64,000 nucleotides of DNA, taken from positions 1 to 64,000 of the forward strand of contig NZ_JABJWC010000004.1 of the NCBI RefSeq assembly GCF_013155395.1. The letters run 5' to 3'. The notes below the pieces were generated by a model, which ran no database searches, had not been told where the DNA came from, and worked only from the letters and a program-made list of their open reading frames with translations. Every line of letters begins with the position of its first letter. Position 1 is the first letter of the stretch. Shown in pieces: positions 1-64,000 of the stretch. This DNA is from Komagataeibacter melomenusus (GTDB taxonomy: Bacteria > Pseudomonadota > Alphaproteobacteria > Acetobacterales > Acetobacteraceae). Position numbers and translations under genes: made by a program.

Positions 1-149
1 ATCAGGCCCAGGTCACGCCATGGATGGTCGTGCAGCCCGATTTCCAGTATGTGCTGAACCCTTCCGGCGGCATGGGCGACCCGTCCTGCCCAATGCGCCG
101 TATCGGTAATGAAGCCGTATTCGGGCTACATACGAATGTGAATTTCTAG
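1..149 (+). CDS. OprB-type carbohydrate porin, C-terminal fragment
   Basis: Only the last 48 residues lie in the window; the reading frame starts at base 3 and stops with TAG at 147-149. The tail contains QAQVTPWMVVQPD and ends GLHTNVNF, an aromatic C-terminus typical of an outer-membrane beta-barrel. It closely matches the tail of the complete porin at 299-1645, which has QAQVTPWMIIQPD and ends GLHGNVTF, so the two are paralogues facing each other. Expected role: passive sugar or polyol diffusion across the outer membrane. A perfect inverted repeat begins on its stop codon. Confidence 0.8.
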   Translation, partial: QAQVTPWMVVQPDFQYVLNPSGGMGDPSCPMRRIGNEAVFGLHTNVNF

Positions 150-188
150 AGCAATTCCACTGAACCCAAGCTCGGTGGAATTGCTCTA
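147..188. repeat. perfect 14-bp inverted repeat, probable bidirectional terminator
   Basis: Bases 147-160 and 175-188 are exact reverse complements (tagagcaattccac and gtggaattgctcta) around a 14-base loop. The left arm includes the TAG stop of the upstream porin. There is no T-run, so it is not a classical intrinsic terminator, but its position between convergent porin genes fits a shared terminator. A mobile-element end or a dispersed repeat is an alternative. Confidence 0.6.
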
Positions 189-298
189 ACTCATTGTTTG
201 TCGAACATCTTCACCAGTTCGAATATGTCCATTCAAACTGGATGTGCTCTGGCACGCCGAGGAACAGGAAAAAGCGGAAGCCACCGGGGCCGGGTGGT

Positions 299-1645
299 TC
301 AGAATGTCACGTTGCCATGCAGCCCGAAGGTGGCCTCATTGCGCACGCGCTCCCCCTTGCTGTCGCGCACACCGCCACTGGGGGCCACGATGCCCTGTAT
401 ATCGGGTTGTATGATCATCCATGGCGTGACCTGGGCCTGATAGGTCAGTTCAAAATGGTATTCGGTGCCCTGCCCGGGCAGGCCGGCGCGCCTGTCTGCC
501 CAGGCGAGGCAGGGACTGGCCGCTCCCAGGCCCGCACCAAGGCCCAGCACGTCGTCCGCACGCCCAAACGCGCCCTTCAGGGCAAACCCGCCATCCACGG
601 CATAGACGATCTGGTTGCGGTCGGTCTCCGCTGTCCAGTTTCCCCTGACAAAGGCATCGAGTTCCGTAATCCGCCCGAAATGCTGGAGCGTCTGGTCCGC
701 GATGCCATAGATTGCCCAGTTGGTTTCATGGCTTTTGTTGAAATCGGACTGGTCGGGAAAGCGGCCGGTATCAAGGTAACCGCCAAGTTTATATGTGCCC
801 TGCCTTCCGTACAGGGTGCGCCGGTACTGGACCTCCCCGAAGAAAAGGGCGCCCGTGCTGAAACTGAAGCGCGTGCCACCGGGGTCGCGGTTCTGGTTCC
901 ACGGGTCCTTTGCGTTGATGAAGGGGCCGCCGACAGGATTGTCATCGGCTGCCGCGAACAGGAAATTCCAGTGTGGGGACAGGGTATAGCGCAACCGTAT
1001 CGCAGGCGTGGCCACGGGGGAGACGGGGCCTTGGTCATACAGGTCATTATCGGGCATGATGGGCCACGAAAAGGACGCGTTGAGGAAGTTCAGCCCGACA
1101 CTGCTGACCATGAAGTCATGCCCGAGATCGAGCTTGCCAATCCGGAAGGCCAGCCGTTCCCCCATGAATTTCTGGCTGTACCACAGTTCATACAGCCGCC
1201 CGTTATCATCTGCTTCGATATTGGATGTCTGGTTGAAAACATATAGCGGCGTATTACTGAACGGCCGCCCCCGGATTTCCATGGCGCTGATGTCGAATGT
1301 GCCCAGTGGCAGGCCCGTCAGGACATGCAGGTCCGTCACCATTTCAACCGCGGTGGAGCCTATGTAGTTACTGGATGCCTGCGCGCCGCCCACGGGGGTG
1401 GACCACAGTTCATTGGTATCCGATATACGGATATCGATTCCCCACGCCAGCAATCGGTTCCGCATGCCGCCCCAGTTGCCGGACAGACGGGTGCGCGGGT
1501 CTATATGATCGGGAATGTTCTGCTGGGGCGTGACACCCGCGCTCAGCACGCTGACGGGAACAGGCTGGGCATGCGCAGAAAAAAAAGTCATCGGGAAAAT
1601 AATTATAATCAGCCAGGCATGATGATGATCGCGGATGCACCTCAT
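299..1645 (-). CDS. OprB family carbohydrate-selective porin
   Basis: This is a 448-residue outer-membrane porin. A signal peptide of about 26 residues ends at AHA. The mature chain contains RTRLSGNWGGMRNRL, the N-terminal hallmark of OprB proteins, then long alternating beta-strand sequence and an aromatic C-terminus (GNVTF). Family role: diffusion of glucose and other sugars into the periplasm, which suits an organism that oxidises sugars with periplasmic dehydrogenases. It converges on the paralogue at the window edge. No strong ribosome site precedes the ATG at 1645, so the start is a best choice. Confidence 0.85.
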   Translation of the reverse strand: MRCIRDHHHAWLIIIIFPMTFFSAHAQPVPVSVLSAGVTPQQNIPDHIDPRTRLSGNWGGMRNRLLAWGIDIRISDTNELWSTPVGGAQASSNYIGSTAVEMVTDLHVLTGLPLGTFDISAMEIRGRPFSNTPLYVFNQTSNIEADDNGRLYELWYSQKFMGERLAFRIGKLDLGHDFMVSSVGLNFLNASFSWPIMPDNDLYDQGPVSPVATPAIRLRYTLSPHWNFLFAAADDNPVGGPFINAKDPWNQNRDPGGTRFSFSTGALFFGEVQYRRTLYGRQGTYKLGGYLDTGRFPDQSDFNKSHETNWAIYGIADQTLQHFGRITELDAFVRGNWTAETDRNQIVYAVDGGFALKGAFGRADDVLGLGAGLGAASPCLAWADRRAGLPGQGTEYHFELTYQAQVTPWMIIQPDIQGIVAPSGGVRDSKGERVRNEATFGLHGNVTF

Positions 1646-1917
1646 TTTCTTAATTTAGCGCCATGCAGCGAAATTTAAAACAGACCATTATGCCAGAATT
1701 TGTATGGGATATATCCTGATACGGAACACACGCCCCGCGCCGATTACCTGCCGATTTTCCTGACAACCTGCGCTCGTGTGAACCTGGCTGCCAGGGCGCG
1801 CCCAATGCCAGCACGGAACACCCGATTGCGACCTTTCAGGAGTTGACATAAAGGGCATTTTCCGGCCTCACCCTTTAAGTCCGGCCCGTTGCGCCATGCT
1901 TATTTTCGGAGCTTTTC

Positions 1918-3144
1918 ATGACCGAGCAGGACGCCCCTTTCCATCCCCTCATGCGTCAACCGGGCCAGGACAATGCCCGTGTCATGAATGAGGAACTGTT
2001 TTTTGATCTGGTGTATGTGTTTCTGGTCACCCAGATCAGCCATGGCCTGCTGCATCATCTGACACCAGCAGGTGGGGTGCAGACCCTGATCCTGTGGTTC
2101 GCGGCCTGGCTGGGGTGGCAATATACAGGCTGGGTCACAAACTGGTTTGACCCGCGCGTGCCCGCCCTGCGCGGCGTGCTGTTCGTGACCATGGCGCTGG
2201 CGCTTGTCTGCGGTGCCGCCGCTCCGGAGGCCTTCGGTCCGCGCGGGCTGGCCTTTGCCCTGTGTTATGCTGGCATGCAGGTCGGGCGTTCCGCGTTTAT
2301 CGTGTTCAGCCTTCCGGCGTCGCATCCGCTTGCCCCCAATTACCGCCGTATTCTGGGCTGGGGCATTCTGGCAGCCTGCTTCTGGGTCGCTGGCGGACTG
2401 GGCACACCGGAAATGCGCGTTCCGTTATGGGCGCTCGGGGTGGCATGTGAATATATCTCTCCCATGTTCGGGTTCTGGCTGCCCGGGCTGGGGCGCTCGC
2501 ATACAACGGACTGGACCATTTCAGGCAGCCACATTGTGGAACGCTGCCAGCTTTTTGTCATTGTGGCGCTGGGCGAGACGATCATGGCTTCCGGGCTTTC
2601 GCTTGCGGAAAGCGCGCACTGGTCCTGGATCGAACTGGGCGGTTTTGCCGCCAGTTTTGTCTGTACCCTTGCCATGTGGTGGCTGTATTTCCAGACATCC
2701 AGCGAGGAAGCCGAAGATGCCATCAACACCTCATCCGACCCGGGGCGGATGGGCGCGTATTTCCATTATCTGCATGTCGTCCTGATCGGCGGGATTATCG
2801 TTACTGCCGTCGCCATGGACCTGCTGCTCGAAAACCCGCTTGAGGACGCCAGCGGCGCGGCCGCCCTGGTCATGACACTCGGGCCGGTGCTGTACCTGCT
2901 GGCCAGTACCGCCTACCGATGGGTTGCCACGCGCCGCATGATGACCAGCCAGATCGTTGGCGTCATCGTGCTGCTTGTAGCGGGATTTGCCGGGCAGGAT
3001 CTTCCCATGTGGATGCTGGCTTTTTGCGAAACCGTAATTTTCCTGATCATCAGCATCCTCTGCTCCGCCAGAAGCCCGCGCAACACGGCGCATGCCGGGG
3101 CCGACCATGGCCGGGACAGCACGGATCGGGGCGTGGGAGTGTGA
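1918..3144 (+). CDS. LtrA family (low temperature requirement A) membrane protein
   Basis: This is a 408-residue integral membrane protein. The N-terminal ELFFDLVYVFLVTQISH block is the signature of the bacterial LtrA family, and many hydrophobic helices follow. The family was named from Listeria growth at low temperature; its biochemical role is not established. The C-terminus is polar and low in complexity after the last helix. The ATG follows cggagc at about 8 bases. An imperfect hairpin (3158-3164 with 3175-3181) follows the stop and may be a weak terminator. It appears to be monocistronic. Confidence 0.8.
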   Translation: MTEQDAPFHPLMRQPGQDNARVMNEELFFDLVYVFLVTQISHGLLHHLTPAGGVQTLILWFAAWLGWQYTGWVTNWFDPRVPALRGVLFVTMALALVCGAAAPEAFGPRGLAFALCYAGMQVGRSAFIVFSLPASHPLAPNYRRILGWGILAACFWVAGGLGTPEMRVPLWALGVACEYISPMFGFWLPGLGRSHTTDWTISGSHIVERCQLFVIVALGETIMASGLSLAESAHWSWIELGGFAASFVCTLAMWWLYFQTSSEEAEDAINTSSDPGRMGAYFHYLHVVLIGGIIVTAVAMDLLLENPLEDASGAAALVMTLGPVLYLLASTAYRWVATRRMMTSQIVGVIVLLVAGFAGQDLPMWMLAFCETVIFLIISILCSARSPRNTAHAGADHGRDSTDRGVGV

Positions 3145-3701
3145 CGTTCGCGAATGGCGTCAGGGCCGTGATATCCTGACGCACAAGCCCCGGTTTGTTG
3201 TGCGCAGGGCGCGCCCGGTCGCCTGTTTCGCAAATGACGGCGTTTATTGAAACCGGCCGTGCCGGTGACGGGGGCGCGCCAATCTGTCGCGTTGTGCCAG
3301 TCGCCCCCGTTCACGTTCATCATCAGGCGGCAATAGCCACAGATTCCACGCCGGCGCCGGGCCTTCGTTAAGCCTTGCGCCTGTTGGCCGAGCGGATATT
3401 AACAAGACGAAACCGTACCGTAACGCAAGTAGATCATTGTCCATTTTCGCTGCCAGCCCCTCTTGCAGCCTGTGGTCGCATCCGAACGTCGTTGAAATAC
3501 GATACGGTCTCGTCTATGTAACCCGATAACGGCGGCATCGGGCCGCCGGGTTCAGGAAATGACTGAGGGTGGTCGGTATCCATGCAAACCAGACATACTG
3601 GCAGTGAAGGCGTGGGCCATGGGCAGCCGCCCTCCTTCCTGGCCACCATTTTTCATCCCGTCACGCCGGGGGAGGGCAGCGCCCCGCCGGAGCGGAACAT
3701 C
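3145..3701. other. Intergenic region upstream of the RND efflux operon
   Basis: This 557-base gap has no convincing gene. It holds the hairpin 3158-3181 after the LtrA gene and the putative operon promoter at 3492-3520 with its TetR-type operator. A longer in-frame reading of the adaptor from ATG 3582 would cover its last part, but that adds 40 residues ahead of the lipoprotein signal and is less likely. Confidence 0.6.
3492..3520 (+). promoter_or_regulatory. RND operon promoter with overlapping TetR operator
   Basis: A -35-like TTGAAA (3492-3497) and a -10-like TATGTA (3515-3520) are separated by exactly 17 bases. The spacer contains acggtctcgtc (3504-3514). Its exact reverse complement, gacgagaccgt, occurs at 10121-10131 in front of the tetR gene. 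A repressor bound here would block RNA polymerase. The shared site is seen directly; promoter and operator function are inferred. Confidence 0.65.
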
Positions 3702-4802
3702 GTGCCCGCTGCGAAAAAACCGGGCGGTTCCCCCGGCCTGATCCTGCTCTGCCTGCTGCTGCTGCTTTCCGCCTGCCACAAAAAGGCGGCGGTGGAGGAA
3801 GTCCGCCCCGTCCGTTCCGTTATTGTCGAACCCGAATCCGATGCGAATGGCGAGGTGATGACAGGGCAGGTCGCCGCCCATCAGTCCATCAACCTCGCCT
3901 TCCGCCTGCCCGGCAAGGTGGTGGAACGCACGGTTTCCGCTGGCAGCGTGGTGCATGCGGGAGATGTGCTGGCGCGGCTGGATGACACGGTGCCCCAGCA
4001 GGCCCTGCGCACGGCGCTGGCGGAAAACGCCACGGCAAGGGCAGCGTTGGAGCAGGCCACCCCCCTGAAGCAGCGGGCTGCGGCCCTGCTGCCGGTGGAG
4101 GCCATTTCACGCAACGATTATGATGACGCGGTGCGCCGCTACAAAACCGCGCAGGACCAGGTGCAGGCGACACAGGCGCAGGTGCGCGTGGCGCAGGAAC
4201 AGCTTGGTTATACCCGCCTTGTGGCACCGGAAGATGGCATCGTGACCAACCGGCTGGTGGAAGCGGGCGAGGTGGTGGCCGCAGGCCAGCCCGTGCTGCG
4301 CATGGCGGCGGATGACGGGCTGGACGCGCAGTTCGACATGCCTGAAGCCCTGGCGCAGTCCCGTCTGGCCGTGGGCATGACCATGAAGGTGTGCCTGGAC
4401 GCAGCGCCTGCCACCTGTGCGCCCGCTGCGATCTATGAAATCGCCCCCGACACGGATCCGCTGACCCGTACCTATCACACCAAGGCGCTGCTGCGCGCCA
4501 CGCGGAACATGATGCCGCTGGGTGCGGTGGTCACGGGCCGCCTGTCCATGCCATCAGCACCAACCGTTCATCTGCCGCCTGCCGCCCTGAGCGTGCAGGA
4601 TGGCAGGCCGGCGGTCTGGATCGTGGCCCCTGACACGCTGCGTGTCTCCCAGCGCGCCGTCACCGTCGCCCGCTACGGCACGGATGACGTGGTGATCGCC
4701 TCCGGCCTGAATGCTGGTGACCGGGTGGTGACCGCAGGCGTGCAGGCGCTCTATCCGCAAGAAAAGGTCAGCCTGCTGGATGAAGCCGATGTCCGCCCCT
4801 GA
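3702..4802 (+). CDS. RND efflux periplasmic adaptor lipoprotein
   Basis: This is a membrane fusion protein of a tripartite RND efflux pump. From GTG 3702 it is 366 residues, with a lipoprotein signal LLLLLSAC, so the N-terminal Cys of CHKKAAVEE would be lipidated. A biotinyl-lipoyl half-motif (FRLPGKVVERTVSAGSVVHAG), a coiled-coil hairpin, the second lipoyl half (GYTRLVAPEDGIVTNRLVEAG) and beta-barrel domains follow. I prefer GTG 3702 over ATG 3582 because ccggagcgg sits just upstream and it places the signal peptide at the N-terminus. The stop overlaps the pump gene start by 23 bases, indicating translational coupling. Confidence 0.88.
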   Translation: MPAAKKPGGSPGLILLCLLLLLSACHKKAAVEEVRPVRSVIVEPESDANGEVMTGQVAAHQSINLAFRLPGKVVERTVSAGSVVHAGDVLARLDDTVPQQALRTALAENATARAALEQATPLKQRAAALLPVEAISRNDYDDAVRRYKTAQDQVQATQAQVRVAQEQLGYTRLVAPEDGIVTNRLVEAGEVVAAGQPVLRMAADDGLDAQFDMPEALAQSRLAVGMTMKVCLDAAPATCAPAAIYEIAPDTDPLTRTYHTKALLRATRNMMPLGAVVTGRLSMPSAPTVHLPPAALSVQDGRPAVWIVAPDTLRVSQRAVTVARYGTDDVVIASGLNAGDRVVTAGVQALYPQEKVSLLDEADVRP

Positions 4803-7800
4803 GCCGCGTGCGCCGGGGGGCATAAACCTGTCGGACTGGTCCATCCGCCACCGTGCGCTGGTCCTGTTCTTCATGATCCTGATCGGTGTGGCGGGCATCC
4901 AGTCCTATTTTAAACTGGGCCGGAACGAGGACCCGCCTTTTACCGTCAAGACCATGGTGGTGCAGGCGTTCCTGCCCGGTGCGTCGGTGGAGGAAACCAC
5001 CCACCAGTTGACCGAGCGCATCGAGAAGAAGTTGCAGGAAACGCCCGACCTCGATTACGTCAAGAGCTATACGCTGGCGGGCAAGACCACGATTTTCGTC
5101 AACCTGCTCTCGGGCGCGCCCAAGGCCGAAGTGCCCGACATCTGGTACCAGGTGCGCAAGAAGGTGGGCGACATCAAGGCGCAACTGCCGCAGGGCACGG
5201 TTGGCCCGTTCTTTGACGACGAATTCGGCGATACCTACGGCATCATCTACGGTTTTACCGCCGATGGATTTTCCCACCGCGACCTGCGCGATTATGTCGA
5301 GACGGTGCGCGATGAACTGCTGCATGTGCCTGATGTGGCCAAGATCGACACGCTGGGCGCGCAGGATGAGAAGATCTATGTCGATTTCTCCACCCATCAC
5401 CTGGCCCGGCTGGGCATAAACGGGGCCACGATTGCAGCCGCCCTCATGGCGCAGAACGCCACGGTGCCATCGGGCGTGATCGATACCGGGCGCGAGCAGA
5501 TACAGGTCCAGCCCACCGGGCAGTTCGGGTCGGTGCAGGATATTGCCAATGTCACGGTCTATGCCGGCAGCCGCAAGATCCGGCTGGGCGATATCGCCAC
5601 CATCACCCGCACCTATTCCGACCCGCCGCAGACCCTGTTCCGCGTGGGCGGGCAGGATGCGATCGGGCTGGCGCTGACCATGCGCAGCGGCGGCAACGTG
5701 CTGGAACTGGAGAAGAACATCACCGCGAAGATGGCCGAGCTGCACGCCCGCATGCCCATCGGCATCGAGGCGCATCTGGTCGCCAACCAGCCCAAGGTGG
5801 TGCATGACGCGGTGGGCGACTTTACCGAGGCGCTGTTCGAGGCCATCGCCATCGTGCTGGGCATCAGCTTCCTCAGCCTTGGCGGGCGCGCGGGTACGGT
5901 GGTGGCGTTCTGCATTCCCTTCGTGCTGGCGGTGGTGTTCGTGTGCATGAAGCTGTTCGGCATCGACCTGCAGCGCGTCTCGCTCGGGGCACTCATCATC
6001 GCCCTTGGCCTGCTGGTCGATGATGCGATGATTACGGTCGAAAGCATGGTCAGCAAGCTGGAGGAAGGCTGGACCCTGACGCGGGCTGCAACCTATGCCT
6101 ATGTCTCCACCGCGTTCCCCATGCTGACCGGAACCCTGGTGACCGTGGCGGGGTTCATCCCGGTCGGGTTCGCGAAAAGCGTGGCGGGGGAATATACGTT
6201 CTCCCTGTTCGCCGTGGTGGGCATGGCGCTGATCGCGTCGTGGTTCGTGGCCGTGCTGGTGGCGCCGCTGGTGGGGGTGACCATCCTGAAACAGCGCCCG
6301 GCGGCAGCACCCCATGCCCCGCCGGAAGGGCGGCTGCTGCGCGCGTTCAGCCGCGCGCTGCTGTTCACCATGCGTCGCCCGCGTGCGACCGTGCTGGCCA
6401 GCCTTGCGGCCCTTGTGGTGGCCATTGCGCTCTCGCCACTGGTGCCCCGGCAGTTCTTCCCCGCATCCGACCGGCCCGAACTGCTGGTTGACCTGTCGCT
6501 GCGGCAGGGGGCATCGATCAAGGCGACGGCGGATGTCTCGCGCCGGCTGGACGGCATCCTGCGCAATGATCCCGATATCGATCACTGGAGTTCCTATATC
6601 GGGCGCGGGGCGGTGCGTTTCTACCTGTCGCTTAATGAACAGTTGCCCAATGACTTCTTTACCCAGACCGTCATCGTGGCCAAGAGTGCCGTGGCGCGTG
6701 ACCGGCTGCGCAAGCGGCTGGACGTGGCATTGAGCCATGACATGCCCGATGTGGTGCATGGGTTGTTCCCGCTCGAACTCGGGCCGCCGGTGGGCTGGCC
6801 GGTGCAGTACCGCGTCACGGGCCGCGACCCGGACCGGGTGTGGCATTACGCGCATGACGTGGCCAGGATCATGGCCGACAGCAACCAGTTGCACATGGTC
6901 AATTTCGACTGGGGCGACCCCGCGCGCAAGCTGAAGATCGAGGTAAGGCAGGACGAGGCCCGTCGTCTGGGCCTGTCATCGGGTGCCATTGCGCTGGCCA
7001 TCAATTCGGCCGTGACCGGGCTTACGGCAACGCAACTGCGTGACAGCATCTATCTGGTCGATGTGGTGCTGCGCGCCAACCACGCCCAGCGCCTGTCGAT
7101 CGAGGACCTGCGCAACCTCGACATCCGCCTGCCCAATGACCTCACGGTGCCGCTCTCTACGGTGGCAAGTGTTTCATACGTCGAGGATTATCCGCTGGTC
7201 TGGCGGCGCGACCGCCTGCCAACGCTGACCATACAGGCGCAACTGCGTGACGGGGTGCAGGCGGATACCGCCGTTGCCACGCTGGCCTCCAAAATCGCGG
7301 CCTTCAACGCGGGTCTGCCCACGGGCTACCATGTCGCGGTGGGCGGCACGGTGGAGGAAAGTGCGAAGTCGCAGAAATCCGTCATCGCCGTCGTCCCCCT
7401 CATGATCCTGGTCATGATGGGCGTGCTGATGATCCAGTTGCAGGATTTCAGGCGGCTGGCGCTGGTCATCAGCGTGGCGCCCTTTGGCCTGATCGGCGTG
7501 GTGGGCGCGCTGTTCCTGACCCAGCACCCCATGGGGTTCATCGCCATGCTGGGGCTGGTGGCGCTGATTGGCATGATCATCCGCAACTCGGTCATCCTTG
7601 TGCACCAGATCCAGATCGAGAAGGATCTGGGCCAGTCGGAATGGGATGCGGTGATGAATGCGGCCAAGATCCGCTTCCGCCCCATCATGCTCACGGCGGT
7701 GGCCGCCATTCTTGGCATGCTGCCGATTGCATCGAGTGTATTCTGGGGGCCGATGGCCGATGTCATCATGGGCGGCCTTGCCGTGGCGACGGTGCTGACG

Positions 7801-7884
7801 CTGATCTTCCTGCCGTCGTTATACGTGCTGTGGTTCAGGGTGAAGGAAACGCCACCACCGCAGGTTGAGGGAGCCGCAAGATGA
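4780..7884 (+). CDS. RND efflux pump, inner-membrane permease subunit
   Basis: This 1034-residue protein has the length and layout of the AcrB/HAE1 transporter family: a first transmembrane helix near residues 18-36, a large periplasmic porter loop, a helix bundle, a second porter loop and a second bundle. The proton-relay Asp pair is kept in GLLVDDAMITVES (about residue 410). It would expel substrates such as drugs, solvents or organic acids from the periplasm or membrane. It overlaps the adaptor upstream and the channel gene downstream (ATGA). The substrate cannot be read from the sequence. Confidence 0.92.
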   Translation: MKPMSAPEPRAPGGINLSDWSIRHRALVLFFMILIGVAGIQSYFKLGRNEDPPFTVKTMVVQAFLPGASVEETTHQLTERIEKKLQETPDLDYVKSYTLAGKTTIFVNLLSGAPKAEVPDIWYQVRKKVGDIKAQLPQGTVGPFFDDEFGDTYGIIYGFTADGFSHRDLRDYVETVRDELLHVPDVAKIDTLGAQDEKIYVDFSTHHLARLGINGATIAAALMAQNATVPSGVIDTGREQIQVQPTGQFGSVQDIANVTVYAGSRKIRLGDIATITRTYSDPPQTLFRVGGQDAIGLALTMRSGGNVLELEKNITAKMAELHARMPIGIEAHLVANQPKVVHDAVGDFTEALFEAIAIVLGISFLSLGGRAGTVVAFCIPFVLAVVFVCMKLFGIDLQRVSLGALIIALGLLVDDAMITVESMVSKLEEGWTLTRAATYAYVSTAFPMLTGTLVTVAGFIPVGFAKSVAGEYTFSLFAVVGMALIASWFVAVLVAPLVGVTILKQRPAAAPHAPPEGRLLRAFSRALLFTMRRPRATVLASLAALVVAIALSPLVPRQFFPASDRPELLVDLSLRQGASIKATADVSRRLDGILRNDPDIDHWSSYIGRGAVRFYLSLNEQLPNDFFTQTVIVAKSAVARDRLRKRLDVALSHDMPDVVHGLFPLELGPPVGWPVQYRVTGRDPDRVWHYAHDVARIMADSNQLHMVNFDWGDPARKLKIEVRQDEARRLGLSSGAIALAINSAVTGLTATQLRDSIYLVDVVLRANHAQRLSIEDLRNLDIRLPNDLTVPLSTVASVSYVEDYPLVWRRDRLPTLTIQAQLRDGVQADTAVATLASKIAAFNAGLPTGYHVAVGGTVEESAKSQKSVIAVVPLMILVMMGVLMIQLQDFRRLALVISVAPFGLIGVVGALFLTQHPMGFIAMLGLVALIGMIIRNSVILVHQIQIEKDLGQSEWDAVMNAAKIRFRPIMLTAVAAILGMLPIASSVFWGPMADVIMGGLAVATVLTLIFLPSLYVLWFRVKETPPPQVEGAAR

Positions 7885-9302
7885 AACGCATCCCGATCCT
7901 CCTGCTGCCCGCGCTGCTGGCGGGCTGCGCGTGGCTGGCCCCCACCTATCACCGGCCACAGATGCCCATGCCCGATAAATGGGGCACTCAGCAGGCCGCC
8001 ACGGTGCCCGATGGCGGCGCATGGTGGCGCAGCTATAATGACCCGGTGCTGGACGCGCTGGTGGCCGAAGCGCTGAAGAACAATGATGACCTTGCCCTGG
8101 CCGGGTCAAAGCTGCAGCAGGCGCGCGCACAGTATAAATATGCCTTCGCCAACCAGTTGCCCTCCATCTCGGTGGCGGGCGCGGATGCCATGGGCCGCCT
8201 GCACCTCAAGGATGAACTGCCGGTTGCGCACAAGATGAGCAACCTTGGCTTCGTGGGCGGCATGCTGAATTATGAAGCCGATTTCTGGGGCAAGAACGCC
8301 AGCCTGAGCAAGGCGGCCAAGGCGGGTGTGAAGGCGGCGGGTTACGGGCACGAGGCCGCGCGGCTGTCCATTGCCGCAGCCACTGCCAAGCTGTATTTCA
8401 GCCTGCGCGCGCTGGACCGGCAACGCGAGATCCTGCAACAGACCATCGAGACCCAGACGGCCCTCCTAGCCCTGGTGCAGCGCCAGCATGAGGTGGGCGC
8501 GGTGGATGCGCTGGTGGTGCAGAACGTGACCGAGCAGCGTGACGCAGCCCAGGCGGCCCTGCCGGATGTGGAGGACCAGCGCGGCAAGGCGGAAAGTGCG
8601 CTGGCCGTCATGCTGGGCCGCGCGCCACAGCAGATCATCGAACAGGCGATGGAGCGCGGCAAGAACATCGACGAACTGACAGTTCCCATCCCGACCCCGC
8701 CGGAAATCCCGTCCACCCTGCTCGAACGCAGGCCCGACATCGCCATGCATGAACAGACGCTGATTGCCAGCAACTTCAATATCGGCTTTGCGCGCGCGGC
8801 CTATTTCCCCACCATCTCGCTGGCCAGCCTGGCGGGGGTGAACAACATTGATATCGACAACCTGTATCGTGCCACCACGCGGTCATGGACGCTGGCGGCT
8901 TCCATGGCAGCACCCGTCATGGATTTTGGCCGCACGGCCAGCGGCGTCAGGCTGGCAAGGGCCGAGAAGAACGAGCAGGTCATCCTGTATAAACAGAGCA
9001 TCCGCACGGCCTTCAAGGAAGTGCACGACGCCCTGCTGGAACAGAACAACGCCCGCGCGCGCGAACAGGGCGACGGCGGCAAGGAAACGGCGGCTGAAAA
9101 AACCGTGGAACTGACGCAGTTGCGGCTGGAACACGGCTATGCCAGCAGGCTCGATGTACTCTCGGCACAGGTGCTGGCCCAGCAGGCCGAACTGGCGCAT
9201 ACGACCGCATTGCTGTCCAGCCTTGATGCGTCGGTTGACATGTACAGGGCCATCGGGGGCGGGTTTGACACCACCGCCCCACAGGACGGGAAGGGGAAAT
9301 AA
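7881..9302 (+). CDS. RND efflux outer-membrane channel (NodT/OprM type)
   Basis: This 473-residue protein is an outer-membrane factor of the TolC superfamily. The lipoprotein signal ends LLAGCAW, giving a lipidated Cys15. Two internally related repeats contain long helices rich in Ala, Gln and Glu, and motifs such as WWRSYNDPVLDALVAEAL and LLERRPDIAMHEQTLIASN are typical of the NodT subfamily. Its start overlaps the pump stop by four bases, completing the adaptor-pump-channel operon. It converges on tetR about 80 bases downstream. Confidence 0.92.
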   Translation: MKRIPILLLPALLAGCAWLAPTYHRPQMPMPDKWGTQQAATVPDGGAWWRSYNDPVLDALVAEALKNNDDLALAGSKLQQARAQYKYAFANQLPSISVAGADAMGRLHLKDELPVAHKMSNLGFVGGMLNYEADFWGKNASLSKAAKAGVKAAGYGHEAARLSIAAATAKLYFSLRALDRQREILQQTIETQTALLALVQRQHEVGAVDALVVQNVTEQRDAAQAALPDVEDQRGKAESALAVMLGRAPQQIIEQAMERGKNIDELTVPIPTPPEIPSTLLERRPDIAMHEQTLIASNFNIGFARAAYFPTISLASLAGVNNIDIDNLYRATTRSWTLAASMAAPVMDFGRTASGVRLARAEKNEQVILYKQSIRTAFKEVHDALLEQNNARAREQGDGGKETAAEKTVELTQLRLEHGYASRLDVLSAQVLAQQAELAHTTALLSSLDASVDMYRAIGGGFDTTAPQDGKGK

Positions 9303-9385
9303 CCGCGGCGCAGGAAAGCGGGCTGTCTTGCAAACGGGAAGGAATCAGGCCGCCTGCACCGCAGAGAATATTATTTTACAGCAGT

Positions 9386-10084
9386 TTAGAGGCGATTTTG
9401 CTGCCCCGTGCCATGCGGGGGTGGGGGGACGGGCGTTGCCAGTATGCCCATCATGAAGGCACGCCAGGCGCGGTCGAGATAATCGTCGCGCTCCTTTGCC
9501 GTTCTCAGCACCCTGCGCCCGAACAGCATCTGCTGATGCGGCCCACCGAGGCAGAGCGTAGCCAGCATCTGGCTGGTTTCCTCCAGTTTGCAATCCGCCT
9601 TCAGCAGGCCCGCGCGCGAGACGGCGGTCATGAGCTTGCAGGTCAGTTTTTCCAGCGGGTCAAAGATATGGGCACCGGCATGGTCCACCAGATCGGGGAA
9701 GCGCCATCCTTCCGCAATGAAGGTGCGGCTTAGCGAAAGCGTTTCAGGGCTGAGGATCAGGTCAAGCAGCATGCGCATGGTTTTGTACAGCGCCTGTAGC
9801 GGATCGTTTGAGACCATTTCATCTGACGGAGAGGCGGACAGCAGGAAGCTGTTGCCCAGTTCGGCAATCACCGTCTTGAACAGGTTTTCCTTGGAGGGGT
9901 AGCGGCGGTAGATGGTCTGCTTGCCCACCTTGGCTACAGCGGCGATCTGTTCGACCGATGTGGCGGCGTAACCCTGTTCTCCAAACAGACGGGTGGCGGT
10001 TTTCAGGATCAGGGCATCCAGTTCTTCCGACATGCGGCTGTCGGGCCGACCTGAAAATTTCCTCTTTCTGTCCTGATCCGCCAT
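9386..10084 (-). CDS. TetR/AcrR family repressor, probable regulator of the RND operon
   Basis: This is a 232-residue TetR-family regulator. The helix-turn-helix lies near residues 24-70, with GYAATSVEQIAAVAKVGKQT and IYRRYPSKENLF typical of AcrR-like proteins. The C-terminal ligand-binding domain is not informative about the inducer. It is convergent with the efflux operon, not divergent, but its own promoter and the efflux promoter share the 11-base sequence gacgagaccgt, so control of the pump and autoregulation are likely. Confidence 0.87.
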   Translation of the reverse strand: MADQDRKRKFSGRPDSRMSEELDALILKTATRLFGEQGYAATSVEQIAAVAKVGKQTIYRRYPSKENLFKTVIAELGNSFLLSASPSDEMVSNDPLQALYKTMRMLLDLILSPETLSLSRTFIAEGWRFPDLVDHAGAHIFDPLEKLTCKLMTAVSRAGLLKADCKLEETSQMLATLCLGGPHQQMLFGRRVLRTAKERDDYLDRAWRAFMMGILATPVPPPPHGTGQQNRL

Positions 10085-10805
10085 TCAACCTCCTGTCCGC
10101 AGTCCCTTCGGATTATAGGGGACGAGACCGTCTCGCAAGGGCTTTTAACACGATCAACATTCAGCCCGGTGGAGTAGGGCGGGCTGAAAAGCCGAGCGGA
10201 CCTGCCATGCAGATCGGGACAGCCCTGCTAGCGCAGCGAGCCTGTCCGCTTGATCCGGATGGTTCGAATCAGCGCCCTCATGTCGCGTAGGAATATCGTG
10301 AATCGGTATGACCCCGGGGGGTATGCACGCCAGAGGCTGCTAAAGGCATATTGAAACATTTATTGATAGGCGCGGCCTGTTATTGGAAGAAGCGGTAACC
10401 ATTCCGCCCGGGCGCGGCAATCAACGGGTAAGAAAATGTGCAGGAAACCGGGGAAATACGGATCACTGTTTTATTACGTAACAATATAGAAGCCATAAAA
10501 GGACGCGGTTTGAAATCAGCGAAACCAATTATACTTGATTGAATAAATCAAACATCACGTTTTGTTGATTTGTATGAATCAGTCCTGATCGGCGATCGGA
10601 AAGAGGCAGATTTAGTACAACAATTTATTTATGCCAAGGATATATGATATACCTTATGAAAATGACCAGTTCATAAATATAAAATAATAAAAACAATCAG
10701 CAATATATCAGCTATATAAATAAATACATCTGTCGCGACGAGAATTCATGCTGCCACGCTGGCGGTGTCGATACTTAACCATGCGCTCCCCGATGGAATA
10801 ATGCC
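10085..10805. other. Intergenic region between tetR and the MHYT-GGDEF-EAL gene
   Basis: This stretch of about 720 bases has no convincing gene. It starts with the tetR promoter and operator. Bases 10440-10760 are distinctly AT-rich for this genome and contain the inverted repeat ttgatt-N5-aatcaa at 10535-10551, which could be a regulator site for the downstream c-di-GMP gene. Nothing else is recognisable. Confidence 0.5.
10112..10138 (-). promoter_or_regulatory. tetR promoter with palindromic operator
   Basis: On the minus strand a consensus -10 TATAAT (10112-10117) lies 15 bases from a -35-like TTGCGA (10133-10138). Between them is the palindrome cgagac-c-gtctcg. It contains gacgagaccgt (10121-10131), the exact reverse complement of the site in the RND promoter at 3504-3514. 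Position and symmetry fit autorepression. The 15-base spacer is shorter than ideal. Confidence 0.6.
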
Positions 10806-12815
10806 GTGTTGCAATTGCTTAAAATAATGATGGATTCCAACATGCCCCTCCTTATTTCTGCCCTTATTGTGTGTATTGCGGGTTCGTGGATCACTGTCCG
10901 CATCATGGCACGCATTGCCGCGACCCCCGGGCGGCAAAATCATTCATGGTATCTGCAATGCGCCGCCGCAGGGGCCACGACCATATGGTGCACCCACTTT
11001 CTGGCGTTGCTGGCATACATGCCCGGTGTCGCGGGCTTGCTGAATATTCCGCTTACGCTGTTTTCGTTTGTTATTGCTGCTGTGGGCGTGCTGGCGGCAA
11101 CCGTCATCGCCACCACCAGCAAGAGCCGGATGGGGCCAGCCCTCGGCGGTACCGTGCTCGGCCTGGCTATTGCCGGCATGCATTATTCCGGCATGTATGC
11201 CGTGGAATTTGGCGAGCACATGGCATGGAGCCTGCCAACAATCGCGCTGTCACTGCTGCTGGGCATCGCTTTTGGCACGCTGTCCCTGCAGTGCCTGCTC
11301 CGCAGCAGCAACAGGTATCGTGAACTCCTGGCCACGGTCCTGTTCGTTGCGGCGATTGCGGGGCTGCATTTTGTCGGTGTGTCCGCCATGCGCACGCACA
11401 TGATGTCCGCCGAGCTTATGGCGTCTGGCAATGCCCCTGTCGTGCTCGGCGTTGCGCTGGCCATTACGACCCTCCTGCTTGTGGCGACAGGTGGCAACAG
11501 TTTCTCGATCGATGATGCAACGCGTGCGGAATCCTACGAACGCATGCGGCAGATGGCGTTGCATGATGCCCTGACATCGCTGCCCAATCGTGTCAGCTTC
11601 AACGATCATCTCGATCAGGTGATCGCGGATGCGAAAGCCCAGGGCACGCAGTTCGCGCTGATCGGCATTGATCTTAACAAGTTCAAGGAAATCAATGATG
11701 TGCGCGGTCACGCCGCAGGCGACGTGGTTCTGGTCACCATTGCCAACCGTTTTACCGAGATGCTGGGGCAGGGCGAGTTCGTGGCCCGTCTGGGCGGGGA
11801 TGAATTCGCAGCAGTCCACCTGACGAGCGACCCCGATGAACTCAGTGCCTTTGTCGATCGCATCGAGGAGGCCATCAACCTGCCCATCCCGATTGAGGAC
11901 TACGAAGTCACGACCGGCGGCAGCGTTGGCCTGGCCCTGTTCCCCAAGGACGCGACCGACAAGGAAACGCTTGTAACCCGTGCCGACCTTGCGATGTATC
12001 GCGCCAAGGCAGATCCGTTGCGCACCGTGGCCTATTATGAACCGGCCATGGATGAAACGGTCCGCGAGGCGCGCGCGCTTGCGGCGGATCTGAAGACGGC
12101 AATGGAAAAAGGCGAACTGAGCCTGCATTACCAGGTGCAGACCGCCATTGCGACGGGTGAGGTCTTTGGCTACGAGGCCCTGCTGCGCTGGACCAGTCCC
12201 GAACGGGGGGACGTGCCGCCAGCCCTGTTCATTCCTGTTGCCGAGGAAAACGGCCTCATCATCCCGCTGGGTGAATGGGTCCTGCAGACCGCCTGCGCGC
12301 AGGCTGCCAGTTGGGATGCGGCGTACAAGCTTGCGGTCAATCTGTCTCCGGTCCAGTTCTTTCATCCTGACCTGTATCGTCTGGTCAAGGAGACACTTGA
12401 AAAAACGGGCCTTGCGCCCGCGCGGCTCGAACTGGAGTTAACGGAAACTTCAATCATTGATGACAAGCAGCGTGCTCTTGAAATCGTGCGCCGGATCAAG
12501 GAACTCGGCGTTTCGATTGCACTGGATGATTTCGGCACGGGTTATTCATCCATTGATACGCTGCGTTCCTTCCCGTTCGACCGGATCAAGCTTGATGGCA
12601 GTTTCATGCAGGGCATCGAAACCAATTCCGATGCCGCCGCCATTGTCCGTTCGGTGCTGGCGCTTGGCCGCACCATGAACATCTCCGTGCTGGCGGAAGG
12701 GATCGAAACGCCCCGGCAGCTTGAAGTGCTCCGTGGCGAGGGCTGCGTGGCGGGGCAGGGCTTCCTGATCGGCCGCCCCGCCTGCCCGGAAACACTGGGG
12801 CTGCAACCGGCCTGA
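10806..12815 (+). CDS. MHYT-GGDEF-EAL cyclic di-GMP signalling protein
   Basis: This 669-residue membrane protein combines an MHYT sensor, a diguanylate cyclase and a c-di-GMP phosphodiesterase domain. The MHYT repeats show WCTHFLALLAY, AGMHYSGMYA and AGLHFVGVSA, proposed metal or gas ligands in the membrane. The GGDEF site is intact (RLGGDEF, about residue 331), but the inhibitory RxxD position reads GQGE, so product inhibition is probably absent. EAL catalytic residues are complete: EALLRW, VNLS, ELTET, LDDFGTGYSS, IKLDGS and AEGIET. The start is GTG at 10806; ATG 10827 is equally possible. The gene lies 77 bases upstream of a second GGDEF-EAL gene. Confidence 0.9.
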   Translation: MLQLLKIMMDSNMPLLISALIVCIAGSWITVRIMARIAATPGRQNHSWYLQCAAAGATTIWCTHFLALLAYMPGVAGLLNIPLTLFSFVIAAVGVLAATVIATTSKSRMGPALGGTVLGLAIAGMHYSGMYAVEFGEHMAWSLPTIALSLLLGIAFGTLSLQCLLRSSNRYRELLATVLFVAAIAGLHFVGVSAMRTHMMSAELMASGNAPVVLGVALAITTLLLVATGGNSFSIDDATRAESYERMRQMALHDALTSLPNRVSFNDHLDQVIADAKAQGTQFALIGIDLNKFKEINDVRGHAAGDVVLVTIANRFTEMLGQGEFVARLGGDEFAAVHLTSDPDELSAFVDRIEEAINLPIPIEDYEVTTGGSVGLALFPKDATDKETLVTRADLAMYRAKADPLRTVAYYEPAMDETVREARALAADLKTAMEKGELSLHYQVQTAIATGEVFGYEALLRWTSPERGDVPPALFIPVAEENGLIIPLGEWVLQTACAQAASWDAAYKLAVNLSPVQFFHPDLYRLVKETLEKTGLAPARLELELTETSIIDDKQRALEIVRRIKELGVSIALDDFGTGYSSIDTLRSFPFDRIKLDGSFMQGIETNSDAAAIVRSVLALGRTMNISVLAEGIETPRQLEVLRGEGCVAGQGFLIGRPACPETLGLQPA

Positions 12816-12892
12816 CACGCGCCCCACATGCCTTTTCCATCCCGTCCCGGCAGGCGGCCTGCCTGCCAAATTGTGAACTGTGGCCTATCATC

Positions 12893-15142
12893 ATGAACAA
12901 GTTGCTCCTTAACCCGCCCTCCCCAAAATCCGCCTTTTCGGGTGATGTCGCCCTGAGCCTGCTGCATGACGCGACCGAGGCGATCGTTGTGATTGACGAC
13001 AGGGACCATGTCATCTTCTTCAATAAAGGTGCTGAGAAGCTCTGGGGTTATGCGCAGGATGAAGTGTGTGGGCACAATGTGCGCATGCTGGTGCCCGATC
13101 TTGCCGGCAAAGAACATGGCGGCCACGCCGCCGGTAACCACACGGCGGATATTGACGCTGTTGTCGGTACAGTGCGTGAAATCATCTTCGAGAACCGGCA
13201 CGGTGACTACATCACCGGGGAACTGACGCTCTCTTCAAGCAAGGTCGGCCCGAAAGGTAAAAAATACTATCTTGCCTCCATCAAGGCGGTAACGGAAGAA
13301 AACCATCGCAAGAAACTGCTGGACCTGCAGAATACGGTGTTCCAGTCCCTTTCAACCGATATGCAGATTCAGGACGTGGCCGACCTGGTGTGCCGGGAGG
13401 TGGAAAATTTCATTCCCAATACGGTCGCCATCCTTGTCCTGATTGATGAAGACCACCGGCTTCATGTCCTGTCAGGCCCCGGCCTGCCACGGCGCTATGC
13501 CGCGGCACTCGAAAATGTCACGCTATCCGATGCGGACATCATGGCCCTGTCCAATGATCTGGACGAGGCGGCCACCGTGGTGTGGGAGAGCTACCGCTCG
13601 CTGGGTGTATCGCTGGGGCTGCATCATTGCTGGGCCTCGGCCATCAAGGCCTGCAATGGCAAGATATCGGGCATATTCGCGCTCTTTTCACGCAATGCCA
13701 ATCCGCTCAGCGACTGGCCGCAGAAAATCGTGGCGGGTTGCGTGCCCTTCTGCAGCGTGCTGATCGAGCAGTATGAGGCACGCCACCACATTTCCCAGCT
13801 GGCCAATTATGACCCGCTGACCGGTTTCCTGAACCGGACCGCCATTCATAAAATTCTCAGGAACCTTGTCGGCAAACCGGGTGACAATCATTTTGCCGTG
13901 CTGATGCTCAACCTCGACCGCTTTCGTGACATCAACGATGCGCTTGGGCATTCCAATGGCGATGACTTCCTCAAGGCGGTGGCGGCACGGATCAAGAGCC
14001 TGTGCCGGAGCCATTATATCCTCAGCCGCGCAGGGGGTGACGAGTTCGTCATCATATTGCCCGATACACAGGCTGCCCCGGCCACGACATTTGCCGAGAG
14101 GCTGATCGCGGGCATGGAAGAGCCCATCGAGATCGGGGGCAACTTCATTACGGCTTCGATCAGCGTGGGCATCAGCATGTTCCCCGAGAACGGGCCGGAC
14201 AGTGAATCCCTGATCGGTCATGCCGAAGCCGCGATGCGCCTTGCCAAGAAAGACGCCCGCGGCACATTCCGCGTCGCCACGCCAGAGGACCACACGGCGG
14301 CACAGGACCGCCTCGTTCTTGGCTCCGCCCTGCGTGATTCCCTGGCAAAGGGCCTGCTCAACCTGCATTACCAGCCGCAGATCGAGGCCAAGACCGGCGC
14401 GCTCTATGGCGTGGAGGCACTATCGCGCTGGCATCATCCGCATCTGGGCAATATCTTTCCCTCCCGCTTCATTGCGGTGGCGGAGGATACCGGGCAGATC
14501 GAGGCGATCGGCGCCTGGTGCCTGGAAGAAGCCTGCCGCCAGATCGTGGCATGGGACCGTGATGGGGTCATGATCCCCGCCGTATCGGTCAACCTGTCGG
14601 CCGGTCACTTCCGCAAGCGCCAGTTGCCCGAAATGATCTCGAACCTGCTGACGCGCTTTGGCATAGCCCCGGCACGGCTGACGGTGGAGATTACCGAAAG
14701 CGTGATGATGGATGAAAACAAGGATACGATGGACGTACTGCACGCCATTCGTGCCCTGAATGTTGGCCTGTCCATGGATGATTTTGGCACCGGCTACTCA
14801 TCGCTGTCGCGGCTGACCCGCCTGCCGCTGACCGAAATCAAGATTGACCGCAGCTTCATCATGAACCTTGAGCATGATGCCAATGCGCAGGCGGTGACGA
14901 CAGCCGTGATCGGCATCGGCAACCGTCTGGGCATGACCGTCGTGACCGAAGGGGTGGAGACGGAAGCACAATACGCGCTTCTGGAAAGCCTGCACTGTGA
15001 TGTGATGCAGGGCTATCTGTTCGCCAAACCCATGGCGCCCAAGGATCTGGAAACATGGTTCCGGCAGCCGCGCAAGATCATGCCCGCAATGCGCAAGGCG
15101 CGCGAGGAACAGGCAGCATCCGGTCAGGCTGAAAAGAAATAA
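12893..15142 (+). CDS. PAS-GGDEF-EAL cyclic di-GMP protein, candidate haem oxygen sensor
   Basis: This is a soluble 749-residue protein. Residues 20-130 form a PAS domain resembling those of FixL and DosP; the KEHGGH stretch puts a His at residue 75, where those proteins have their proximal haem histidine. A GAF-like region spans about 150-300. GGDEF is intact (SRAGGDEF, about 380) but the RxxD inhibitory site is missing. The EAL domain is complete (VEALSRW, VNLSAGHF, EITES, MDDFGTGYSS, TEGVET). In Acetobacteraceae such PAS-GGDEF-EAL proteins set c-di-GMP for cellulose synthesis, PDEA1 being the haem-bearing example. Whether this one is a cyclase, a phosphodiesterase or both is not decidable here. 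Confidence 0.88.
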   Translation: MNKLLLNPPSPKSAFSGDVALSLLHDATEAIVVIDDRDHVIFFNKGAEKLWGYAQDEVCGHNVRMLVPDLAGKEHGGHAAGNHTADIDAVVGTVREIIFENRHGDYITGELTLSSSKVGPKGKKYYLASIKAVTEENHRKKLLDLQNTVFQSLSTDMQIQDVADLVCREVENFIPNTVAILVLIDEDHRLHVLSGPGLPRRYAAALENVTLSDADIMALSNDLDEAATVVWESYRSLGVSLGLHHCWASAIKACNGKISGIFALFSRNANPLSDWPQKIVAGCVPFCSVLIEQYEARHHISQLANYDPLTGFLNRTAIHKILRNLVGKPGDNHFAVLMLNLDRFRDINDALGHSNGDDFLKAVAARIKSLCRSHYILSRAGGDEFVIILPDTQAAPATTFAERLIAGMEEPIEIGGNFITASISVGISMFPENGPDSESLIGHAEAAMRLAKKDARGTFRVATPEDHTAAQDRLVLGSALRDSLAKGLLNLHYQPQIEAKTGALYGVEALSRWHHPHLGNIFPSRFIAVAEDTGQIEAIGAWCLEEACRQIVAWDRDGVMIPAVSVNLSAGHFRKRQLPEMISNLLTRFGIAPARLTVEITESVMMDENKDTMDVLHAIRALNVGLSMDDFGTGYSSLSRLTRLPLTEIKIDRSFIMNLEHDANAQAVTTAVIGIGNRLGMTVVTEGVETEAQYALLESLHCDVMQGYLFAKPMAPKDLETWFRQPRKIMPAMRKAREEQAASGQAEKK

Positions 15143-15164
15143 CCCTGTAAAGAAATAACCCTGT
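15133..15164 (+). repeat. Tandem 16-bp duplication across a stop codon
   Basis: aaagaaataaccctgt occurs twice in direct succession (15133-15148 and 15149-15164). The first copy includes the last codon and TAA stop of the PAS-GGDEF-EAL gene. The duplication therefore leaves the protein unchanged and looks recent. Confidence 0.85.
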
Positions 15165-15181
15165 CAAAGGCATCGGGTATC

Positions 15182-15216
15182 GTATCGGTCTCCTGATTGC
15201 ATCAGGAGGCCGATAC
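15182..15216. terminator. Strong hairpin between convergent genes
   Basis: Bases 15182-15196 pair with 15202-15216 over 15 positions with one G-T wobble and a five-base loop. It lies between the convergent c-di-GMP gene and aminotransferase gene, so it probably terminates both. A short A-run follows on the plus strand, giving a U-run for minus-strand transcripts before the stem. Confidence 0.7.
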
Positions 15217-15274
15217 GAAAAACCCTTACGCGTTCATATGCCGCGTGCCGTTTCTGTCCGGCCCGGGCCGGAGT

Positions 15275-16477
15275 TTACTTCAGCCCATCCACAAAGGCTG
15301 CGATCCGGCGGCAGCCTTCGCGCAGGGTGGCGGTGTCGGTCGCATAGGAAATGCGGAAGAACGGGCTCATGCCGTAGGCTGCGCCCTGCACGGAGGCAAC
15401 CTGCTGTTCTTCAAGCAGGGCCATGACGAAATCGGCATCGGTTGCAATCAGGCGACCACCCGCCGAGGTCTTGCCCATGCAGCCGCTGATGTCGGGATAG
15501 ACATAGAACGCGCCCTGCGGCGTATGGCACTGCACGCCGGGAATGGCGTTGAGCAGCGAAACCACCAGGTCGCGCCGGGCCTGGTATTCGGCTGCGCGGT
15601 CCTTGAGGAAGTCCTGCGGGCCGTTCAGCGCCGCGACCGCAGCCGCCTGTGCCAGCGTGTTGATGCCGCTCGTCGACTGGCCCTGCATGTTGTTCATGGC
15701 GGCGATCAGCGCGCGCGGGCCACCGCAATAGCCAACGCGCCAGCCGGTCATGGCATAGGCCTTGGATACGCCGTTGACGGTGAGCACCCGGTCCTTCAGG
15801 CGCGGCTCGACCTCGGCGATGGTGCAGAAGGTGAAGCCGTCATAGATCAGGTGCTCATAGATATCATCGGTCATGATCCAGACCTGCGGATGCTTCATGA
15901 GCACGGCAGCAATGGCTTCCATGTCCGCGCGCGGGCAGCACGCGCCGGTGGGGTTGCCGGGGAAGTTGAGCACCAGCCACTTGGTCTTGGGCGTAATGGC
16001 CGCCTCAAGCGCTGCGGCCGAGAGGCGGAACCCGCCTTCGGCAGGGCAGGGCACGGAAACGATGCGCGCCCCGGCAAGGCGGGCAATATCGGCATAGCTG
16101 ATCCAGCTCGGGGTGGGCAGGACCACCTCGTCACCGGGGTTGATGGTGGCCATCATGGCATCATAGATGATCTGCTTGGCGCCGTTGGCCACCAGGATCT
16201 CGTTCAGGGCGTAATCAAGGTGGTTTTCACGCTGGAACTTGGCCTGGACCGCTTTTTTCAGCGCGGGCTTGCCGTCCTGCGGCGGGTATTTGGTATCACC
16301 CGCGCGGGCTGCGGCAATGGCGGCATCCACCACATGCCCGGGCGTGGGGAAGTCCGGCTCGCCCGATGACAGGCTGATGATCTTAACCCCTTCAGCCTTC
16401 AGTGCCGATGCCTTGTCGGTCATCGCGGCGGAGGCCGAAATCCCAATTCCATTCAGTCGATCAGCAAACCCGGGCAT
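15275..16477 (-). CDS. Class I aspartate/prephenate-type aminotransferase
   Basis: This is a 400-residue PLP-dependent aminotransferase of fold type I. It has the N-terminal SLSSGEPDFPTP block, NFPGNPTGA, an active-site lysine in GVSKAYAMTGWRVGY, and a C-terminal substrate Arg in FFRISYA. The best family match is the alphaproteobacterial aspartate aminotransferase group (AatA), some of which also use prephenate. It moves amino groups between aspartate or glutamate and 2-oxoacids. It follows the MFS gene on the same strand with a gap of about 140 bases, so it may have its own promoter. Confidence 0.88.
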   Translation of the reverse strand: MPGFADRLNGIGISASAAMTDKASALKAEGVKIISLSSGEPDFPTPGHVVDAAIAAARAGDTKYPPQDGKPALKKAVQAKFQRENHLDYALNEILVANGAKQIIYDAMMATINPGDEVVLPTPSWISYADIARLAGARIVSVPCPAEGGFRLSAAALEAAITPKTKWLVLNFPGNPTGACCPRADMEAIAAVLMKHPQVWIMTDDIYEHLIYDGFTFCTIAEVEPRLKDRVLTVNGVSKAYAMTGWRVGYCGGPRALIAAMNNMQGQSTSGINTLAQAAAVAALNGPQDFLKDRAAEYQARRDLVVSLLNAIPGVQCHTPQGAFYVYPDISGCMGKTSAGGRLIATDADFVMALLEEQQVASVQGAAYGMSPFFRISYATDTATLREGCRRIAAFVDGLK

Positions 16478-16618
16478 CAGACACGTTCTCCACTTTTACG
16501 CAATGCAACAGTATGTTGGATGTTCATGGCTATCGTAGATCGTTTCGCTACGGGTTAGATACCGGTGAAAACCGTCTGGCCCCATACAACAATCCTATGA
16601 AGGCCAGGGCGTTTTTCC

Positions 16619-17857
16619 TTACCCGTCCATCCGGATTGGGTTGCGCACCATGGCGAGTGACAGCCCGGCCGCGACAAGCAGGGCTGCGGCGCACATATAC
16701 CATGCCATGTCAAAGCTGCCGGTCCAGGCCACGATATACCCGGTCAGGATGGGCGAGAGCAGCCCCAGCGAATTGCTGCATGTCAGGGTCACACCCGTTA
16801 CGGCACCCATTTTGCCGCCATCTTCCACCATGTCGGTCAGCAGGGCGGTATTGGCGCCATTGGCCGCCATCAGGCACGCCAGTGCGCCAGACAGCACAAG
16901 CAGGATGGGCATCATGGTATGAAAATGCGGCAGCAGCCCGATCGTGGCAGCCCCCAGCAGGCAGGTTGCGACAACAAAACGCCGGTTGGGCGGATGAATG
17001 CCCCTGCGAAAGACCAGATGTTCGAGAATGCGCCCGATAACGACCGCGCCAATGGCTGCGGCCAGATAACACAGCGCCGTGCTGTTGCCCGTGCCGGTCG
17101 TGTTGATGTGCAGCTCATGGATCAGGTACAGCGGCATCCATGACATGACCAGAAAGTTCAGATAGTTCTGGGTGCACTGCACCGCGAGTATCCCCAGAAA
17201 GGAAGAGGAGCGGAACAGGTTCCTGATCTCGCGGGCCGTAATGGGCTTGCGCGGGGTGGCGTCGGGTTTTTCCTTCGGGTTACGGTACACCAGCCACCAC
17301 ACCAGCGCCCAGGCGATGCCGATGCCGCCAAGCGCCATGAACTCGCACCGCCACCCGAAGAACGTGATCAGGTAGGCCCCCGCAATCGTGCCGCCCGCCA
17401 GCCCGAGCTGCATGCCCGTAAGCAGCATGGTCATGACCGATCCGCGCTCACGTGGCTGCGCCCAGTTGCGCACAACCGTGGCCCCCACGCCAAAGGTCGG
17501 CGCCTCGCCCACGCCAAGCAGCACGCGGGTCATCAGGAACTGGGTAATGTTCTGCGCCATGCCGCCAAGCAGCATGGCAAAGGACCACACGCCCACGGCC
17601 AGGCTGCCGATGGTGCGCGCGCCCACCATGTCGAGCACGATGGTCGAGGGCAGGTTGAGCAGGAAATATGACCACAGGAAACTCGACGAGACCCAGCCCA
17701 TCTGCACCGGTGTCAGCGAAAACTCCTTGCCCATCGTGGGCAGGGCGATGGAGAGCGCCGCACGGTCGCCATAACTGATGGCGTACATCAGGAAGACAAG
17801 AAAGAAGAACACGTAGCGGGCAGGAATTGCGCGCCTGCTTCGTGCGTCGGTGGTCAT
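16619..17857 (-). CDS. MFS transporter, anion:cation symporter (ACS) type
   Basis: This 412-residue transporter has 12 predicted helices. The first helices read FLMYAISYGDRAALSIALP, and the loop after helix 2 has the DMVGARTIGS form, both typical of the ACS branch (hexuronate, tartrate and similar organic anions). I chose ATG 17857 because aggtga lies just upstream. An in-frame ATG at 17896 would add 13 residues but has no ribosome site. It sits 81 bases after the DMT transporter gene and behind the pxp genes, so it may import a substrate of that pathway. Confidence 0.82.
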   Translation of the reverse strand: MTTDARSRRAIPARYVFFFLVFLMYAISYGDRAALSIALPTMGKEFSLTPVQMGWVSSSFLWSYFLLNLPSTIVLDMVGARTIGSLAVGVWSFAMLLGGMAQNITQFLMTRVLLGVGEAPTFGVGATVVRNWAQPRERGSVMTMLLTGMQLGLAGGTIAGAYLITFFGWRCEFMALGGIGIAWALVWWLVYRNPKEKPDATPRKPITAREIRNLFRSSSFLGILAVQCTQNYLNFLVMSWMPLYLIHELHINTTGTGNSTALCYLAAAIGAVVIGRILEHLVFRRGIHPPNRRFVVATCLLGAATIGLLPHFHTMMPILLVLSGALACLMAANGANTALLTDMVEDGGKMGAVTGVTLTCSNSLGLLSPILTGYIVAWTGSFDMAWYMCAAALLVAAGLSLAMVRNPIRMDG

Positions 17858-17938
17858 TTCACCTGTTGTCACGCTGTAGGACTCCTGGTGTGCCATGAAT
17901 TACAAGGGGGAGGGGATGACAGATGCGGGGCGGCGCGA

Positions 17939-18871
17939 TCAGGGCGGGGTGCCGGTGGCCGCATCCATCGTGCCTTCGGCCACTACTTTCTGCCTGGCCG
18001 GGCGGTCGTGGCGCAGCATCCACACGCCGGAGCCAATGATCAGCAGGCCGCCAATGCCCATGGCAATGCCGGGTATCTCGCCAAACCCGAACCACCCGAT
18101 CAGCGCCGCCCATAGCAGGCCGGAATAGGCAAATGGCCCGATGGCGGAGACCTGCGCCGAGGCGAAGGCCTCGGTCTGGAGCACCTGCGCGATACCGGCG
18201 AATGCACCCACGGCCACAAGGCAGCCCGCCTCGGTCAGGCCGGGCGTGGTCCAGATGAAGGGCAGCGGCAGCGCGGTCATGACCGTCATGAGGATGGCCT
18301 GCCACAGGGCGATGGTGGTGCTGGATTCCGTAGCCGAAAGCTGGCGGATCTGCATGGTGGTCAGCGCGCCCACGGCCCCCTGCGCCAGGGCTACGAAATA
18401 GGCCCAGTTCGGCACGGCAGCCCCCGTCGCGCCATGGCCATGCAGCAGCCCCTTGCCAAGAGCCACCACGATCACGCCCGAAAACCCGAGCGAGACCGCA
18501 ATCCAGCGCTGGACCGAAGGGCGCTCATGCAGCAGCGGAATGGACAGCAGGACCAGGAACAGCGGCTGCGTATAGGACAGGACCTGCTGTTCGGCCAGCG
18601 GCAGGCGGGTCACGGTGATCACGACCATGATCATGCTGATCAGCCCCACGACCGAGCGCAGGACATGCCCGCCAAAATGCTGTGTTTTGAGCACGATGCC
18701 GGAGCGTGAGGCAATCAGCAGCACGAAGGGCAGCGAAAACAGGTTGCGGAAGAAAATGATCTCGAGTGCGGGAAGCGTGGAGCCGGTCAGTTTCTGCAGG
18801 GCATTGAGGGCAGCGGTAAAGAACGTTGCCGATGCTAGAAGAAGGGCGCCACGTTTCAGGTCATGCTTCAT
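17939..18871 (-). CDS. EamA/DMT family transporter
   Basis: This is a drug/metabolite superfamily permease of about 310 residues with ten helices in two EamA halves (first half from LLLASATFFTAALNALQKL, second from AYFVALAQGAVGALTTMQIR). Start ATG 18871 is preferred because gaggt lies about 10 bases upstream; an in-frame ATG at 18919 adds 16 polar residues before the first helix. It lies downstream of pxpB-pxpC-pxpA on the same strand, after a gap of about 170 bases. Export or import of an amino acid or organic acid is plausible but not shown. Confidence 0.82.
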   Translation of the reverse strand: MKHDLKRGALLLASATFFTAALNALQKLTGSTLPALEIIFFRNLFSLPFVLLIASRSGIVLKTQHFGGHVLRSVVGLISMIMVVITVTRLPLAEQQVLSYTQPLFLVLLSIPLLHERPSVQRWIAVSLGFSGVIVVALGKGLLHGHGATGAAVPNWAYFVALAQGAVGALTTMQIRQLSATESSTTIALWQAILMTVMTALPLPFIWTTPGLTEAGCLVAVGAFAGIAQVLQTEAFASAQVSAIGPFAYSGLLWAALIGWFGFGEIPGIAMGIGGLLIIGSGVWMLRHDRPARQKVVAEGTMDAATGTPP

Positions 18872-19039
18872 TTGATCCGTACCTCGATGCACGACATGGA
18901 CAGCGGCGCGCTTCATCAATCAATGCTGCCGGATACCCCCGCAGGCTTCATGTTGCGACAGCGTAACGCAGGGGATGGATTCCGGGTCATAGGTGTTCGT
19001 TGCGATGCAATAGAAAATTCTTATGGGTGGCGTGCGCCC

Positions 19040-19807
19040 TCAGTCCCCAAGCTGGCAGGCGGGGGTGAGCACGCCGCCACTGGCCTCGATTTCCGCGCGG
19101 ATGGCGCGGGCGAGTTCGAGTGACCCGGGCGTATCGCTATGCACCAGGATCGACTGTGCCCTGACCGGCAGGCGCGCGCCGTCAATGGTCGTGACCGAGC
19201 CGTCCTGCAGGAACTGCTTCACGCGTGCGCGCACGCCCGCCAGGTCATGGATGACAGCACCCGGCTGCCCGCGCGGCACCAGCGTGCCGGCGGTGGTATA
19301 GGCACGATCGGCCAGGAACAGGGTCTGTGCCCGCAGGCCCGCCTTCTCGGCGGCGCGCTCGGTCGCCTGGCCGGGCATGCAGAACACGCTCAGGTTCCGG
19401 TCAAGTGCTGCAATGGCACGGGTCAGGCGCAGGGCAAGGGCCTCATCCGCATTGGCCATGTTACCGAAGGCGGCATGGTAGCTGACATGCGTGACCCGGT
19501 GGCCATGGCGGGCGGCAATGCCCTGCAGCGCGCCGATCTGGTAGCACATCATGGATTCCATATCCGCGTCGGACACGGCCATGGTGCGGCGGCCAAAGCC
19601 CATCAGGTCGGGCAGGCCGGGATGGGCGCCAATGCCCACGCCCTTTTCCTTTGCCAGCCGCACGGTGCGGTCCATGATGGCGTAGTCACCGGCATGGAAG
19701 CCGCAGGCGATGTTGGCTGACGAGACGGTCTCCATCAGCCCGTCATCATCAGCGATGCGCCAGCGGCCAAAACCTTCGCCCATGTCGGAATTGAGGTCGA
19801 TCTTCAT
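19040..19807 (-). CDS. pxpA: LamB/YcsF family protein, 5-oxoprolinase subunit A-like
   Basis: This 255-residue protein matches the family length. DLNSDMGEGFGRWR at the N-terminus, ANIACGFHAGD, GAHPGLPDLMGFGRR and ADRAYTTAGTLVPRGQ are family blocks. In known bacterial PxpABC, the complex converts 5-oxoproline to glutamate with ATP. Oddly, the usual VK-x-HGAL motif reads VSYHAAF, losing the Lys and Gly, and the later HGD reads HSD. The start overlaps the pxpC stop by four bases (ATGA). It may act on a different substrate or be partly impaired. Confidence 0.85.
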   Translation of the reverse strand: MKIDLNSDMGEGFGRWRIADDDGLMETVSSANIACGFHAGDYAIMDRTVRLAKEKGVGIGAHPGLPDLMGFGRRTMAVSDADMESMMCYQIGALQGIAARHGHRVTHVSYHAAFGNMANADEALALRLTRAIAALDRNLSVFCMPGQATERAAEKAGLRAQTLFLADRAYTTAGTLVPRGQPGAVIHDLAGVRARVKQFLQDGSVTTIDGARLPVRAQSILVHSDTPGSLELARAIRAEIEASGGVLTPACQLGD

Positions 19808-20814
19808 GCCTTGGCTCCAGATTTCATGCCAGCACGGCAGCGGGCGGATGAGCGGTAATGGGCAACCATCATGCGCAGGTCGTCGAGATAGGCGTTGACC
19901 GGCTGCATGGCGGCAACACCTTCGCTAAAGCTGCATTCATGCAGGCGGATGCGCCAGCCGATGCGCGCCTGCGCCAGCCGCCACAGGTCGGCCTCGATCA
20001 CGGTGGCGATGCGCGGATAGCCACCCACGGTATTGGCGTCGGCCAGTTGCACGATCGGCTCGCCCGCGGGCGGAACCTGCACGATGCCGGCGATCACGCC
20101 GTAAGAGCGCAGTTCAACCCGGTGGCGCAATTCAAGCGGGGCGCCCTGCAGGCGGTAGCCCACGCGGTTGCTCTGTGGTGTAATGCGCCATGGGGTATCC
20201 CACAGCCGCTTCTGGGCTTCGGGCGTGAACAGGGCATAATCGGTTGCGGGCATCGCGCGCAGGTTGATGACCCTGGCATCCGCCTCGTCTGCTACGGCAT
20301 CCAGCGCGGCAGCGGGGGGCAGGGCGCCATAGCCCGCCACATCCAGCGTGACGCCTGTGGTCCTGAGCGTATCGCCTGCCTCCAGCGGGCGGCCGTCAAG
20401 CCCGCCAAAGCTGCCACGTAGCTGCGTGCTGCGCGAGCCCAGCACCACCGGCACCTCGATGCCGCCTGCAAGACAGACATAGCCGCGCGCGCCCGCTTTG
20501 GGCGGGCCGATACGCAGCACCTGACCGGCTGCTGCCGTCGCGACCATCCAGGGCAGGAGGGTGTGGCCATCGAGTTCGATTGCGGCATCAATGCCCGTCA
20601 CCGCAAAGGTGGCGGGTGCGTCAAAGCGCAGCACGAAGGGATAGGTCTGCAGTTCGATGCAGGCATCATCCATCTGGTTGCCCAGCAGGATATTGCCGAC
20701 CTGAAGGGCGAGCGTGTCCATCGCGCCAGACGTGCCCACGCCCAGGTTGCGGTAGCCGGGGCGGCCGAGATCCTGCACCGTGTTCAGGGCGGATGTTTCA
20801 AGGATCGTAATCAC
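19804..20814 (-). CDS. pxpC: Biotin-dependent carboxyltransferase-like protein, 5-oxoprolinase subunit C
   Basis: From GTG 20812-20814 this is 336 residues, near the usual PxpC/KipA length. It begins ITILETSALNTVQDLGRPGY and continues GVGTSGAMDTLALQVGN, both hallmark AHS2-domain blocks; RITPQSNRVGYRLQG and SYGVIAGIVQVPP follow. The AHS2 domain is also the carboxyltransferase part of urea carboxylase. The GTG overlaps the pxpB stop (GTGA), which supports this start over an upstream extension running antiparallel through pxpB. It overlaps pxpA by four bases. Confidence 0.87.
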   Translation of the reverse strand: MITILETSALNTVQDLGRPGYRNLGVGTSGAMDTLALQVGNILLGNQMDDACIELQTYPFVLRFDAPATFAVTGIDAAIELDGHTLLPWMVATAAAGQVLRIGPPKAGARGYVCLAGGIEVPVVLGSRSTQLRGSFGGLDGRPLEAGDTLRTTGVTLDVAGYGALPPAAALDAVADEADARVINLRAMPATDYALFTPEAQKRLWDTPWRITPQSNRVGYRLQGAPLELRHRVELRSYGVIAGIVQVPPAGEPIVQLADANTVGGYPRIATVIEADLWRLAQARIGWRIRLHECSFSEGVAAMQPVNAYLDDLRMMVAHYRSSARCRAGMKSGAKA

Positions 20815-21503
20815 AGCTCGATGCTTTCGGGGTAGAAGCGGATGCGATCGCCAACGGCAAACAGGGCAGGGGGCTGTTTGGTTGGATCGAACACGCGCAG
20901 GTCGGTAAACCCGATGGAATTCCACCCGTTTGGCCCCGTCAGCGCGGAAATGCCGGCCTGCATGCCGCCGATGATGACGGTCCCGGCCTGCATGTTCAGC
21001 GATGGCACGGTCTTGCGCGGCGTTGCAATGCGTGGGTCAAGCCCGTGCAGGTAGCCAAAGCCCGGCGCGCTGCCAATGGCGCAGACCGTGTATTCACTGC
21101 CGTGATGGATGGAGATGACCTCCTGCGCCGACAGGCCGGAATGGGCGCACACGGCGGCCAGATCCTCGCCCAGCGCGCCGCCATAGCGCACGCCGATCTC
21201 GAACAGATGCCCCTCGATATGCCGCTCGGGCAGGGTGTTCCAGGCGTGGCACAGCCACTCCGCCACCGCCTGCGGGCTTTTGGGCGGGGCGGAAAAGATC
21301 AGCATGAGGTTGGTCACGCCGGGAATGAGTTCAAGCACGTCGGGCCGGGCCTGTGCCGCGTCCATCAGTGCCCAGATGCGGCGCTGGTGGGCCATGGTGA
21401 AATCACCCGGCGCCTCGAACAGCATGGCGCGCGTGCCGATCATGCTTATGGCAGGCGCGGCAGCCGTATTGCGCGCCACATCGTTCTTTATATCCGTGTT
21501 CAA
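20811..21503 (-). CDS. pxpB: 5-oxoprolinase subunit B (KipI/AHS1 family)
   Basis: This 230-residue protein carries the AHS1 domain: MLFEAPGDFTMAHQRRIWAL near residue 27, VRYGGALGEDLAAVCAHSGL, and the glycine-rich APGFGYLHGLDPRIATPRK. It is the partner of PxpC in the 5-oxoprolinase complex and corresponds to the other half of the urea carboxylase carboxyltransferase. It is the first gene of the minus-strand pxpB-pxpC-pxpA operon, divergent from an operon with BCCP and biotin carboxylase genes. Confidence 0.88.
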   Translation of the reverse strand: MNTDIKNDVARNTAAAPAISMIGTRAMLFEAPGDFTMAHQRRIWALMDAAQARPDVLELIPGVTNLMLIFSAPPKSPQAVAEWLCHAWNTLPERHIEGHLFEIGVRYGGALGEDLAAVCAHSGLSAQEVISIHHGSEYTVCAIGSAPGFGYLHGLDPRIATPRKTVPSLNMQAGTVIIGGMQAGISALTGPNGWNSIGFTDLRVFDPTKQPPALFAVGDRIRFYPESIEL

Positions 21504-21821
21504 AATACACAGTCCCTGGAACGGCGCTGGTTATTGAGCCTGAACCGTAACAATATAGGTTTCGCGGCATGAGGTGCCAGGTGCAAGACTATGGCCGTTT
21601 CCGTAACGATGGCCAGTGCAATTGTGGTTGTGAGGCTATTGAATAATCTTATGGCTCAGCAGGATAGCAGGGCCATCATATTATGTTATGGCGTGAGAAC
21701 GAAGTGCTCTTGGCGCTTGTTGTCCATGGTGGTTAGCATAAAAATCAATAGCTGAGCATCCGGTATCCGCTGTGGGGCCGGGTGGTGTTAGTTTCTCTGT
21801 TCAGGATCGGGTTTTCTTACC
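21504..21821. other. Divergent control region between pxpB and the SDR-BCCP-biotin carboxylase operon
   Basis: This 318-base gap separates two divergent operons and should hold both promoters. No clear -35/-10 pair or strong operator is visible. The SDR start at 21822 is preceded by aggat at a suitable distance. Confidence 0.5.
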
Positions 21822-22577
21822 ATGAGCAACCAGCCGTATCGTACCGCCCTCGTCACTGGCGCCTCTTCCGGTATTGGCGCGCAGATCGTGCGCCGCCTGG
21901 CGCAGGAAGGGATCGAGGTTCATGCCCTGGCGCGTGACGCGGCCCGGCTGGAGCAGCTGTCGCAGGAGACCGGCTGCGTCGTGCATGCCGTGAGCGTGTC
22001 CGATCAGGCCGGGATCGAGGCGCTGGTCAAGGGGCTCGAGATCGACATCCTGGTCAACAACGCCGGGCAGTCGCGCACGGGCAACATAACCAACACCACG
22101 CCCGAGGATATCGATGCGCTGGTGGACGTGAACCTGCGCGCGGTGCTGCAACTGACCCGCCTCGTGGTGGCAGGCATGATCGAGCGTGATCGTGGCCATA
22201 TCGTCAACATCACCTCCATTGCAGGTCATTATGCCTTTGCAGGCGGCAATACGGTCTATCATGCCACCAAGGCGGGCGTGCATTCGCTCTCGCAGCAGTT
22301 GCGCTGCGACCTGTTCGGCCACCGCATCCGCGTGACCGAAGTCTCGCCCGCGCGGTGCGAAACCGAGGTGTTCGGCCGCCTGATCGGCAACATGGAAGAA
22401 GCCAGGAAGCGTTTCTTTGATGAATATGAGTCGCTGCTGCCCGAGGATATTGCAAACTCCGTCGCCTTTGCCGTCATGTCGCCGCAGCGCATGAATGTCA
22501 GCTTCATGGAAGTGCTGCCCACCATGCAGGTCGTGGGCGGGCTGAACTTCGCCAAGAAGACATCCGGCGCGGCGTAA
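21822..22577 (+). CDS. Short-chain dehydrogenase/reductase (YdfG-like)
   Basis: This is a 251-residue classical SDR. The cofactor loop is [10 protein letters not shown] (about residues 11-20), followed by NNAGQ, catalytic Ser in NITSIAG and the YHATK active site. The basic residue after the second strand (ALARDAARL) suggests NADP(H). Relatives oxidise 3-hydroxy acids or serine-like compounds. It is the first gene of an operon with BCCP and biotin carboxylase, five bases before the BCCP start, so it probably acts in the same pathway. Confidence 0.87.
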
Positions 22578-22582
22578 GGGCA

Positions 22583-23020
22583 GTGGATCTCACGCATGTC
22601 AGGCGGCTGATCGACCTGCTGGCCACGGCTCCGGTTACGGAGCTGGAGGTCGAGGAAGGCGGCTGCCATATCCGCATCACCCGTGGCGGCGGCGCGCAGC
22701 CTGTGGGTGCGCCATCCGCCCCGCCCGTGGCGGCAGCTCCGGCACCCGTTGCGGCCGCGCAGCCAGCCGTGGCACCCGTGGCGGAGGCGGCGGTCATCAC
22801 CGCTCCCTCCTATGGCGTGTTCCATCTCTCGCCCGCACCGGGGGCGCCGCCATTCGTCACGGTGGGGCAGGACGTGCAGGCCGGGCAGGAAGTCGGGCTG
22901 GTCGAGGCGATGAAGGTGTTCAACGCCGTTCGTGCCGAGCAGGCTGGCAGGATTGCCGCCGTGCTGGTGGAAGACGGCACCGAAGTAGAGGCAGGCACCC
23001 CCCTGTTCCAGCTGGCATGA
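22583..23020 (+). CDS. Biotin carboxyl carrier protein (AccB-like)
   Basis: This is a 145-residue BCCP starting at GTG 22583. A short N-terminal helix region is followed by an Ala/Pro-rich linker (about 48-75) and a C-terminal biotinyl domain with the intact attachment motif VEAMKVFN (Lys near residue 111). It overlaps the biotin carboxylase gene by four bases (ATGA). Its location opposite the pxp operon suggests it serves a dedicated carboxylase and not general fatty-acid synthesis; the housekeeping accBC pair would then lie elsewhere. Confidence 0.88.
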
Positions 23021-24384
23021 GTGAGACCCCACGTTTCAGCCGCGTGCTGATCGCCAATCGCGGCGAGATTGCCCTGCGCATCCAGCGCGCCTGCCGCCAG
23101 CTCGGGTTGGAGACGGTGGCCGTGTATTCCGAAGCCGATGCCGACAGCCGCCATGTGCATGAGGCCGATGTGGCCCTGTGCATTGGCCCGGCGGCTGCGG
23201 CCCGCAGCTATCTCGACCCTGACGGGCTGCTGCTCGCCGCCCGGCTGACCGGGGCGCAGGCCATTCATCCCGGCTACGGCTTCCTGTCGGAAAATGCTGA
23301 TTTTGCCGATGCGGTGGAAAAAGCGGGCCTGACCTTCATCGGTCCCACGGGGGCCTCCATCCGCATGATGGGCGACAAAATTACCGCCAAGCGCGCCATG
23401 CGCGAGGCGGGTGTGCCCTGCGTGCCCGGATCGGACGGGCCGCTGCCTGCCGATATGGACGCCGTGAAGGCCATTGCGCTGGAGGTTGGCTTTCCGGTCA
23501 TCGTCAAGGCATCGGGCGGCGGCGGCGGGCGCGGCATGCGCGTGGTCGAGCGCGTGGAGGACCTGGCGCAGGCCGTGACCCTGACCGCCAAGGAAGCCGA
23601 GCAGGCCTTCGGCAACCCGACGCTGTATCTCGAACGCTTCATGCAGAAGCCGCGCCATATCGAAATTCAGGTTCTGTGCGATACGCATGGCACAGCACTA
23701 TGGCTGGGTGCGCGCGACTGCTCGCTGCAGCGCCGCCACCAGAAAGTGCTTGAGGAAGCCTCCGCCCCCGGCATCGCCCCCGAAACCATTGCCGAAATTG
23801 GCGCACGCTGCGCCGAGGCATGCAGGCGGATCGGCTACCGTGGCGCGGGCACGTTCGAATTCCTGTATGAAGATGGCGTGTTCGCCTTTATCGAGATGAA
23901 CACCCGCGTGCAGGTCGAGCACCCGATTACGGAAGAGACCACGGGCATCGACATCGTGGCCGAGCAGTTGCGCATTGCCCAGGGCGCGCGGCTTGGCATC
24001 GCGCAGGCGGATATTCCGCTGCGGGGCCATGCCATTGAATGCCGCCTCAATGCCGAGGACCCGTTCACCTTCATGCCCTCGCCCGGCACCATCACGCGCT
24101 GGGACCTGCCCGGCGGCCCGGGCATCCGGGTCGATACGCATGTCGTAGCCGGCTACACGGTGCAGCCGTATTATGACTCGCTGATCGGCAAGATCATCAG
24201 TTATGGCGCCACCCGTGAGCAGGCCATTGCGCGCATGCGCGTGGCGCTGGCGGAAATGAAGGTGGAAGGGGTGTCAACCAACATCGCCCTGCATCAGGAC
24301 CTGCTGGCCGACCCCGCCTTTGCGCGTGGCGGCGTGGATATCCACTATCTTGAACGCTGGCTTGCACAAAGGACAGCCTCATGA
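23017..24384 (+). CDS. Biotin carboxylase (AccC-like)
   Basis: This 455-residue enzyme would carboxylate BCCP biotin using ATP and bicarbonate. Visible blocks are [28 protein letters not shown], the ATP-grasp glycine loop [30 protein letters not shown], and the catalytic [14 protein letters not shown]. The length equals a free-standing AccC subunit. It overlaps the genes on both sides by four bases, so translation is coupled with both carrier-like proteins. The likely partner carboxyltransferase is PxpB/PxpC across the divergent promoter. Confidence 0.92.
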
Positions 24385-24842
24385 CCAACCGCTCCGAACA
24401 GGTGGTGCCCCATTTTGATCGGCTGCCAGAGCCTGAACAGATTGGCCAGATGGCAACATGGCTGGCGCAGGCAGGGCTGGAAAGTCTGGAACTGTGCAAC
24501 GAGGCGGCGGGGCTGAAACTGCGCATCCGCGTGGGGCAGGGCGCACCGGCGGCAATGCCCGCCCACGCCCCGCCAGCAGCGCAGCCCGATGCCGGAGCGG
24601 GACTGGTGGCAGTGAAAACGCCGTATTTTGGTCATCTGTGCCTGGTCCATCCGCAGCGCGACAGCGCTTTTGCTCCGGTAGGCACGAAGGTGGCGCAGGG
24701 CGATATTGTAGCGCTCCTGACACTGGACAGCCTGCAGGTGCCCGTTCCCGCGCCGATCGCGGGCAGGGTTGCCGAGGTGACGGGGCAGGCCGGCGCGCTG
24801 GTCGGATATGGCACCGTGATCATGCAGATCCAGCCTGACTGA
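24381..24842 (+). CDS. Degenerate biotinyl/lipoyl-domain protein lacking the biotin lysine
   Basis: This 153-residue paralogue of AccB has an N-terminal helical region, an Ala/Pro linker and a C-terminal biotinyl-like domain. Aligned to the BCCP at 22583-23020, the biotin motif EAMK is replaced by TLDS (within [17 protein letters not shown]), so it should not be biotinylated. The surrounding beta-sandwich residues ([19 protein letters not shown]) remain, suggesting a structural or regulatory role. It overlaps the biotin carboxylase stop by four bases and has aagga upstream. Confidence 0.8.
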
Positions 24843-24985
24843 TCCGCTCAGGCCGGGTGTTGCTGCGGTTTTTTAGCTATCTCCGTCGCCTTTATCTGGC
24901 CTGTAGTCGTGTTGTTACATGCGAACATGCGCATGATGCTGGCACTGTTCTGCCCTGGTACTATTCTTAACGTGGATGGACCGAA

Positions 24986-26412
24986 ATGAGTAATATGCCC
25001 GCTCCGGCGCGCGAGAGCGCGACCTGTTGGGCGAGGTCACGCTGCCCCCCGGCGTGCTGTGGGGCGTGCACACAAAGCGCGCGCTGGACAACTTTCCCAT
25101 AAGTGGCACCACGATCGGCAGTTTTCCTGAACTGGTGCAGGGGCTGGTCACGGTCAAGCAGGCGGCGGCGCGGGCCAATCTTGCGCTGGGTTATCTCGGC
25201 CCCACGCGCGCCAACGCCATTGATGGTGCCTGCCAGCGCATCCTGCAAGACCCCGCCTATAACGCGCAGTTTGTGGTCGATGCCATGCAGGGCGGGGCAG
25301 GTACCTCGACCAACATGAATGCCAACGAGGTCGTTGCCAATGTTGCCCTTGGGCTGCTGGGCGAAAAGCCGGGCACCTACGGCGTGCTGCACCCCAATGA
25401 TCATGTCAACATGGCACAGTCCACCAACGATGTGTACCCCACAGCGCTCCGCCTTGGCCTGCTGCTGGCGGTTGACCCGCTAGTCGCAGCCCTTGAGGGA
25501 CTGCATGCGGCGCTGGATGAAAAGGCAGGGGCGTTTGATGCGATCCTGAAGGTTGGCCGCACGCAGTTGCGTGATGCCGTGCCCATGACGCTGGGGCAGG
25601 AATTCGGGGCATTCCGCACGGCGGTGGCAGGTGAAATCAGGAGCATAAAGGTCCATGCGGCAGCCTTTGAGCAGGTCAATCTTGGCGGCACCGCCATTGG
25701 CACGGGGCTCAATACCGACCCGCGTTATGCCCCCACAGTCATGGCGGAACTGCGCGGCCTGACCGGGCGGCCCATGAGCAGTGCGCCCGACCTGATCGAG
25801 GCCGCATCGGATGTAGGGGCATTCGTGCTGTTTTCGGGCGCGCTCAAGCGCCTGGCGCTCAAACTGTCAAAAATGTCCAGCGACCTGCGCCTGCTCTCAA
25901 GCGGGCCGCGCACGGGCCTGGGTGAAATCGTGCTGCCGGCGGTGCAGGCGGGGTCTTCCATCATGCCGGGGAAGGTCAATCCCGTCATACCCGAGGCGGT
26001 CAATCAGGTGGCCTATCTGGTCGCGGGCCATGACCTGACCATTACCATGTGTGCCGATGGCGGGCAGTTGCAGCTTAATCCGTTTGAACCGATGATTGGC
26101 TATTGCCTGTTTACATCCATTGCGACATTGCGCACCGCCATCGAAACCCTGACCACGCGCTGCATCAGCGGCATTCGTGCCGACCAGGCACGGTGCTAGG
26201 CCCTGTTTGACCTGAATATCGGCATCATTACGGCACTGGTGCCGGTGCTGGGTTACGATGTCTGCTCGGCCATTGCCAAGCGCGCATTGGCACAGGATCG
26301 CAAGGTGACGGACCTGATCGTGGAGGACAGGCTGCTTTCGACCGAACAGCTTGCCGCCCTGTTGCAGCCCGATGCGCTGACCCGCCCCAATATCGGGCGC
26401 ATCCCGGCCTGA
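24986..26412 (+). pseudogene. aspA: Aspartate ammonia-lyase, frameshifted and nonsense-mutated
   Basis: The homology covers a full aspartase/fumarase-C enzyme: DLLGEVTLPPGVLWGVHTKR, GAGTSTNMNANEVVAN and the signature GSSIMPGKVNPVIPE. Two lesions break it. The expected ATG 24986 (MSNMPAPARE) is in a different frame from the DLLGE block at 25021, needing one extra base between them. A TAG at 26197-26199 then interrupts the frame, after which 70 in-frame residues (ALFDLNIGIITALVPVLGY onward) complete the C-terminus to TGA 26412. A shortened product from TTG 25027 is conceivable but would lack the C-terminal domain. Confidence 0.85.
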
Positions 26413-26415
26413 GCC

Positions 26416-27354
26416 TTAGCCGAATGGCTGCGTGCCCGGCCAGTTATGCGAGGCGGCCATGGCCTTGGCGAGGTCGATAAGGATTTCACGTACGGCGACC
26501 GAGGCCTCGGTTTCGGGAATGATTTCGGGAATGCATAGTGACACATCTTCCTGAATGACCGGGTTGTGCAGCGGAAAGATGCGTGATTTGCCCGGTACGA
26601 CGATGCGGCTGGCAACCGACCAGGGCAGGATGGTGCTGCCTATGCCCTGCTCTATGGCGCCCTGCAGGGTGATCAGCGCCTCGATCTCGGCTACGATGCA
26701 GGGTTCAAGCTGCTTGCGCATGAAGGCCATGTCCACGCTCTTGCGCACAAAATTATGTTTGGGCGGCAGCAGCAGGGGAATGTTGGCTATGTCGGCAAGC
26801 TGCACGGCCCCTTTTTCATTGTGGGGGAATTCCAGGTCATGCGGTGCCAGCAGGAAGAATTCTTCCTTCATCAATGGCGTGAAAATGACGCCCTTGATGG
26901 GGCCTGCGCCATGAATCACGGCCATGTCCAGACGGCCGGTCATGATCAGTTCGCTGTAGATGTCATCAAAGCTTTCGGTCAGGTGCAGGGTAATGTTGGG
27001 CAGGCGCTCGCGCACGAGCTGCAACAGCTTGACCGAGAGTGTGGACCCCGCGCTGTAAGGGGACAGGCCGACCGAGACCTTGCCCACCAGCGGCCCCGCG
27101 CCCTGGCTGATTTCAACCATGGCCCGGTCGAACTGCTTGGTCAGGGTCTGTGCATGTCGGTACAGTTCCGCTCCGGCCGTGGTGGGGGTTACGCCGCTCT
27201 TGCTACGGATGACAAGCTTCTGTTTGAAAGCATTCTCGAGTGTGGCCAGTTGCTGGCTCAATGCGGGCTGGGCAATATTGAGCAGGTCAGCCGCACGCGA
27301 AATGCTGCCAAGATCGATAATTTTAATAAAAGCCTGTAGTCGGCGTATGTCCAA
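26416..27354 (-). CDS. LysR family regulator, Nac-like
   Basis: This 312-residue regulator has an N-terminal winged helix with MDIRRLQAFIKIIDLGSIS and ADLLNIAQPALSQQLATLE, closely resembling the nitrogen-assimilation regulator Nac. The effector domain (VSVGLSPYSAGSTL onward) is full length. It ends three bases from the aspartase pseudogene and is divergent from the TonB receptor at 27736, which is the natural target candidate. The inducer is unknown. Confidence 0.87.
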   Translation of the reverse strand: MDIRRLQAFIKIIDLGSISRAADLLNIAQPALSQQLATLENAFKQKLVIRSKSGVTPTTAGAELYRHAQTLTKQFDRAMVEISQGAGPLVGKVSVGLSPYSAGSTLSVKLLQLVRERLPNITLHLTESFDDIYSELIMTGRLDMAVIHGAGPIKGVIFTPLMKEEFFLLAPHDLEFPHNEKGAVQLADIANIPLLLPPKHNFVRKSVDMAFMRKQLEPCIVAEIEALITLQGAIEQGIGSTILPWSVASRIVVPGKSRIFPLHNPVIQEDVSLCIPEIIPETEASVAVREILIDLAKAMAASHNWPGTQPFG

Positions 27355-27735
27355 CGGGAACTCCGTAAAGGGTATAGGTGGTGAATTTATGACCTTGACA
27401 TTAGGGATTTTTCTTTAACTGTCAACATATTGTGCCATAGGCGGGTGCCATGGCGCGATGGCGCGGCACGGCTTCTGTCAGGCCCGCATGCGGCTGTACG
27501 CCCCTGCCTGCGGCAGGGGGCTGATACTTGCAATGTATTATGCAAAAAAGCAACGCATCGGCAAAACCCGAAGCGTTTTCAATTATATAATTCTTTCGTA
27601 TGCAAGTAAGAAACAATCTGGTTCCCGAACATATCAATAATTCATATGACGCCAAATCATAACGGACGCGCATCATAACCTCGCACATATTCATTACGGA
27701 ACGTTCGGTCGAGTTTCAGGGGGGGGGGAAGACAG
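27355..27735. other. Divergent control region with a G10 tract
   Basis: This 381-base gap lies between the Nac-like regulator and a TonB receptor. It contains an eight-bp GC hairpin (27501-27508 with 27512-27519), an AT-rich part at 27535-27660, and a run of ten G at 27719-27728 just before the receptor ATG. No coding region is supported. Confidence 0.55.
27719..27728 (+). promoter_or_regulatory. G10 homopolymer at the ribosome-binding position
   Basis: Ten consecutive G bases are followed by aagacag and the ATG at 27736, so the run occupies -17 to -8 where the Shine-Dalgarno sequence should be. Such runs slip during replication, and a length change would alter ribosome-site spacing or strength. 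This is a candidate phase-variation switch. Confidence 0.6.
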
Positions 27736-30192
27736 ATGTCAGGCCTGTCAAAGCGCAAGTTATATCTGGTGGCCGGGGTGGCATTGGGCACGTTCGTGCC
27801 GGCAATGGGCGAGGCCGCGACGGCTACCGTTTCGTCGGCGCAGAAACATTATCGGATCACCACTGACAAGAAGGTCGCCGCCCCCAGGCAGGCCGTGCCT
27901 GCGGCCCTGCGGGCCTCGGGCAACCCCGAAGAAATCCATGTCGGTGGCCACCAGACCAATTCCGTCTTTTCCCCCAGCACGCCACGACACAGCACCACGC
28001 AGGTTACGGTCGTAACGGGGGAGGAACTGCTCAAGACCGGCCAGAGCAATGTGCTGTCCGCGCTGGCACAGGCCAATCCGGCCATTACCACTGCCGCCCT
28101 GCCCGGTGGTGGTGCCAGTTCCTTTGTCCAGACCATGCAGCTGCGCGGCCAGTCACCCGATGATACGCTGATCCTGGTCAACGGCCATCGCCGCCATATT
28201 GGGGCGAACTTCAACGCCAACGCAGGTACCAACTGGGGTAGTGAACCAGCGGATATCTCGCTGATTCCCATTACCGCGATCGACCATATCGAAGTGGTGA
28301 CCGAAGGCGCCTCCGCGCTGTACGGGCAGGATGCCATTGCGGGCGCGGTCAACATCGTGCTCAAGCGCGATACGCATGGTGGCACCGTCAACTTCAAGAA
28401 CAGCGGCTATTACGCGGGCGATGGCCAGGCGCTTGATGGCTCGGCCAGCTACGCCATGGCGCTGGGCAACAAGGGCGGCTACCTTGACCTTGCGGCACAG
28501 GTGACCCACCAACTGCCCACCACCCGTGGCGGCGATTACTATGGCACCCTCTTTAACGATGCCACGCGCAATGCCACGGCGGACCGTAACGTGCAGCGTG
28601 GCCTGGGCCTGCCCAAGAGCACGCTTGAAACCCTGAGCGAGAACATGTCCGTGCCCCTGGGGCATGGGTTCAACTTCTACAGCACGTCCACCTTCTCGCA
28701 CCGCCGTGCCAATGTGCCGGAAACCTATCGCGCCAATAATGGTAATGATATCTGGGTCAACCCGTCGCTTTACCCCAATGGTGACCAGCCCTACATCACC
28801 ATGGACCAGTACGACTTCGAGACCGATGACGGCATCCGCACGCGCAAATTCGGCTTTGCATGGGATGCGTACGTAACGTTTGGGCGTGACCAGCAGACAT
28901 ACGGCACCAAGGATTCCGAAAATGCCTCGCTGTCTGGCAGCGCATATGAATTCGACCCGACCCAGACATCCTTTTATGATGGCAAGTCGATCTCGACCGA
29001 ACTGACAACCGGGCTCAGGGGCTCGCGTTCGTTCCATACCGGCCTGCTGCCCAAGGACATCAACCTGCGGTTCGGTGCGGAATACCGCCATGATACCTTC
29101 CAGATGACTGAAGGTGAGCCCAATTCGTTCAGTGGACAGGGCGCAACCGATCACCCCGGCAACCCGGCGCTGGCCGTATCGAACACGGACCGTGACGTGT
29201 ACGAAGGTTTTGCCAACCTTGATTTCTATATAACCAAGAAGTGGGAATGGACCCTGGGTGGCCGCGTTGCCAGCTACAGCAACATGGCAACCGTCGAGAC
29301 CGGTTCGGTCGGCACGCGCTACAACTTCAACAAGCGCTGGGCCATCCGCGCCAACATCAATTCCGGCTACCGTCCGCCAACGCTGGGTGAGATTTCGTAT
29401 TTCTATTCGGCGCCCTATCCCGGTTATGTCGTGGATCAGCTTCCCTCCACCAGTGCTCTGGCCAAGTCCTATGGCGCAACTGCCCTGAAGGGCGAGTACT
29501 CACGCAGCTATACCATTGGTATTGATGCAAACCCCGTGGATGGTTTCCACCTAGCAGGCAACCTGTACTATATCGCCATCAATGACCGGCTGGGCAGCTC
29601 CGCAAGTTTTCCGGTCGCCGCGGGTAATGATTATGGATTGGGCAATGTGACTTCGCTCAGTTACTATGCCAACCTGTATAATACCCAGACATTCGGTGGC
29701 GACCTGACCGCTGACTACACTCTCACTACCCACCGTTACGGCAAGTTCCGTTTTGCCATGGGCATCAACTTCTCGGATAACGAAATCCGTTCGAGCAAGA
29801 ACAACCTGGTCAACGAATATACCAAGGAAATGGTGCTGCATGCCGCGCCTAAAAACCGCGAGCAGATCAGCGTGAACTGGCAGTACAAGAAGTGGTCGGT
29901 CTTCGTGCAGGAAATGCGCTATGGCTCCATGATCTACATGGCGGCGCCGACAGGTCCGGGGTCCGTGCCGTTCGAGCAGAACCCCGCTTTCATCACCAAC
30001 ATGGAAATTGACTACAAGCCCGTGCCGCGCTGGACCATTGGCATCGGTGCCAACAACCTTGGCAACAAATACCCGACCCGTGTTTCCCCCGCCATTGCCC
30101 AGTCGCAGCAGGGCCTTGCAAAATACGCGTCCTATTCCCCCTACGGGTTCAATGGCGGCATGTATTATGTCAAGACGTCGCTCGATTTCTGA
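27736..30192 (+). CDS. TonB-dependent outer-membrane receptor
   Basis: This 818-residue receptor has a signal peptide of about 28 residues (ending GEAATA or nearby), a plug domain at about 85-210 (VTVVTGEELLKTGQSNVLSAL, LRGQSPDDTLILVNGHRR, EGASALYGQDAIAGAVNIVLKR), and a 22-strand barrel ending in an aromatic residue (VKTSLDF). It would import a scarce ligand using TonB-ExbBD energy. It is transcribed away from the Nac-like LysR gene and followed by two terminators. The ligand is unknown; neighbours suggest a nitrogen or sulfur organic compound as much as iron. Confidence 0.88.
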   Translation: MSGLSKRKLYLVAGVALGTFVPAMGEAATATVSSAQKHYRITTDKKVAAPRQAVPAALRASGNPEEIHVGGHQTNSVFSPSTPRHSTTQVTVVTGEELLKTGQSNVLSALAQANPAITTAALPGGGASSFVQTMQLRGQSPDDTLILVNGHRRHIGANFNANAGTNWGSEPADISLIPITAIDHIEVVTEGASALYGQDAIAGAVNIVLKRDTHGGTVNFKNSGYYAGDGQALDGSASYAMALGNKGGYLDLAAQVTHQLPTTRGGDYYGTLFNDATRNATADRNVQRGLGLPKSTLETLSENMSVPLGHGFNFYSTSTFSHRRANVPETYRANNGNDIWVNPSLYPNGDQPYITMDQYDFETDDGIRTRKFGFAWDAYVTFGRDQQTYGTKDSENASLSGSAYEFDPTQTSFYDGKSISTELTTGLRGSRSFHTGLLPKDINLRFGAEYRHDTFQMTEGEPNSFSGQGATDHPGNPALAVSNTDRDVYEGFANLDFYITKKWEWTLGGRVASYSNMATVETGSVGTRYNFNKRWAIRANINSGYRPPTLGEISYFYSAPYPGYVVDQLPSTSALAKSYGATALKGEYSRSYTIGIDANPVDGFHLAGNLYYIAINDRLGSSASFPVAAGNDYGLGNVTSLSYYANLYNTQTFGGDLTADYTLTTHRYGKFRFAMGINFSDNEIRSSKNNLVNEYTKEMVLHAAPKNREQISVNWQYKKWSVFVQEMRYGSMIYMAAPTGPGSVPFEQNPAFITNMEIDYKPVPRWTIGIGANNLGNKYPTRVSPAIAQSQQGLAKYASYSPYGFNGGMYYVKTSLDF

Positions 30193-30230
30193 GCCAACGC
30201 GTCAAAACATAAGCGGTATTTGAGACGGAG

Positions 30231-30260
30231 CAGGGCAGGGATCTCATGATCCCTGTCCTG
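30231..30260 (+). terminator. Hairpin downstream of the TonB receptor
   Basis: Bases 30231-30243 pair with 30248-30260 (13 bp, one G-T wobble) around loop tcat. There is no T-run directly after it. Confidence 0.5.
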
Positions 30261-30340
30261 TGCGTTGGTCCGGGCGGGCAGGCTGTCAGCCATTGACCGG
30301 ACACCTTTTGAGAAATGCGTTAAATCATCAAAGCTTCCGG

Positions 30341-30370
30341 ATGCCGCCTTTTAAGGGCGGCATTTTTTTT
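30341..30370 (+). terminator. Intrinsic terminator
   Basis: atgccgcc (30341-30348) pairs with ggcggcat (30356-30363) and is followed by a run of eight T to 30370. This is the classical intrinsic form, closing the TonB receptor transcript. Confidence 0.85.
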
Positions 30371-30803
30371 GAGCATGACGGAACGTTTTCAAGGCTGATT
30401 TTTCAGGCAGCCTCCGGTTCTGTCATTTGTCATGACGGGCATGCCGTTTTTTGCCGGTATGACACCATCTTCCGGCCGGTTGTGCAGTATCTGCGCCTGC
30501 GCCACGATGGGGAGCGGCTCCAAACCCCCGGTCAAGGCGTATTGGCTACAATTTTCGGCTCATGAATACCTCTTGCCTCATGGGTATTCCTGTTCCCTGA
30601 AAACCTGCGTTATTGCGCGATAGCCGGATTTTCCCCAAAAAAAACAGATTGATCATAATAGACAATATGAAAGCATAAATAAAAATACAGGAAATTATAT
30701 TCATTAAATAAATTAACACCGAACTTTTGTATTATTTTATCGTCAATACAGAGCATGCTGGATATCGTGAAATAAGATTAATTATTCACCAAGGAAGCAT
30801 GAA

Positions 30804-32138
30804 ATGACATCTCACTCCGGTCGGCCGCGTGAGCATCTGGTATTGGGCGCATATCTGGGGGGTGGCGGTACAAATGGGGATGCATGGCGCCTGCCTGAGG
30901 CGGATGTCGATGCTGATATCAATTTTGAACGATACAGTCAGTATGTGCAGATCCTCGAGCGTGGAAAATTCGACAGCATTTTTCTCTACGATAATGTCTT
31001 GCCCATACCTGACCCTGCGGTACTGGCCCGCCGCCCCGGTTTTCCACGATGGGATACGTTCACGCTGCTGGCTGCACTGGCGGTTGTGACAAAACGGATC
31101 GGCCTGATCGGCACCGCCAGCACCACATTCAATGAACCTTATAATATCGCCCGCAAGGTGCTCTCGCTTGATCACCTGAGCGGGGGCAGGGCAGGGTGGA
31201 ATGTTGTAACGGCAACGGGGGGAGGTGAGAATTTCAACCTGCCCGGGCATGTCGGCCATGCTGAACGGTACAGGCGCGCACACGAGTTTTGTGATGTCGT
31301 GACGGGATTGTGGCACAGTGTCGAGCCAGATGCGATCGTGCGCAACAAGGGAACCGGGCAGTGGCTTGATCCTGCCAAGGTCCATACGCTCAATCACAAG
31401 GGCGAATTCTACGCCGTGCAGGGGCCGCTCAATGCGCCGCCCCGTATCGCGCAGGCAGGCCAGCCGGTCATTGCCCAGGCCGGTTCATCCGATGATGGCA
31501 AAGAACTTGCCGCCCGCATCGGGGAAGTGATCTATACGGCGGAATATGACCGTGCGCACGCCCTTGCGTTCCGTAATGAACTGATCGCGCGTGCGCAGAA
31601 ATACGGTCGTGGCGCCGCCAACCTGCGTGTATTGCCAGGCCTTGCGCCAATCGTGGGTAAAACGCGAGCGGATGCGCACAGGAAATTCGAGCGCTACCTT
31701 GCCTATCTTGATCATGAAGCAACACTGAATGGCCTGGCCAGCTACGCCAGTCTTGGCATTGATCTGGCACACTGGCCCAAGGGCCAGCCCGTGACCCTGC
31801 CGGATCATCTGGCACAGACCAATTCACACAAAAGCCGGCAGAGCCTGATTGCGAGATGGATCCGTGAACGGCGGGCCACAACGGATGACATCCTGCGCTT
31901 CTTTATCGCGGGCGGGCATCGCCTGATTGTCGGGAGTGCGGGGGATATTGCCGATCATATGCAAGAATGGTTCGAGGCCGGAGCGGTAGATGGTTTCAAT
32001 ATCATGTTCACTTCCGCGCCGACCGGCATGGAGGACTTTGTTGATCTGGTCGTGCCTGAACTCCAGCGCCGTGGCCTGTTCAAAACCGATTATGCCAGTC
32101 CGTATCTGCGCACCAACCTTGGTCTGCCCACAGTATAA
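30804..32138 (+). CDS. FMN-dependent monooxygenase, NtaA/SnaA/DszA family
   Basis: This 444-residue enzyme is of the luciferase-like fold. LSLDHLSGGRAGWNVVTA (about residues 120-140) is the family hallmark, with HVGHAERYRRAHEFCDVV and QAGSSDDGKELAAR also conserved. Members oxidise nitrilotriacetate, sulfones or related organic N/S compounds using reduced FMN from a separate reductase; a flavin reductase is encoded at 38763-39296. It lies just upstream of a TonB receptor, suggesting joint uptake and oxidation of one substrate. Start ATG 30804 follows aaggaag. Confidence 0.87.
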   Translation: MTSHSGRPREHLVLGAYLGGGGTNGDAWRLPEADVDADINFERYSQYVQILERGKFDSIFLYDNVLPIPDPAVLARRPGFPRWDTFTLLAALAVVTKRIGLIGTASTTFNEPYNIARKVLSLDHLSGGRAGWNVVTATGGGENFNLPGHVGHAERYRRAHEFCDVVTGLWHSVEPDAIVRNKGTGQWLDPAKVHTLNHKGEFYAVQGPLNAPPRIAQAGQPVIAQAGSSDDGKELAARIGEVIYTAEYDRAHALAFRNELIARAQKYGRGAANLRVLPGLAPIVGKTRADAHRKFERYLAYLDHEATLNGLASYASLGIDLAHWPKGQPVTLPDHLAQTNSHKSRQSLIARWIRERRATTDDILRFFIAGGHRLIVGSAGDIADHMQEWFEAGAVDGFNIMFTSAPTGMEDFVDLVVPELQRRGLFKTDYASPYLRTNLGLPTV

Positions 32139-32192
32139 AAACCTGTTCCATGCATGGTTATTTATTCTGCCTTAAATATTAAGGACCTTTTT

Positions 32193-34439
32193 ATGTCTTA
32201 CCGCCCTATGCGCGCTGTTGCGCCTGCGTTTTCGCATTTTTCTTTCATGGTCATCCTGTCCTGCTCAACACTGATCCATGGAAAAGCGTGGGCGGATGAA
32301 CGCGTACATGACCTCCCCGCAGGAAAGGCCGGAACTGACGGGAACCTTGCCGCCCACAGGGCGCATGAGCCTGAATCGGAAGCGGCAATGGCGGCCATGC
32401 CCAGCGAAAAGATCATGGTGCATCACCATCGTTCAGGCAAGGTTGAAGCGGCATGGAACAACCTGAAGAAAATACCCGGCGGCACCAGTATCATTGACTC
32501 GAAAGATACGGCAAAGCGCAGTAACGCGACGAATGCGGATATCTTCAAATTCCAGCCCGGCCTGTTTGCCCAGGCCGTATGCGGCGGGGATGACCTGCGC
32601 ATTTCGGTGCGCGGTTCCGGTGTGCAGGATGGCCTGTCCGCTACGCGCTATGGCATTAATTTCTTCTTTGATGGCCTGCCACTGACCACAACGGCCGGTG
32701 CGGTCAATGAACTGCAGGAGCCGCTGGGCGTGCAGTATACTGAAGTATTGCGTGGCGGTAACGCCATTGACATGGGCGGCACGCTGCTTGGCGGGGCGAT
32801 CAACTATGTCTCCAAGACCGGTTATGATGCCGATCGCTACCATGCGCGCGTAGAGGCAGGCAGTTTTGGTTACGTCAAGGAACAGCTCAGTTCAGGTGGG
32901 GTTTATGGCAAGGCTGATTATTATCTCAGCGTGACCAATGCATATCGTGGTGGGTATCAGCAGAATACAAAAACATCCAGCTTTGGTGTCAATTTCAATT
33001 TTGGTTACAAGCTCAGCGATCATGTGGATACGCGGCTGTTCGTTCGCTATCGGCAGACGGATGAAGGGTATCCGGGTTACCTGACCCGCAGCCAGATTGC
33101 GCAGGACCCCACGCAGGCCCAGAAAGGCTATGGCAACACCAGCACGAATGGGTACGGCACGCACACGCTTGAACCGGGCAGCTATTTTGTAGGCGACAGG
33201 ACGAATATTCATTTTAGCGATGGTTCAAAATTCACGCTTGGATTTGATTACCAGAATACCCCGATGGATCATCGCCTGCAGTTTACGCGCCTTCAGTATG
33301 GTATCCAGAATGCATCCGGCATGCTGGACTATACCCGGTCCGATACGCTGTTCGGCCGTAAAAGTGAGACGCATGTCGGGGTTTACACCACAGCGATCCT
33401 GAGCCTGTGGGAAACGCAGAGCGTCAAGGATCTGACGCATTATGCAAGCTATGGTGCGCATGTTGGCCAGCTTATTTCGCATGATACCTTTGGCGGGAGC
33501 ACCACGACTTTCCATATAAGCAATAATTACGAGCTTTTTCATAACTTCTGGCTGACAACGGCAGGCGCGCTGACCTATGCGCCACGGCAGATCGCTGTCA
33601 CCTATCCGACATATTCCGATCTTCATACCCAATCCCTATATTTTCAACCCCGGGCGGGTTTTCGGTATGTTGTCAATCCGCACATCCAGTTCTATGGCAA
33701 TGTAACAAGAGGTGAGGAACCGCAGACAATATGGCGCTACCTGACAGGACCACTCTATACTTCAGGTCTTGCAACAGGACAGAATGCAGGTGGAACTAAC
33801 ATCAAGCCTTCCACCTCGACCACGTTTGAAGTGGGTACGGAGGGCAACTGGCGTGGTACGGACTGGAGCCTTACCTATTATCATAGCGCGATACGGAACG
33901 AGTTACTGTCAGTAATGACCCCGGAATCGCAGCTCTATAATGAAGTGCTGAATGCTAATGCATCGCCGACCACGCATCAGGGTGTTGAATTCTCGACGCA
34001 TTCCGTACTGTATCAGTGGTCCGGCGGGGTTGTTTCCCTGCGGCAGGCCTATACTTATCAGGACTTCCGCTTCAATCATGACCCGACATTCGGGCATAAC
34101 AGGCTGCCTGGCATCCCTGCCCATTTCTACCAGGGGCAATTGCACCTGGATATGAAAAACGGGTTCTACATTGCTGCCGATGCACAGGTTTCTTCATCTG
34201 TTGAAGCATCATACGATAATACATATAGGGCTGCACCCTATCATATCTACAATTTCCAGATCGGATATCAGTGGCCGGGCAAGCACCGCATGGTATATGT
34301 CGATCTGCACAACCTTGCCAACAAGCATTACGCTACTGCCGTCATTCCATCCTACCAGGCTGCCGGTAAAGAAGTGGCCGCCATGTTGCCGGGTGATGGC
34401 CTCAGTGTCTTTGCCGGGATCGACATTGGCTTTAATTGA
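32193..34439 (+). CDS. TonB-dependent outer-membrane receptor
   Basis: This receptor is about 748 residues from ATG 32193, which follows aaggac; an upstream in-frame start would put 13 residues before the signal peptide. The signal peptide ends near GKAWA. The plug has IPGGTSIIDSKDT, LRISVRGSGVQDGLSA, FFFDGLPLTTTAG and LRGGNAIDMGGTLLGGAINY, a pattern like FecA-type receptors. The barrel ends VFAGIDIGFN. The mixed, more AT-rich codon use from 32150 to 34500 compared with the flanks hints at transfer. Its ligand is probably the substrate of the upstream monooxygenase. Confidence 0.87.
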   Translation: MSYRPMRAVAPAFSHFSFMVILSCSTLIHGKAWADERVHDLPAGKAGTDGNLAAHRAHEPESEAAMAAMPSEKIMVHHHRSGKVEAAWNNLKKIPGGTSIIDSKDTAKRSNATNADIFKFQPGLFAQAVCGGDDLRISVRGSGVQDGLSATRYGINFFFDGLPLTTTAGAVNELQEPLGVQYTEVLRGGNAIDMGGTLLGGAINYVSKTGYDADRYHARVEAGSFGYVKEQLSSGGVYGKADYYLSVTNAYRGGYQQNTKTSSFGVNFNFGYKLSDHVDTRLFVRYRQTDEGYPGYLTRSQIAQDPTQAQKGYGNTSTNGYGTHTLEPGSYFVGDRTNIHFSDGSKFTLGFDYQNTPMDHRLQFTRLQYGIQNASGMLDYTRSDTLFGRKSETHVGVYTTAILSLWETQSVKDLTHYASYGAHVGQLISHDTFGGSTTTFHISNNYELFHNFWLTTAGALTYAPRQIAVTYPTYSDLHTQSLYFQPRAGFRYVVNPHIQFYGNVTRGEEPQTIWRYLTGPLYTSGLATGQNAGGTNIKPSTSTTFEVGTEGNWRGTDWSLTYYHSAIRNELLSVMTPESQLYNEVLNANASPTTHQGVEFSTHSVLYQWSGGVVSLRQAYTYQDFRFNHDPTFGHNRLPGIPAHFYQGQLHLDMKNGFYIAADAQVSSSVEASYDNTYRAAPYHIYNFQIGYQWPGKHRMVYVDLHNLANKHYATAVIPSYQAAGKEVAAMLPGDGLSVFAGIDIGFN

Positions 34440-34562
34440 CATTATTTATGAAAAACATATACGGCATTGTTACGTATATGTGATATAATATAGTGGTATT
34501 TTTTTTTGATGCAGAATGCGTCAGGCAGCCTGCATCTTCTCATTTTTTACTAAGGAGAGAAC

Positions 34563-35588
34563 ATGAACTGGTTCCCCGCGGCGCAGCGTTATGATGGAAT
34601 GGAATTTCGTCGCTGTGGTAGTTCAGGCCTTCGGCTGCCGTCCATTTCCCTCGGGTTATGGCATAATTTTGGCGGTACGGATGTGTTTGAAACCGGGCGT
34701 GCGGTCATCCGGCGGGCATTTGATCGGGGCGTAACGCATTTTGATCTGGCAAATAATTATGGGCCGCCATACGGGTCGGCAGAAGAAAACTTTGGTACAA
34801 TTCTAAAAAAAGATTTTGCGCATCACCGCGATGAACTCATTATTTCATCCAAGGCGGGGTGGGATATGTGGCCTGGCCCGTATGGTTCTGGCGGGTCACG
34901 CAAGCATGTCCTGGCATCAGCAGAACAGAGCCTGCGCCGCATGGGCGTGGATTATGTCGATATCTTCTATTCCCACCGCCCGACACCAGATGTGCCGTTG
35001 GAAGAGACTGTCAGTGCCTTGGCCCAACTGGTTCGGCAGGGGAAAGCCCTTTATATTGGCATTTCCTCCTACAGTCCGGAGCGCACGCGCCAGGCAGCCG
35101 AATTGCTGAAAGCTGAAAAGATACCGCTTCTGATCCATCAGCCTTCATATTCCCTGCTCAATCGTTGGATAGAAGTATCCCTTCTTGAAACACTTGAAGA
35201 ACTGGGCGTGGGCTGCATAGCGTTCTCTCCCCTTGCCCAGGGTTTATTGACCAACAAATATCTTGACGGTGTACCAGCCGCATCGCGCGCGGCAGCCGGT
35301 ACTTCGTTTGCCGACACGATGCTGAGTGAGGAAAATCTTCTTCATGTTCGGGCCTTGAACGCTATCGCGGCGGCACGCGGGCAGACACTGGCGCAGATGG
35401 CCATTGCATGGGTGTTGCGCATGCCGGGCATTACGTCAGCCCTGATCGGTGCCCGCACTGTCCAGCAGTTGGATAATTCGCTCGATGCATTGAAAAATAC
35501 CAGCTTTACGCCAGAGGAACTGGACCAGATCGATCAGCATGCCCGAGACGGAAAAGTGGATCTGTGGCGAAAGGTGAGTGTTCTTTAG
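34563..35588 (+). CDS. Aldo/keto reductase (YghZ/Gpr-like)
   Basis: This is a 341-residue NADPH-dependent aldo/keto reductase. The catalytic Asp and Tyr are in FDLANNYGPPYG, the Lys in ISSKAGWDMWPGPYGSGGSR and the His in FYSHRPTPDVPLEET. The glycine-rich GPYGSGGSRKH stretch is typical of the L-glyceraldehyde-3-phosphate reductase group (YghZ, also called Gpr). A strong ribosome site (aaggagaga) precedes ATG 34563. It is the third gene of the monooxygenase-receptor group and might reduce an aldehyde released by the monooxygenase. Confidence 0.88.
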   Translation: MNWFPAAQRYDGMEFRRCGSSGLRLPSISLGLWHNFGGTDVFETGRAVIRRAFDRGVTHFDLANNYGPPYGSAEENFGTILKKDFAHHRDELIISSKAGWDMWPGPYGSGGSRKHVLASAEQSLRRMGVDYVDIFYSHRPTPDVPLEETVSALAQLVRQGKALYIGISSYSPERTRQAAELLKAEKIPLLIHQPSYSLLNRWIEVSLLETLEELGVGCIAFSPLAQGLLTNKYLDGVPAASRAAAGTSFADTMLSEENLLHVRALNAIAAARGQTLAQMAIAWVLRMPGITSALIGARTVQQLDNSLDALKNTSFTPEELDQIDQHARDGKVDLWRKVSVL

Positions 35589-35644
35589 AATGAACGGGGT
35601 GACTGCCGCGCGTGACGGATGCAGGAACTGTTGATGAGATGACA

Positions 35645-35674
35645 GGGGCCGCGGGGCGTATGCGCCGCGGCCCC
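35645..35674. terminator. GC-rich hairpin between convergent operons
   Basis: ggggccgcgg (35645-35654) pairs perfectly with ccgcggcccc (35665-35674) around ten bases. A second small hairpin (35688-35694 with 35702-35708) follows. They lie between the aldo/keto reductase gene and the convergent ABC operon and probably end both transcripts. Confidence 0.65.
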
Positions 35675-35871
35675 GGACTTTCAATCTTTCCGGCCGATAA
35701 AGCCGGAAGATGTCCCGGCCAGCGATAGCCGGAACGGCATGGCGGGTTCTGGCCCGCTTCCATCAGCGCGGGCACGCCGCGCCTGCCAGAATGCGCGCCT
35801 GTCTGGCACGGAGAATGCCCAAAAAAGCATGCCAGGCCGAAAGAACCCGGCATGCGCGCCGCTCTGTGCTG

Positions 35872-36639
35872 CTACCAGTCCGCGCTATGGCCGAGTTGGA
35901 CCAGAATGTCGCGGCGCAAGGCAAGCAGGTGCGGATCATCACGATGACGGTGATAGGGCAGGTCGATGGTGATATCCGACACGACACTGGCCGGGCGCGC
36001 ACTGAAGGTAATGACCCGGGTGGCCAGCAATAACGCTTCTTCCACATCATGCGTGACCATGATGACGGTAAAGCCCCGATCCTGCCACAGGCGCAGCAGT
36101 TCGGTCTGCATGGTCAGCCGTGTCAGGCTGTCCAGTTTGCCAAGGGGTTCATCGAGAATGAGCAGGCGCGGATTATTGACCAGCGCGCGGGCCAGTGCGG
36201 CCCGCTGCGCCATGCCGCCAGAAAGCTGGTGCGGCCAGGCATTTTCAAACCCCTGCAGCCCGACCATGGTAATGGCGGCGTCCACCGCAGCCCTGTCGAC
36301 CCTGCCCGAAATATCCTGACTGAGGGCGACATTGGCCCGTACGGTGCGCCAGGGGTAAAGGGTCGGGTCCTGGAACATGACAATCCGGTCAGGGCCGGGG
36401 CCGGTTATGGGGGCGCTATCGGCCAGCATGCGACCGGCACGCGGCGTTTCAAGGCCAGCCACCAGCCGCAGCAGCGTGGATTTGCCGCAGCCCGAAGGGC
36501 CGAGCAGGGCAATGAACTCACCCGGCGCAATGTTCAGGTTCACATTTTCCAGAACGGGGGTAAAGCGGCCCCCGATATCATAACCATGGCTTACATCATC
36601 AAGCAGGATACCCAGCGCGGGCGTGGTGGCGTTCACCAT
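35872..36639 (-). CDS. ssuB: ABC transporter ATP-binding protein, nitrate/sulfonate/taurine type
   Basis: This 255-residue ATPase has Walker A GPSGCGKST, Q-loop MFQDPTLYPW, signature LSGGMAQR, Walker B LLILDEP and an H-loop in VTHDVEE. The PWRTV segment after the Q-loop is characteristic of the SsuB/TauB/NrtD group. It overlaps the permease gene by seven bases and is last in the redoxin-flavin reductase-binding protein-permease-ATPase operon. The ssu name rests on the monooxygenase and flavin reductase nearby; the exact substrate is not shown. Confidence 0.87.
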   Translation of the reverse strand: MVNATTPALGILLDDVSHGYDIGGRFTPVLENVNLNIAPGEFIALLGPSGCGKSTLLRLVAGLETPRAGRMLADSAPITGPGPDRIVMFQDPTLYPWRTVRANVALSQDISGRVDRAAVDAAITMVGLQGFENAWPHQLSGGMAQRAALARALVNNPRLLILDEPLGKLDSLTRLTMQTELLRLWQDRGFTVIMVTHDVEEALLLATRVITFSARPASVVSDITIDLPYHRHRDDPHLLALRRDILVQLGHSADW

Positions 36640-37628
36640 TTCAGTCCATCCTTCTGCCAGCCAAGAATACGGTCACGTATACGGAACAAAATGGTAATCA
36701 GCCCGGTGCACATCAGGGACATGACCACAAGGGCGGCATACATGTTGGGGTAGGCCGCCCATCCCTGTGCCCATTGCATGTAAAAGCCAAGCCCCGACTT
36801 GACGCCCAGCATTTCAGCCACGACCAGCATGGCAAAGGACATGCCCAGCCCCATGAACAGGCCCACGAATATCTGCGGGGCCGCCGCGGGCAGTGCCACA
36901 CGCAAAACCAGAAAGCGGTCGCGTGCCCCCATGGTGCGGGCCACGTCGTAATAGGCCGGGTCCACCGCCGAGATGCCCGACCATGTCAGCACAATGACCG
37001 GAAAGGCCGAGGCCAGCGTCATCAGTGCCTCGCTTGCCGCCCAGCTTGAGGGAATGATCACAAAGGCCAGAGGCAGCAGGGCAACGGGCGGCAGCGGGCC
37101 GACCAGCCTGATGATGGGCTGCACCCAGTAGCGGAACCGCGCCGAACGGCCCAGTCCGACCCCGATGACAACCCCCAGTACGGCCCCCGTGATGTACCCA
37201 ACCGCGAGCAGGCCCAGTGAATGGAGCAGGCTGTCGCCCAGCTTGCGCCAGTCCGTTACGAATACATCCAGCAGGTCCTGCGGCGTGCCAAAAAAGGGGC
37301 GGGGCAGCAGCAGCAGCTTGGCCTGTACCCCTTCCCATGCCGCAAGGCCAAGGGCGAGGGCGATCATCCACGGCGCTTTGGCCGAAAAGCGCGGCAACAG
37401 TGCAACTGGCACAAGAACGATGCCAATGATTGCGCATGCAATGGCAAGACTGTCAGTGGCCGGGAAATCATCGGCATCGGGCCAGAACCATGTCACAAAA
37501 GCAGCACAGCACCAGGCCGGCCCCGCCAGCCAGGGCAGAAGGCCGGGTCGCCATGCCCGGCGGGGAGCGGTGGCCGTGTCCGGCGCGGTTGCGATGTCAT
37601 GCAGGGGGAAGGACGTTGTCTGGGTCAT
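36633..37628 (-). CDS. ssuC: ABC transporter permease, nitrate/sulfonate/taurine type
   Basis: This 331-residue inner-membrane permease has an EAA-like loop at LTWSGISAVDPAYYDVARTMGA. It is longer than a typical SsuC (about 260) because of an N-terminal extension with two or three additional hydrophobic segments (about residues 28-100). It overlaps the binding-protein gene by four bases and the ATPase gene by seven, so the three are translationally coupled. Confidence 0.87.
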   Translation of the reverse strand: MTQTTSFPLHDIATAPDTATAPRRAWRPGLLPWLAGPAWCCAAFVTWFWPDADDFPATDSLAIACAIIGIVLVPVALLPRFSAKAPWMIALALGLAAWEGVQAKLLLLPRPFFGTPQDLLDVFVTDWRKLGDSLLHSLGLLAVGYITGAVLGVVIGVGLGRSARFRYWVQPIIRLVGPLPPVALLPLAFVIIPSSWAASEALMTLASAFPVIVLTWSGISAVDPAYYDVARTMGARDRFLVLRVALPAAAPQIFVGLFMGLGMSFAMLVVAEMLGVKSGLGFYMQWAQGWAAYPNMYAALVVMSLMCTGLITILFRIRDRILGWQKDGLKW

Positions 37629-38707
37629 GTGCTGAACAGGTCCTGTGTGACACGGTTGGCGTAACGCGCGCTATCAAGGGAAGGGCGGAAGACGCCGATA
37701 TCCTTTAGCGCATTGGCATACTGGACGATTTCATCATGGAATTTCGGCCCCACGCTCTGGTGGTGATGGCCTTCAATCCGGATCATCTGCGCCAGGTCCT
37801 CGGCGCTGACCCTGGGGGCATAGGGCTTGAAGATGCGCCCGGCTTCATCGGGGTTGCACGCCAGCCACGCGCCCGCATCCAGTATGGCGCGGGTGACGGC
37901 TGCGGCCACCTGCGGATCATTACGGATCAGGCTGCCCCGCAGGCCGATCACGCAGCAGGCCGCATGGGCCCAGGCGTCCTTCATGTTGTTGTCGATCTCG
38001 ACAAGCCCGAACTGCCGTTTCTGCACATAGGTAAACGGATCGGAATCCGTGATGACCTGCACATCCCCGCGCTGGAGTGCGAGCGGCAGCAGGTCGGCGG
38101 GATACTGCCGCCACTGCACCTCGGTTTCGGGGTCCACGCCAGCCTGCTTGAGGCGGATGCCAAAGAAATTCCGGTCCGGCCCGCCGATATCCGTAACCCC
38201 CACGGTCTTGCCGCGCAGGTCCGTCAGTTGCCGTATGGCGCTGCCCGGGGGCACAAGCATGTACATGCAGCCTGCATGCAGCCCGCCCACCAGCTTGACA
38301 TCAAAACCCTGCTGCAATGGCTTGAGCCAGCGCAGCGCCATGCCGGGGGCCGCATCCGCCTTTCCGGTTGACAGGGCTTCGAGCAACTGGTCGGTGGCAC
38401 CGCCAAAATTGACATAATCAACATCAAGATTGTAGCGGGCAAAAAAGCCTTTCTCCCTGGCAACCGGTATGGCCGCGACACAGAGTGCCGTTTCATTCCA
38501 CGCAATGGTCAGCTTGCGGGGTGGGCCTGGCAGTGGCGCGATGTTCCCGCTCCCTTGTGTTCCCGCACAGCTCCCATCAGCGTCCATGCCGGGCATTTCA
38601 CCTGCCGCACGGGCGCGGGGCGGCTGGCCGGGCATGAGTGCGGCAACGCTCAGCCCGGTGAGGGAGGTCAGGGCCGTCCGCCGGGAAATTCGGGAGAATG
38701 TGGACAT
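37625..38707 (-). CDS. ssuA: ABC substrate-binding protein with Tat signal, SsuA-like
   Basis: From ATG 38707 this is 360 residues. The N-terminus MSTFSRISRRTALTSLTG is a twin-arginine signal, so the protein folds before export. The mature region has the NMT1/SsuA fold: KLTIAWNETALCVAAIPVAREKG, GGATDQLLEALSTGKADAA and LTDLRGKTVGVTDIGG. An upstream ATG at 38788 would read through a tandem repeat and bury the signal. It binds a sulfonate-like anion and delivers it to the permease encoded by the overlapping next gene. Confidence 0.87.
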   Translation of the reverse strand: MSTFSRISRRTALTSLTGLSVAALMPGQPPRARAAGEMPGMDADGSCAGTQGSGNIAPLPGPPRKLTIAWNETALCVAAIPVAREKGFFARYNLDVDYVNFGGATDQLLEALSTGKADAAPGMALRWLKPLQQGFDVKLVGGLHAGCMYMLVPPGSAIRQLTDLRGKTVGVTDIGGPDRNFFGIRLKQAGVDPETEVQWRQYPADLLPLALQRGDVQVITDSDPFTYVQKRQFGLVEIDNNMKDAWAHAACCVIGLRGSLIRNDPQVAAAVTRAILDAGAWLACNPDEAGRIFKPYAPRVSAEDLAQMIRIEGHHHQSVGPKFHDEIVQYANALKDIGVFRPSLDSARYANRVTQDLFST

Positions 38708-38720
38708 CGGAAAACCTTGT

Positions 38721-38764
38721 TCTGGGCCGGTTTTTCTGGGCCGGTTTTTTCTGGGCTGGTTTTC
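38721..38764. repeat. Short tandem repeat between flavin reductase and ssuA
   Basis: Three near-identical units of ctgggccgg followed by a T-run (starting at 38722, 38736 and 38751; 13-15 bases each) lie 14 bases upstream of the ssuA ATG and reach the flavin reductase stop at 38763-38765. On the minus strand they put A-runs and ccggcccag blocks in the ssuA leader. Confidence 0.75.
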
Positions 38765-39296
38765 AGGCCGGGAGCAGGGGCAGGGCATGGAACTGGCGGT
38801 TGAACCACGTCAGCCCGGTCTTGCCAGTGGGGGGAACATGAATGGCCTCTACCGTGCAGAACAGCACGTCATGCGTGCTGGCGGCATGAATGAGGGCAAT
38901 GGTGCAATCGAGCGTGACCAGGGCATCAGCCAGCAAGGGTGCGCCGGTTACATCGGTCCGCCAGTCCGCTGATGCGAATTTTTCATCCGGCGTGCGGCGG
39001 CTGCTGGCAAACAGGCCTGCAATGCCTTCATGCCCGCGCGAAAGCAGGCTGATCCCGACCACACCATTCCGAATGAATGCCGCATGGGAGCGGTTGTCGC
39101 GGTTAAGGCAGACAAGCACCGTGGGCGGCGCATCACTCACGCTGGTTATGGCGGATACGGTCAGTCCCTGCCGGCCCGCCGGGCCGCTGGTGGTCACGAT
39201 GGTAACAGGCGCACCCAACCGGCTCATGGCATGACGGAACAGATCATCCGTCACCCCTGATGGTTCACCCACAGGTGCCATGACATCAGGCTGCAT
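38763..39296 (-). CDS. Flavin reductase (HpaC/RutF-type) for two-component monooxygenases
   Basis: This 177-residue protein has the flavin-reductase-like split barrel: DLFRHAMSRLGAPVTIVTT, GLTVSAITSVSDAPPTVLVC and LNRDNRSHAAFIRNG are family blocks. It would supply reduced FMN to SsuD (41129-42220), the NtaA-type enzyme (30804-32138), or both. It overlaps the redoxin gene upstream by 11 bases, and aaaggaaag gives its ribosome site. It precedes the ABC genes in the same operon. Confidence 0.85.
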   Translation of the reverse strand: MQPDVMAPVGEPSGVTDDLFRHAMSRLGAPVTIVTTSGPAGRQGLTVSAITSVSDAPPTVLVCLNRDNRSHAAFIRNGVVGISLLSRGHEGIAGLFASSRRTPDEKFASADWRTDVTGAPLLADALVTLDCTIALIHAASTHDVLFCTVEAIHVPPTGKTGLTWFNRQFHALPLLPA

Positions 39297-39984
39297 GGAA
39301 ACTTTCCTTTACGGGCAGGCCCAGCGCGGACAGGATCGCCGGTGTTTCCGTGCGCTCCATCCAGTCGGGTGAAATATCGGCAAACCGCACGATCCGGCCG
39401 GGTTCGATCACCAGCACGGCGGGTTTGGGCAGTTCCCAGGATTCCGTGCCGTTCAGGTCCTGGCTGGTGCCGCCTTTTGCTTCCGCCGCATGGCGCGATG
39501 GCGCATCGAACACATAAGTGAGCCCCAATGCACGCGAGAGGGCGAGATGGCTGTCGGTTGCGACGGGGAAAGGCAGTTCGTGCCGGGTAACAATTTCCCC
39601 AAGCAGGGCAGGGGGCTGCGGCGAGATTGCGACAAGCGGAATATGGGCCGCCTGCAATGCAGGCCAGAGCGTGTCACGGTAGTGCGGCAGCGCAATATTG
39701 CAGGCGGGACATCCGGCAAAGCGGAAAAAGACCACAACGGCTGGTCCCTGCGCACTCAGGTCATCGAGCGTGATCGTGCGGCCTTCCACCGTGGTCAGAT
39801 CAGCCGGTGGCAGGATGTCACCTACGCTGACATGAGGCCGAAGCCCATGCCCGGCAACCAGTGTCGCACGCTGCGTGGCGTTTACGGCCAGTGCCTCGGG
39901 CGCCCAACTGCGTTTGCGCTCGTTCTCAAGCTCAAGAAAACGGCTGCGTAGCGAGGCGCCGGTATTGAAATGGTCGGCATTCAT
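39286..39984 (-). CDS. AhpC/TSA-family redoxin
   Basis: This 232-residue peroxiredoxin-like protein has a thioredoxin fold with VVVFFRFAGCPACNIALP, giving a CPAC redox pair near residues 95-98. VSVGDILPPADLTTVEGR is the usual AhpC/TSA entry. It is the first gene of the sulfonate-type ABC operon, divergent from nothing and separated by 99 bases from the LysR stop. It may reduce sulfur species or protect the flavin enzymes from peroxide released by uncoupling. Confidence 0.83.
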   Translation of the reverse strand: MNADHFNTGASLRSRFLELENERKRSWAPEALAVNATQRATLVAGHGLRPHVSVGDILPPADLTTVEGRTITLDDLSAQGPAVVVFFRFAGCPACNIALPHYRDTLWPALQAAHIPLVAISPQPPALLGEIVTRHELPFPVATDSHLALSRALGLTYVFDAPSRHAAEAKGGTSQDLNGTESWELPKPAVLVIEPGRIVRFADISPDWMERTETPAILSALGLPVKESFHAA

Positions 39985-40083
39985 GTCTCGATTCCTGCGA
40001 AATCACGATCAGAAGCCGCTATTATGAATTAATACGTCTTCAACAGACAAAAGAGTTTCCCTCAACCTGCATGTGAGGATTAT

Positions 40084-40977
40084 TTATTGGTTCCCCGCCG
40101 CATCAGCGAGCAGGTCACCAAAATCATGGGCGCTATCCGCCAGCCCGTCACGCCGGACCAGAATGGTTTCGATATCGGGCACGGGGGGCAGTGACCTGGT
40201 GGTGATGACCGGCAGCCCTTCGGCTGCGGCAAACCGGCGCGTGCGGCAACTGATCCCGATCCCGCCACGCACGCCTGCGCGCAGGGCAGGCAGGTTGGGT
40301 GTTTCCATGACGATCCGGTACTCCCGCCGCGCTTCCGTCAGGGTGCGCAGAGCGGCATCACGAAAACGGCAGGGCGGTTCGAGCAGCACGAGGGGCAGTT
40401 CCTCGCGTTCGATATGGGCGGGATCTCCCAGCCACACCATCCGGTCATGGCCCACGACATCCCATGATGCACCGGCCCGGTCGCCATGCTGGCCAAGGCA
40501 GAGCACCAGATCAAGGCGCGAACGGTCAAATAGTTCAAGCAGTTCCATCGAGCCGCCCACCCGCACGATCAGCCGCGCGCGCGGATGTTCCAGCCGGAAG
40601 CGGCCCAGCACGTCTGGCAGGATGGTATCGGCAAAATCCTGGACCATGCCGACCGTAATCGGCTCGGGGTCGGATTGCTGGCCCAGATTCTGCATGATCC
40701 GGTCATTCAGTGCCAGCAACTGGCGGGCATAGGTGACCAGTTCCTCGCCCGTTGCGGTCAGCAGCAGCCTGCGCCCGTCGCGCCGGAACAGCTTTTGCTG
40801 CAGCATGTCCTCAAGCCGCTTCATCTGCAGGCTCAGGGCGGACTGGGTCAGGAAGATCGTTTCCGTCGCCTGCGCCATGGAGCCTGCCTCCACAATGGCA
40901 ACAAACGAACGCAGCAGTTCAGTCTGGACATTGCGCGCCATCCGCTGTGGCGCGCGCGGAGCAGGGGGGTGTGACAC
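40084..40977 (-). CDS. LysR family regulator of the organosulfur region
   Basis: This LysR regulator is about 297 residues. The winged helix is LLRSFVAIVEAGSMAQATE and IFLTQSALSLQMKRLEDML; a substrate-binding domain follows. GTG 40977 is chosen because ggag sits about ten bases upstream; ATG 40941 (MARNVQTE) and ATG 41010 are alternatives. It is divergent from ssuD over about 150 bases of AT-rich DNA and next to the ABC operon, so it probably controls both. Confidence 0.84.
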   Translation of the reverse strand: MSHPPAPRAPQRMARNVQTELLRSFVAIVEAGSMAQATETIFLTQSALSLQMKRLEDMLQQKLFRRDGRRLLLTATGEELVTYARQLLALNDRIMQNLGQQSDPEPITVGMVQDFADTILPDVLGRFRLEHPRARLIVRVGGSMELLELFDRSRLDLVLCLGQHGDRAGASWDVVGHDRMVWLGDPAHIEREELPLVLLEPPCRFRDAALRTLTEARREYRIVMETPNLPALRAGVRGGIGISCRTRRFAAAEGLPVITTRSLPPVPDIETILVRRDGLADSAHDFGDLLADAAGNQ

Positions 40978-41128
40978 GATGACTTGTCTCCGGAAGGCAG
41001 GAAAGGGCATCTCATATTAACGATATTAAAACGTTATATAAAGGTTTTTAAATTGCCAATTAACGCAAACGATATGATATTTTTTTCTAAACGACATATC
41101 ATCGTCGTGCAATATGGGGATAGCAACA
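40978..41128. promoter_or_regulatory. AT-rich divergent promoter region lysR/ssuD
   Basis: The 41020-41110 stretch is markedly AT-rich and holds the inverted repeat atgatat (41075-41081 region) and atatcat near 41096-41102, plus repeated aacgatat blocks near 41029 and 41069. LysR regulators usually bind such sites between divergent genes. Exact -10 and -35 boxes are not certain. Confidence 0.45.
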
Positions 41129-42220
41129 ATGCCTGTGGAATTTATCGGCTTTATTGGCAGTCGCAATCAGTCGGAAACCATTCCTCCGCAGGGGGCGGCT
41201 GTTGATCTCAACCATATCGAGGCTTCGGCCAAGATTCACGAAAACGCCGGTTTCGACCGTGCGTTGATCGCGTTTCACTCCAATTCTCCCGAGAGCATCC
41301 TCCTGGCGCAGCATGTCGCCTCGGTTACGCGTGATCTCGGGGTCCTGATTGCCCACCGGCCTGGTTTCAACGCTCCCACCATCGCGGCGCGGCAACTGGC
41401 AACGCTCGATAACCTGAGCCGGGGGCGGGTGGCGGTGCATATCATTACCGGCGGCAGCGATGTGGAACTGCAGGCCGATGGCGATCATACGACCAAGGCC
41501 CGGCGCTATGCCCGCACCAGCGAATATCTGGATATCGTCCGCGCGGAGTGGGATAGCCGCGCGCCCTTTGATTATACGGGTGATTTCTACACTGTGCGCG
41601 GCGCCAGTTCGCTGGTTCATCCTTACCGTGAAAGTGGCATTCCCGTTTATTTCGGCGGCTCTTCCGATGAGGCGATCGTCGTGGCGGGCAAGCATGCCGA
41701 TGTGTATGCGCTGTGGGGCGAAACCTATGAACAGGTGAGTGAAACCGTAGCGCGCGTGCGGGCCGCCGCGGCAAGGCACGGGCGGGCGCCGCGCTTTTCG
41801 CTCTCCCTGCGTCCGATCCTGGCGGATACGGAGGAGGCCGCCTGGGCCAGGGCCGACCGGATCCTTGAAACCGCCCGCGCCCTGCAGGCTGAAACCGGCT
41901 ACACCCGTGCCGCCCACATCCCGAACGAAGGCTCGCGCCGCCTGCTGGCCGCGGCTGAAAAGGGTGCGCGCCTCGACAAGCGGTTATGGACCGGCATCGC
42001 CGCCCTGACCGGCGCGCGCGGCAATTCGACCGCGCTGGTCGGCACGCCCGATCAGGTGGCGGAAGCCCTGCTGGATTATTACCGTATCGGGATCAGCACG
42101 TTCCTGATCCGTGGCTTTGATCCGCTGGAGGATGCCTATGAATACGGGCGTGACCTGATCCCGCGCGTCAGGGCCCTGATTGCGGCCGAGGACGGACGCG
42201 GCCGGACGGCGGCGGCCTGA
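41129..42220 (+). CDS. ssuD: FMNH2-dependent alkanesulfonate monooxygenase
   Basis: From ATG 41129 this is 363 residues, close to SsuD (about 380). Family blocks include MPVEFIGFIGSRNQSE, LLAQHVASVTRDLGVLIAHR, NLSRGRVAVHIITGGSD, and YFGGSSDEAIVVAGKHADVY. It would split alkanesulfonates into aldehyde and sulfite using reduced FMN from the flavin reductase at 38763-39296. The start at 41129 is preferred over 41114 because gggga lies nine bases upstream. It heads a plus-strand group with an aldolase, a thiol dioxygenase and a rhodanese. Confidence 0.9.
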   Translation: MPVEFIGFIGSRNQSETIPPQGAAVDLNHIEASAKIHENAGFDRALIAFHSNSPESILLAQHVASVTRDLGVLIAHRPGFNAPTIAARQLATLDNLSRGRVAVHIITGGSDVELQADGDHTTKARRYARTSEYLDIVRAEWDSRAPFDYTGDFYTVRGASSLVHPYRESGIPVYFGGSSDEAIVVAGKHADVYALWGETYEQVSETVARVRAAAARHGRAPRFSLSLRPILADTEEAAWARADRILETARALQAETGYTRAAHIPNEGSRRLLAAAEKGARLDKRLWTGIAALTGARGNSTALVGTPDQVAEALLDYYRIGISTFLIRGFDPLEDAYEYGRDLIPRVRALIAAEDGRGRTAAA

Positions 42221-42243
42221 GGGGGCGAGGCATGGCAGCGCCC

Positions 42244-42295
42244 TGGCCCGGAACCTTGGCCCGGAATTCTGGCCCAGACTCCTGGCTCAAAACCC
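42244..42295. repeat. Degenerate 13-bp tandem repeat, four units
   Basis: Four consecutive units start with tgg at 42244, 42257, 42270 and 42283, with exact 13-base spacing: tggcccggaacct, tggcccggaattc, tggcccagactcc, tggctcaaaaccc. They lie between ssuD and the class II aldolase gene, in non-coding DNA. Confidence 0.75.
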
Positions 42296-42404
42296 TGCCC
42301 GCTGCATCGCGGACAATCTGAACCGTTTCCCCGGCATCGTCCGCTCCGTGATGTGGTGGATACGGCCCGTGGTGACTGATCTTTCCTGACAGGGAACCCT
42401 TATC

Positions 42405-43205
42405 ATGAACGTAGTACCCTCTTCGCGGCAGAATCAGGCGCAGGCACGGGCACGCAGGCTGCAACCGCGCCCGGCAGCCGCGTCGTTTGAAGCCGAGCGC
42501 CTGCACCGCAAGCAGCGGCTGGCCGCAACGTTCCGCCTGTTTGCCCGCCATGGGTTCGATCAGGGGCTGGCCGGACACGTGACCGCGCGCGATCCCGAAT
42601 TTCCCGATCAGTACTGGATCAACCCGCTGGCGGTCCATTTCTCCCGGATCAGGGTGTCCGATCTCCAGTTGGTGGATCACGACGGCACGATCCTGCATGG
42701 CGAGCGGCCCATCAACACGGCGGGTTTTACCATCCATTCCGCCCTGCATCGGGCGCGGCCCGATGTCATTGCGGCAGCGCACACCCATTCCACCTATGGC
42801 AAGGCTTTTTCCGCGCTGGGAAAGGAACTGCTGCCCATCACGCAGGATTCCTGTGCGTTCTATGAGGATCATGCGCTTTTTGATCCGTTCAGCGGCGTGG
42901 TGCTCGATGACAGCGAAGGCGCGCGCCTGGCCCACGCCCTTGGCCCGCGCAAGGCGCTGATCCTGCAAAATCATGGCCTGCTGACCGTCGGCCCCACGGT
43001 GGAAGCGGCAGCGTGGTGGTTCCTGAGCATGGACAACGCCGCCCATACCCAGTTGCTGGCCGAGGCGGCCGGGCATGTCAAACCCATTGCCCCCGATATC
43101 GCGCGCCTGACCGCAAGCCAGGTGGGCACCCAGCAGGGTGGATATTTCTGCTTCCAGCCCCTGTGGGACTGGATCGTGGCCCTTGAACCCGATTTACTGG
43201 ACTGA
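42405..43205 (+). CDS. Class II aldolase/adducin family protein
   Basis: This is a 266-residue class II aldolase-fold protein. Metal ligands are visible in AAAHTHSTYGKAFSALG and LQNHGLLTVG; GLAGHVTARDPEFPDQYWIN marks the N-terminal active-site region. Members act as aldolases, epimerases or decarboxylases on phosphorylated or carboxylated sugars. It stands between ssuD and the thiol dioxygenase gene, five bases before the latter. Its substrate in this group is unknown. Confidence 0.86.
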   Translation: MNVVPSSRQNQAQARARRLQPRPAAASFEAERLHRKQRLAATFRLFARHGFDQGLAGHVTARDPEFPDQYWINPLAVHFSRIRVSDLQLVDHDGTILHGERPINTAGFTIHSALHRARPDVIAAAHTHSTYGKAFSALGKELLPITQDSCAFYEDHALFDPFSGVVLDDSEGARLAHALGPRKALILQNHGLLTVGPTVEAAAWWFLSMDNAAHTQLLAEAAGHVKPIAPDIARLTASQVGTQQGGYFCFQPLWDWIVALEPDLLD

Positions 43206-43210
43206 ATGAC

Positions 43211-43810
43211 ATGAGCACCATTTCACCGCTACGCGATTTTGTGGCTGATCTTACAAGGCTGTACGATCGCGGTCTGACGCCGTTCGCCATTCAGGCGGCA
43301 GGGGCTGACCTGCTGCGCGGGCTGCTCGGGCAGGACAACTGGCTGCCCGAGCCCTTTACCCGCCCCGACCCGGCGCGGTACAGCCAGTACCTGCTGCATT
43401 GCGATCCGCTGGAGCGTTTTTCGGTTGTCAGTTTTGTCTGGGGGCCAGGGCAGAAAACGCCGCTGCATGATCACCGTGTCTGGGGCCTGATCGGCATGTT
43501 GCGGGGGCGCGAGAGCGAAACCCAGTACGCGCGTGACCCTGATGGCACGTTCCGCGCCATAGAGACCACGTTTCTTGAGCCGGGGCAGGTGGCTTCCCTG
43601 ACGCCGGGCGTCAATGACTACCATCTTGTGGCCAATGCCCTGCCGGACCGGACTTCAATTTCCATCCATGTCTATGGTGACAATATCGGTGGCGTTTCAC
43701 GCGCGACCTATGATGTGGCCACGGGGGCGGAAAAAACCTTCATTTCAGGCTATTCCAGTGCTGAAGTGCCCAATCTGTGGGATCGCTCCCGCCGTGCGGA
43801 GGCCGCATGA
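43211..43810 (+). CDS. Cysteine/3-mercaptopropionate dioxygenase-like cupin
   Basis: This 199-residue cupin is a thiol dioxygenase. Iron ligands are visible as His86 and His88 in PLHDHRVWGLIGMLRG and His138 in NDYHLVANA; ISIHVYGDNIGGVSR closes the barrel. HDHRVWGLIGMLRG resembles 3-mercaptopropionate dioxygenases more than mammalian cysteine dioxygenase, whose Cys-Tyr crosslink residue is not seen here. It would convert a thiol to its sulfinate with O2. Its stop overlaps the rhodanese start by four bases, a coupling that suggests the sulfur is passed on. Confidence 0.87.
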   Translation: MSTISPLRDFVADLTRLYDRGLTPFAIQAAGADLLRGLLGQDNWLPEPFTRPDPARYSQYLLHCDPLERFSVVSFVWGPGQKTPLHDHRVWGLIGMLRGRESETQYARDPDGTFRAIETTFLEPGQVASLTPGVNDYHLVANALPDRTSISIHVYGDNIGGVSRATYDVATGAEKTFISGYSSAEVPNLWDRSRRAEAA

Positions 43811-45429
43811 ACGCGCAGTTTCCCGTTGCGGTACGCATCGCAGCCGTAAGCCTGGTGCGCGATCGCCTGCGCAATGGCCATGAAATCGCCCTGCTCGACC
43901 TGCGCGAGGAAGGCCCGTTTGCCGCAGCCCACCCCCTGTTTGCCGTCAACCTGCCGCTGGGCCGCATCGAGGAACGCATCGGGGGCCTGGTCCCACGTCG
44001 CGATGCGCCCATCGTGCTCTATGATGATGGGGAAGGGCGCGTTGCCCGCGCGCTGCCGGTGCTGGCGGCACTGGGTTATACCGATGTCAGTGTGCTCGAA
44101 GGTGGCCTGGAGGGCTGGCGGGAAGCCGGAGGGGAAGTGTTCATTGATGTCAATGTCCCCTCCAAGGCATTCGGGGAACTGGTGGAGCATGTGCGCGGCA
44201 CACCATCAATCGCGGCGGGGGAGTTGCATGCGCGGCTGGAGCGGGGGGAGGACATTGTCGTCCTCGATGCCAGGCGGTTTGGTGAATACAATACCATGTC
44301 CATCCCGACCGCCCGTTCCGTGCCGGGGGCGGAACTGGCGCTGCGTGTGCGTGACCTTGCGCCATCGCCCGATACAACGGTGGTGGTAAACTGCGCCGGG
44401 CGCACGCGCTCCATTATCGGCACGCAGTCCCTGGTCAATGCGGGTATTCCCAACCCCGTTTTTGCGCTGCGTAACGGTACGATCGGCTGGACACTGGCTG
44501 GCTTGCAACTCGATCACGGCGCCACCCGCCGGGCCGGAGCGCCATCGGCCCATAATGTGGACAGGGCGCGCGCGGCAGCCCGCTCCCTTGCCCACCGCGC
44601 GGGTGTCAGGGAAATCGGGCGCACGGCGCTGGACCTGCTGGCCGCGCAGGCAGGGCGTACCCTTTACCGGCTTGATGTCCGCTCACCCGAGGAATACGAG
44701 ACAGAGCACCTCAAGGGTTTCCGTTCCGCGCCCGGTGGGCAACTGGTACAGGCCACGGATGAATGGATCGGTGTGCGCCATGGCACGATCGTGCTGGCGG
44801 ATGATGACGGCGTGCGTGCCCGCATGACAGGCCACTGGCTCCGTCAACTGGGCTGGCGGGAAGTCTATGTCCTGCACGACTGGGCAGCCCTGCCGCGCGC
44901 CACGGGGCCTGAACCCGTTGTGCTGGCAGCACCACTGCCGGAGGTGGAGACGGTGGGGGTGCTGGAACTGGCGGCGGAACTGGAAACGCCGCATGCGCCG
45001 GTTGTAATCGACCTGGCCCCCAGCCCCACGTTTCGCCGTGGGCATGTGCCCGGTGCGGTCTTCGCCATTCGCAGTGACCTGCCCGCACAGGCATGGGAGA
45101 AGGGTGCAGGAATTGTGCTGACTTGCCCTGATGGGCTGGGCGCGCGCATTGCCGCGCCGGACCTCCATAAACAGGGCGTGCCCGTGCGCGTACTGGCGGG
45201 GGGCACCCGGTCATGGCATGATGCGGGCCTGCCGCTTGAAACCGGGCTGGATGAAAACCGTGCCCTGTCGCGGGCGGATGACGTGTACAAGCGCCCCTAT
45301 GAAGGGACCGATAATGCTACCGCCGCAATGCAGGCCTATCTGGATTGGGAATTCGGGCTTGTAGCCCAACTGGAGCGTGACGGGACCCATGGCTTCACTG
45401 TTCTGGAAGATGTGCCATGCCAGTCTTGA
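43807..45429 (+). CDS. Rhodanese-related sulfurtransferase with four rhodanese domains
   Basis: This 540-residue protein has four rhodanese-like domains at about 15-115, 125-225, 265-360 and 380-470, plus a C-terminal tail. Catalytic Cys is present in domain 2 (NCAGRTRS, Cys196) and domain 4 (LTCPDG, Cys440). Domains 1 and 3 have acidic loops instead (LYDDGEGR, LADDDGVR) and are probably structural. ATG 43807 overlaps the dioxygenase stop (ATGA), which supports it over ATG 43777. It likely carries sulfane sulfur from thiol breakdown. Confidence 0.87.
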   Translation: MNAQFPVAVRIAAVSLVRDRLRNGHEIALLDLREEGPFAAAHPLFAVNLPLGRIEERIGGLVPRRDAPIVLYDDGEGRVARALPVLAALGYTDVSVLEGGLEGWREAGGEVFIDVNVPSKAFGELVEHVRGTPSIAAGELHARLERGEDIVVLDARRFGEYNTMSIPTARSVPGAELALRVRDLAPSPDTTVVVNCAGRTRSIIGTQSLVNAGIPNPVFALRNGTIGWTLAGLQLDHGATRRAGAPSAHNVDRARAAARSLAHRAGVREIGRTALDLLAAQAGRTLYRLDVRSPEEYETEHLKGFRSAPGGQLVQATDEWIGVRHGTIVLADDDGVRARMTGHWLRQLGWREVYVLHDWAALPRATGPEPVVLAAPLPEVETVGVLELAAELETPHAPVVIDLAPSPTFRRGHVPGAVFAIRSDLPAQAWEKGAGIVLTCPDGLGARIAAPDLHKQGVPVRVLAGGTRSWHDAGLPLETGLDENRALSRADDVYKRPYEGTDNATAAMQAYLDWEFGLVAQLERDGTHGFTVLEDVPCQS

Positions 45430-45534
45430 AGCGCGGCGAACGGATCGCGACTGCCGGGGACGTCCATTGGGGGCAGGGTATCGGTCCGCTTCCCGCGTGT
45501 TTATATTCTGGATGGTATTGAAAACAGGAGTCTC

Positions 45535-46149
45535 ATGACCAAAGCACCCGAACGCCAGTCCGACACGCCGGTCGCGCGTCTGATCCTTGATCGCTGGTCG
45601 CCCCGCGCCTTTACACCCGCTCCGATTGCCGAGGCGGAACTGCTGGCCCTGCTCGATGCCGGGCGCTGGGCGCCATCGGCCTATAATTCACAGCCCTGGC
45701 GCTTCATCTATGCCCGCCGCGATACGCCGGAATGGGAGCGGTTCCTGTCATGGCTGATCCCGTTCAACCATGGCTGGGCGCAGCATGCCTCGGCACTGGT
45801 CTATGTTGCATCGCATACCGTCATGAGCGGCCGCGCCGAGCCGGTGCCCGCGCCCACCCATGCGTTTGATGCGGGGGCGGCCGCAGTGCTGATCCAGCTT
45901 CAGGCCAGCACCGCCGGGTGGGCTGCGCATCCCGTCAGCGGGTTCGATCAGGAGCGGGCGCGCGCAGGACTTGAGTTACCCGAGGATTACGCCCTCAATG
46001 CTGCCATTGTCATCGGCCGACAGGGAGAGGCGAAGAGCCTCCCCGAATCATTGCAGGAACGCGAAAAGCCATCAGGGCGCCGGCCATTGCACCAACTGGC
46101 TTTTCAGGGGCGTTTTACTCCCGGCCAGCAAGAACAGGATGGCGCGTAA
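45535..46149 (+). CDS. Nitroreductase family protein
   Basis: This 204-residue FMN-binding protein has the nitroreductase N-terminus (RWSPRAFTPAPI, LDAGRWAPSAYNSQPWRF) and the C-terminal VIGRQGE loop. Relatives reduce nitro, enal or quinone compounds with NAD(P)H. ATG follows caggagtc. It lies 105 bases after the rhodanese gene and may be the last member of the sulfur group or independent. Confidence 0.86.
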   Translation: MTKAPERQSDTPVARLILDRWSPRAFTPAPIAEAELLALLDAGRWAPSAYNSQPWRFIYARRDTPEWERFLSWLIPFNHGWAQHASALVYVASHTVMSGRAEPVPAPTHAFDAGAAAVLIQLQASTAGWAAHPVSGFDQERARAGLELPEDYALNAAIVIGRQGEAKSLPESLQEREKPSGRRPLHQLAFQGRFTPGQQEQDGA

Positions 46150-47117
46150 GGTAAAAGACAGACTGGCCCGGCAGGCTTGCAGGCCATAAAACCGGGTACG
46201 CTCTCTTGGCGTGGATACGGACAGGGGAGCACCCGGCACTGTAATGTTCCCTCAACACGTTGTTTAAAAAATATCGTGTCCTGTCCTGGCTGACCTGTTG
46301 CCGGGCGGTGATGAAGCCATACCGGATATGGTCACGAATAAACCACAAAACAGACATATTTCCCGCAATACTGGTGCCCCGTGGATTTCAACCGCTTTAC
46401 GGCTGGTACACGGAGGGGCCACGTCCTGATATTCCAATGCCTGTACAATACAGACAGCGCGACCCTGTCAGGCCATATGATCCGGATGCACGCATGCTGC
46501 ATTGACACGACTGCGCCGGGAACGGGTTCCCTTTCTGCTACCACCACAGCGGTTCACATGCGCTGCATCCTGATATTCCATTCATGTTGTTTGTAAAGTT
46601 GCCGCGCGCCTGATGCGCCGTTTGGCGCGGGGTCAGTCATGGCCTGATACAGCGTATTATATTTACGTAATATTTTTATCGCTCCCGATATATACAAAAA
46701 TAAGAAAATATTTTTCCCTCTCAATTGACGAAGATCAAAGAGCAGGGTTGCCCGCTCCATTATTAACAGGCAAGCAGTGGCGCGACCGGTCAGCCGGGGC
46801 GACATAATGCGCCAGATTTTTTATAGATAGTAAAAACAGGAAAATAGAAATAAAAATAATGCTTTAACTGTATTGCTGACCCGTTTTGGGCAGAACAGTC
46901 ACCCCTGCCCGGATTTTGTCGCGGGCCATGTGGCAGGTGCCTGACGGGCGCCAGTTACGTCATGGTCCTGCGCGGAATTACAGTCATGGCTGTTTTTTTT
47001 GCTTTGTTCACAAGCATAGCTGACCATCAACCTTAATACTGACTGATGGCTGTCTCTCACCTCCATCCTGTCCGCCCAGAGGTATTTTTTTTCAAGCATG
47101 CCCAGCCTGAGGATTTC
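46150..47117. other. Long intergenic region, no supported gene
   Basis: Nearly 970 bases have no convincing coding sequence. Bases 46640-46870 are strongly AT-rich for this genome. Short reading frames occur but have no recognisable domain or ribosome site. This could hold regulatory DNA for the porin-pdc region, an unrecognised small RNA, or decayed genes. I cannot tell which. Confidence 0.5.
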
Positions 47118-48944
47118 ATGAACACAGCGTTCCCCTTCCGCTTCATGACAAGACTGGCGCGTTCCGGTCCTGTTACGGCGGGCATGTGTATATGCAGTCT
47201 TGTATTATGGTCCTCAACTGCGCTGGCAGATGTTGATGATGAGGAAATGGCGGCCATCAGATCACAGATCCGCAGCCTTGAAGCCAAATTCGCGGCCATG
47301 GAAAAACGCCGCAGCAGCCGCGCGCATGCCAGCACGCCGAGTGAGGCGGCAACAACGCCACGCACCCTGCGCGGCTCCTACCCGTTGCACCCGCATGCGG
47401 GCAGTACAGGCATACCGGTTACGGAAGAGCCGGCCGCCAGCGATATCAGGATCGGTTCGGCCAGCGCGGATGCCCCGTTCTTTCGCTATCTTGGCCCCGA
47501 TGCCGCCGCGCAGGGCGCCCCGCATGGCTCTTCGGTCGACCTGTCATCTTCCAGTCCGCTGGCCATTACCCAGACATCGGTGGACCGGCTGCCACCTGTA
47601 TTCAGTATCGGCAATATTTCCGTAAGAATTGGCGGGTTCCTGGAACTGTCCAATATCTGGCGTGATTCCAACATGACCAGCGGGCCAGCCACGGCGTGGA
47701 ACAACTTTCCCTACGCCAACAGCCCCAACCATGGCCTGAGCGAGGAACGGCTCTCGGCCCAGCTCAGCCGTTTTTCCACCCTGCTTGAGGCAAACCCGAC
47801 ATCATCAGTGCGGCTGCAGGCCTACGTTGAATCCGATTTTGGCGGCTCGGGTGGTTCGACCAACAGCGTGCAGATCAATGGCTACGTGCCCCGGCTGCGA
47901 CAGGGTTACTTTACCTTTACCCAGAAGGCGTGGGGCTTTCACCTGCTGATGGGCCAGGCCTGGAGCCTGACCACCGGCTATGCCAAGGGCGTGCTGCCGC
48001 GTAACGAACAACTGCCCGCAGTGACCGATAACAACCAGATCCCCGGCATCACCTTCACCCGCGTGCCGCAGATCCGTATCGGCAAGGACTGGGGGCAGAA
48101 ATACTGGCTCGCCCTGTCCATAGAAGACCCGCAGGCGACCGTATCCTCCGCCACGGCGTCAGGGGGCACCCTGCCTGCCACGGGCGACGAGACGGTGGGC
48201 CCGCGCGTTTACTACGAGAATGCTGGCGGCGTGCTGCTCAACCCCGACACGCAGTACACCGACAACCCCGTCCCGGATATCGTGCTCAAGGGCGCGGTTG
48301 ATACATCGGTGGGGCATTATGAAGTCTTTGGCCTTGCGCGGTGGTTCCGCTCGGTTGTGGAGACGCCGGGCAGCACCCACACGCATCAGGTCACGCGCTT
48401 TGGCGGCGGTGTTGGCGGTGGCATGACCGTGCCACTGGCCACGCCAAAACTGCAACTGACCGGCAATGTGCTGGCGGGCGAGGGGATTGGCCGCTATGGC
48501 CCCTCCCTTTTGCCCGACACCACCTTCAACAGCCGGGGCGAACTGGCGCCCGTGCCCGAAATGCATGGCGCGCTGGGGCTGATCGGCCACCCGGACAGTT
48601 CCGTGCTGCTCTACCTTTATGGCGGCGTGGAAACCGCGGGCCGCCGCCGTTATACGGCAGCTGACGGGAGCCAGGTCGGTTACGGCATAACCGACCAGAA
48701 CCTCGGCGGCTGCGATGTCGAATTCGGCACGTGCAATGCACAGACCCGAACGCTTGCCTCGCTTACGGCAGGCGGGTGGTGGCATTTCCTTGATGGCCAG
48801 TACGGCAGTGTCATGGGGGGTGTCCAGTATACCTATATCCGGAAATTTGCCTTCAGGGGCAATGATGGCATGGGCAACAGTGTCTATCCGACCACGTCGG
48901 GCAACACGGTCTATGTCACGTTCCGATATTTACCATTCCAGTAA
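47118..48944 (+). CDS. Outer-membrane porin with N-terminal coiled coil (DcaP-like)
   Basis: From ATG 47118, preceded by tgaggatttc, this is 608 residues. The signal peptide ends at ALA before DVDDEE. A short coiled coil (EEMAAIRSQIRSLEAKFAAM, about residues 44-64) and a low-complexity linker precede a beta-barrel ending TFRYLPFQ. This design is like DcaP-type trimeric porins, which use a periplasmic coiled coil to trimerise. It stops 24 bases before pyruvate decarboxylase, so the two may be co-transcribed. Confidence 0.82.
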   Translation: MNTAFPFRFMTRLARSGPVTAGMCICSLVLWSSTALADVDDEEMAAIRSQIRSLEAKFAAMEKRRSSRAHASTPSEAATTPRTLRGSYPLHPHAGSTGIPVTEEPAASDIRIGSASADAPFFRYLGPDAAAQGAPHGSSVDLSSSSPLAITQTSVDRLPPVFSIGNISVRIGGFLELSNIWRDSNMTSGPATAWNNFPYANSPNHGLSEERLSAQLSRFSTLLEANPTSSVRLQAYVESDFGGSGGSTNSVQINGYVPRLRQGYFTFTQKAWGFHLLMGQAWSLTTGYAKGVLPRNEQLPAVTDNNQIPGITFTRVPQIRIGKDWGQKYWLALSIEDPQATVSSATASGGTLPATGDETVGPRVYYENAGGVLLNPDTQYTDNPVPDIVLKGAVDTSVGHYEVFGLARWFRSVVETPGSTHTHQVTRFGGGVGGGMTVPLATPKLQLTGNVLAGEGIGRYGPSLLPDTTFNSRGELAPVPEMHGALGLIGHPDSSVLLYLYGGVETAGRRRYTAADGSQVGYGITDQNLGGCDVEFGTCNAQTRTLASLTAGGWWHFLDGQYGSVMGGVQYTYIRKFAFRGNDGMGNSVYPTTSGNTVYVTFRYLPFQ

Positions 48945-48968
48945 CAGTATTCAGACAGGAGAATACCG

Positions 48969-50666
48969 ATGGCCTATACGGTTGGCACATATCTTGCACA
49001 GCGTTTTGCCCAGATCGGGCTCAAGCATCATTTTGCCGTGGCGGGAGATTACAACCTCGTTCTCCTTGACCAGTTGCTGATGAACCCCGGCACCGAGCAG
49101 GTTTACTGCTCGAACGAACTCAACTGCGGCTTCGCGGCCGAAGGCTATGCCCGCGCCAACGGGGCAGCTGCGGCAGTCGTGACCTTCAGCGTGGGGGCGC
49201 TCTCGGCGCTCAACGCCATTGGCGGTGCCTATGCCGAGAACCTGCCGGTCATCCTCGTCTCGGGTGCGCCCAATTCCAACGACCATGGCAGCGGGCATAT
49301 CCTGCACCACACGATCGGCACCTCCGATTACGGCTACCAGCTGCGCATTGCCAAGGAACTGACCTGCGCTGCCGTCTCGATCACCTCCGCCGAGGACGCG
49401 CCGGAGAAGATCGATCACGCCATCCGCACGGCGCTGCGTGAAAAGAAGCCCGCCTATATCGAAATCGCCTGCAACGTCTCCGCCCAGCCCTGTCGTGCGC
49501 CCGGCCCGATCAGCGCCGTCATCAACGAACCGGCCTCCGATGCGGATACGCTGGCGGCTGCGGTCAAGGCGGTTGCCACCTTCATTGAAGGCAAGCAGAA
49601 GCCCGTGATCCTGGTCGGCAGCAAGCTGCGGGCTGCTGGCGCCGAGCAGGCCGCGATCCGCCTGGCCGATGCGCTGGGCTGCTGTGTCGCGACCATGGGG
49701 GCGGCCAAGAGTTTCTTCCCCGAGGACCACGCCAATTATGTCGGCACCTTCTGGGGCAGCGCCAGCTCGCCGCATGTGTGCGACATCTTCAACTGGGCCG
49801 ATAGCGTGATCGCCCTTGGCTGCATCTTCAACGATTACTCGACCGAAGGCTGGACCGCCTGGCCCAGGGGTGCGAACGTGGTCAATGCCGACAAGGACAG
49901 CACCATCGTGGGTGATGCGGCCTTCAACAGCGTGCATCTGCGCGACGTGCTTGATGGCGTGGCCCGGTATTTCGCAGGCAAGGCGAAGAAAGACGCCACG
50001 ATGGTGGAATACCGCCGCATCGGTGGTGGCACCACGGCCGTCACGCCTGAAAACGTGGCCAAGGATGCCAAGCTGACGCGTGAGCACATCCAGCGCACCC
50101 TGCAGTCGATCGTCACCCCTGATACCACCATTTTTGGTGAGACCGGCGATTCCTGGTTCAACGTCTCGCGCACGCATCTGCCGCGTGGCGCGCGCGTGGA
50201 ATATGAAATGCAGTGGGGCCATATCGGCTGGTCGGTCCCGGCCATGTTCGGCTACGCGGTGGGCAGGCCCGAGCGCCGCAACATCCTGATGGTGGGTGAC
50301 GGCTCCTTCCAGCTCACCGCGCAGGAAGTGGGGCAGATGACGCGCCGCAAGCTGCCGGTCATCATCTTCCTCATCAACAACGCGGGCTACACGATCGAGG
50401 TGGAAATCCACGACGGGCCATACAACAACATCAAGAACTGGAACTACGCCGCCGTGATCGAGGGCTTCAATGCCCAGGACGGAAACGGCAAGGGCCTGCG
50501 CGCCACGACCATGGGCGAGCTGGATGACGCCGTAAAAACCGCGCTGGCCCACAAGGATGGCCCGGTGCTGATCGAATGTGTCATCCCACGTGATGACTGC
50601 ACGAGCGAGCTGATCTCGTGGGGCCGCCACGTGGCCACCGCCAACGGTCGCCCGCCCGCGAAGTAA
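48969..50666 (+). CDS. pdc: Pyruvate decarboxylase
   Basis: This 565-residue TPP enzyme converts pyruvate to acetaldehyde and CO2. The N-terminus is [20 protein letters not shown]; the catalytic Glu is in [27 protein letters not shown] contains the active-site His pair; and the TPP motif runs from [11 protein letters not shown] to [10 protein letters not shown]. Bacterial PDCs of this form are known from Acetobacter, Gluconacetobacter, Gluconobacter and Zymomonas. In acetic acid bacteria acetaldehyde is then oxidised to acetate or acetyl-CoA. A caggag site precedes ATG 48969. Confidence 0.96.
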
Positions 50667-50686
50667 CAAGCCCGTTGCGGCTTACC

Positions 50687-50712
50687 GGCAGGCGGCCTTC
50701 GGGTCGCCTGCC
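50687..50712 (+). terminator. UUCG-capped hairpin after pdc
   Basis: ggcaggcg (50687-50694) pairs with cgcctgcc (50705-50712), and the inner cc-ttcg-gg (50096+600 region, 50696-50703) gives an extra-stable UUCG tetraloop. It lies between pdc and the MFS gene. There is no T-run, so it may be a partial terminator, a processing site or an mRNA stabiliser. Confidence 0.6.
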
Positions 50713-50744
50713 ATGCCTGAACATTTCTCCCTATCGGAGCCCAC

Positions 50745-52037
50745 ATGGCCATCCCCCCGTCACCGCCGACCGCTGCCGCCCCTGCGGCATCCGGCGCGCA
50801 GCCGCAGAAACTCCAGCCGCTTTACGTGCTGGCGTGGTTTCTGTGCGCCCTGTTCTATTTCTATCAATATGCGATCCGCTCGGCGCCAGGCATCATGCAG
50901 CATGAGCTGGCAAGCGCATGGGGCAACAGCCATCTTGGCCTGATGATCGCCTCCTATTACATCGTCTATGCCCTGATGGCGCTGGTGGTGGGCGTGCTGC
51001 TCGACCGCTATGGCGCGCATGCCATCCTGCCCGGATTCATTGCCGTGACAGGCGTGGGGTGCCTCATCTTTGCCCAGGGCAGTGCCGTGGCGGGCATTGG
51101 CGGCTACGTCATTCAGGCCATTGGCGCGATCTGCGCGTTTGTGGGGGCCTCCTATGTCGCGGCGCGCTACCTGCCCGCGCGCACGCTCGCACTGTTCGTG
51201 GGGCTGACGCAGTGCCTGGGCATGGCCGGGGCCGCCTTTGGCTCCAAGCCGACCCGCATGCTGATCGACCCCGCAGGGCACTGGCATGTGTCATGGGAGC
51301 ATATCTGGCTGGGCTTCGGGGTGATCGGCCTTGCGCTTGCGGCGGCAGTGTGGGTCATCATGCCGCGTGATTCAGGCGATAGCGCCCAGCATCACGGAAC
51401 GCTGAGCGTGGGCAATGTGCTGCGTCCGTTCAGGATCATCTTCTCCAACCCGCAAAGCTGGTGTGCTGGCGTGATCGGCGGGCTTTTGTTCGTGCCCACC
51501 ACCATTGGCGCGCTGGGCTGGGGGGCCTCGATGCTGAGCGGTGGCGAAGGCACGACCATGGCCTTTGCCGCCTCTGACGTGTCGATGGTGCCGATCGGCT
51601 GGGTGATCGGCTGCCCGCTGCTGGGCTGGATTTCCGACCGGATCGGGCGGCGCAAGCCGGTCCTGCTGGGCGGGGCCGTGGTCCTGCTGGCCGCATCGGT
51701 GTGCGCGCTCTATGTGCCGGTGGGCGTCATGCCCCGCTATATGGTCGCACTCATCATGGGTATTGCCTCGGGGGCGGCCATGATTCCGTTCTCGTCGATG
51801 AAGGAGGTCAACCCGCCGCAGGTCAAGGGTACGGCCGCGGGTGTGATGAACTTCCTTGTCTTTGGCACGACGGGCATCATGTCGCCGCTGGTCTCGGCCC
51901 TGATGGGCAAGGGGCAGGCGCTGGACATGGTGGAATATCGACACGCCTTCATGCCGCTGATCATTGGCATCGTCATTGCCATCGGGCTGTCGTTCTTCCT
52001 GCGCGAGACGGGATGGGCCGCGCGCAAGCAGGCATAG
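50745..52037 (+). CDS. MFS transporter
   Basis: This 430-residue major facilitator has 12 helices. YVLAWFLCALFYFYQYAIRSAPG begins helix 1; the loop after helix 2 is LLDRYGAHA, and the second-half counterpart is WISDRIGRRKP, both MFS motif A forms. It lies 78 bases after pdc on the same strand and separated by the hairpin. Transport of a monocarboxylate or sugar acid is a guess; the sequence does not fix the substrate. Confidence 0.85.
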   Translation: MAIPPSPPTAAAPAASGAQPQKLQPLYVLAWFLCALFYFYQYAIRSAPGIMQHELASAWGNSHLGLMIASYYIVYALMALVVGVLLDRYGAHAILPGFIAVTGVGCLIFAQGSAVAGIGGYVIQAIGAICAFVGASYVAARYLPARTLALFVGLTQCLGMAGAAFGSKPTRMLIDPAGHWHVSWEHIWLGFGVIGLALAAAVWVIMPRDSGDSAQHHGTLSVGNVLRPFRIIFSNPQSWCAGVIGGLLFVPTTIGALGWGASMLSGGEGTTMAFAASDVSMVPIGWVIGCPLLGWISDRIGRRKPVLLGGAVVLLAASVCALYVPVGVMPRYMVALIMGIASGAAMIPFSSMKEVNPPQVKGTAAGVMNFLVFGTTGIMSPLVSALMGKGQALDMVEYRHAFMPLIIGIVIAIGLSFFLRETGWAARKQA

Positions 52038-52119
52038 CCTGTGGCATGACGTGACCGACAGGCATAAAAATTCCGGGCGCCGCCTTGCAGTCAAGGCGGC
52101 GTTTTGCGTTTATGGCAGA

Positions 52120-52584
52120 TTACAGCCCCAGCTCACCAAGCCCCGGATGATCATCCGGGCGGCGACCGCCGGGCCAGTGAAACAGCCGGTCCCGTGCCGT
52201 AATCGGCAGGTCGTTGATTGAGGCAAAGCGGGCACGCATCAGGCCATCCGCATCGAATTCCCACAATTCGTTGCCATAAGAGCGAAACCACGCGCCCGTG
52301 TCATCATGCCATTCATAGGCAAAGCGGACGGCCATGCGATTGTTGCGAAACCCCCAGAGTTCCTTGATCAGGCGGTAATCATGTTCCCTGCTCCATTTGC
52401 GCGTCAGGAACGCGATGATGTCATCGCGCCCATGGATGAACTCCGTGCGGTTGCGCCACTGGCTGTCCGGGGTATAGGCGTGGGCCACCTGCGCCGGGTT
52501 CTGGCTGTTCCAGGCATCTTCAGCCAGCCGGACTTTAAGGGAAGCACTCTGCGCATCAAACGGCGGCAGGGGAGGGCGGGGCAT
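52120..52584 (-). CDS. NTF2-like protein of the DUF1348 family
   Basis: This 154-residue single-domain protein has the nuclear transport factor 2-like fold. Conserved blocks are [36 protein letters not shown] and [21 protein letters not shown]. Members are widespread in bacteria and not biochemically defined. ATG 52584 is chosen because caggag lies seven bases upstream. It is divergent from the GlxA-type regulator across 96 bases, so that regulator may control it. Confidence 0.85.
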
Positions 52585-52680
52585 GCGGGAACTCCTGATC
52601 CAATACAAAACAAGGGTGTAAGATTGAGTGTGGTTCCCGCATCACATTGACGAAATGACAATGATCCCTCATTTCAGGCC

Positions 52681-53622
52681 ATGACCCGCTCCATCGGCTT
52701 TGTGCTCTACCCCGATTTCCAGTTGCTGGACGCCGCCGGGCCCGCCGCGGCGTTCGAGCTTGCCGGGCGTATCAGCGGGCAGGAATACGCCCTGAGCATG
52801 CTGTCGCGCCATGGCGGCGTGGTGCAGTCATCGGCCAGGATTGCCGTGCAGACCCTGCCACTCGATGCGGCGGACGTGTTTGACACCCTCATCACCGTTG
52901 GTGGCGAAGGCCACGACACGGCCATGCGCTGCGCCGGTCTGCGCGCCTTCCTGCAACGCCATAGCGGCCGCACGCGCCGCATGTGCAGCGTGTGCTCGGG
53001 GGCATTCGTGCTGGCTGCCGCGGGCCTGTTGCAGGGTCGGCGCGTCACCACGCACTGGCAGCAGGCGCAGAAATTCAGCCAGCTGTTTGCCGGTATCAGG
53101 CTCGAGCCGGACGCCATTTTCATCCATGATGGTCCTGTCTGGACCTCGGCTGGCATCAGTGCGGGCATCGACCTTGCCCTGGCCCTGATAACCGAAGACC
53201 ATGGCGAAGATGTTGCCCGCCAGACGGCGCGGCAGATGGTTGTCTTTTACCGCCGCCCCGGCGGGCAGTCACAGTTTTCAGCCCTGCTGGACATGGGGGG
53301 CGGTACGGCGCGTTTTGATGCCCTGCTGGGCTGGATACGCGCCCACCTGTCGCAACGCCTGACGATAGAGGTACTGGCAGGGCGGATGGCCATGAGCCCG
53401 CGCCATTTTTCCCGCGCCTTTCAGGCCACCGTCGGAACCAGCCCGGCAAAGGCGGTTGAACGCCTGCGCGTAGAGGCGGCGCATGAACGGATCGTGCATT
53501 CTGCCGTGCCAATCGAGGCCATTGCGCTTGCGACGGGATTTCGTGACCCCGAGCGCATGCGGCGGGCGTTCGTGCGTGTGTTCGGGTTGCCGCCCCAGGC
53601 AATCCGCCGTGCCGCGCGATAA
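52681..53622 (+). CDS. GlxA family AraC-type transcription regulator
   Basis: This 313-residue regulator has a DJ-1/PfpI-like N-terminal domain (IGFVLYPDFQLLDAAGPA; RMCSVCSGAFVLAAAGLL with the nucleophile-elbow Cys; FIHDGPVWTSAGISAGIDL) and a C-terminal AraC double helix-turn-helix (LAGRMAMSPRHFSRAFQ, IALATGFRDPERMRRAF). In this family the first domain senses an unknown metabolite. Divergent orientation to the DUF1348 gene suggests a local target. Confidence 0.9.
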   Translation: MTRSIGFVLYPDFQLLDAAGPAAAFELAGRISGQEYALSMLSRHGGVVQSSARIAVQTLPLDAADVFDTLITVGGEGHDTAMRCAGLRAFLQRHSGRTRRMCSVCSGAFVLAAAGLLQGRRVTTHWQQAQKFSQLFAGIRLEPDAIFIHDGPVWTSAGISAGIDLALALITEDHGEDVARQTARQMVVFYRRPGGQSQFSALLDMGGGTARFDALLGWIRAHLSQRLTIEVLAGRMAMSPRHFSRAFQATVGTSPAKAVERLRVEAAHERIVHSAVPIEAIALATGFRDPERMRRAFVRVFGLPPQAIRRAAR

Positions 53623-53654
53623 GCGGGCGCACGCGGCCCCGATAATGGCATGAT

Positions 53655-53690
53655 CGCCCGGCGTGGCGCCCGGCGTGGCGCCCGGCGTGG
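53655..53690. repeat. Perfect 12-bp tandem repeat, three units
   Basis: cgcccggcgtgg occurs three times without interruption at 53655-53666, 53667-53678 and 53679-53690. It lies 33 bases after the GlxA stop and 28 bases before the hydrolase start, in the leader or promoter region of the hydrolase gene. Confidence 0.85.
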
Positions 53691-53717
53691 CGCAGGGCAG
53701 GACCAGCGGAGAATCCG

Positions 53718-54554
53718 ATGCGAAAAGACACCCCTTTCATGATCGCGCGCGCGCTTTGCCTGGCACTCCTGCCAGTTGCGGCGTTTGCGCAGGATCACCC
53801 CGATCGGGACCAGCCCGCCATGACGCCAGACCAGGACCGGAGCGAACGGATTTTCAACCTGCCGCTGCAGGATGGGGCATGGTTGCGGGTGCTGTCTGCC
53901 ACCCCGGCCAGGCCGCGCGGCACGATCATCATGCTGCCGGGTGGCGCGGGTGATATCGGTCTTGAAGCTGATGGTCGTATCCGGTACGGCGACAATTTTG
54001 TCGTGCGCACGCGCAGCCTGTGGAACCGGCGGGGTTACGCCGTGCTCATTCCCGATACGATCGACCATGCCAGCCTCAGGGGCCGCCGCAGTTCTCCTGC
54101 CTATGCCCGCACGGTCGGGGCGCTCATCGCTTTCGCGCACCAGCAGCAGGGGCCTCGGGCTGTTTTTGTGCTTGGCACGAGCCAGGGCAGCATTGCGGCC
54201 GTCAATGGCGCGGCCCATGCGCCTGCAGGCAGCATTGCCGGTGTCGTGCTGACGGAATCCGTGTCTGTCATGGGGGGCAGCAGGGAAACGGTTTTCAGCG
54301 CCGACCCGCAAGGGATCAGTGCGCCCGTTCTTGTCGTCGCCAACCGCGATGACCGGTGCAACGTCGCGCCACCGCAGGCCGCCCGGCAGATCGCGCGCGC
54401 CATGACGACCAGCGGCGATGTGCATGTGCTGATGGTGGCAGGGGGAACCACCCGATCAAAACAGGATTGCGGCTCACTGACCCCGCATGGCTATTTTGGT
54501 ATTGAAGAGCAGGTCATCGACGCCATCAGCCGGTGGCTGGATGCCCACGCCTGA
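53718..54554 (+). CDS. Secreted alpha/beta hydrolase
   Basis: This 278-residue protein has a signal peptide (ARALCLALLPVAAFA) and an alpha/beta hydrolase core. GTIIMLPGGAGDIG is the oxyanion region, VLGTSQGSIAA the nucleophile elbow (Ser near residue 156), NRDDRC the likely acid and LTPHGYFG the likely catalytic His. It should act in the periplasm. ATG 53718 follows cggagaatcc. The substrate is unknown. Confidence 0.8.
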   Translation: MRKDTPFMIARALCLALLPVAAFAQDHPDRDQPAMTPDQDRSERIFNLPLQDGAWLRVLSATPARPRGTIIMLPGGAGDIGLEADGRIRYGDNFVVRTRSLWNRRGYAVLIPDTIDHASLRGRRSSPAYARTVGALIAFAHQQQGPRAVFVLGTSQGSIAAVNGAAHAPAGSIAGVVLTESVSVMGGSRETVFSADPQGISAPVLVVANRDDRCNVAPPQAARQIARAMTTSGDVHVLMVAGGTTRSKQDCGSLTPHGYFGIEEQVIDAISRWLDAHA

Positions 54555-54773
54555 TGATGCCTGACGGCACGAACAGGCGGCCTGAGCCGCCCCTGAAAAT
54601 CATCGGGCCATCATGGGGTTAGGCCCTGATTTCAGGGCGAAATCACCTACCCGAAAAAACGATGGACGTCATATGAAATAATGCGCGGAAAATGCATGAC
54701 TGGCCTTACCGACAAGCGCTGGTCTTTCCCCCCTTATATCCATATCTGCGCCTGAATAATTTTTTCGTGAGCA

Positions 54774-55688
54774 ATGCGGATGAAGAATACCGGTCTTTCG
54801 GCGGGCATGATGCTGGCGTTTGCGGCATATGCTTCGTTTTCGATCAGTGATGCCTATTCCAAGCTGCTGGCAGGGCGGATCGACCCGTTTGAGGTCGCCT
54901 TTTTCGGCGGTGTTTTTGGCCTGCTGCTCATTCCCTTCGTCCGGGGGAAAAACGAATCCTACCGTGACCTGTTCGTGGTCCGGCAACCGATGATGTGGCT
55001 GGTGCGGGCCCTCTCCACCTTTGCCGCTACGGCGGCTAGCGTCGAGGCCTTCATGCTCCTGCCCATGCCGGAGGCCTTTTCGCTCATTTTCCTCATGCCG
55101 CTTTTCGTAACCATTCTCTCGGTCGTGCTGCTGCGTGAGAAAGTTTCCACGCTGGGGTGGCTGTCGGTCATCGTGGGCTTTATCGGCGTGCTGATCGTGT
55201 TGCGGCCCGGCCTGCGCGCATTGCAGTTCGGGCATCTGTGCGCCCTGATCGCGGCGGTGGCCAATGCCGTGGGCGTCATTGCCTACCGCATGTCGGGCCA
55301 GAACACGCCGCGCCTGTCCATGTTCAGTTCCAGCCTGTGCGGCCCGCTGCTGGGCAATGGCGCGCTGATGGTGGCCCATGCCGGCTGGCCGCAGGGGGCA
55401 ACGATATGGATGTTCCTGTTTGGCTACGGTTTTCTGGCTGCGCTGGGGCAGTTGCTGATGATGCTGGCCGCCACCCGCGCCACGGCCAGCGCGATCGCCC
55501 TGCCGCAATATAGCCAGATGCTGTGGGCCGTGGCCTTCAGTTTCTATGTCTTCCATGAACCGCTTGATGGCTGGACCTTCGTAGGCATTGCGGTGATTAT
55601 CGCGTCGGGCCTGTTCAAATGGGCCTATCCGCGCCTGAGCGGCAGGATGGCGTTCCTGCGGCGGCAGACGGTGGCGCAACCTTTATGA
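54774..55688 (+). CDS. EamA/DMT family transporter
   Basis: This 304-residue permease has ten helices in two EamA repeats (MMLAFAAYASFSISDAYSKL; GHLCALIAAVANAVGVIAYR). It is unrelated in close sequence to the DMT protein at 17939-18871. ATG 54774 and ATG 54780 are both possible; neither has a strong ribosome site. An intrinsic terminator follows. The substrate is unknown. Confidence 0.83.
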   Translation: MRMKNTGLSAGMMLAFAAYASFSISDAYSKLLAGRIDPFEVAFFGGVFGLLLIPFVRGKNESYRDLFVVRQPMMWLVRALSTFAATAASVEAFMLLPMPEAFSLIFLMPLFVTILSVVLLREKVSTLGWLSVIVGFIGVLIVLRPGLRALQFGHLCALIAAVANAVGVIAYRMSGQNTPRLSMFSSSLCGPLLGNGALMVAHAGWPQGATIWMFLFGYGFLAALGQLLMMLAATRATASAIALPQYSQMLWAVAFSFYVFHEPLDGWTFVGIAVIIASGLFKWAYPRLSGRMAFLRRQTVAQPL

Positions 55689-55725
55689 AAGCCATCTGAC
55701 GCCACGCGTTATTGAAATTTTCCCG

Positions 55726-55757
55726 ATGCCGCCTTTCTTCCCGAAGGCGGCATTTTT
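55726..55757 (+). terminator. Intrinsic terminator after the DMT transporter
   Basis: atgccgcctt (55726-55735) pairs with aaggcggcat (55744-55753) around eight bases and is followed by a run of five T. It closely resembles the terminator at 30341-30370 (same atgccgcc stem). Confidence 0.85.
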
Positions 55758-55976
55758 CATGGTGCGGGCCAGATATGGAACCGCATGTCTATGGCCGGGA
55801 CTGCAAGGCCGGTCACGATGCGCCCTGAACGCGAAGGGCGCCCCGACCGCCTGAAAAAATGGCACCCCGTAAAGTCTTGCCTGCTTCGTCAGGGCCGTAG
55901 GAATCCGGTCGGGAACACCCTGGCAATGGCTGTGTTCATTGCAGTGCGCGGGTGCGTTCTGGCGGCATGAGATGAG

Positions 55977-55995
55977 AATGCACATCATGTACATT
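55977..55995. promoter_or_regulatory. 19-bp near-perfect palindrome before the TonB receptor
   Basis: aatgcacatcatgtacatt is symmetric about its central base except for one mismatched pair. It lies 41 bases upstream of the receptor ATG. The size and symmetry fit a dimeric regulator site overlapping the promoter; the regulator is unknown. Confidence 0.5.
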
Positions 55996-56001
55996 TTCTA
56001 T

Positions 56002-56016
56002 TGCAATTAATTCGCA
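56002..56016. promoter_or_regulatory. Fur-like 7-1-7 inverted repeat
   Basis: tgcaatt-a-attcgca has the 7-1-7 arrangement of Fur sites, five of seven positions being symmetric. It lies 19 bases upstream of the receptor start. It fits iron control of a siderophore receptor but is only a partial match. Confidence 0.4.
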
Positions 56017-56035
56017 TTAGCCAGATAAGGCGGGT

Positions 56036-58336
56036 ATGAAACGTGACCCTGTGAGCCTTGAAATGAGTTTTCGCACCCTTTGCCTGACAACACTCTGCGC
56101 ATCCGGCCTGCTGGCGGGGGGGTATGGCCCGGCGGTTTTCGTGGCCGTGGCACAGGCTGCGGACCAGCCCGGCGCGGTGGTGGAGGATGCAGGCAAAACC
56201 GGCGCCTCATCGACCCGGGCGCAGAAAAAAAACCGCGATGCGACACCCCGCCCCACGACCGATCCGGCCACTGAAACATCCGGGCATGAAGACATGGTCG
56301 TGACCGCCGCGCGCCGCAACCGCATGTATGTCAGCAGCGGGGGCGACCTTGGCGCGCTGGGCAACAAGAAGGGGCTGGACGTGCCCTTCAGCATCCGCAG
56401 CTACAATTCCAGCCTGATCCTCAACCAGCAGTCACAGACACTGGGCGATGTCCTGCTCAATGACCCCACCGTGCGTACGACCATGGGCTATGGCAACTAC
56501 GCCCAGCTGTTCCAGATCCGTGGCTTTACGTTGTATGGCGATGATGTTGCGATCGATGGCCTGTACGGGGTGACGCCCCGGCAGCTTGTCTCGCCGCAGC
56601 TGTATGATTCGGTGCAGGTGCTCAACGGGGCCAGCGCGTTCCTCAATGGTGCGGCGCCCGGTGGCTCCGCACTCGGCGGCAATGTCAACCTCATCCCCAA
56701 GCGGGCGGGAGCGACCGACATCACGCGCATTACCGGCGATTATACCAGTAGCGGGCAGGGGGGCGGCGCCTTTGATGTCAGCCGCCGCTTTGGCAGGGAC
56801 CATGCCTTCGGGCTGCGCTTCAACGCGGCAGGTCTTGATGGCGAGACCCCGATCAAAGGCGAGCGACGCGATGACGTGGCCCTTGGCATCGCATTTGACT
56901 GGCATGATGATGACACGCGCATCGACATGAACATGAACTACCAGAAGCAGCAGGTCTTTGGCGGCCGCAGCGCCATTATCGCCACCAAGCTGTCTGCGGA
57001 TGGCGGGGTGCCCAGGACCACCGCGCCTTCGGCCAACTGGGGCCAGCGCTGGGCCTATACCGACCTGACCTATCTGTTCGGCACGCTGAATATTGAACAT
57101 GACTTTGGCAGCCATATCACCACCTATGCCAAATTCGGCGCCCAGAGCGGCAACGAGATGGGAAATTACGCCACCACCACGCTCACGAATGCCGCGACTG
57201 GCGACGGTACGGTGGGTTCCATGACGGATGCCTACAATGTCATGAACGAGGCCACGCAGGCGGGTGTGCGCGCACGGGTCAATACCGGCCCCATCCATCA
57301 CGAGATCAATGCCGGTGGCTCGGCCATATGGGAGGCAACCGATGCGGCCTACACCATGGGCGCATCTGTGGCGGGCAACATCTATCACCCCACGCAGTTC
57401 CAGCCGGTTGAAACCCTCTACCGCGGCGGCAACCTTGCCGATCCGGGGCGTACGGCGTGGAACAAGCTGTACAGCCTGTTCCTGTCCGATACGATGACCT
57501 TCTGGCATGACCGGATCGCCCTGACCGGCGGGTTCCGGTATCAGGATATCCTGTCGGACTCGTTTGACTACAATACCGCCAAACTGACCACCCATTACGA
57601 TGCGGCGGCCTTCTCACCCATTATCGGGCTGGTCATTCATCCGGTCAGCCACATGGCGCTTTACTTCAACCGCATCCAGGGCCTTTCGGCGGGCACGACG
57701 GTGGGATCGGGCTATGTCAACCAGGGCCAGGTCTTTACGCCCTACCAGACCACGCAGTACGAAGTCGGCGCCAAGTATGACGTGGGCCGCTTTGCCGCTG
57801 GCGTGGCTTTTTTCCAGACCTCCATGCCCTATGGCATGACCGAGGCCTATGGCACGACCGGCCAGTCCATCTATACGCAGGATGGCAGGCAGCGGAACCG
57901 GGGCATGGAACTCACCTTCAATGGCGAAATCCTGCGCGGGCTGCGCTTCAATGGCGGCCTGACGCTGATCGATGCCAGGCAGATGCATACGGCCAGCGGT
58001 CAGTATGATGGCAAGACGGTTATCGGCGTGCCCAACTACAGCATCAACGGCAACCTTGAATATGACGTGCCGTTCGTAAAAGGGCTGACGCTGGTTGGCC
58101 GCGTCATCAATACCGGCAAGCAGCAGTTCAACAATGCCAATACGGCGCACCTGCCGGTCTGGTCACGCTTCGACCTTGGGGCGCGTTATACGTTCCTGGC
58201 CGCCCAAAAGCCGCTTACGGCCCGTTTTGAGGTCGATAACGTGGGCAACCAGCGCTACTGGGCCTCGGTCTATCAGGGGTACCTGGTGATGGGGGACCCG
58301 CAGACCTTCAAATTCTCCATCAGCGCCGACCTGTAA
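56036..58336 (+). CDS. TonB-dependent siderophore receptor
   Basis: This 766-residue receptor has a signal peptide ending near AQAA and a low-complexity N-terminal stretch. The plug (about 95-220: VPFSIRSYNSSLILNQQSQT, IRGFTLYGDDVAIDGLYG, LNGASAFLNGAAPGGSALGG) matches the ferrichrome/hydroxamate receptor pattern, and the barrel ends FKFSISADL. No TonB-system or siderophore gene is next to it. The palindrome and Fur-like site upstream fit iron-regulated expression. Confidence 0.88.
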   Translation: MKRDPVSLEMSFRTLCLTTLCASGLLAGGYGPAVFVAVAQAADQPGAVVEDAGKTGASSTRAQKKNRDATPRPTTDPATETSGHEDMVVTAARRNRMYVSSGGDLGALGNKKGLDVPFSIRSYNSSLILNQQSQTLGDVLLNDPTVRTTMGYGNYAQLFQIRGFTLYGDDVAIDGLYGVTPRQLVSPQLYDSVQVLNGASAFLNGAAPGGSALGGNVNLIPKRAGATDITRITGDYTSSGQGGGAFDVSRRFGRDHAFGLRFNAAGLDGETPIKGERRDDVALGIAFDWHDDDTRIDMNMNYQKQQVFGGRSAIIATKLSADGGVPRTTAPSANWGQRWAYTDLTYLFGTLNIEHDFGSHITTYAKFGAQSGNEMGNYATTTLTNAATGDGTVGSMTDAYNVMNEATQAGVRARVNTGPIHHEINAGGSAIWEATDAAYTMGASVAGNIYHPTQFQPVETLYRGGNLADPGRTAWNKLYSLFLSDTMTFWHDRIALTGGFRYQDILSDSFDYNTAKLTTHYDAAAFSPIIGLVIHPVSHMALYFNRIQGLSAGTTVGSGYVNQGQVFTPYQTTQYEVGAKYDVGRFAAGVAFFQTSMPYGMTEAYGTTGQSIYTQDGRQRNRGMELTFNGEILRGLRFNGGLTLIDARQMHTASGQYDGKTVIGVPNYSINGNLEYDVPFVKGLTLVGRVINTGKQQFNNANTAHLPVWSRFDLGARYTFLAAQKPLTARFEVDNVGNQRYWASVYQGYLVMGDPQTFKFSISADL

Positions 58337-58508
58337 AAAACGTGATCCATGTCTGGACCTGCCTGTTGCCATCCCGGCAGGTCAGCATTGAAAAAGCTGT
58401 TGAACCCGTGCGAAGCCAAAGCGATATGATGAAGGTAACAGGGCAGGGCGCACGGGCCAGCAGGCTCATGCCGTATTGCCAGGGGCATGAACGGAGAAAG
58501 CACGGCAC

Positions 58509-59309
58509 ATGACGGACAGCAAACGGTTTGGCGGAAAAGTGACGCTCGTAACAGGGGCCGCGGGCAATATCGGCCTGGCCACGGCCCGGCGCCTGGCGGC
58601 ATCGGGCTCGGCCATCGCCCTGCTCGACCTTGCGGGCGAGAAGCTTGACGCAGCCGTGCACACCGTGGCCGCTGCCGGTGTGACGGCACGCGGCTATGGC
58701 TGCGACGTAACGGATGCGGCCAATGTGCAGACCATAGTGGATCAGGTGGTGGCGGATTTTGGCCAGATCGACTTTCTGTTCAACAATGCGGGCTATCAGG
58801 GCGCTTTCGCGCCGGTGCAGGATTACCCGGTGGAAGATTTCGCCCGCGTCATGAGCATCAATGTCTGTGGTGCGTTTCATGTGCTGCGTGCGGTCTCGCG
58901 CCATATGGTGGCGCGCCGGTTCGGCCGCATCGTGAACACGGCCAGCATGGCGGGCGTGGGTGGCCCGCCGAACATGGCGGCTTATGGGGCCTCGAAATTC
59001 GCCATTGTCGGCCTGACCCAGACGGCATCGAAGGACCTGGCGCCCTACAATATCCGCGTCAATGCCATCAGCCCGGCCTTCATGGGCCCCGGCTTCATGT
59101 GGGACCGGCAGGTGGAACTGCAGGCCAGGGTGGGCAGCCAGTATTTCTCGACCGACCCCAAGGTCGTGGCCGAGCAGATGATCAATTCCGTGCCGATGCG
59201 CCGTTATGGAGACATAAAGGAAATTCCCGGCGTGGTGGAATTCCTGCTTGGGGATGATTCCAGCTACATGACCGGCGTGAACCTGCCGATTGCAGGCGGT
59301 ATCCTGTAA
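58509..59309 (+). CDS. xdh: Xylitol dehydrogenase, SDR family
   Basis: This 266-residue short-chain dehydrogenase closely resembles, from memory, the NAD-dependent xylitol dehydrogenase of Gluconobacter oxydans, including NNAGYQGAFAPVQDYP, NTASMAGVGGPPNMAAYGAS and SPAFMGPGFMWDRQVELQ. The cofactor loop is TGAAGNIG, the catalytic Ser is in NTASM and the active site is YGASK. It interconverts xylitol and D-xylulose in the cytoplasm. No ribosome site is strong (gagaaagcacggcac). A terminator and a nested palindrome follow. Confidence 0.85.
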   Translation: MTDSKRFGGKVTLVTGAAGNIGLATARRLAASGSAIALLDLAGEKLDAAVHTVAAAGVTARGYGCDVTDAANVQTIVDQVVADFGQIDFLFNNAGYQGAFAPVQDYPVEDFARVMSINVCGAFHVLRAVSRHMVARRFGRIVNTASMAGVGGPPNMAAYGASKFAIVGLTQTASKDLAPYNIRVNAISPAFMGPGFMWDRQVELQARVGSQYFSTDPKVVAEQMINSVPMRRYGDIKEIPGVVEFLLGDDSSYMTGVNLPIAGGIL

Positions 59310-59321
59310 AACCAGCACAAT

Positions 59322-59359
59322 AAAAATGCAGCCCTTATTTATTGAAAGGCTGCATTTTT
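59322..59359 (+). terminator. Intrinsic terminator after xdh
   Basis: aaaaatgcagcc (59322-59333) pairs with ggctgcattttt (59348-59359) around 14 bases, with the T-run as part of the descending arm. The A-run and T-run make it usable from both strands. Confidence 0.8.
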
Positions 59360-59407
59360 ATAGACTATTTGAAAAGTCGGCCCAAAAAATATCCAGAAAT
59401 CATAAAG

Positions 59408-59483
59408 AAGTTTTTGGTGAAGCTTTTTTCAAAAAGCTTCAAAGAACGCCGCCTTTTTGAAAAAAGGCAGCACCCAAAAACTT
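59408..59483. repeat. Nested palindromic element (two hairpins inside an outer stem)
   Basis: The outer arms are aagtttttggtg (59408-59419) and cacccaaaaactt (59471-59483), complementary except for one bulged C. Inside are gaagcttttt/aaaaagcttc (59419-59440) and gccgccttttt/aaaaaggcagc (59448-59471), so the whole can fold as a three-way junction. It ends one base before the ppk2 stop. I recall similar elements between genes in Komagataeibacter genomes, so a dispersed repeat is likely, also acting as terminator. Confidence 0.7.
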
Positions 59484-60404
59484 TCAGTATTTCTCCGGCA
59501 CGAACATGCTCTCGGGCACGGGCTGGCGAATGTAGTCCGGGCTGTAGACCCGTTCGGGCAGGCGCACTTCGGGTTTGTGAACCTCATGGTATGGCACCTG
59601 CGAGAGCAGGTGGCTGATGCAGTTGAGGCGGGCCTTCTTCTTGTTGTCCGCCCGCACGATCCACCACGGCGCTTCATCAATGTTCGAGCGCTCAAGCATG
59701 ATTTCCTTGGCCAGGGTGTAGGATTCCCAGCGGCGGCGGCTTTCAAGGTCCATCGGGCTGAGTTTCCACTGCTTCAGCGGGTCTTCCATGCGGGCGCGGA
59801 AGCGCAGTTCCTGCTCGTCATCGGAAATGGAAAACCAGTATTTGACAATCTGGATGCCGCTGCGCACCAGCATGCGCTCGAATTCCGGCACGGCGCGGAA
59901 GAACTCGTCATATTCTTCATCGGTGCAGAAATTCATCACGCGCTCGACACCCGCGCGGTTGTACCAGCTGCGGTCAAACAGCACGATCTCGCCCGCTGCG
60001 GGCAGGTGGGCGACATAACGCTGGAAATACCACTGCGTGCGCTCGCGGTCGTTGGGGGCGGGCAGGGCGGCCACGCGGCAGATGCGCGGGTTGAGGCGCT
60101 GGGTAATGCGCTTGATCACGCCCCCCTTGCCCGCCGCGTCACGCCCCTCGCAGATCACGACAAGCCGGTGGCCGGTCTCCTTCACCCAGTCCTGCAGCGT
60201 GACGAGTTCGCCCTGCAGGCGCAGCAGCTCGCGGAAATAGGATTTCCTGAAATCGGTGCTGTCCGCGCCATTTTCCGCGCCGAGGCGGGCATCGTCGAGT
60301 TCAAGTTCAATTTCCTCGTCAATGTCATCAAGCACCTCCTCACGCAGGCGGTCGCGGTCTGACGGGGCTTTGCTGGTGTTGGTCATGTCAGGGGTCGTTC
60401 CCAT
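59484..60404 (-). CDS. ppk2: Polyphosphate kinase 2
   Basis: This protein is about 306 residues. Walker A is CEGRDAAGKGG, the lid and Walker B region is FDRSWYNRAGVERVM, and RITQRLNPRICRVAALPAP and ERTQWYFQRYVAHLPAAGE are PPK2 blocks. It transfers phosphate between polyphosphate and nucleotides. Start ATG 60404 is chosen; ATG 60386 (MTNTSKAPS) is also possible. It lies 14 bases after the PiT transporter gene, so phosphate uptake and polyphosphate turnover are probably co-expressed. Confidence 0.9.
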   Translation of the reverse strand: MGTTPDMTNTSKAPSDRDRLREEVLDDIDEEIELELDDARLGAENGADSTDFRKSYFRELLRLQGELVTLQDWVKETGHRLVVICEGRDAAGKGGVIKRITQRLNPRICRVAALPAPNDRERTQWYFQRYVAHLPAAGEIVLFDRSWYNRAGVERVMNFCTDEEYDEFFRAVPEFERMLVRSGIQIVKYWFSISDDEQELRFRARMEDPLKQWKLSPMDLESRRRWESYTLAKEIMLERSNIDEAPWWIVRADNKKKARLNCISHLLSQVPYHEVHKPEVRLPERVYSPDYIRQPVPESMFVPEKY

Positions 60405-60418
60405 TTTCTGTGCGCGCC

Positions 60419-61774
60419 TTACCAGCTCAGCATGTAGAACAGGCTGGCGGCGATGGTGATGGTGACAGGCAGGGTAAAGATCCATGCCAGCGCGATCCTG
60501 ACCAGCATGCCCCGGTTGATGCCCGAGCCCGAGCCGAGCATGGTGCCCGCGATGCCGGCGGTAATGATGTGCGTGGTGCTGACCGGCAGGCCGGTATAGC
60601 CCGCCGTTGCGATCAGCCCCGCACCCACCAGTTCGGCCGAGGCACCCTGCGCGGGGGTGAGGTGCGTATTGCCGATCTTCTCGCCCAGCGTATGCACGAT
60701 GCGCCTGTAGCCGATCATGGTGCCAATGCCCAGGCACAGCGCGCTGAGCAGGCGCACCCACCACGGCGCATATTCCACCACCGGGCGCAACTGGTTGCTC
60801 AGGGTCTTGGCGGTGGCGCGGTCATGGGCCGAGGCTTCGGCGTTGAGCGAGACGGCCTTCAGCCCGGCCACTACCTCATACAGGTCGGCGCGCAGTTGCG
60901 AGGGCACGAGCGCATCGGGTGTGGTCTGGGTCAGGCGGTTGACCGAGGCAATGGCTTCCTCGCGCAGGCCGTCATGGTCGTATTGCGTGATCAGGGGGGC
61001 CGCATCGGTGGCGTATTGGGCGATATGGCTGATCTGGGGCGTGCTGTCAGGGGCAAGGGCAAAGGTTGCGGGCAGGATGCCGATGATGGTCAGCATGATC
61101 AGGCCGATGCTTTTCTGCCCGTCATTGCTGCCGTGCGAGAAGCTCACGCCGGTGCAGGTCAGGATCAGCAGGCCGCGCACCCAGCCGCGGGTCGGCTTGT
61201 CGCCCTGCGGCGGCTGGTAGAGTTCGGGGTCATGCACCAGGTGCCTGATGATGAAATACAGCCCGCCCGCGCCAATCAGCCCCAGCAGGGGGGAGATGGC
61301 CAGCGCGCGTAAAATCTTCCAGATCTGTGACCAGTCAACGCTGTTGCCGATGGCGCGCGTGTGCAGCAGCGCATCGCCAATGGCAATGCCGATCAGCGCA
61401 CCAATGACGCAGTGCGAACTGGAATTGGGGATGCCGAACCACCAGGTAAACAGGTTCCACGCCAGCGCCGTGCCAAACAGGGCAATGAGCATGGGCACCG
61501 CCGGGTCGCCATTGGGGGGCGAGAGCACATCGGCAGGCAGCAGTTCAACAAGACCGTAGGCCACGCTGATGCCGCCAAGCACCACGCCCATGAAGTTCAT
61601 TAGCCCCGACCAGATTACGGCGGTGCGTGGCTTGAGCGATCTGGTATAGATGACGGTGGCAACCGCGTTGGCCGTATCATGAAAACCGTTGACGAATTCA
61701 AATATGCAGACCAGCGCGAAGCACAGGACCAGCGCCAGGATGGAACCGGTTGAATAGGGTGCGAAATGAAGCAT
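60419..61774 (-). CDS. pit: PiT-family low-affinity phosphate transporter
   Basis: This 451-residue inner-membrane protein has two PiT repeats. The signature motifs are FEFVNGFHDTANAVATVIYT in the first half and GAGLIATAGYTGLPVSTTHI in the second; FSHGSNDGQKSIGLIML is also conserved. A large hydrophilic loop lies at about 225-330. It takes up metal-phosphate with protons. It is upstream of ppk2 on the same strand, and a pst operon follows on the other strand. Confidence 0.9.
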   Translation of the reverse strand: MLHFAPYSTGSILALVLCFALVCIFEFVNGFHDTANAVATVIYTRSLKPRTAVIWSGLMNFMGVVLGGISVAYGLVELLPADVLSPPNGDPAVPMLIALFGTALAWNLFTWWFGIPNSSSHCVIGALIGIAIGDALLHTRAIGNSVDWSQIWKILRALAISPLLGLIGAGGLYFIIRHLVHDPELYQPPQGDKPTRGWVRGLLILTCTGVSFSHGSNDGQKSIGLIMLTIIGILPATFALAPDSTPQISHIAQYATDAAPLITQYDHDGLREEAIASVNRLTQTTPDALVPSQLRADLYEVVAGLKAVSLNAEASAHDRATAKTLSNQLRPVVEYAPWWVRLLSALCLGIGTMIGYRRIVHTLGEKIGNTHLTPAQGASAELVGAGLIATAGYTGLPVSTTHIITAGIAGTMLGSGSGINRGMLVRIALAWIFTLPVTITIAASLFYMLSW

Positions 61775-61887
61775 GAAACAACACCAAAAGTTATTTTCAT
61801 GCCTATTTAAATAAAAATTTCCTTAAAATAAATAATACTCATTCTTATTTAATATAATGTTCATATTCCTGAATATGGAATACTGTT

Positions 61888-62115
61888 TCAGGCATAGCGC
61901 CGGGTGGTGTCCATGCCGCGAGCGGGCCTGCCGCGCCCGAGGCGGAAGCGGGTGCGCGCGCGGGCCACCGCATCTTCATAGGTGGGGAGGATATCGCCAT
62001 CCATCTGCGTCACGCGTTCATGCATGGCGCGGAAGGTATAGGGTTCATCGGGGCCATCCTGAAACACGATGCCAATGAACACGCCATCGATTTCAATAAC
62101 GCTGGATTCAAACAT
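61888..62115 (-). CDS. Small protein of unknown function
   Basis: This is a 75-residue protein with MFESSVIEIDGVFIGIVFQD at the N-terminus and an Arg-rich C-terminal half (ARARTRFRLGRGRPARGMD). There is no signal peptide or known domain. ATG 62115 follows gcaggaacgag, a good ribosome site, and codon use is like the neighbours. It is probably a real lineage-specific gene in the phosphate region; function unknown. Confidence 0.55.
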   Translation of the reverse strand: MFESSVIEIDGVFIGIVFQDGPDEPYTFRAMHERVTQMDGDILPTYEDAVARARTRFRLGRGRPARGMDTTRRYA

Positions 62116-62275
62116 GAGGCTCGTTCCTGCCTGTCTTTTGCTGGGCGGACCGTCTTGCCAGCCTGCCCGTTGCGGGTGCTATGCCGCATTTTTCCGCGTG
62201 GCTTCAACCCGAAATATGTGAACTTTATATGACGTGCCGCAAGTAGATATCAGGCATACATGCATGTAATGGCAG

Positions 62276-62293
62276 GTGTCATAAAAACTTCAT
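62276..62293 (+). promoter_or_regulatory. Pho-box-like site upstream of pstC
   Basis: gtgtcataaaaacttcat resembles the 18-base PhoB site (two TGTCAT-like heptamers four bases apart): the first half TGTCATA is exact, the second CTTCAT partial. It ends about 80 bases before the pstC start. PhoB control of pst operons is well established; this site is an inference by match. Confidence 0.55.
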
Positions 62294-62374
62294 GAAAAAT
62301 GTCGCACGTTATTATTGTCACGAGTCAGTCAATTCGCTTAGTGCTGCATTCATGTCATGCATATCAGGAACTCC

Positions 62375-63352
62375 ATGATGGAAATGCCATCCACCACCGC
62401 AGGCCAGGGGGCGGCCGTGTCCGGGCGCAGCACAGGGGGCAATGCGGGCGATATCGCCTTTGGCGTGCTGGCCCGGCTGGCCGGGTGGTCCATCCTGCTG
62501 GTCATGGCGGGCATCATCATCGTGCTGGTCAGTGGCGGGTGGCAGGCTTTTGCCGCCTTCGGGCCGGGGTTTATCACCAGCACGGCATGGAACCCCATTT
62601 CACACAATTTTGGCGCGGCGACATCGATTTTCGGCACGCTGGTCACCACGGTCGTGGCCCTTGTGTTTGCCGTGCCCTTCGCCTTTGGCGTGGCCTTCTG
62701 GCTGGTTGAAATGGCGCCGCCAGCCCTGGCGCGCGTGATCGAGACGGCCGTGCAGCTTCTGGCCGCCGTGCCCTCCATCATCTTCGGCATGTGGGGGTTC
62801 TTCATCGTGGTGCCGTTCATGGCGCATTATGTCGAGCCCGTGGCCACGCGCTACCTGGGCCATGTGCCGGGCATCGGCCTTTTGTTCCGTGGCGCGCCCT
62901 ATGGCACGGGGCTGCTGACGGGCGGCCTCATCCTGGCCATCATGGTCACGCCCTTCATCTGTTCGGTCATGGCTGATGTATTTGTCTCCATCCCCGCCGT
63001 GCTGAAGGAAAGTGCCTTTGGCCTGGGCGCAACCCGGTGGGAGGTGATGCGCAAGGTGGTGCTGCCGTGGTCGCGCCAGGCGGTGATGGGCGGCATCATG
63101 CTGGGCACAGGCCGTGCCCTGGGCGAGACGATGGCCGTGACCTTCGTTATTGGCAACAGCAACCGGCTGGGCTGGTCGCTGTTTGCGCCGGGCAACACCA
63201 TCGCCTCGCTGATCGCGCTTGAGTTCCCCGAAAGTTCGGCCGGCAGCCTCAAGCTCTCGGCGCTGCTGGCGCTGGGTGCGATCCTGATGGTCATTTCATT
63301 CATTACCTTGGCCTGCTCGCGCATGTTCCTCCAGCGCGGCCTCAAGAACTAG
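62375..63352 (+). CDS. pstC: Phosphate ABC transporter permease PstC
   Basis: From ATG 62375, with aggaa eight bases upstream, this is 325 residues. Six or more helices are present, with the permease EAA-type loop ESAFGLGATRWEVMRKVVLP and LGTGRALGETMAVTFVIGNS, a PstC hallmark. It forms the inner-membrane channel of the high-affinity phosphate importer with PstA. No pstS gene lies directly upstream, so the binding protein is encoded elsewhere or the order is unusual. A Pho-box-like site precedes it. Confidence 0.9.
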   Translation: MMEMPSTTAGQGAAVSGRSTGGNAGDIAFGVLARLAGWSILLVMAGIIIVLVSGGWQAFAAFGPGFITSTAWNPISHNFGAATSIFGTLVTTVVALVFAVPFAFGVAFWLVEMAPPALARVIETAVQLLAAVPSIIFGMWGFFIVVPFMAHYVEPVATRYLGHVPGIGLLFRGAPYGTGLLTGGLILAIMVTPFICSVMADVFVSIPAVLKESAFGLGATRWEVMRKVVLPWSRQAVMGGIMLGTGRALGETMAVTFVIGNSNRLGWSLFAPGNTIASLIALEFPESSAGSLKLSALLALGAILMVISFITLACSRMFLQRGLKN

Positions 63353-63366
63353 GAAAGTAGCCTTAC

Positions 63367-64000
63367 ATGTCAGCCCAGAAAGTACAGGCCGGGGCCCCTG
63401 ACGGGTGGCAGCGTGGTGGCGCGCAGGCCGTGCGCCGCAGGATTGTCGAGCGGCTGGTCAACGTGCTGTGCGCTATCGCCACCGTGGTTGTCCTGTTCCT
63501 GCTGTTCTCCATTTTATGGACACTGGTCACGCGCGGGGCGGCAGGGCTGTCGCTTGCAACCTTCCTGCACAGCACGGCCGCACCCGGCAGCGGGGGCGGG
63601 CTTGCCAACGCCATCGTGGGCAGTTGCGAGCAGACCCTGCTGGCCGCGCTGCTTGGCACGCCCGTTGGCATGCTGACCGGCATCTACCTTTCCGAATTCA
63701 GCCATGACGGGAAGATCGTCTCGTTCGTGCGCTTTGTTTCGGACATGATGCTGTCCGTGCCCTCCATCCTTGTCGGCCTGTTCGTCTATCTGGTGGTGGT
63801 GGAGCCTGCGGGGCATTTCTCGGGCATTGCGGGCACGCTGGCGCTGGCCATCCTGTTCATTCCCATCGTGGTGCGCACGACCGAAGACATGCTGCACCTC
63901 GTGCCCCGCGCCATGCGCGAGGCCGCCTACGCGCTGGGCGCGCCGGGGTGGCGGGTGATCGTGAGCATCTGCCTGCGCGCGGCGCGTGGCGGCATCATGA
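63367..64000 (+). CDS. pstA: Phosphate ABC transporter permease PstA, 5' part
   Basis: About 211 residues are visible before the window ends. One hydrophobic helix (LCAIATVVVLFLLFSILWTL) is followed by the permease core with VGSCEQTLLAALLGTPVGML, MMLSVPSILVGLFVY and the loop EAAYALGAPGWRVI. It starts 15 bases after pstC with aggaaag upstream. The partner of PstC in the phosphate importer; pstB and phoU probably follow outside the window. Confidence 0.88.
   Translation, partial: MSAQKVQAGAPDGWQRGGAQAVRRRIVERLVNVLCAIATVVVLFLLFSILWTLVTRGAAGLSLATFLHSTAAPGSGGGLANAIVGSCEQTLLAALLGTPVGMLTGIYLSEFSHDGKIVSFVRFVSDMMLSVPSILVGLFVYLVVVEPAGHFSGIAGTLALAILFIPIVVRTTEDMLHLVPRAMREAAYALGAPGWRVIVSICLRAARGGIM

Follow-up and report, generated by a model that had tools for sequence, protein, structure and literature searches.

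A conserved set of pxp, biotin carboxylase and carrier genes in acetic acid bacteria: a candidate split biotin-dependent ring-amide hydrolase with a lysine-less carrier homologue

In the window, which is the whole 64,000-nucleotide stretch of Komagataeibacter melomenusus DNA analysed here, a row of genes for homologues of the 5-oxoprolinase subunits PxpA, PxpC and PxpB faces a second row for an SDR oxidoreductase, a biotin carboxyl carrier (BCCP1), a biotin carboxylase (BC) and a BCCP homologue (BCCP2), which raises the question of whether the two rows specify one enzyme. A preliminary description had proposed a split, urea-carboxylase-like system. The genes that it named are present at the place given, in frame and open, and they match the expected families by open reading frames and profile models (Table 1). 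Its end coordinate, 24842, takes in BCCP2, although this gene was itself left without a description.

Table 1. Features of the locus, with window coordinates, strand and supporting matches
Feature	Coordinates	Strand	Match or remark
MFS transporter	16619..17896	-	MFS_1 E 8.7e-53
EamA-family transporter	17939..18919	-	EamA E 1.4e-21; same conservation pattern as MFS
PxpA / LamB-YcsF hydrolase subunit	19040..19807	-	PF03746 (LamB_YcsF) E 2.3e-91
PxpC, carboxyltransferase subdomains A/B	19804..20814	-	PF02626 (CT_A_B) E 8.4e-84
PxpB, carboxyltransferase subdomains C/D	20811..21503	-	PF02682 (CT_C_D) E 7.6e-62
Divergent intergenic region, 318 bp, between the two gene rows	21504..21821	.	
SDR oxidoreductase	21822..22577	+	adh_short E 1.1e-45
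BCCP1, biotin carboxyl carrier with EAMK	22583..23020	+	PF00364 E 4.5e-17; [10 protein letters not shown]
Biotin carboxylase (BC)	23017..24384	+	TIGR00514 654 bits > 626.5; best PDB matches are biotin carboxylases
BCCP2, lysine-less BCCP homologue (pseudo-carrier)	24381..24842	+	PF00364 E 1.8e-8
LysR-family regulator	26416..27354	-	LysR_substrate E 7.6e-28; candidate regulator of the set

Overlaps of 4 bp were found between BCCP1 and BC, BC and BCCP2, PxpB and PxpC, and PxpC and PxpA. The start of PxpC was placed at the GTG at 20814, which has an equivalent in 16 of 17 aligned relatives; the frame in the ORF list opens earlier, at 20925. A promoter and terminator scan of the intergenic region gave promoter-like and terminator-like matches that were not above those in shuffled sequence. 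The LysR regulator resembles NAC, with a score just under the cut-off (303 against 309), and an aspartase-like gene is also located near the set.

The association of pxp genes with BC and BCCP genes is real and goes beyond chance. A search with BC alone yielded 80 loci, 35 of which contain PxpB, PxpC, BC, BCCP1 and BCCP2 together, and the co-location is kept in relatives from distant groups and in three gene orders: 25 full loci are divergent, eight form a single row (BCCP1-BC-PxpB-PxpC-BCCP2-PxpA-SDR) and two have the order BCCP1-PxpB-PxpC-BCCP2-PxpA-BC. BCCP2 is present in all 35, PxpA in 34 (in the one exception, L029, the DNA on that side is too short) and the SDR in 33. The MFS transporter occupies an equivalent place in the divergent-order loci, where the DNA reaches, and the EamA transporter likewise. 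No MFS gene of at least 38% identity was listed in the ten full loci with other gene orders; in six of these ten a LysR relative (at least 38% identity) adjoins the set. The set is kept side by side in acetic acid bacteria and in some bacteria only distantly related to them.

Co-occurrence was also found across 120 genomes of the window's family, where a CT_A_B protein is present in 12 of 13 genomes with BCCP2 and in 24 of 107 without it (Fisher p 1.2e-6), counts that take in fused urea carboxylases and two fragments. BCCP2 counts within the family were redone at E 1e-22, because a loose profile search (E 1e-5), which had matches in 263 of 289 class genomes, returned as the best match inspected after the window's own a protein (L104) that is an ordinary AccB. 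When PxpC was taken as the starting point, in a Pseudomonadota sample, a BC lay within 5 kb in 32 of 97 free-standing PxpC loci among the matches listed (open frames under 900 aa, the window's own excluded and the weakest matches outside the list; BC score floor of 300 bits, L169 excluded as its BC is cut by a contig end). Among these listed matches, the 32 BCs are 0.9-4.6 kb from PxpC, 31 of them on the same strand, and in 12 loci a carrier domain was found to share its open frame with BC; 65 of the 97 listed loci have no BC nearby, which speaks against a joint biotin enzyme. Several of the stretches examined end at contig ends.

Some loci hold only part of the set. At L173 and L181, which are of the window's type (class I, see below), neither BC nor BCCP1 occurs in the DNA read, and each genome has a single AccC-type BC, so these loci either borrow AccBC or need no biotin. 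In both G634 and G489 a canonical set occurs alongside one of class I (L137 with L173, and L148 with L181); G-numbered genomes may overlap with the organisms of named loci, and the two sets were kept unsummed. In the L242 genome BC, BCCP1, BCCP2, PxpA and the SDR are kept without PxpBC, at a locus amid transposase genes.

BCCP1 and BCCP2 align over nearly their full length (99.5%) and differ at the residue that defines a biotin carrier. BCCP1 has the biotinyl Lys, with EAMK in 17 of 17 aligned sequences, and passes TIGR00531 (115.5 bits, cut-off 115.2). BCCP2 lacks this Lys ([11 protein letters not shown]) and does not pass the same biotin-carrier model (24.2 against 115.2); Lys is found in that column in none of 41 aligned BCCP2 sequences, L208 having one a column further on. 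L249 was omitted from the BCCP2 count, its contig being equal in length to that of L060. From its sequence, BCCP2 is predicted to be unable to carry biotin. A decaying gene was rejected, since dN/dS values of 0.17-0.25 in five pairs, near the 0.16-0.31 of BCCP1, indicate purifying selection, with the dS of the widest pair close to saturation. The structure model of BCCP2 (pLDDT 80) matches the E. coli biotinyl domain (Z 15.2), and the gene is retained at L173 and L181, where linked BC and BCCP1 are missing. BCCP2 would most likely be a structural adaptor, holding BC and BCCP1 to PxpBC through its AccB-like N-terminal part and its biotinyl-like domain.

The pxp products were compared with 5-oxoprolinase models and with urea carboxylases. 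PxpA passes two subfamily models named 5-oxoprolinase (NF003814, 335 bits against 226; NF003816, 233.5 against 213) and fails three equivalog models (NF003815, NF003813 and NF003812). PxpB passes the 5-oxoprolinase equivalog TIGR00370 (165 bits, cut-off 145.55), and PxpC is below the equivalog NF045499 (278 against 500) and passes the domain model TIGR00724 (294 against 230). With the PxpC structure model, matches were obtained to E. coli YbgK (Z 34.4) and to urea amidolyase (Z 30.9), and in the PxpC tree a supported group of 43 rows unites class I with E. coli PxpC. The label 'BCsep' in this tree was given to L186, L198 and L220 because their fused carrier is under the script's threshold; the three were counted as class III by their place in the tree, and no carrier was detected for L186 or L220. 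Neither a second CT_A_B protein nor a Hydantoinase_B protein was found in this genome, so that the set may be the cell's only 5-oxoprolinase.

Detailed inspection of PxpB revealed two informative columns. At the position of the urea carboxylase Lys the window protein has Arg163, as have all 18 other class I proteins and PxpB of E. coli; Lys is found there in 3 of 3 urea carboxylases and 14 of 14 class II proteins, L218 included. On this alignment, the possibility that the window PxpB has the urea carboxylase Lys was rejected. The term urea-carboxylase-like used in the preliminary description suits the BC, CT A/B, CT C/D and biotinyl parts, present as separate proteins, but not the likely catalytic-base Lys, which is replaced by Arg. 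At the other column the window has Ser145 and all 18 class I proteins have Ser, Val or Ala, where Phe is found in 93 of 93 other PxpB sampled (64/64 BC-free, 14/14 class II, 14/14 class III and 1/1 L208). Class I, the window type, forms a separate clade that is distinguished by BCCP2 and by this replacement of Phe in PxpB.

The explanation that we favour, with confidence a little better than even, is that the products of both facing gene rows make up a single split enzyme, an ATP- and biotin-dependent hydrolase of ring amides that is related to PxpABC and has BCCP2 as its adaptor. BC, with ATP and bicarbonate, would carboxylate biotin on BCCP1; PxpB-PxpC, of carboxyltransferase type, would activate a small cyclic amide, possibly 5-oxoproline or a related lactam, with this carboxyl group; and PxpA would open the activated ring, after which the carbamate would lose CO2. 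The SDR might act on the product and the transporters on uptake, which is a guess. A joint enzyme is supported by the 35 full loci among 80, the co-occurrence of BCCP2 with CT_A_B proteins, the proximity of PxpC and BC, the mycobacterial complex 9yx5 (see below) and the urea amidolyase fold match, as well as by the separate Acc genes elsewhere in the genome, the full-length alignment of the two carriers and the purifying selection on BCCP2. Because PxpB has Arg instead of the urea carboxylase Lys, carboxyl transfer by PxpBC stays a prediction. Against a joint enzyme stand the grouping of class I with E. coli PxpC, whose gene lacks a linked BC, the accessible descriptions of the canonical type as phosphorylating or ATP-hydrolysing, the loci L173 and L181 without BC and BCCP1, and L242 without PxpBC, though among transposase genes.

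Other readings were weighed against this one. BC passes the AccC model and BCCP1 the AccB model, and the genome also holds AccA- and AccD-type proteins, which would suit a second supply of acetyl- or acyl-CoA carboxylase parts, with BC and BCCP1 serving AccAD and the closeness of pxp accidental. However, a second AccC and AccB at C114 rule out the window pair as the sole AccBC of the genome; the open frame of this other AccB (85 aa), at the end of an 11643-base contig, is short because of the contig end and not of a break. The window BC is 58% identical to the other AccC and groups with other class I BCs and four beta/gamma AccC-like rows, apart from the Acetobacteraceae AccC-like rows, in a tree that, like all trees here, was made by FastTree only and that drew a long-branch warning for urea carboxylase and class III. 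With pxp co-occurrence far above chance also against it, a second supply is extremely unlikely. The preliminary description had made its proposal depend on gene order being conserved in relatives and on BC and BCCP not being the only acetyl-CoA carboxylase parts of the genome, and the proposal withstands both points, since co-location is kept and another set exists; for its third point, physical interaction, the parallel is a homologous PxpB/PxpC pair in a solved complex with a biotin carboxylase subunit (9yx5, see below). For BCCP2 itself, a brake or competitor docking in the carrier site of PxpBC or BC would agree with a biotinyl fold retained without Lys, but its presence at L173, L181 and all full loci fits a needed part better, without being decisive, and we consider such a brake very unlikely.

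An ordinary 5-oxoprolinase, in which PxpBC would phosphorylate 5-oxoproline with ATP, PxpA would open the ring, and BC and the carriers would be neighbours with another job, is in our judgement rather unlikely. It agrees with the models passed by PxpB and PxpA, with the 43-row group that joins PxpC to its E. coli counterpart, with the Arg of PxpB, with ATP hydrolysis by canonical co-purified PxpBC as described in part of one source (PMC8453981), and with a genome holding no second CT_A_B and no Hydantoinase_B protein. Nevertheless, it gives no reason why a BC and two carriers should accompany the pxp genes in each of three gene orders, and it is at odds with the equivalog models missed by PxpC and PxpA, with the class I replacement of an otherwise general Phe, and with the side-by-side canonical and class I sets of G634 and G489. 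Quite unlikely is a biotin-dependent carboxylase of some other small, non-lactam nitrogen compound, giving a stable carboxylated product on which PxpA or the SDR would act later: the carboxyltransferase fold, the class-specific change at the PxpB Phe, the frequent SDR, and the aspartase-like gene and NAC-like LysR near the set are compatible with it, while the near-constant presence of PxpA, the ring-opening subunit in 5-oxoprolinase, argues against it.

A split hydrolase of the kind favoured here would have wider meaning. A BCCP homologue such as BCCP2, conserved and under selection although the carrier-defining Lys is absent, would be an uncommon component in this kind of enzyme and an example of how BC and CT proteins can be joined without being fused. 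Many genes annotated as '5-oxoprolinase' may belong to biotin-dependent enzymes, given the third of listed PxpC loci (32/97) that adjoin BC, and in acetic acid bacteria the window provides a small set on which this can be tested. One could speculate, although we give it little credence, that PxpBC proteins generally act as carboxyltransferases, dependent on biotin and bicarbonate, and activate ring amides by carboxylation, that BC-free loci, including that of E. coli, borrow AccB and AccC, and that BCCP2 is a dedicated docking adaptor; if so, L173 and L181 would have kept the adaptor even without a dedicated BC and BCCP1.

Among known systems, the E. coli PxpABC 5-oxoprolinase (pxpBCA, b0711-b0713), reportedly named in a 2017 paper, has the same three subunits and the same PxpB Arg as the window. 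It differs by Phe at the position-145 column, where the window has Ser, and no BC, BCCP1 or BCCP2 was found among the seven features annotated around E. coli pxpBCA. In the accessible parts of the sources, phosphorylation is given as the mechanism of the canonical type (PMC13274462); ATP hydrolysis is reported for PxpB co-purified with PxpC, with no mention of biotin there and with PxpABC called unlike ATP-dependent carboxylases (PMC8453981). The window BC and BCCP1 pass the same models as AccC and AccB of acetyl-CoA carboxylase; the window differs from that pair by the second carrier without Lys, and neither AccA nor AccD was found among the neighbouring genes scanned. The fungal lamA and lamB genes of A. 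nidulans are divergently transcribed, and LamA may resemble urea carboxylase. They are described, in the part of the source available, as lactam catabolism genes under AmdR (PMC8016842), and the likeness to the window is one of description, LamB occurring in the name of the Pfam family of PxpA.

Two further systems bring pxp and biotin genes together. A six-gene operon of S. aureus holds pxpB, pxpC, pxpA, accB and accC (PMC11315280), as in the window, a likeness by description from a source that, in the part available, deals with regulation and not with the enzyme. In PDB entry 9yx5, chains V and W are PxpC and PxpB homologues, present with AccA3 of M. smegmatis, so that a PxpB/PxpC-like pair occurs with a BC/BCCP subunit as in the window; the likeness is drawn from the chain names and the title, 'long chain acyl-CoA carboxylase complex from Mycobacterium smegmatis with MSMEG_0435-MSMEG_0436 bound', and the two bound chains might be there as an inhibitor or by chance. 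AccA3 is described as shared with acyl-CoA carboxylases (PMC11001197, in part), whereas the window BC would be a dedicated one.

Urea carboxylase and urea amidolyase (K. lactis, 3va7, 5i8i) have the same BC, CT and BCCP parts, and their fold matches that of PxpC. The urea carboxylase model TIGR02712 was not reached by the window proteins (at best 489 bits for BC and 161 for PxpC, against 1303.85), and no allophanate hydrolase was found among the 11 genes scanned around the set. K1605 of KlUA, in CT subdomain C/D, is given in the accessible text as the likely general base (PMC5770610), and the window PxpB has Arg in its place. Urea carboxylase is one chain with one carrier domain, in contrast to the window, where the parts are separate proteins.

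Two gene rows face each other in the window, PxpB-PxpC-PxpA-EamA-MFS and SDR-BCCP1-BC-BCCP2, with a 4-bp overlap in each of the pairs PxpB/PxpC, PxpC/PxpA, BCCP1/BC and BC/BCCP2. The preliminary description, which had pointed to facing pxp and biotin carboxylase (BC)/carrier genes, was correct, as all of them were located. It left BCCP2 undescribed, which is the oddest component of the set.

Features of the facing gene rows and the neighbouring ORF
Feature	Position	Strand	Remark
PxpB	20811-21503	minus	
PxpC	19804-20814	minus	GTG start at 20814, inferred from relatives
PxpA	19040-19807	minus	
EamA transporter		minus	beyond PxpA
MFS transporter		minus	after EamA
SDR	21822-22577	plus	
BCCP1	22583-23020	plus	
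BC	23017-24384	plus	
BCCP2	24381-24842	plus	
Aspartase-like ORF	25027-26199		model NF008909 matched only at positions 12-400 of 474; relative in locus L019 stops at a similar place

Profile comparison aligned BCCP2 to BCCP1 over columns 13-149 of 152 (99.5%, E 7.4e-23), a near-full-length match indicating that BCCP2 has an AccB-like N-terminal part too. Lysine occupies the biotinyl column in 17/17 BCCP1 and 0/41 BCCP2 rows (window included), the latter taking in the second carrier of locus L208, a weaker row because its Lys lies one column beyond (VLSKLM). A single Lys is found three columns before the biotinyl column in the L181 BCCP2 and three columns after it in that of L152. The fold prediction had a mean pLDDT of 80, and predicted residues 75-151 match the E. 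coli biotinyl domain (Z 15.2, rmsd 1.3, 77 aligned, 22% identity). The dN/dS of BCCP2 was 0.17-0.25 over five pairs, like that of BCCP1.

Using the window BC as query, 80 loci were retrieved and their neighbours scored by BLAST against the window proteins. The co-location of PxpB, PxpC, BC, BCCP1 and BCCP2 proved to be conserved in 35/80 loci, in three gene orders; the remaining 45 contain BC and a BCCP, with no Pxp inside the stretch read. Because the query was BC, these counts do not give the frequency of BC at Pxp loci. The divergent order of the window was found in 25 of the 35 (Komagataeibacter, Novacetimonas, Gluconobacter, Gluconacetobacter and Acetobacter), a single row BCCP1-BC-PxpB-PxpC-BCCP2-PxpA-SDR in eight (Caballeronia, Paraburkholderia, Amaricoccus, Variovorax and broadly named bins), and the order BCCP1-PxpB-PxpC-BCCP2-PxpA-BC in two (Rhodovarius and one bin). 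SDR is present in 33/35 full loci and PxpA in 34/35, the exception being L029, where the sequence stops short of the PxpA position.

Among 120 genomes of the window's family, 13 encode BCCP2 (profile threshold E up to 1e-22) and 36 a CT_A_B protein, the PxpC family. CT_A_B was found in 12/13 genomes with BCCP2 versus 24/107 without it (Fisher p 1.2e-6, a guide only, since the genomes share kinship), and the two genes lie <8 kb apart on one contig in 11 of the 13. In genome G720 they sit on different short contigs, and G676 has BCCP2 and no CT_A_B. The G676 locus (L242) is missing PxpBC, retains PxpA, BCCP2, BC, BCCP1 and SDR, and is embedded in what we read as transposase-like genes.

From the Pxp side, CT_A_B matches were found in 162/398 Pseudomonadota genomes. 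The sample comprised 97 PxpC loci among the matches listed (open frame <900 aa, the window's own excluded), with ~7 kb read on either side, contig permitting. PxpB was present in 97/97, PxpA in 87/97 and BC in 32/97, at 0.9-4.6 kb from PxpC and on the same strand in 31/32. Window-like (class I) loci are L152, L216 and L224, with BC, and L173 and L181, assigned by tree and without BC. Class II includes 13 loci ordered PxpA-BCCP-BC-PxpB-PxpC (L153, L154, L156, L158-L160, L162, L166, which is cut by a contig end, L167, L176, L178, L180 and L189); L218 was counted with them, making 14, although it branches apart. Class III comprises 14 loci (L186, L187, L191, L198, L200, L212-L215, L219, L220, L222, L228 and L229) with PxpA near by, in which PxpB and PxpC share one open frame in 13 (exception L200) and BC and carrier share one in 12; no carrier domain was detected in L186 and L220. 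L208 stands alone, outside the three classes.

Class I forms a single group in the PxpC tree (19 rows, support 98), nested in a supported 43-row group (99) with E. coli PxpC; class II and L218 adjoin the urea-carboxylase outgroup, and class III is separate. In the BC tree the class I sequences likewise cluster together (99); their neighbours there are L208 and four beta/gamma AccC-like rows, and the Acetobacteraceae AccC-like rows lie apart from them. BC-linked loci are thus spread over separate groups, so BC linkage was not one event or was often lost. The second carrier of L208 (G351, 4279-4767) lacks EAMK, and by the PxpC tree its locus falls outside class I; carriers of this kind may be more widely distributed, or may have evolved on two occasions.

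Lys1605 of urea carboxylase, which the cited passages regard as the probable general base in carboxyl transfer (PMC5770610), falls in motif TKYNP (alignment to 5i8i). Lys occupies this column in 3/3 urea carboxylases and 14/14 class II rows (L218 included; motif PKY), and Arg in the window PxpB, 18/18 other class I rows, 14/14 class III rows, L208 and 62/64 BC-free rows (63 from the sample plus E. coli). The other two BC-free rows, L157 (G604) and L164 (G504), have class II-type PxpBC with Lys, grouping with class II by tree, and no BC inside the stretch read. The column tracks descent rather than BC linkage, since class III includes BC-carrier fusions and yet has Arg. The urea-carboxylase-like enzyme of the preliminary description therefore stands as to its parts (BC, BCCP and PxpB/PxpC) and not as to this residue; judged from the alignment, Arg counts against the urea-carboxylase label for the window enzyme and is silent on biotin dependence. 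Class II with L218 would fit a split urea-carboxylase-like enzyme better than the window set does.

It had also been considered that the window BC/BCCP pair might be the sole acetyl-CoA carboxylase parts of the genome (3.64 Mb, 146 contigs), which is not the case. One further BC with an adjoining carrier is present on contig C114, and AccA-type and AccD-type proteins are encoded elsewhere. The C114 carrier (AccB, 11391-11643) is truncated by the contig end, which makes its N-terminus unreadable. The nearest named relatives in the BC comparison were Komagataeibacter xylinus K2G30 (99%) and K. nataicola (98%). The only CT_A_B protein in the genome is the window PxpC, and no Hydantoinase_B protein was found in it.

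The window set could also be an ordinary 5-oxoprolinase, in which PxpBC phosphorylates 5-oxoproline, PxpA opens the ring and BC/BCCP do another job, a reading that we consider rather unlikely. It is favoured by passages of PMC8453981 reporting ATP hydrolysis by co-purified PxpB and PxpC and describing PxpABC as unlike ATP-dependent carboxylases. In C. glutamicum, growth on 5-oxoproline requires pxpTABC, and the phosphorylation mechanism of PxpBC is stated as assumed in the part cited (PMC13274462). A PxpB column near that of Lys1605 holds Phe in 64/64 BC-free, 14/14 class II and 14/14 class III rows and in L208, Asp in 3/3 urea carboxylases, and Ser, Val or Ala (15, 2 and 1) in 18/18 class I rows, with Ser in the window; this loss of Phe hints at a substrate other than 5-oxoproline. 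L173 (G634) and L181 (G489) have class I PxpBCA with LysR, BCCP2 and SDR near by, and no BC or BCCP1 inside the stretch read. Their genomes also encode a canonical PxpABC (L137, L148), one AccC-type BC each with AccB adjoining, and urea-carboxylase-type BCs. This pattern fits an adaptor role of BCCP2 with borrowing of AccBC, and fits a biotin-free enzyme too.

Cited passages place pxpB, pxpC, pxpA, accB and accC in a six-gene operon of S. aureus (PMC11315280) and mention additional BC/BCCP genes and pxpB/pxpC in Lp. pentosus (PMC12427679); therefore pxp beside acc genes is not new. No joint biotin-dependent function of these genes is stated in the passages of the cited papers. In fold comparison, the window PxpC model scores Z 34.4 against E. 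coli YbgK, Z 30.9 against K. lactis urea amidolyase and Z 29.9 against M. smegmatis 0435. PDB 9yx5 holds a PxpC homologue as chain V and a PxpB homologue as chain W, alongside AccA3. The entry is titled 'Structure of the long chain acyl-CoA carboxylase complex from Mycobacterium smegmatis with MSMEG_0435-MSMEG_0436 bound', and a literature search found no publication behind it.

From the parts and their conservation we infer a complex, a reaction and a substrate, namely a split biotin-dependent enzyme acting on a ring amide, a scheme that as a whole we give somewhat better than even chances. BC would carboxylate biotin on BCCP1, the carboxyl group would then be used by PxpBC to activate the ring amide, and PxpA would open the activated ring, with BCCP2 holding the parts together. 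The analogy is to urea amidolyase, where urea is carboxylated first and hydrolysed afterwards. Other split carboxylases have linking domains, and the putative role of BCCP2 is likened to those.
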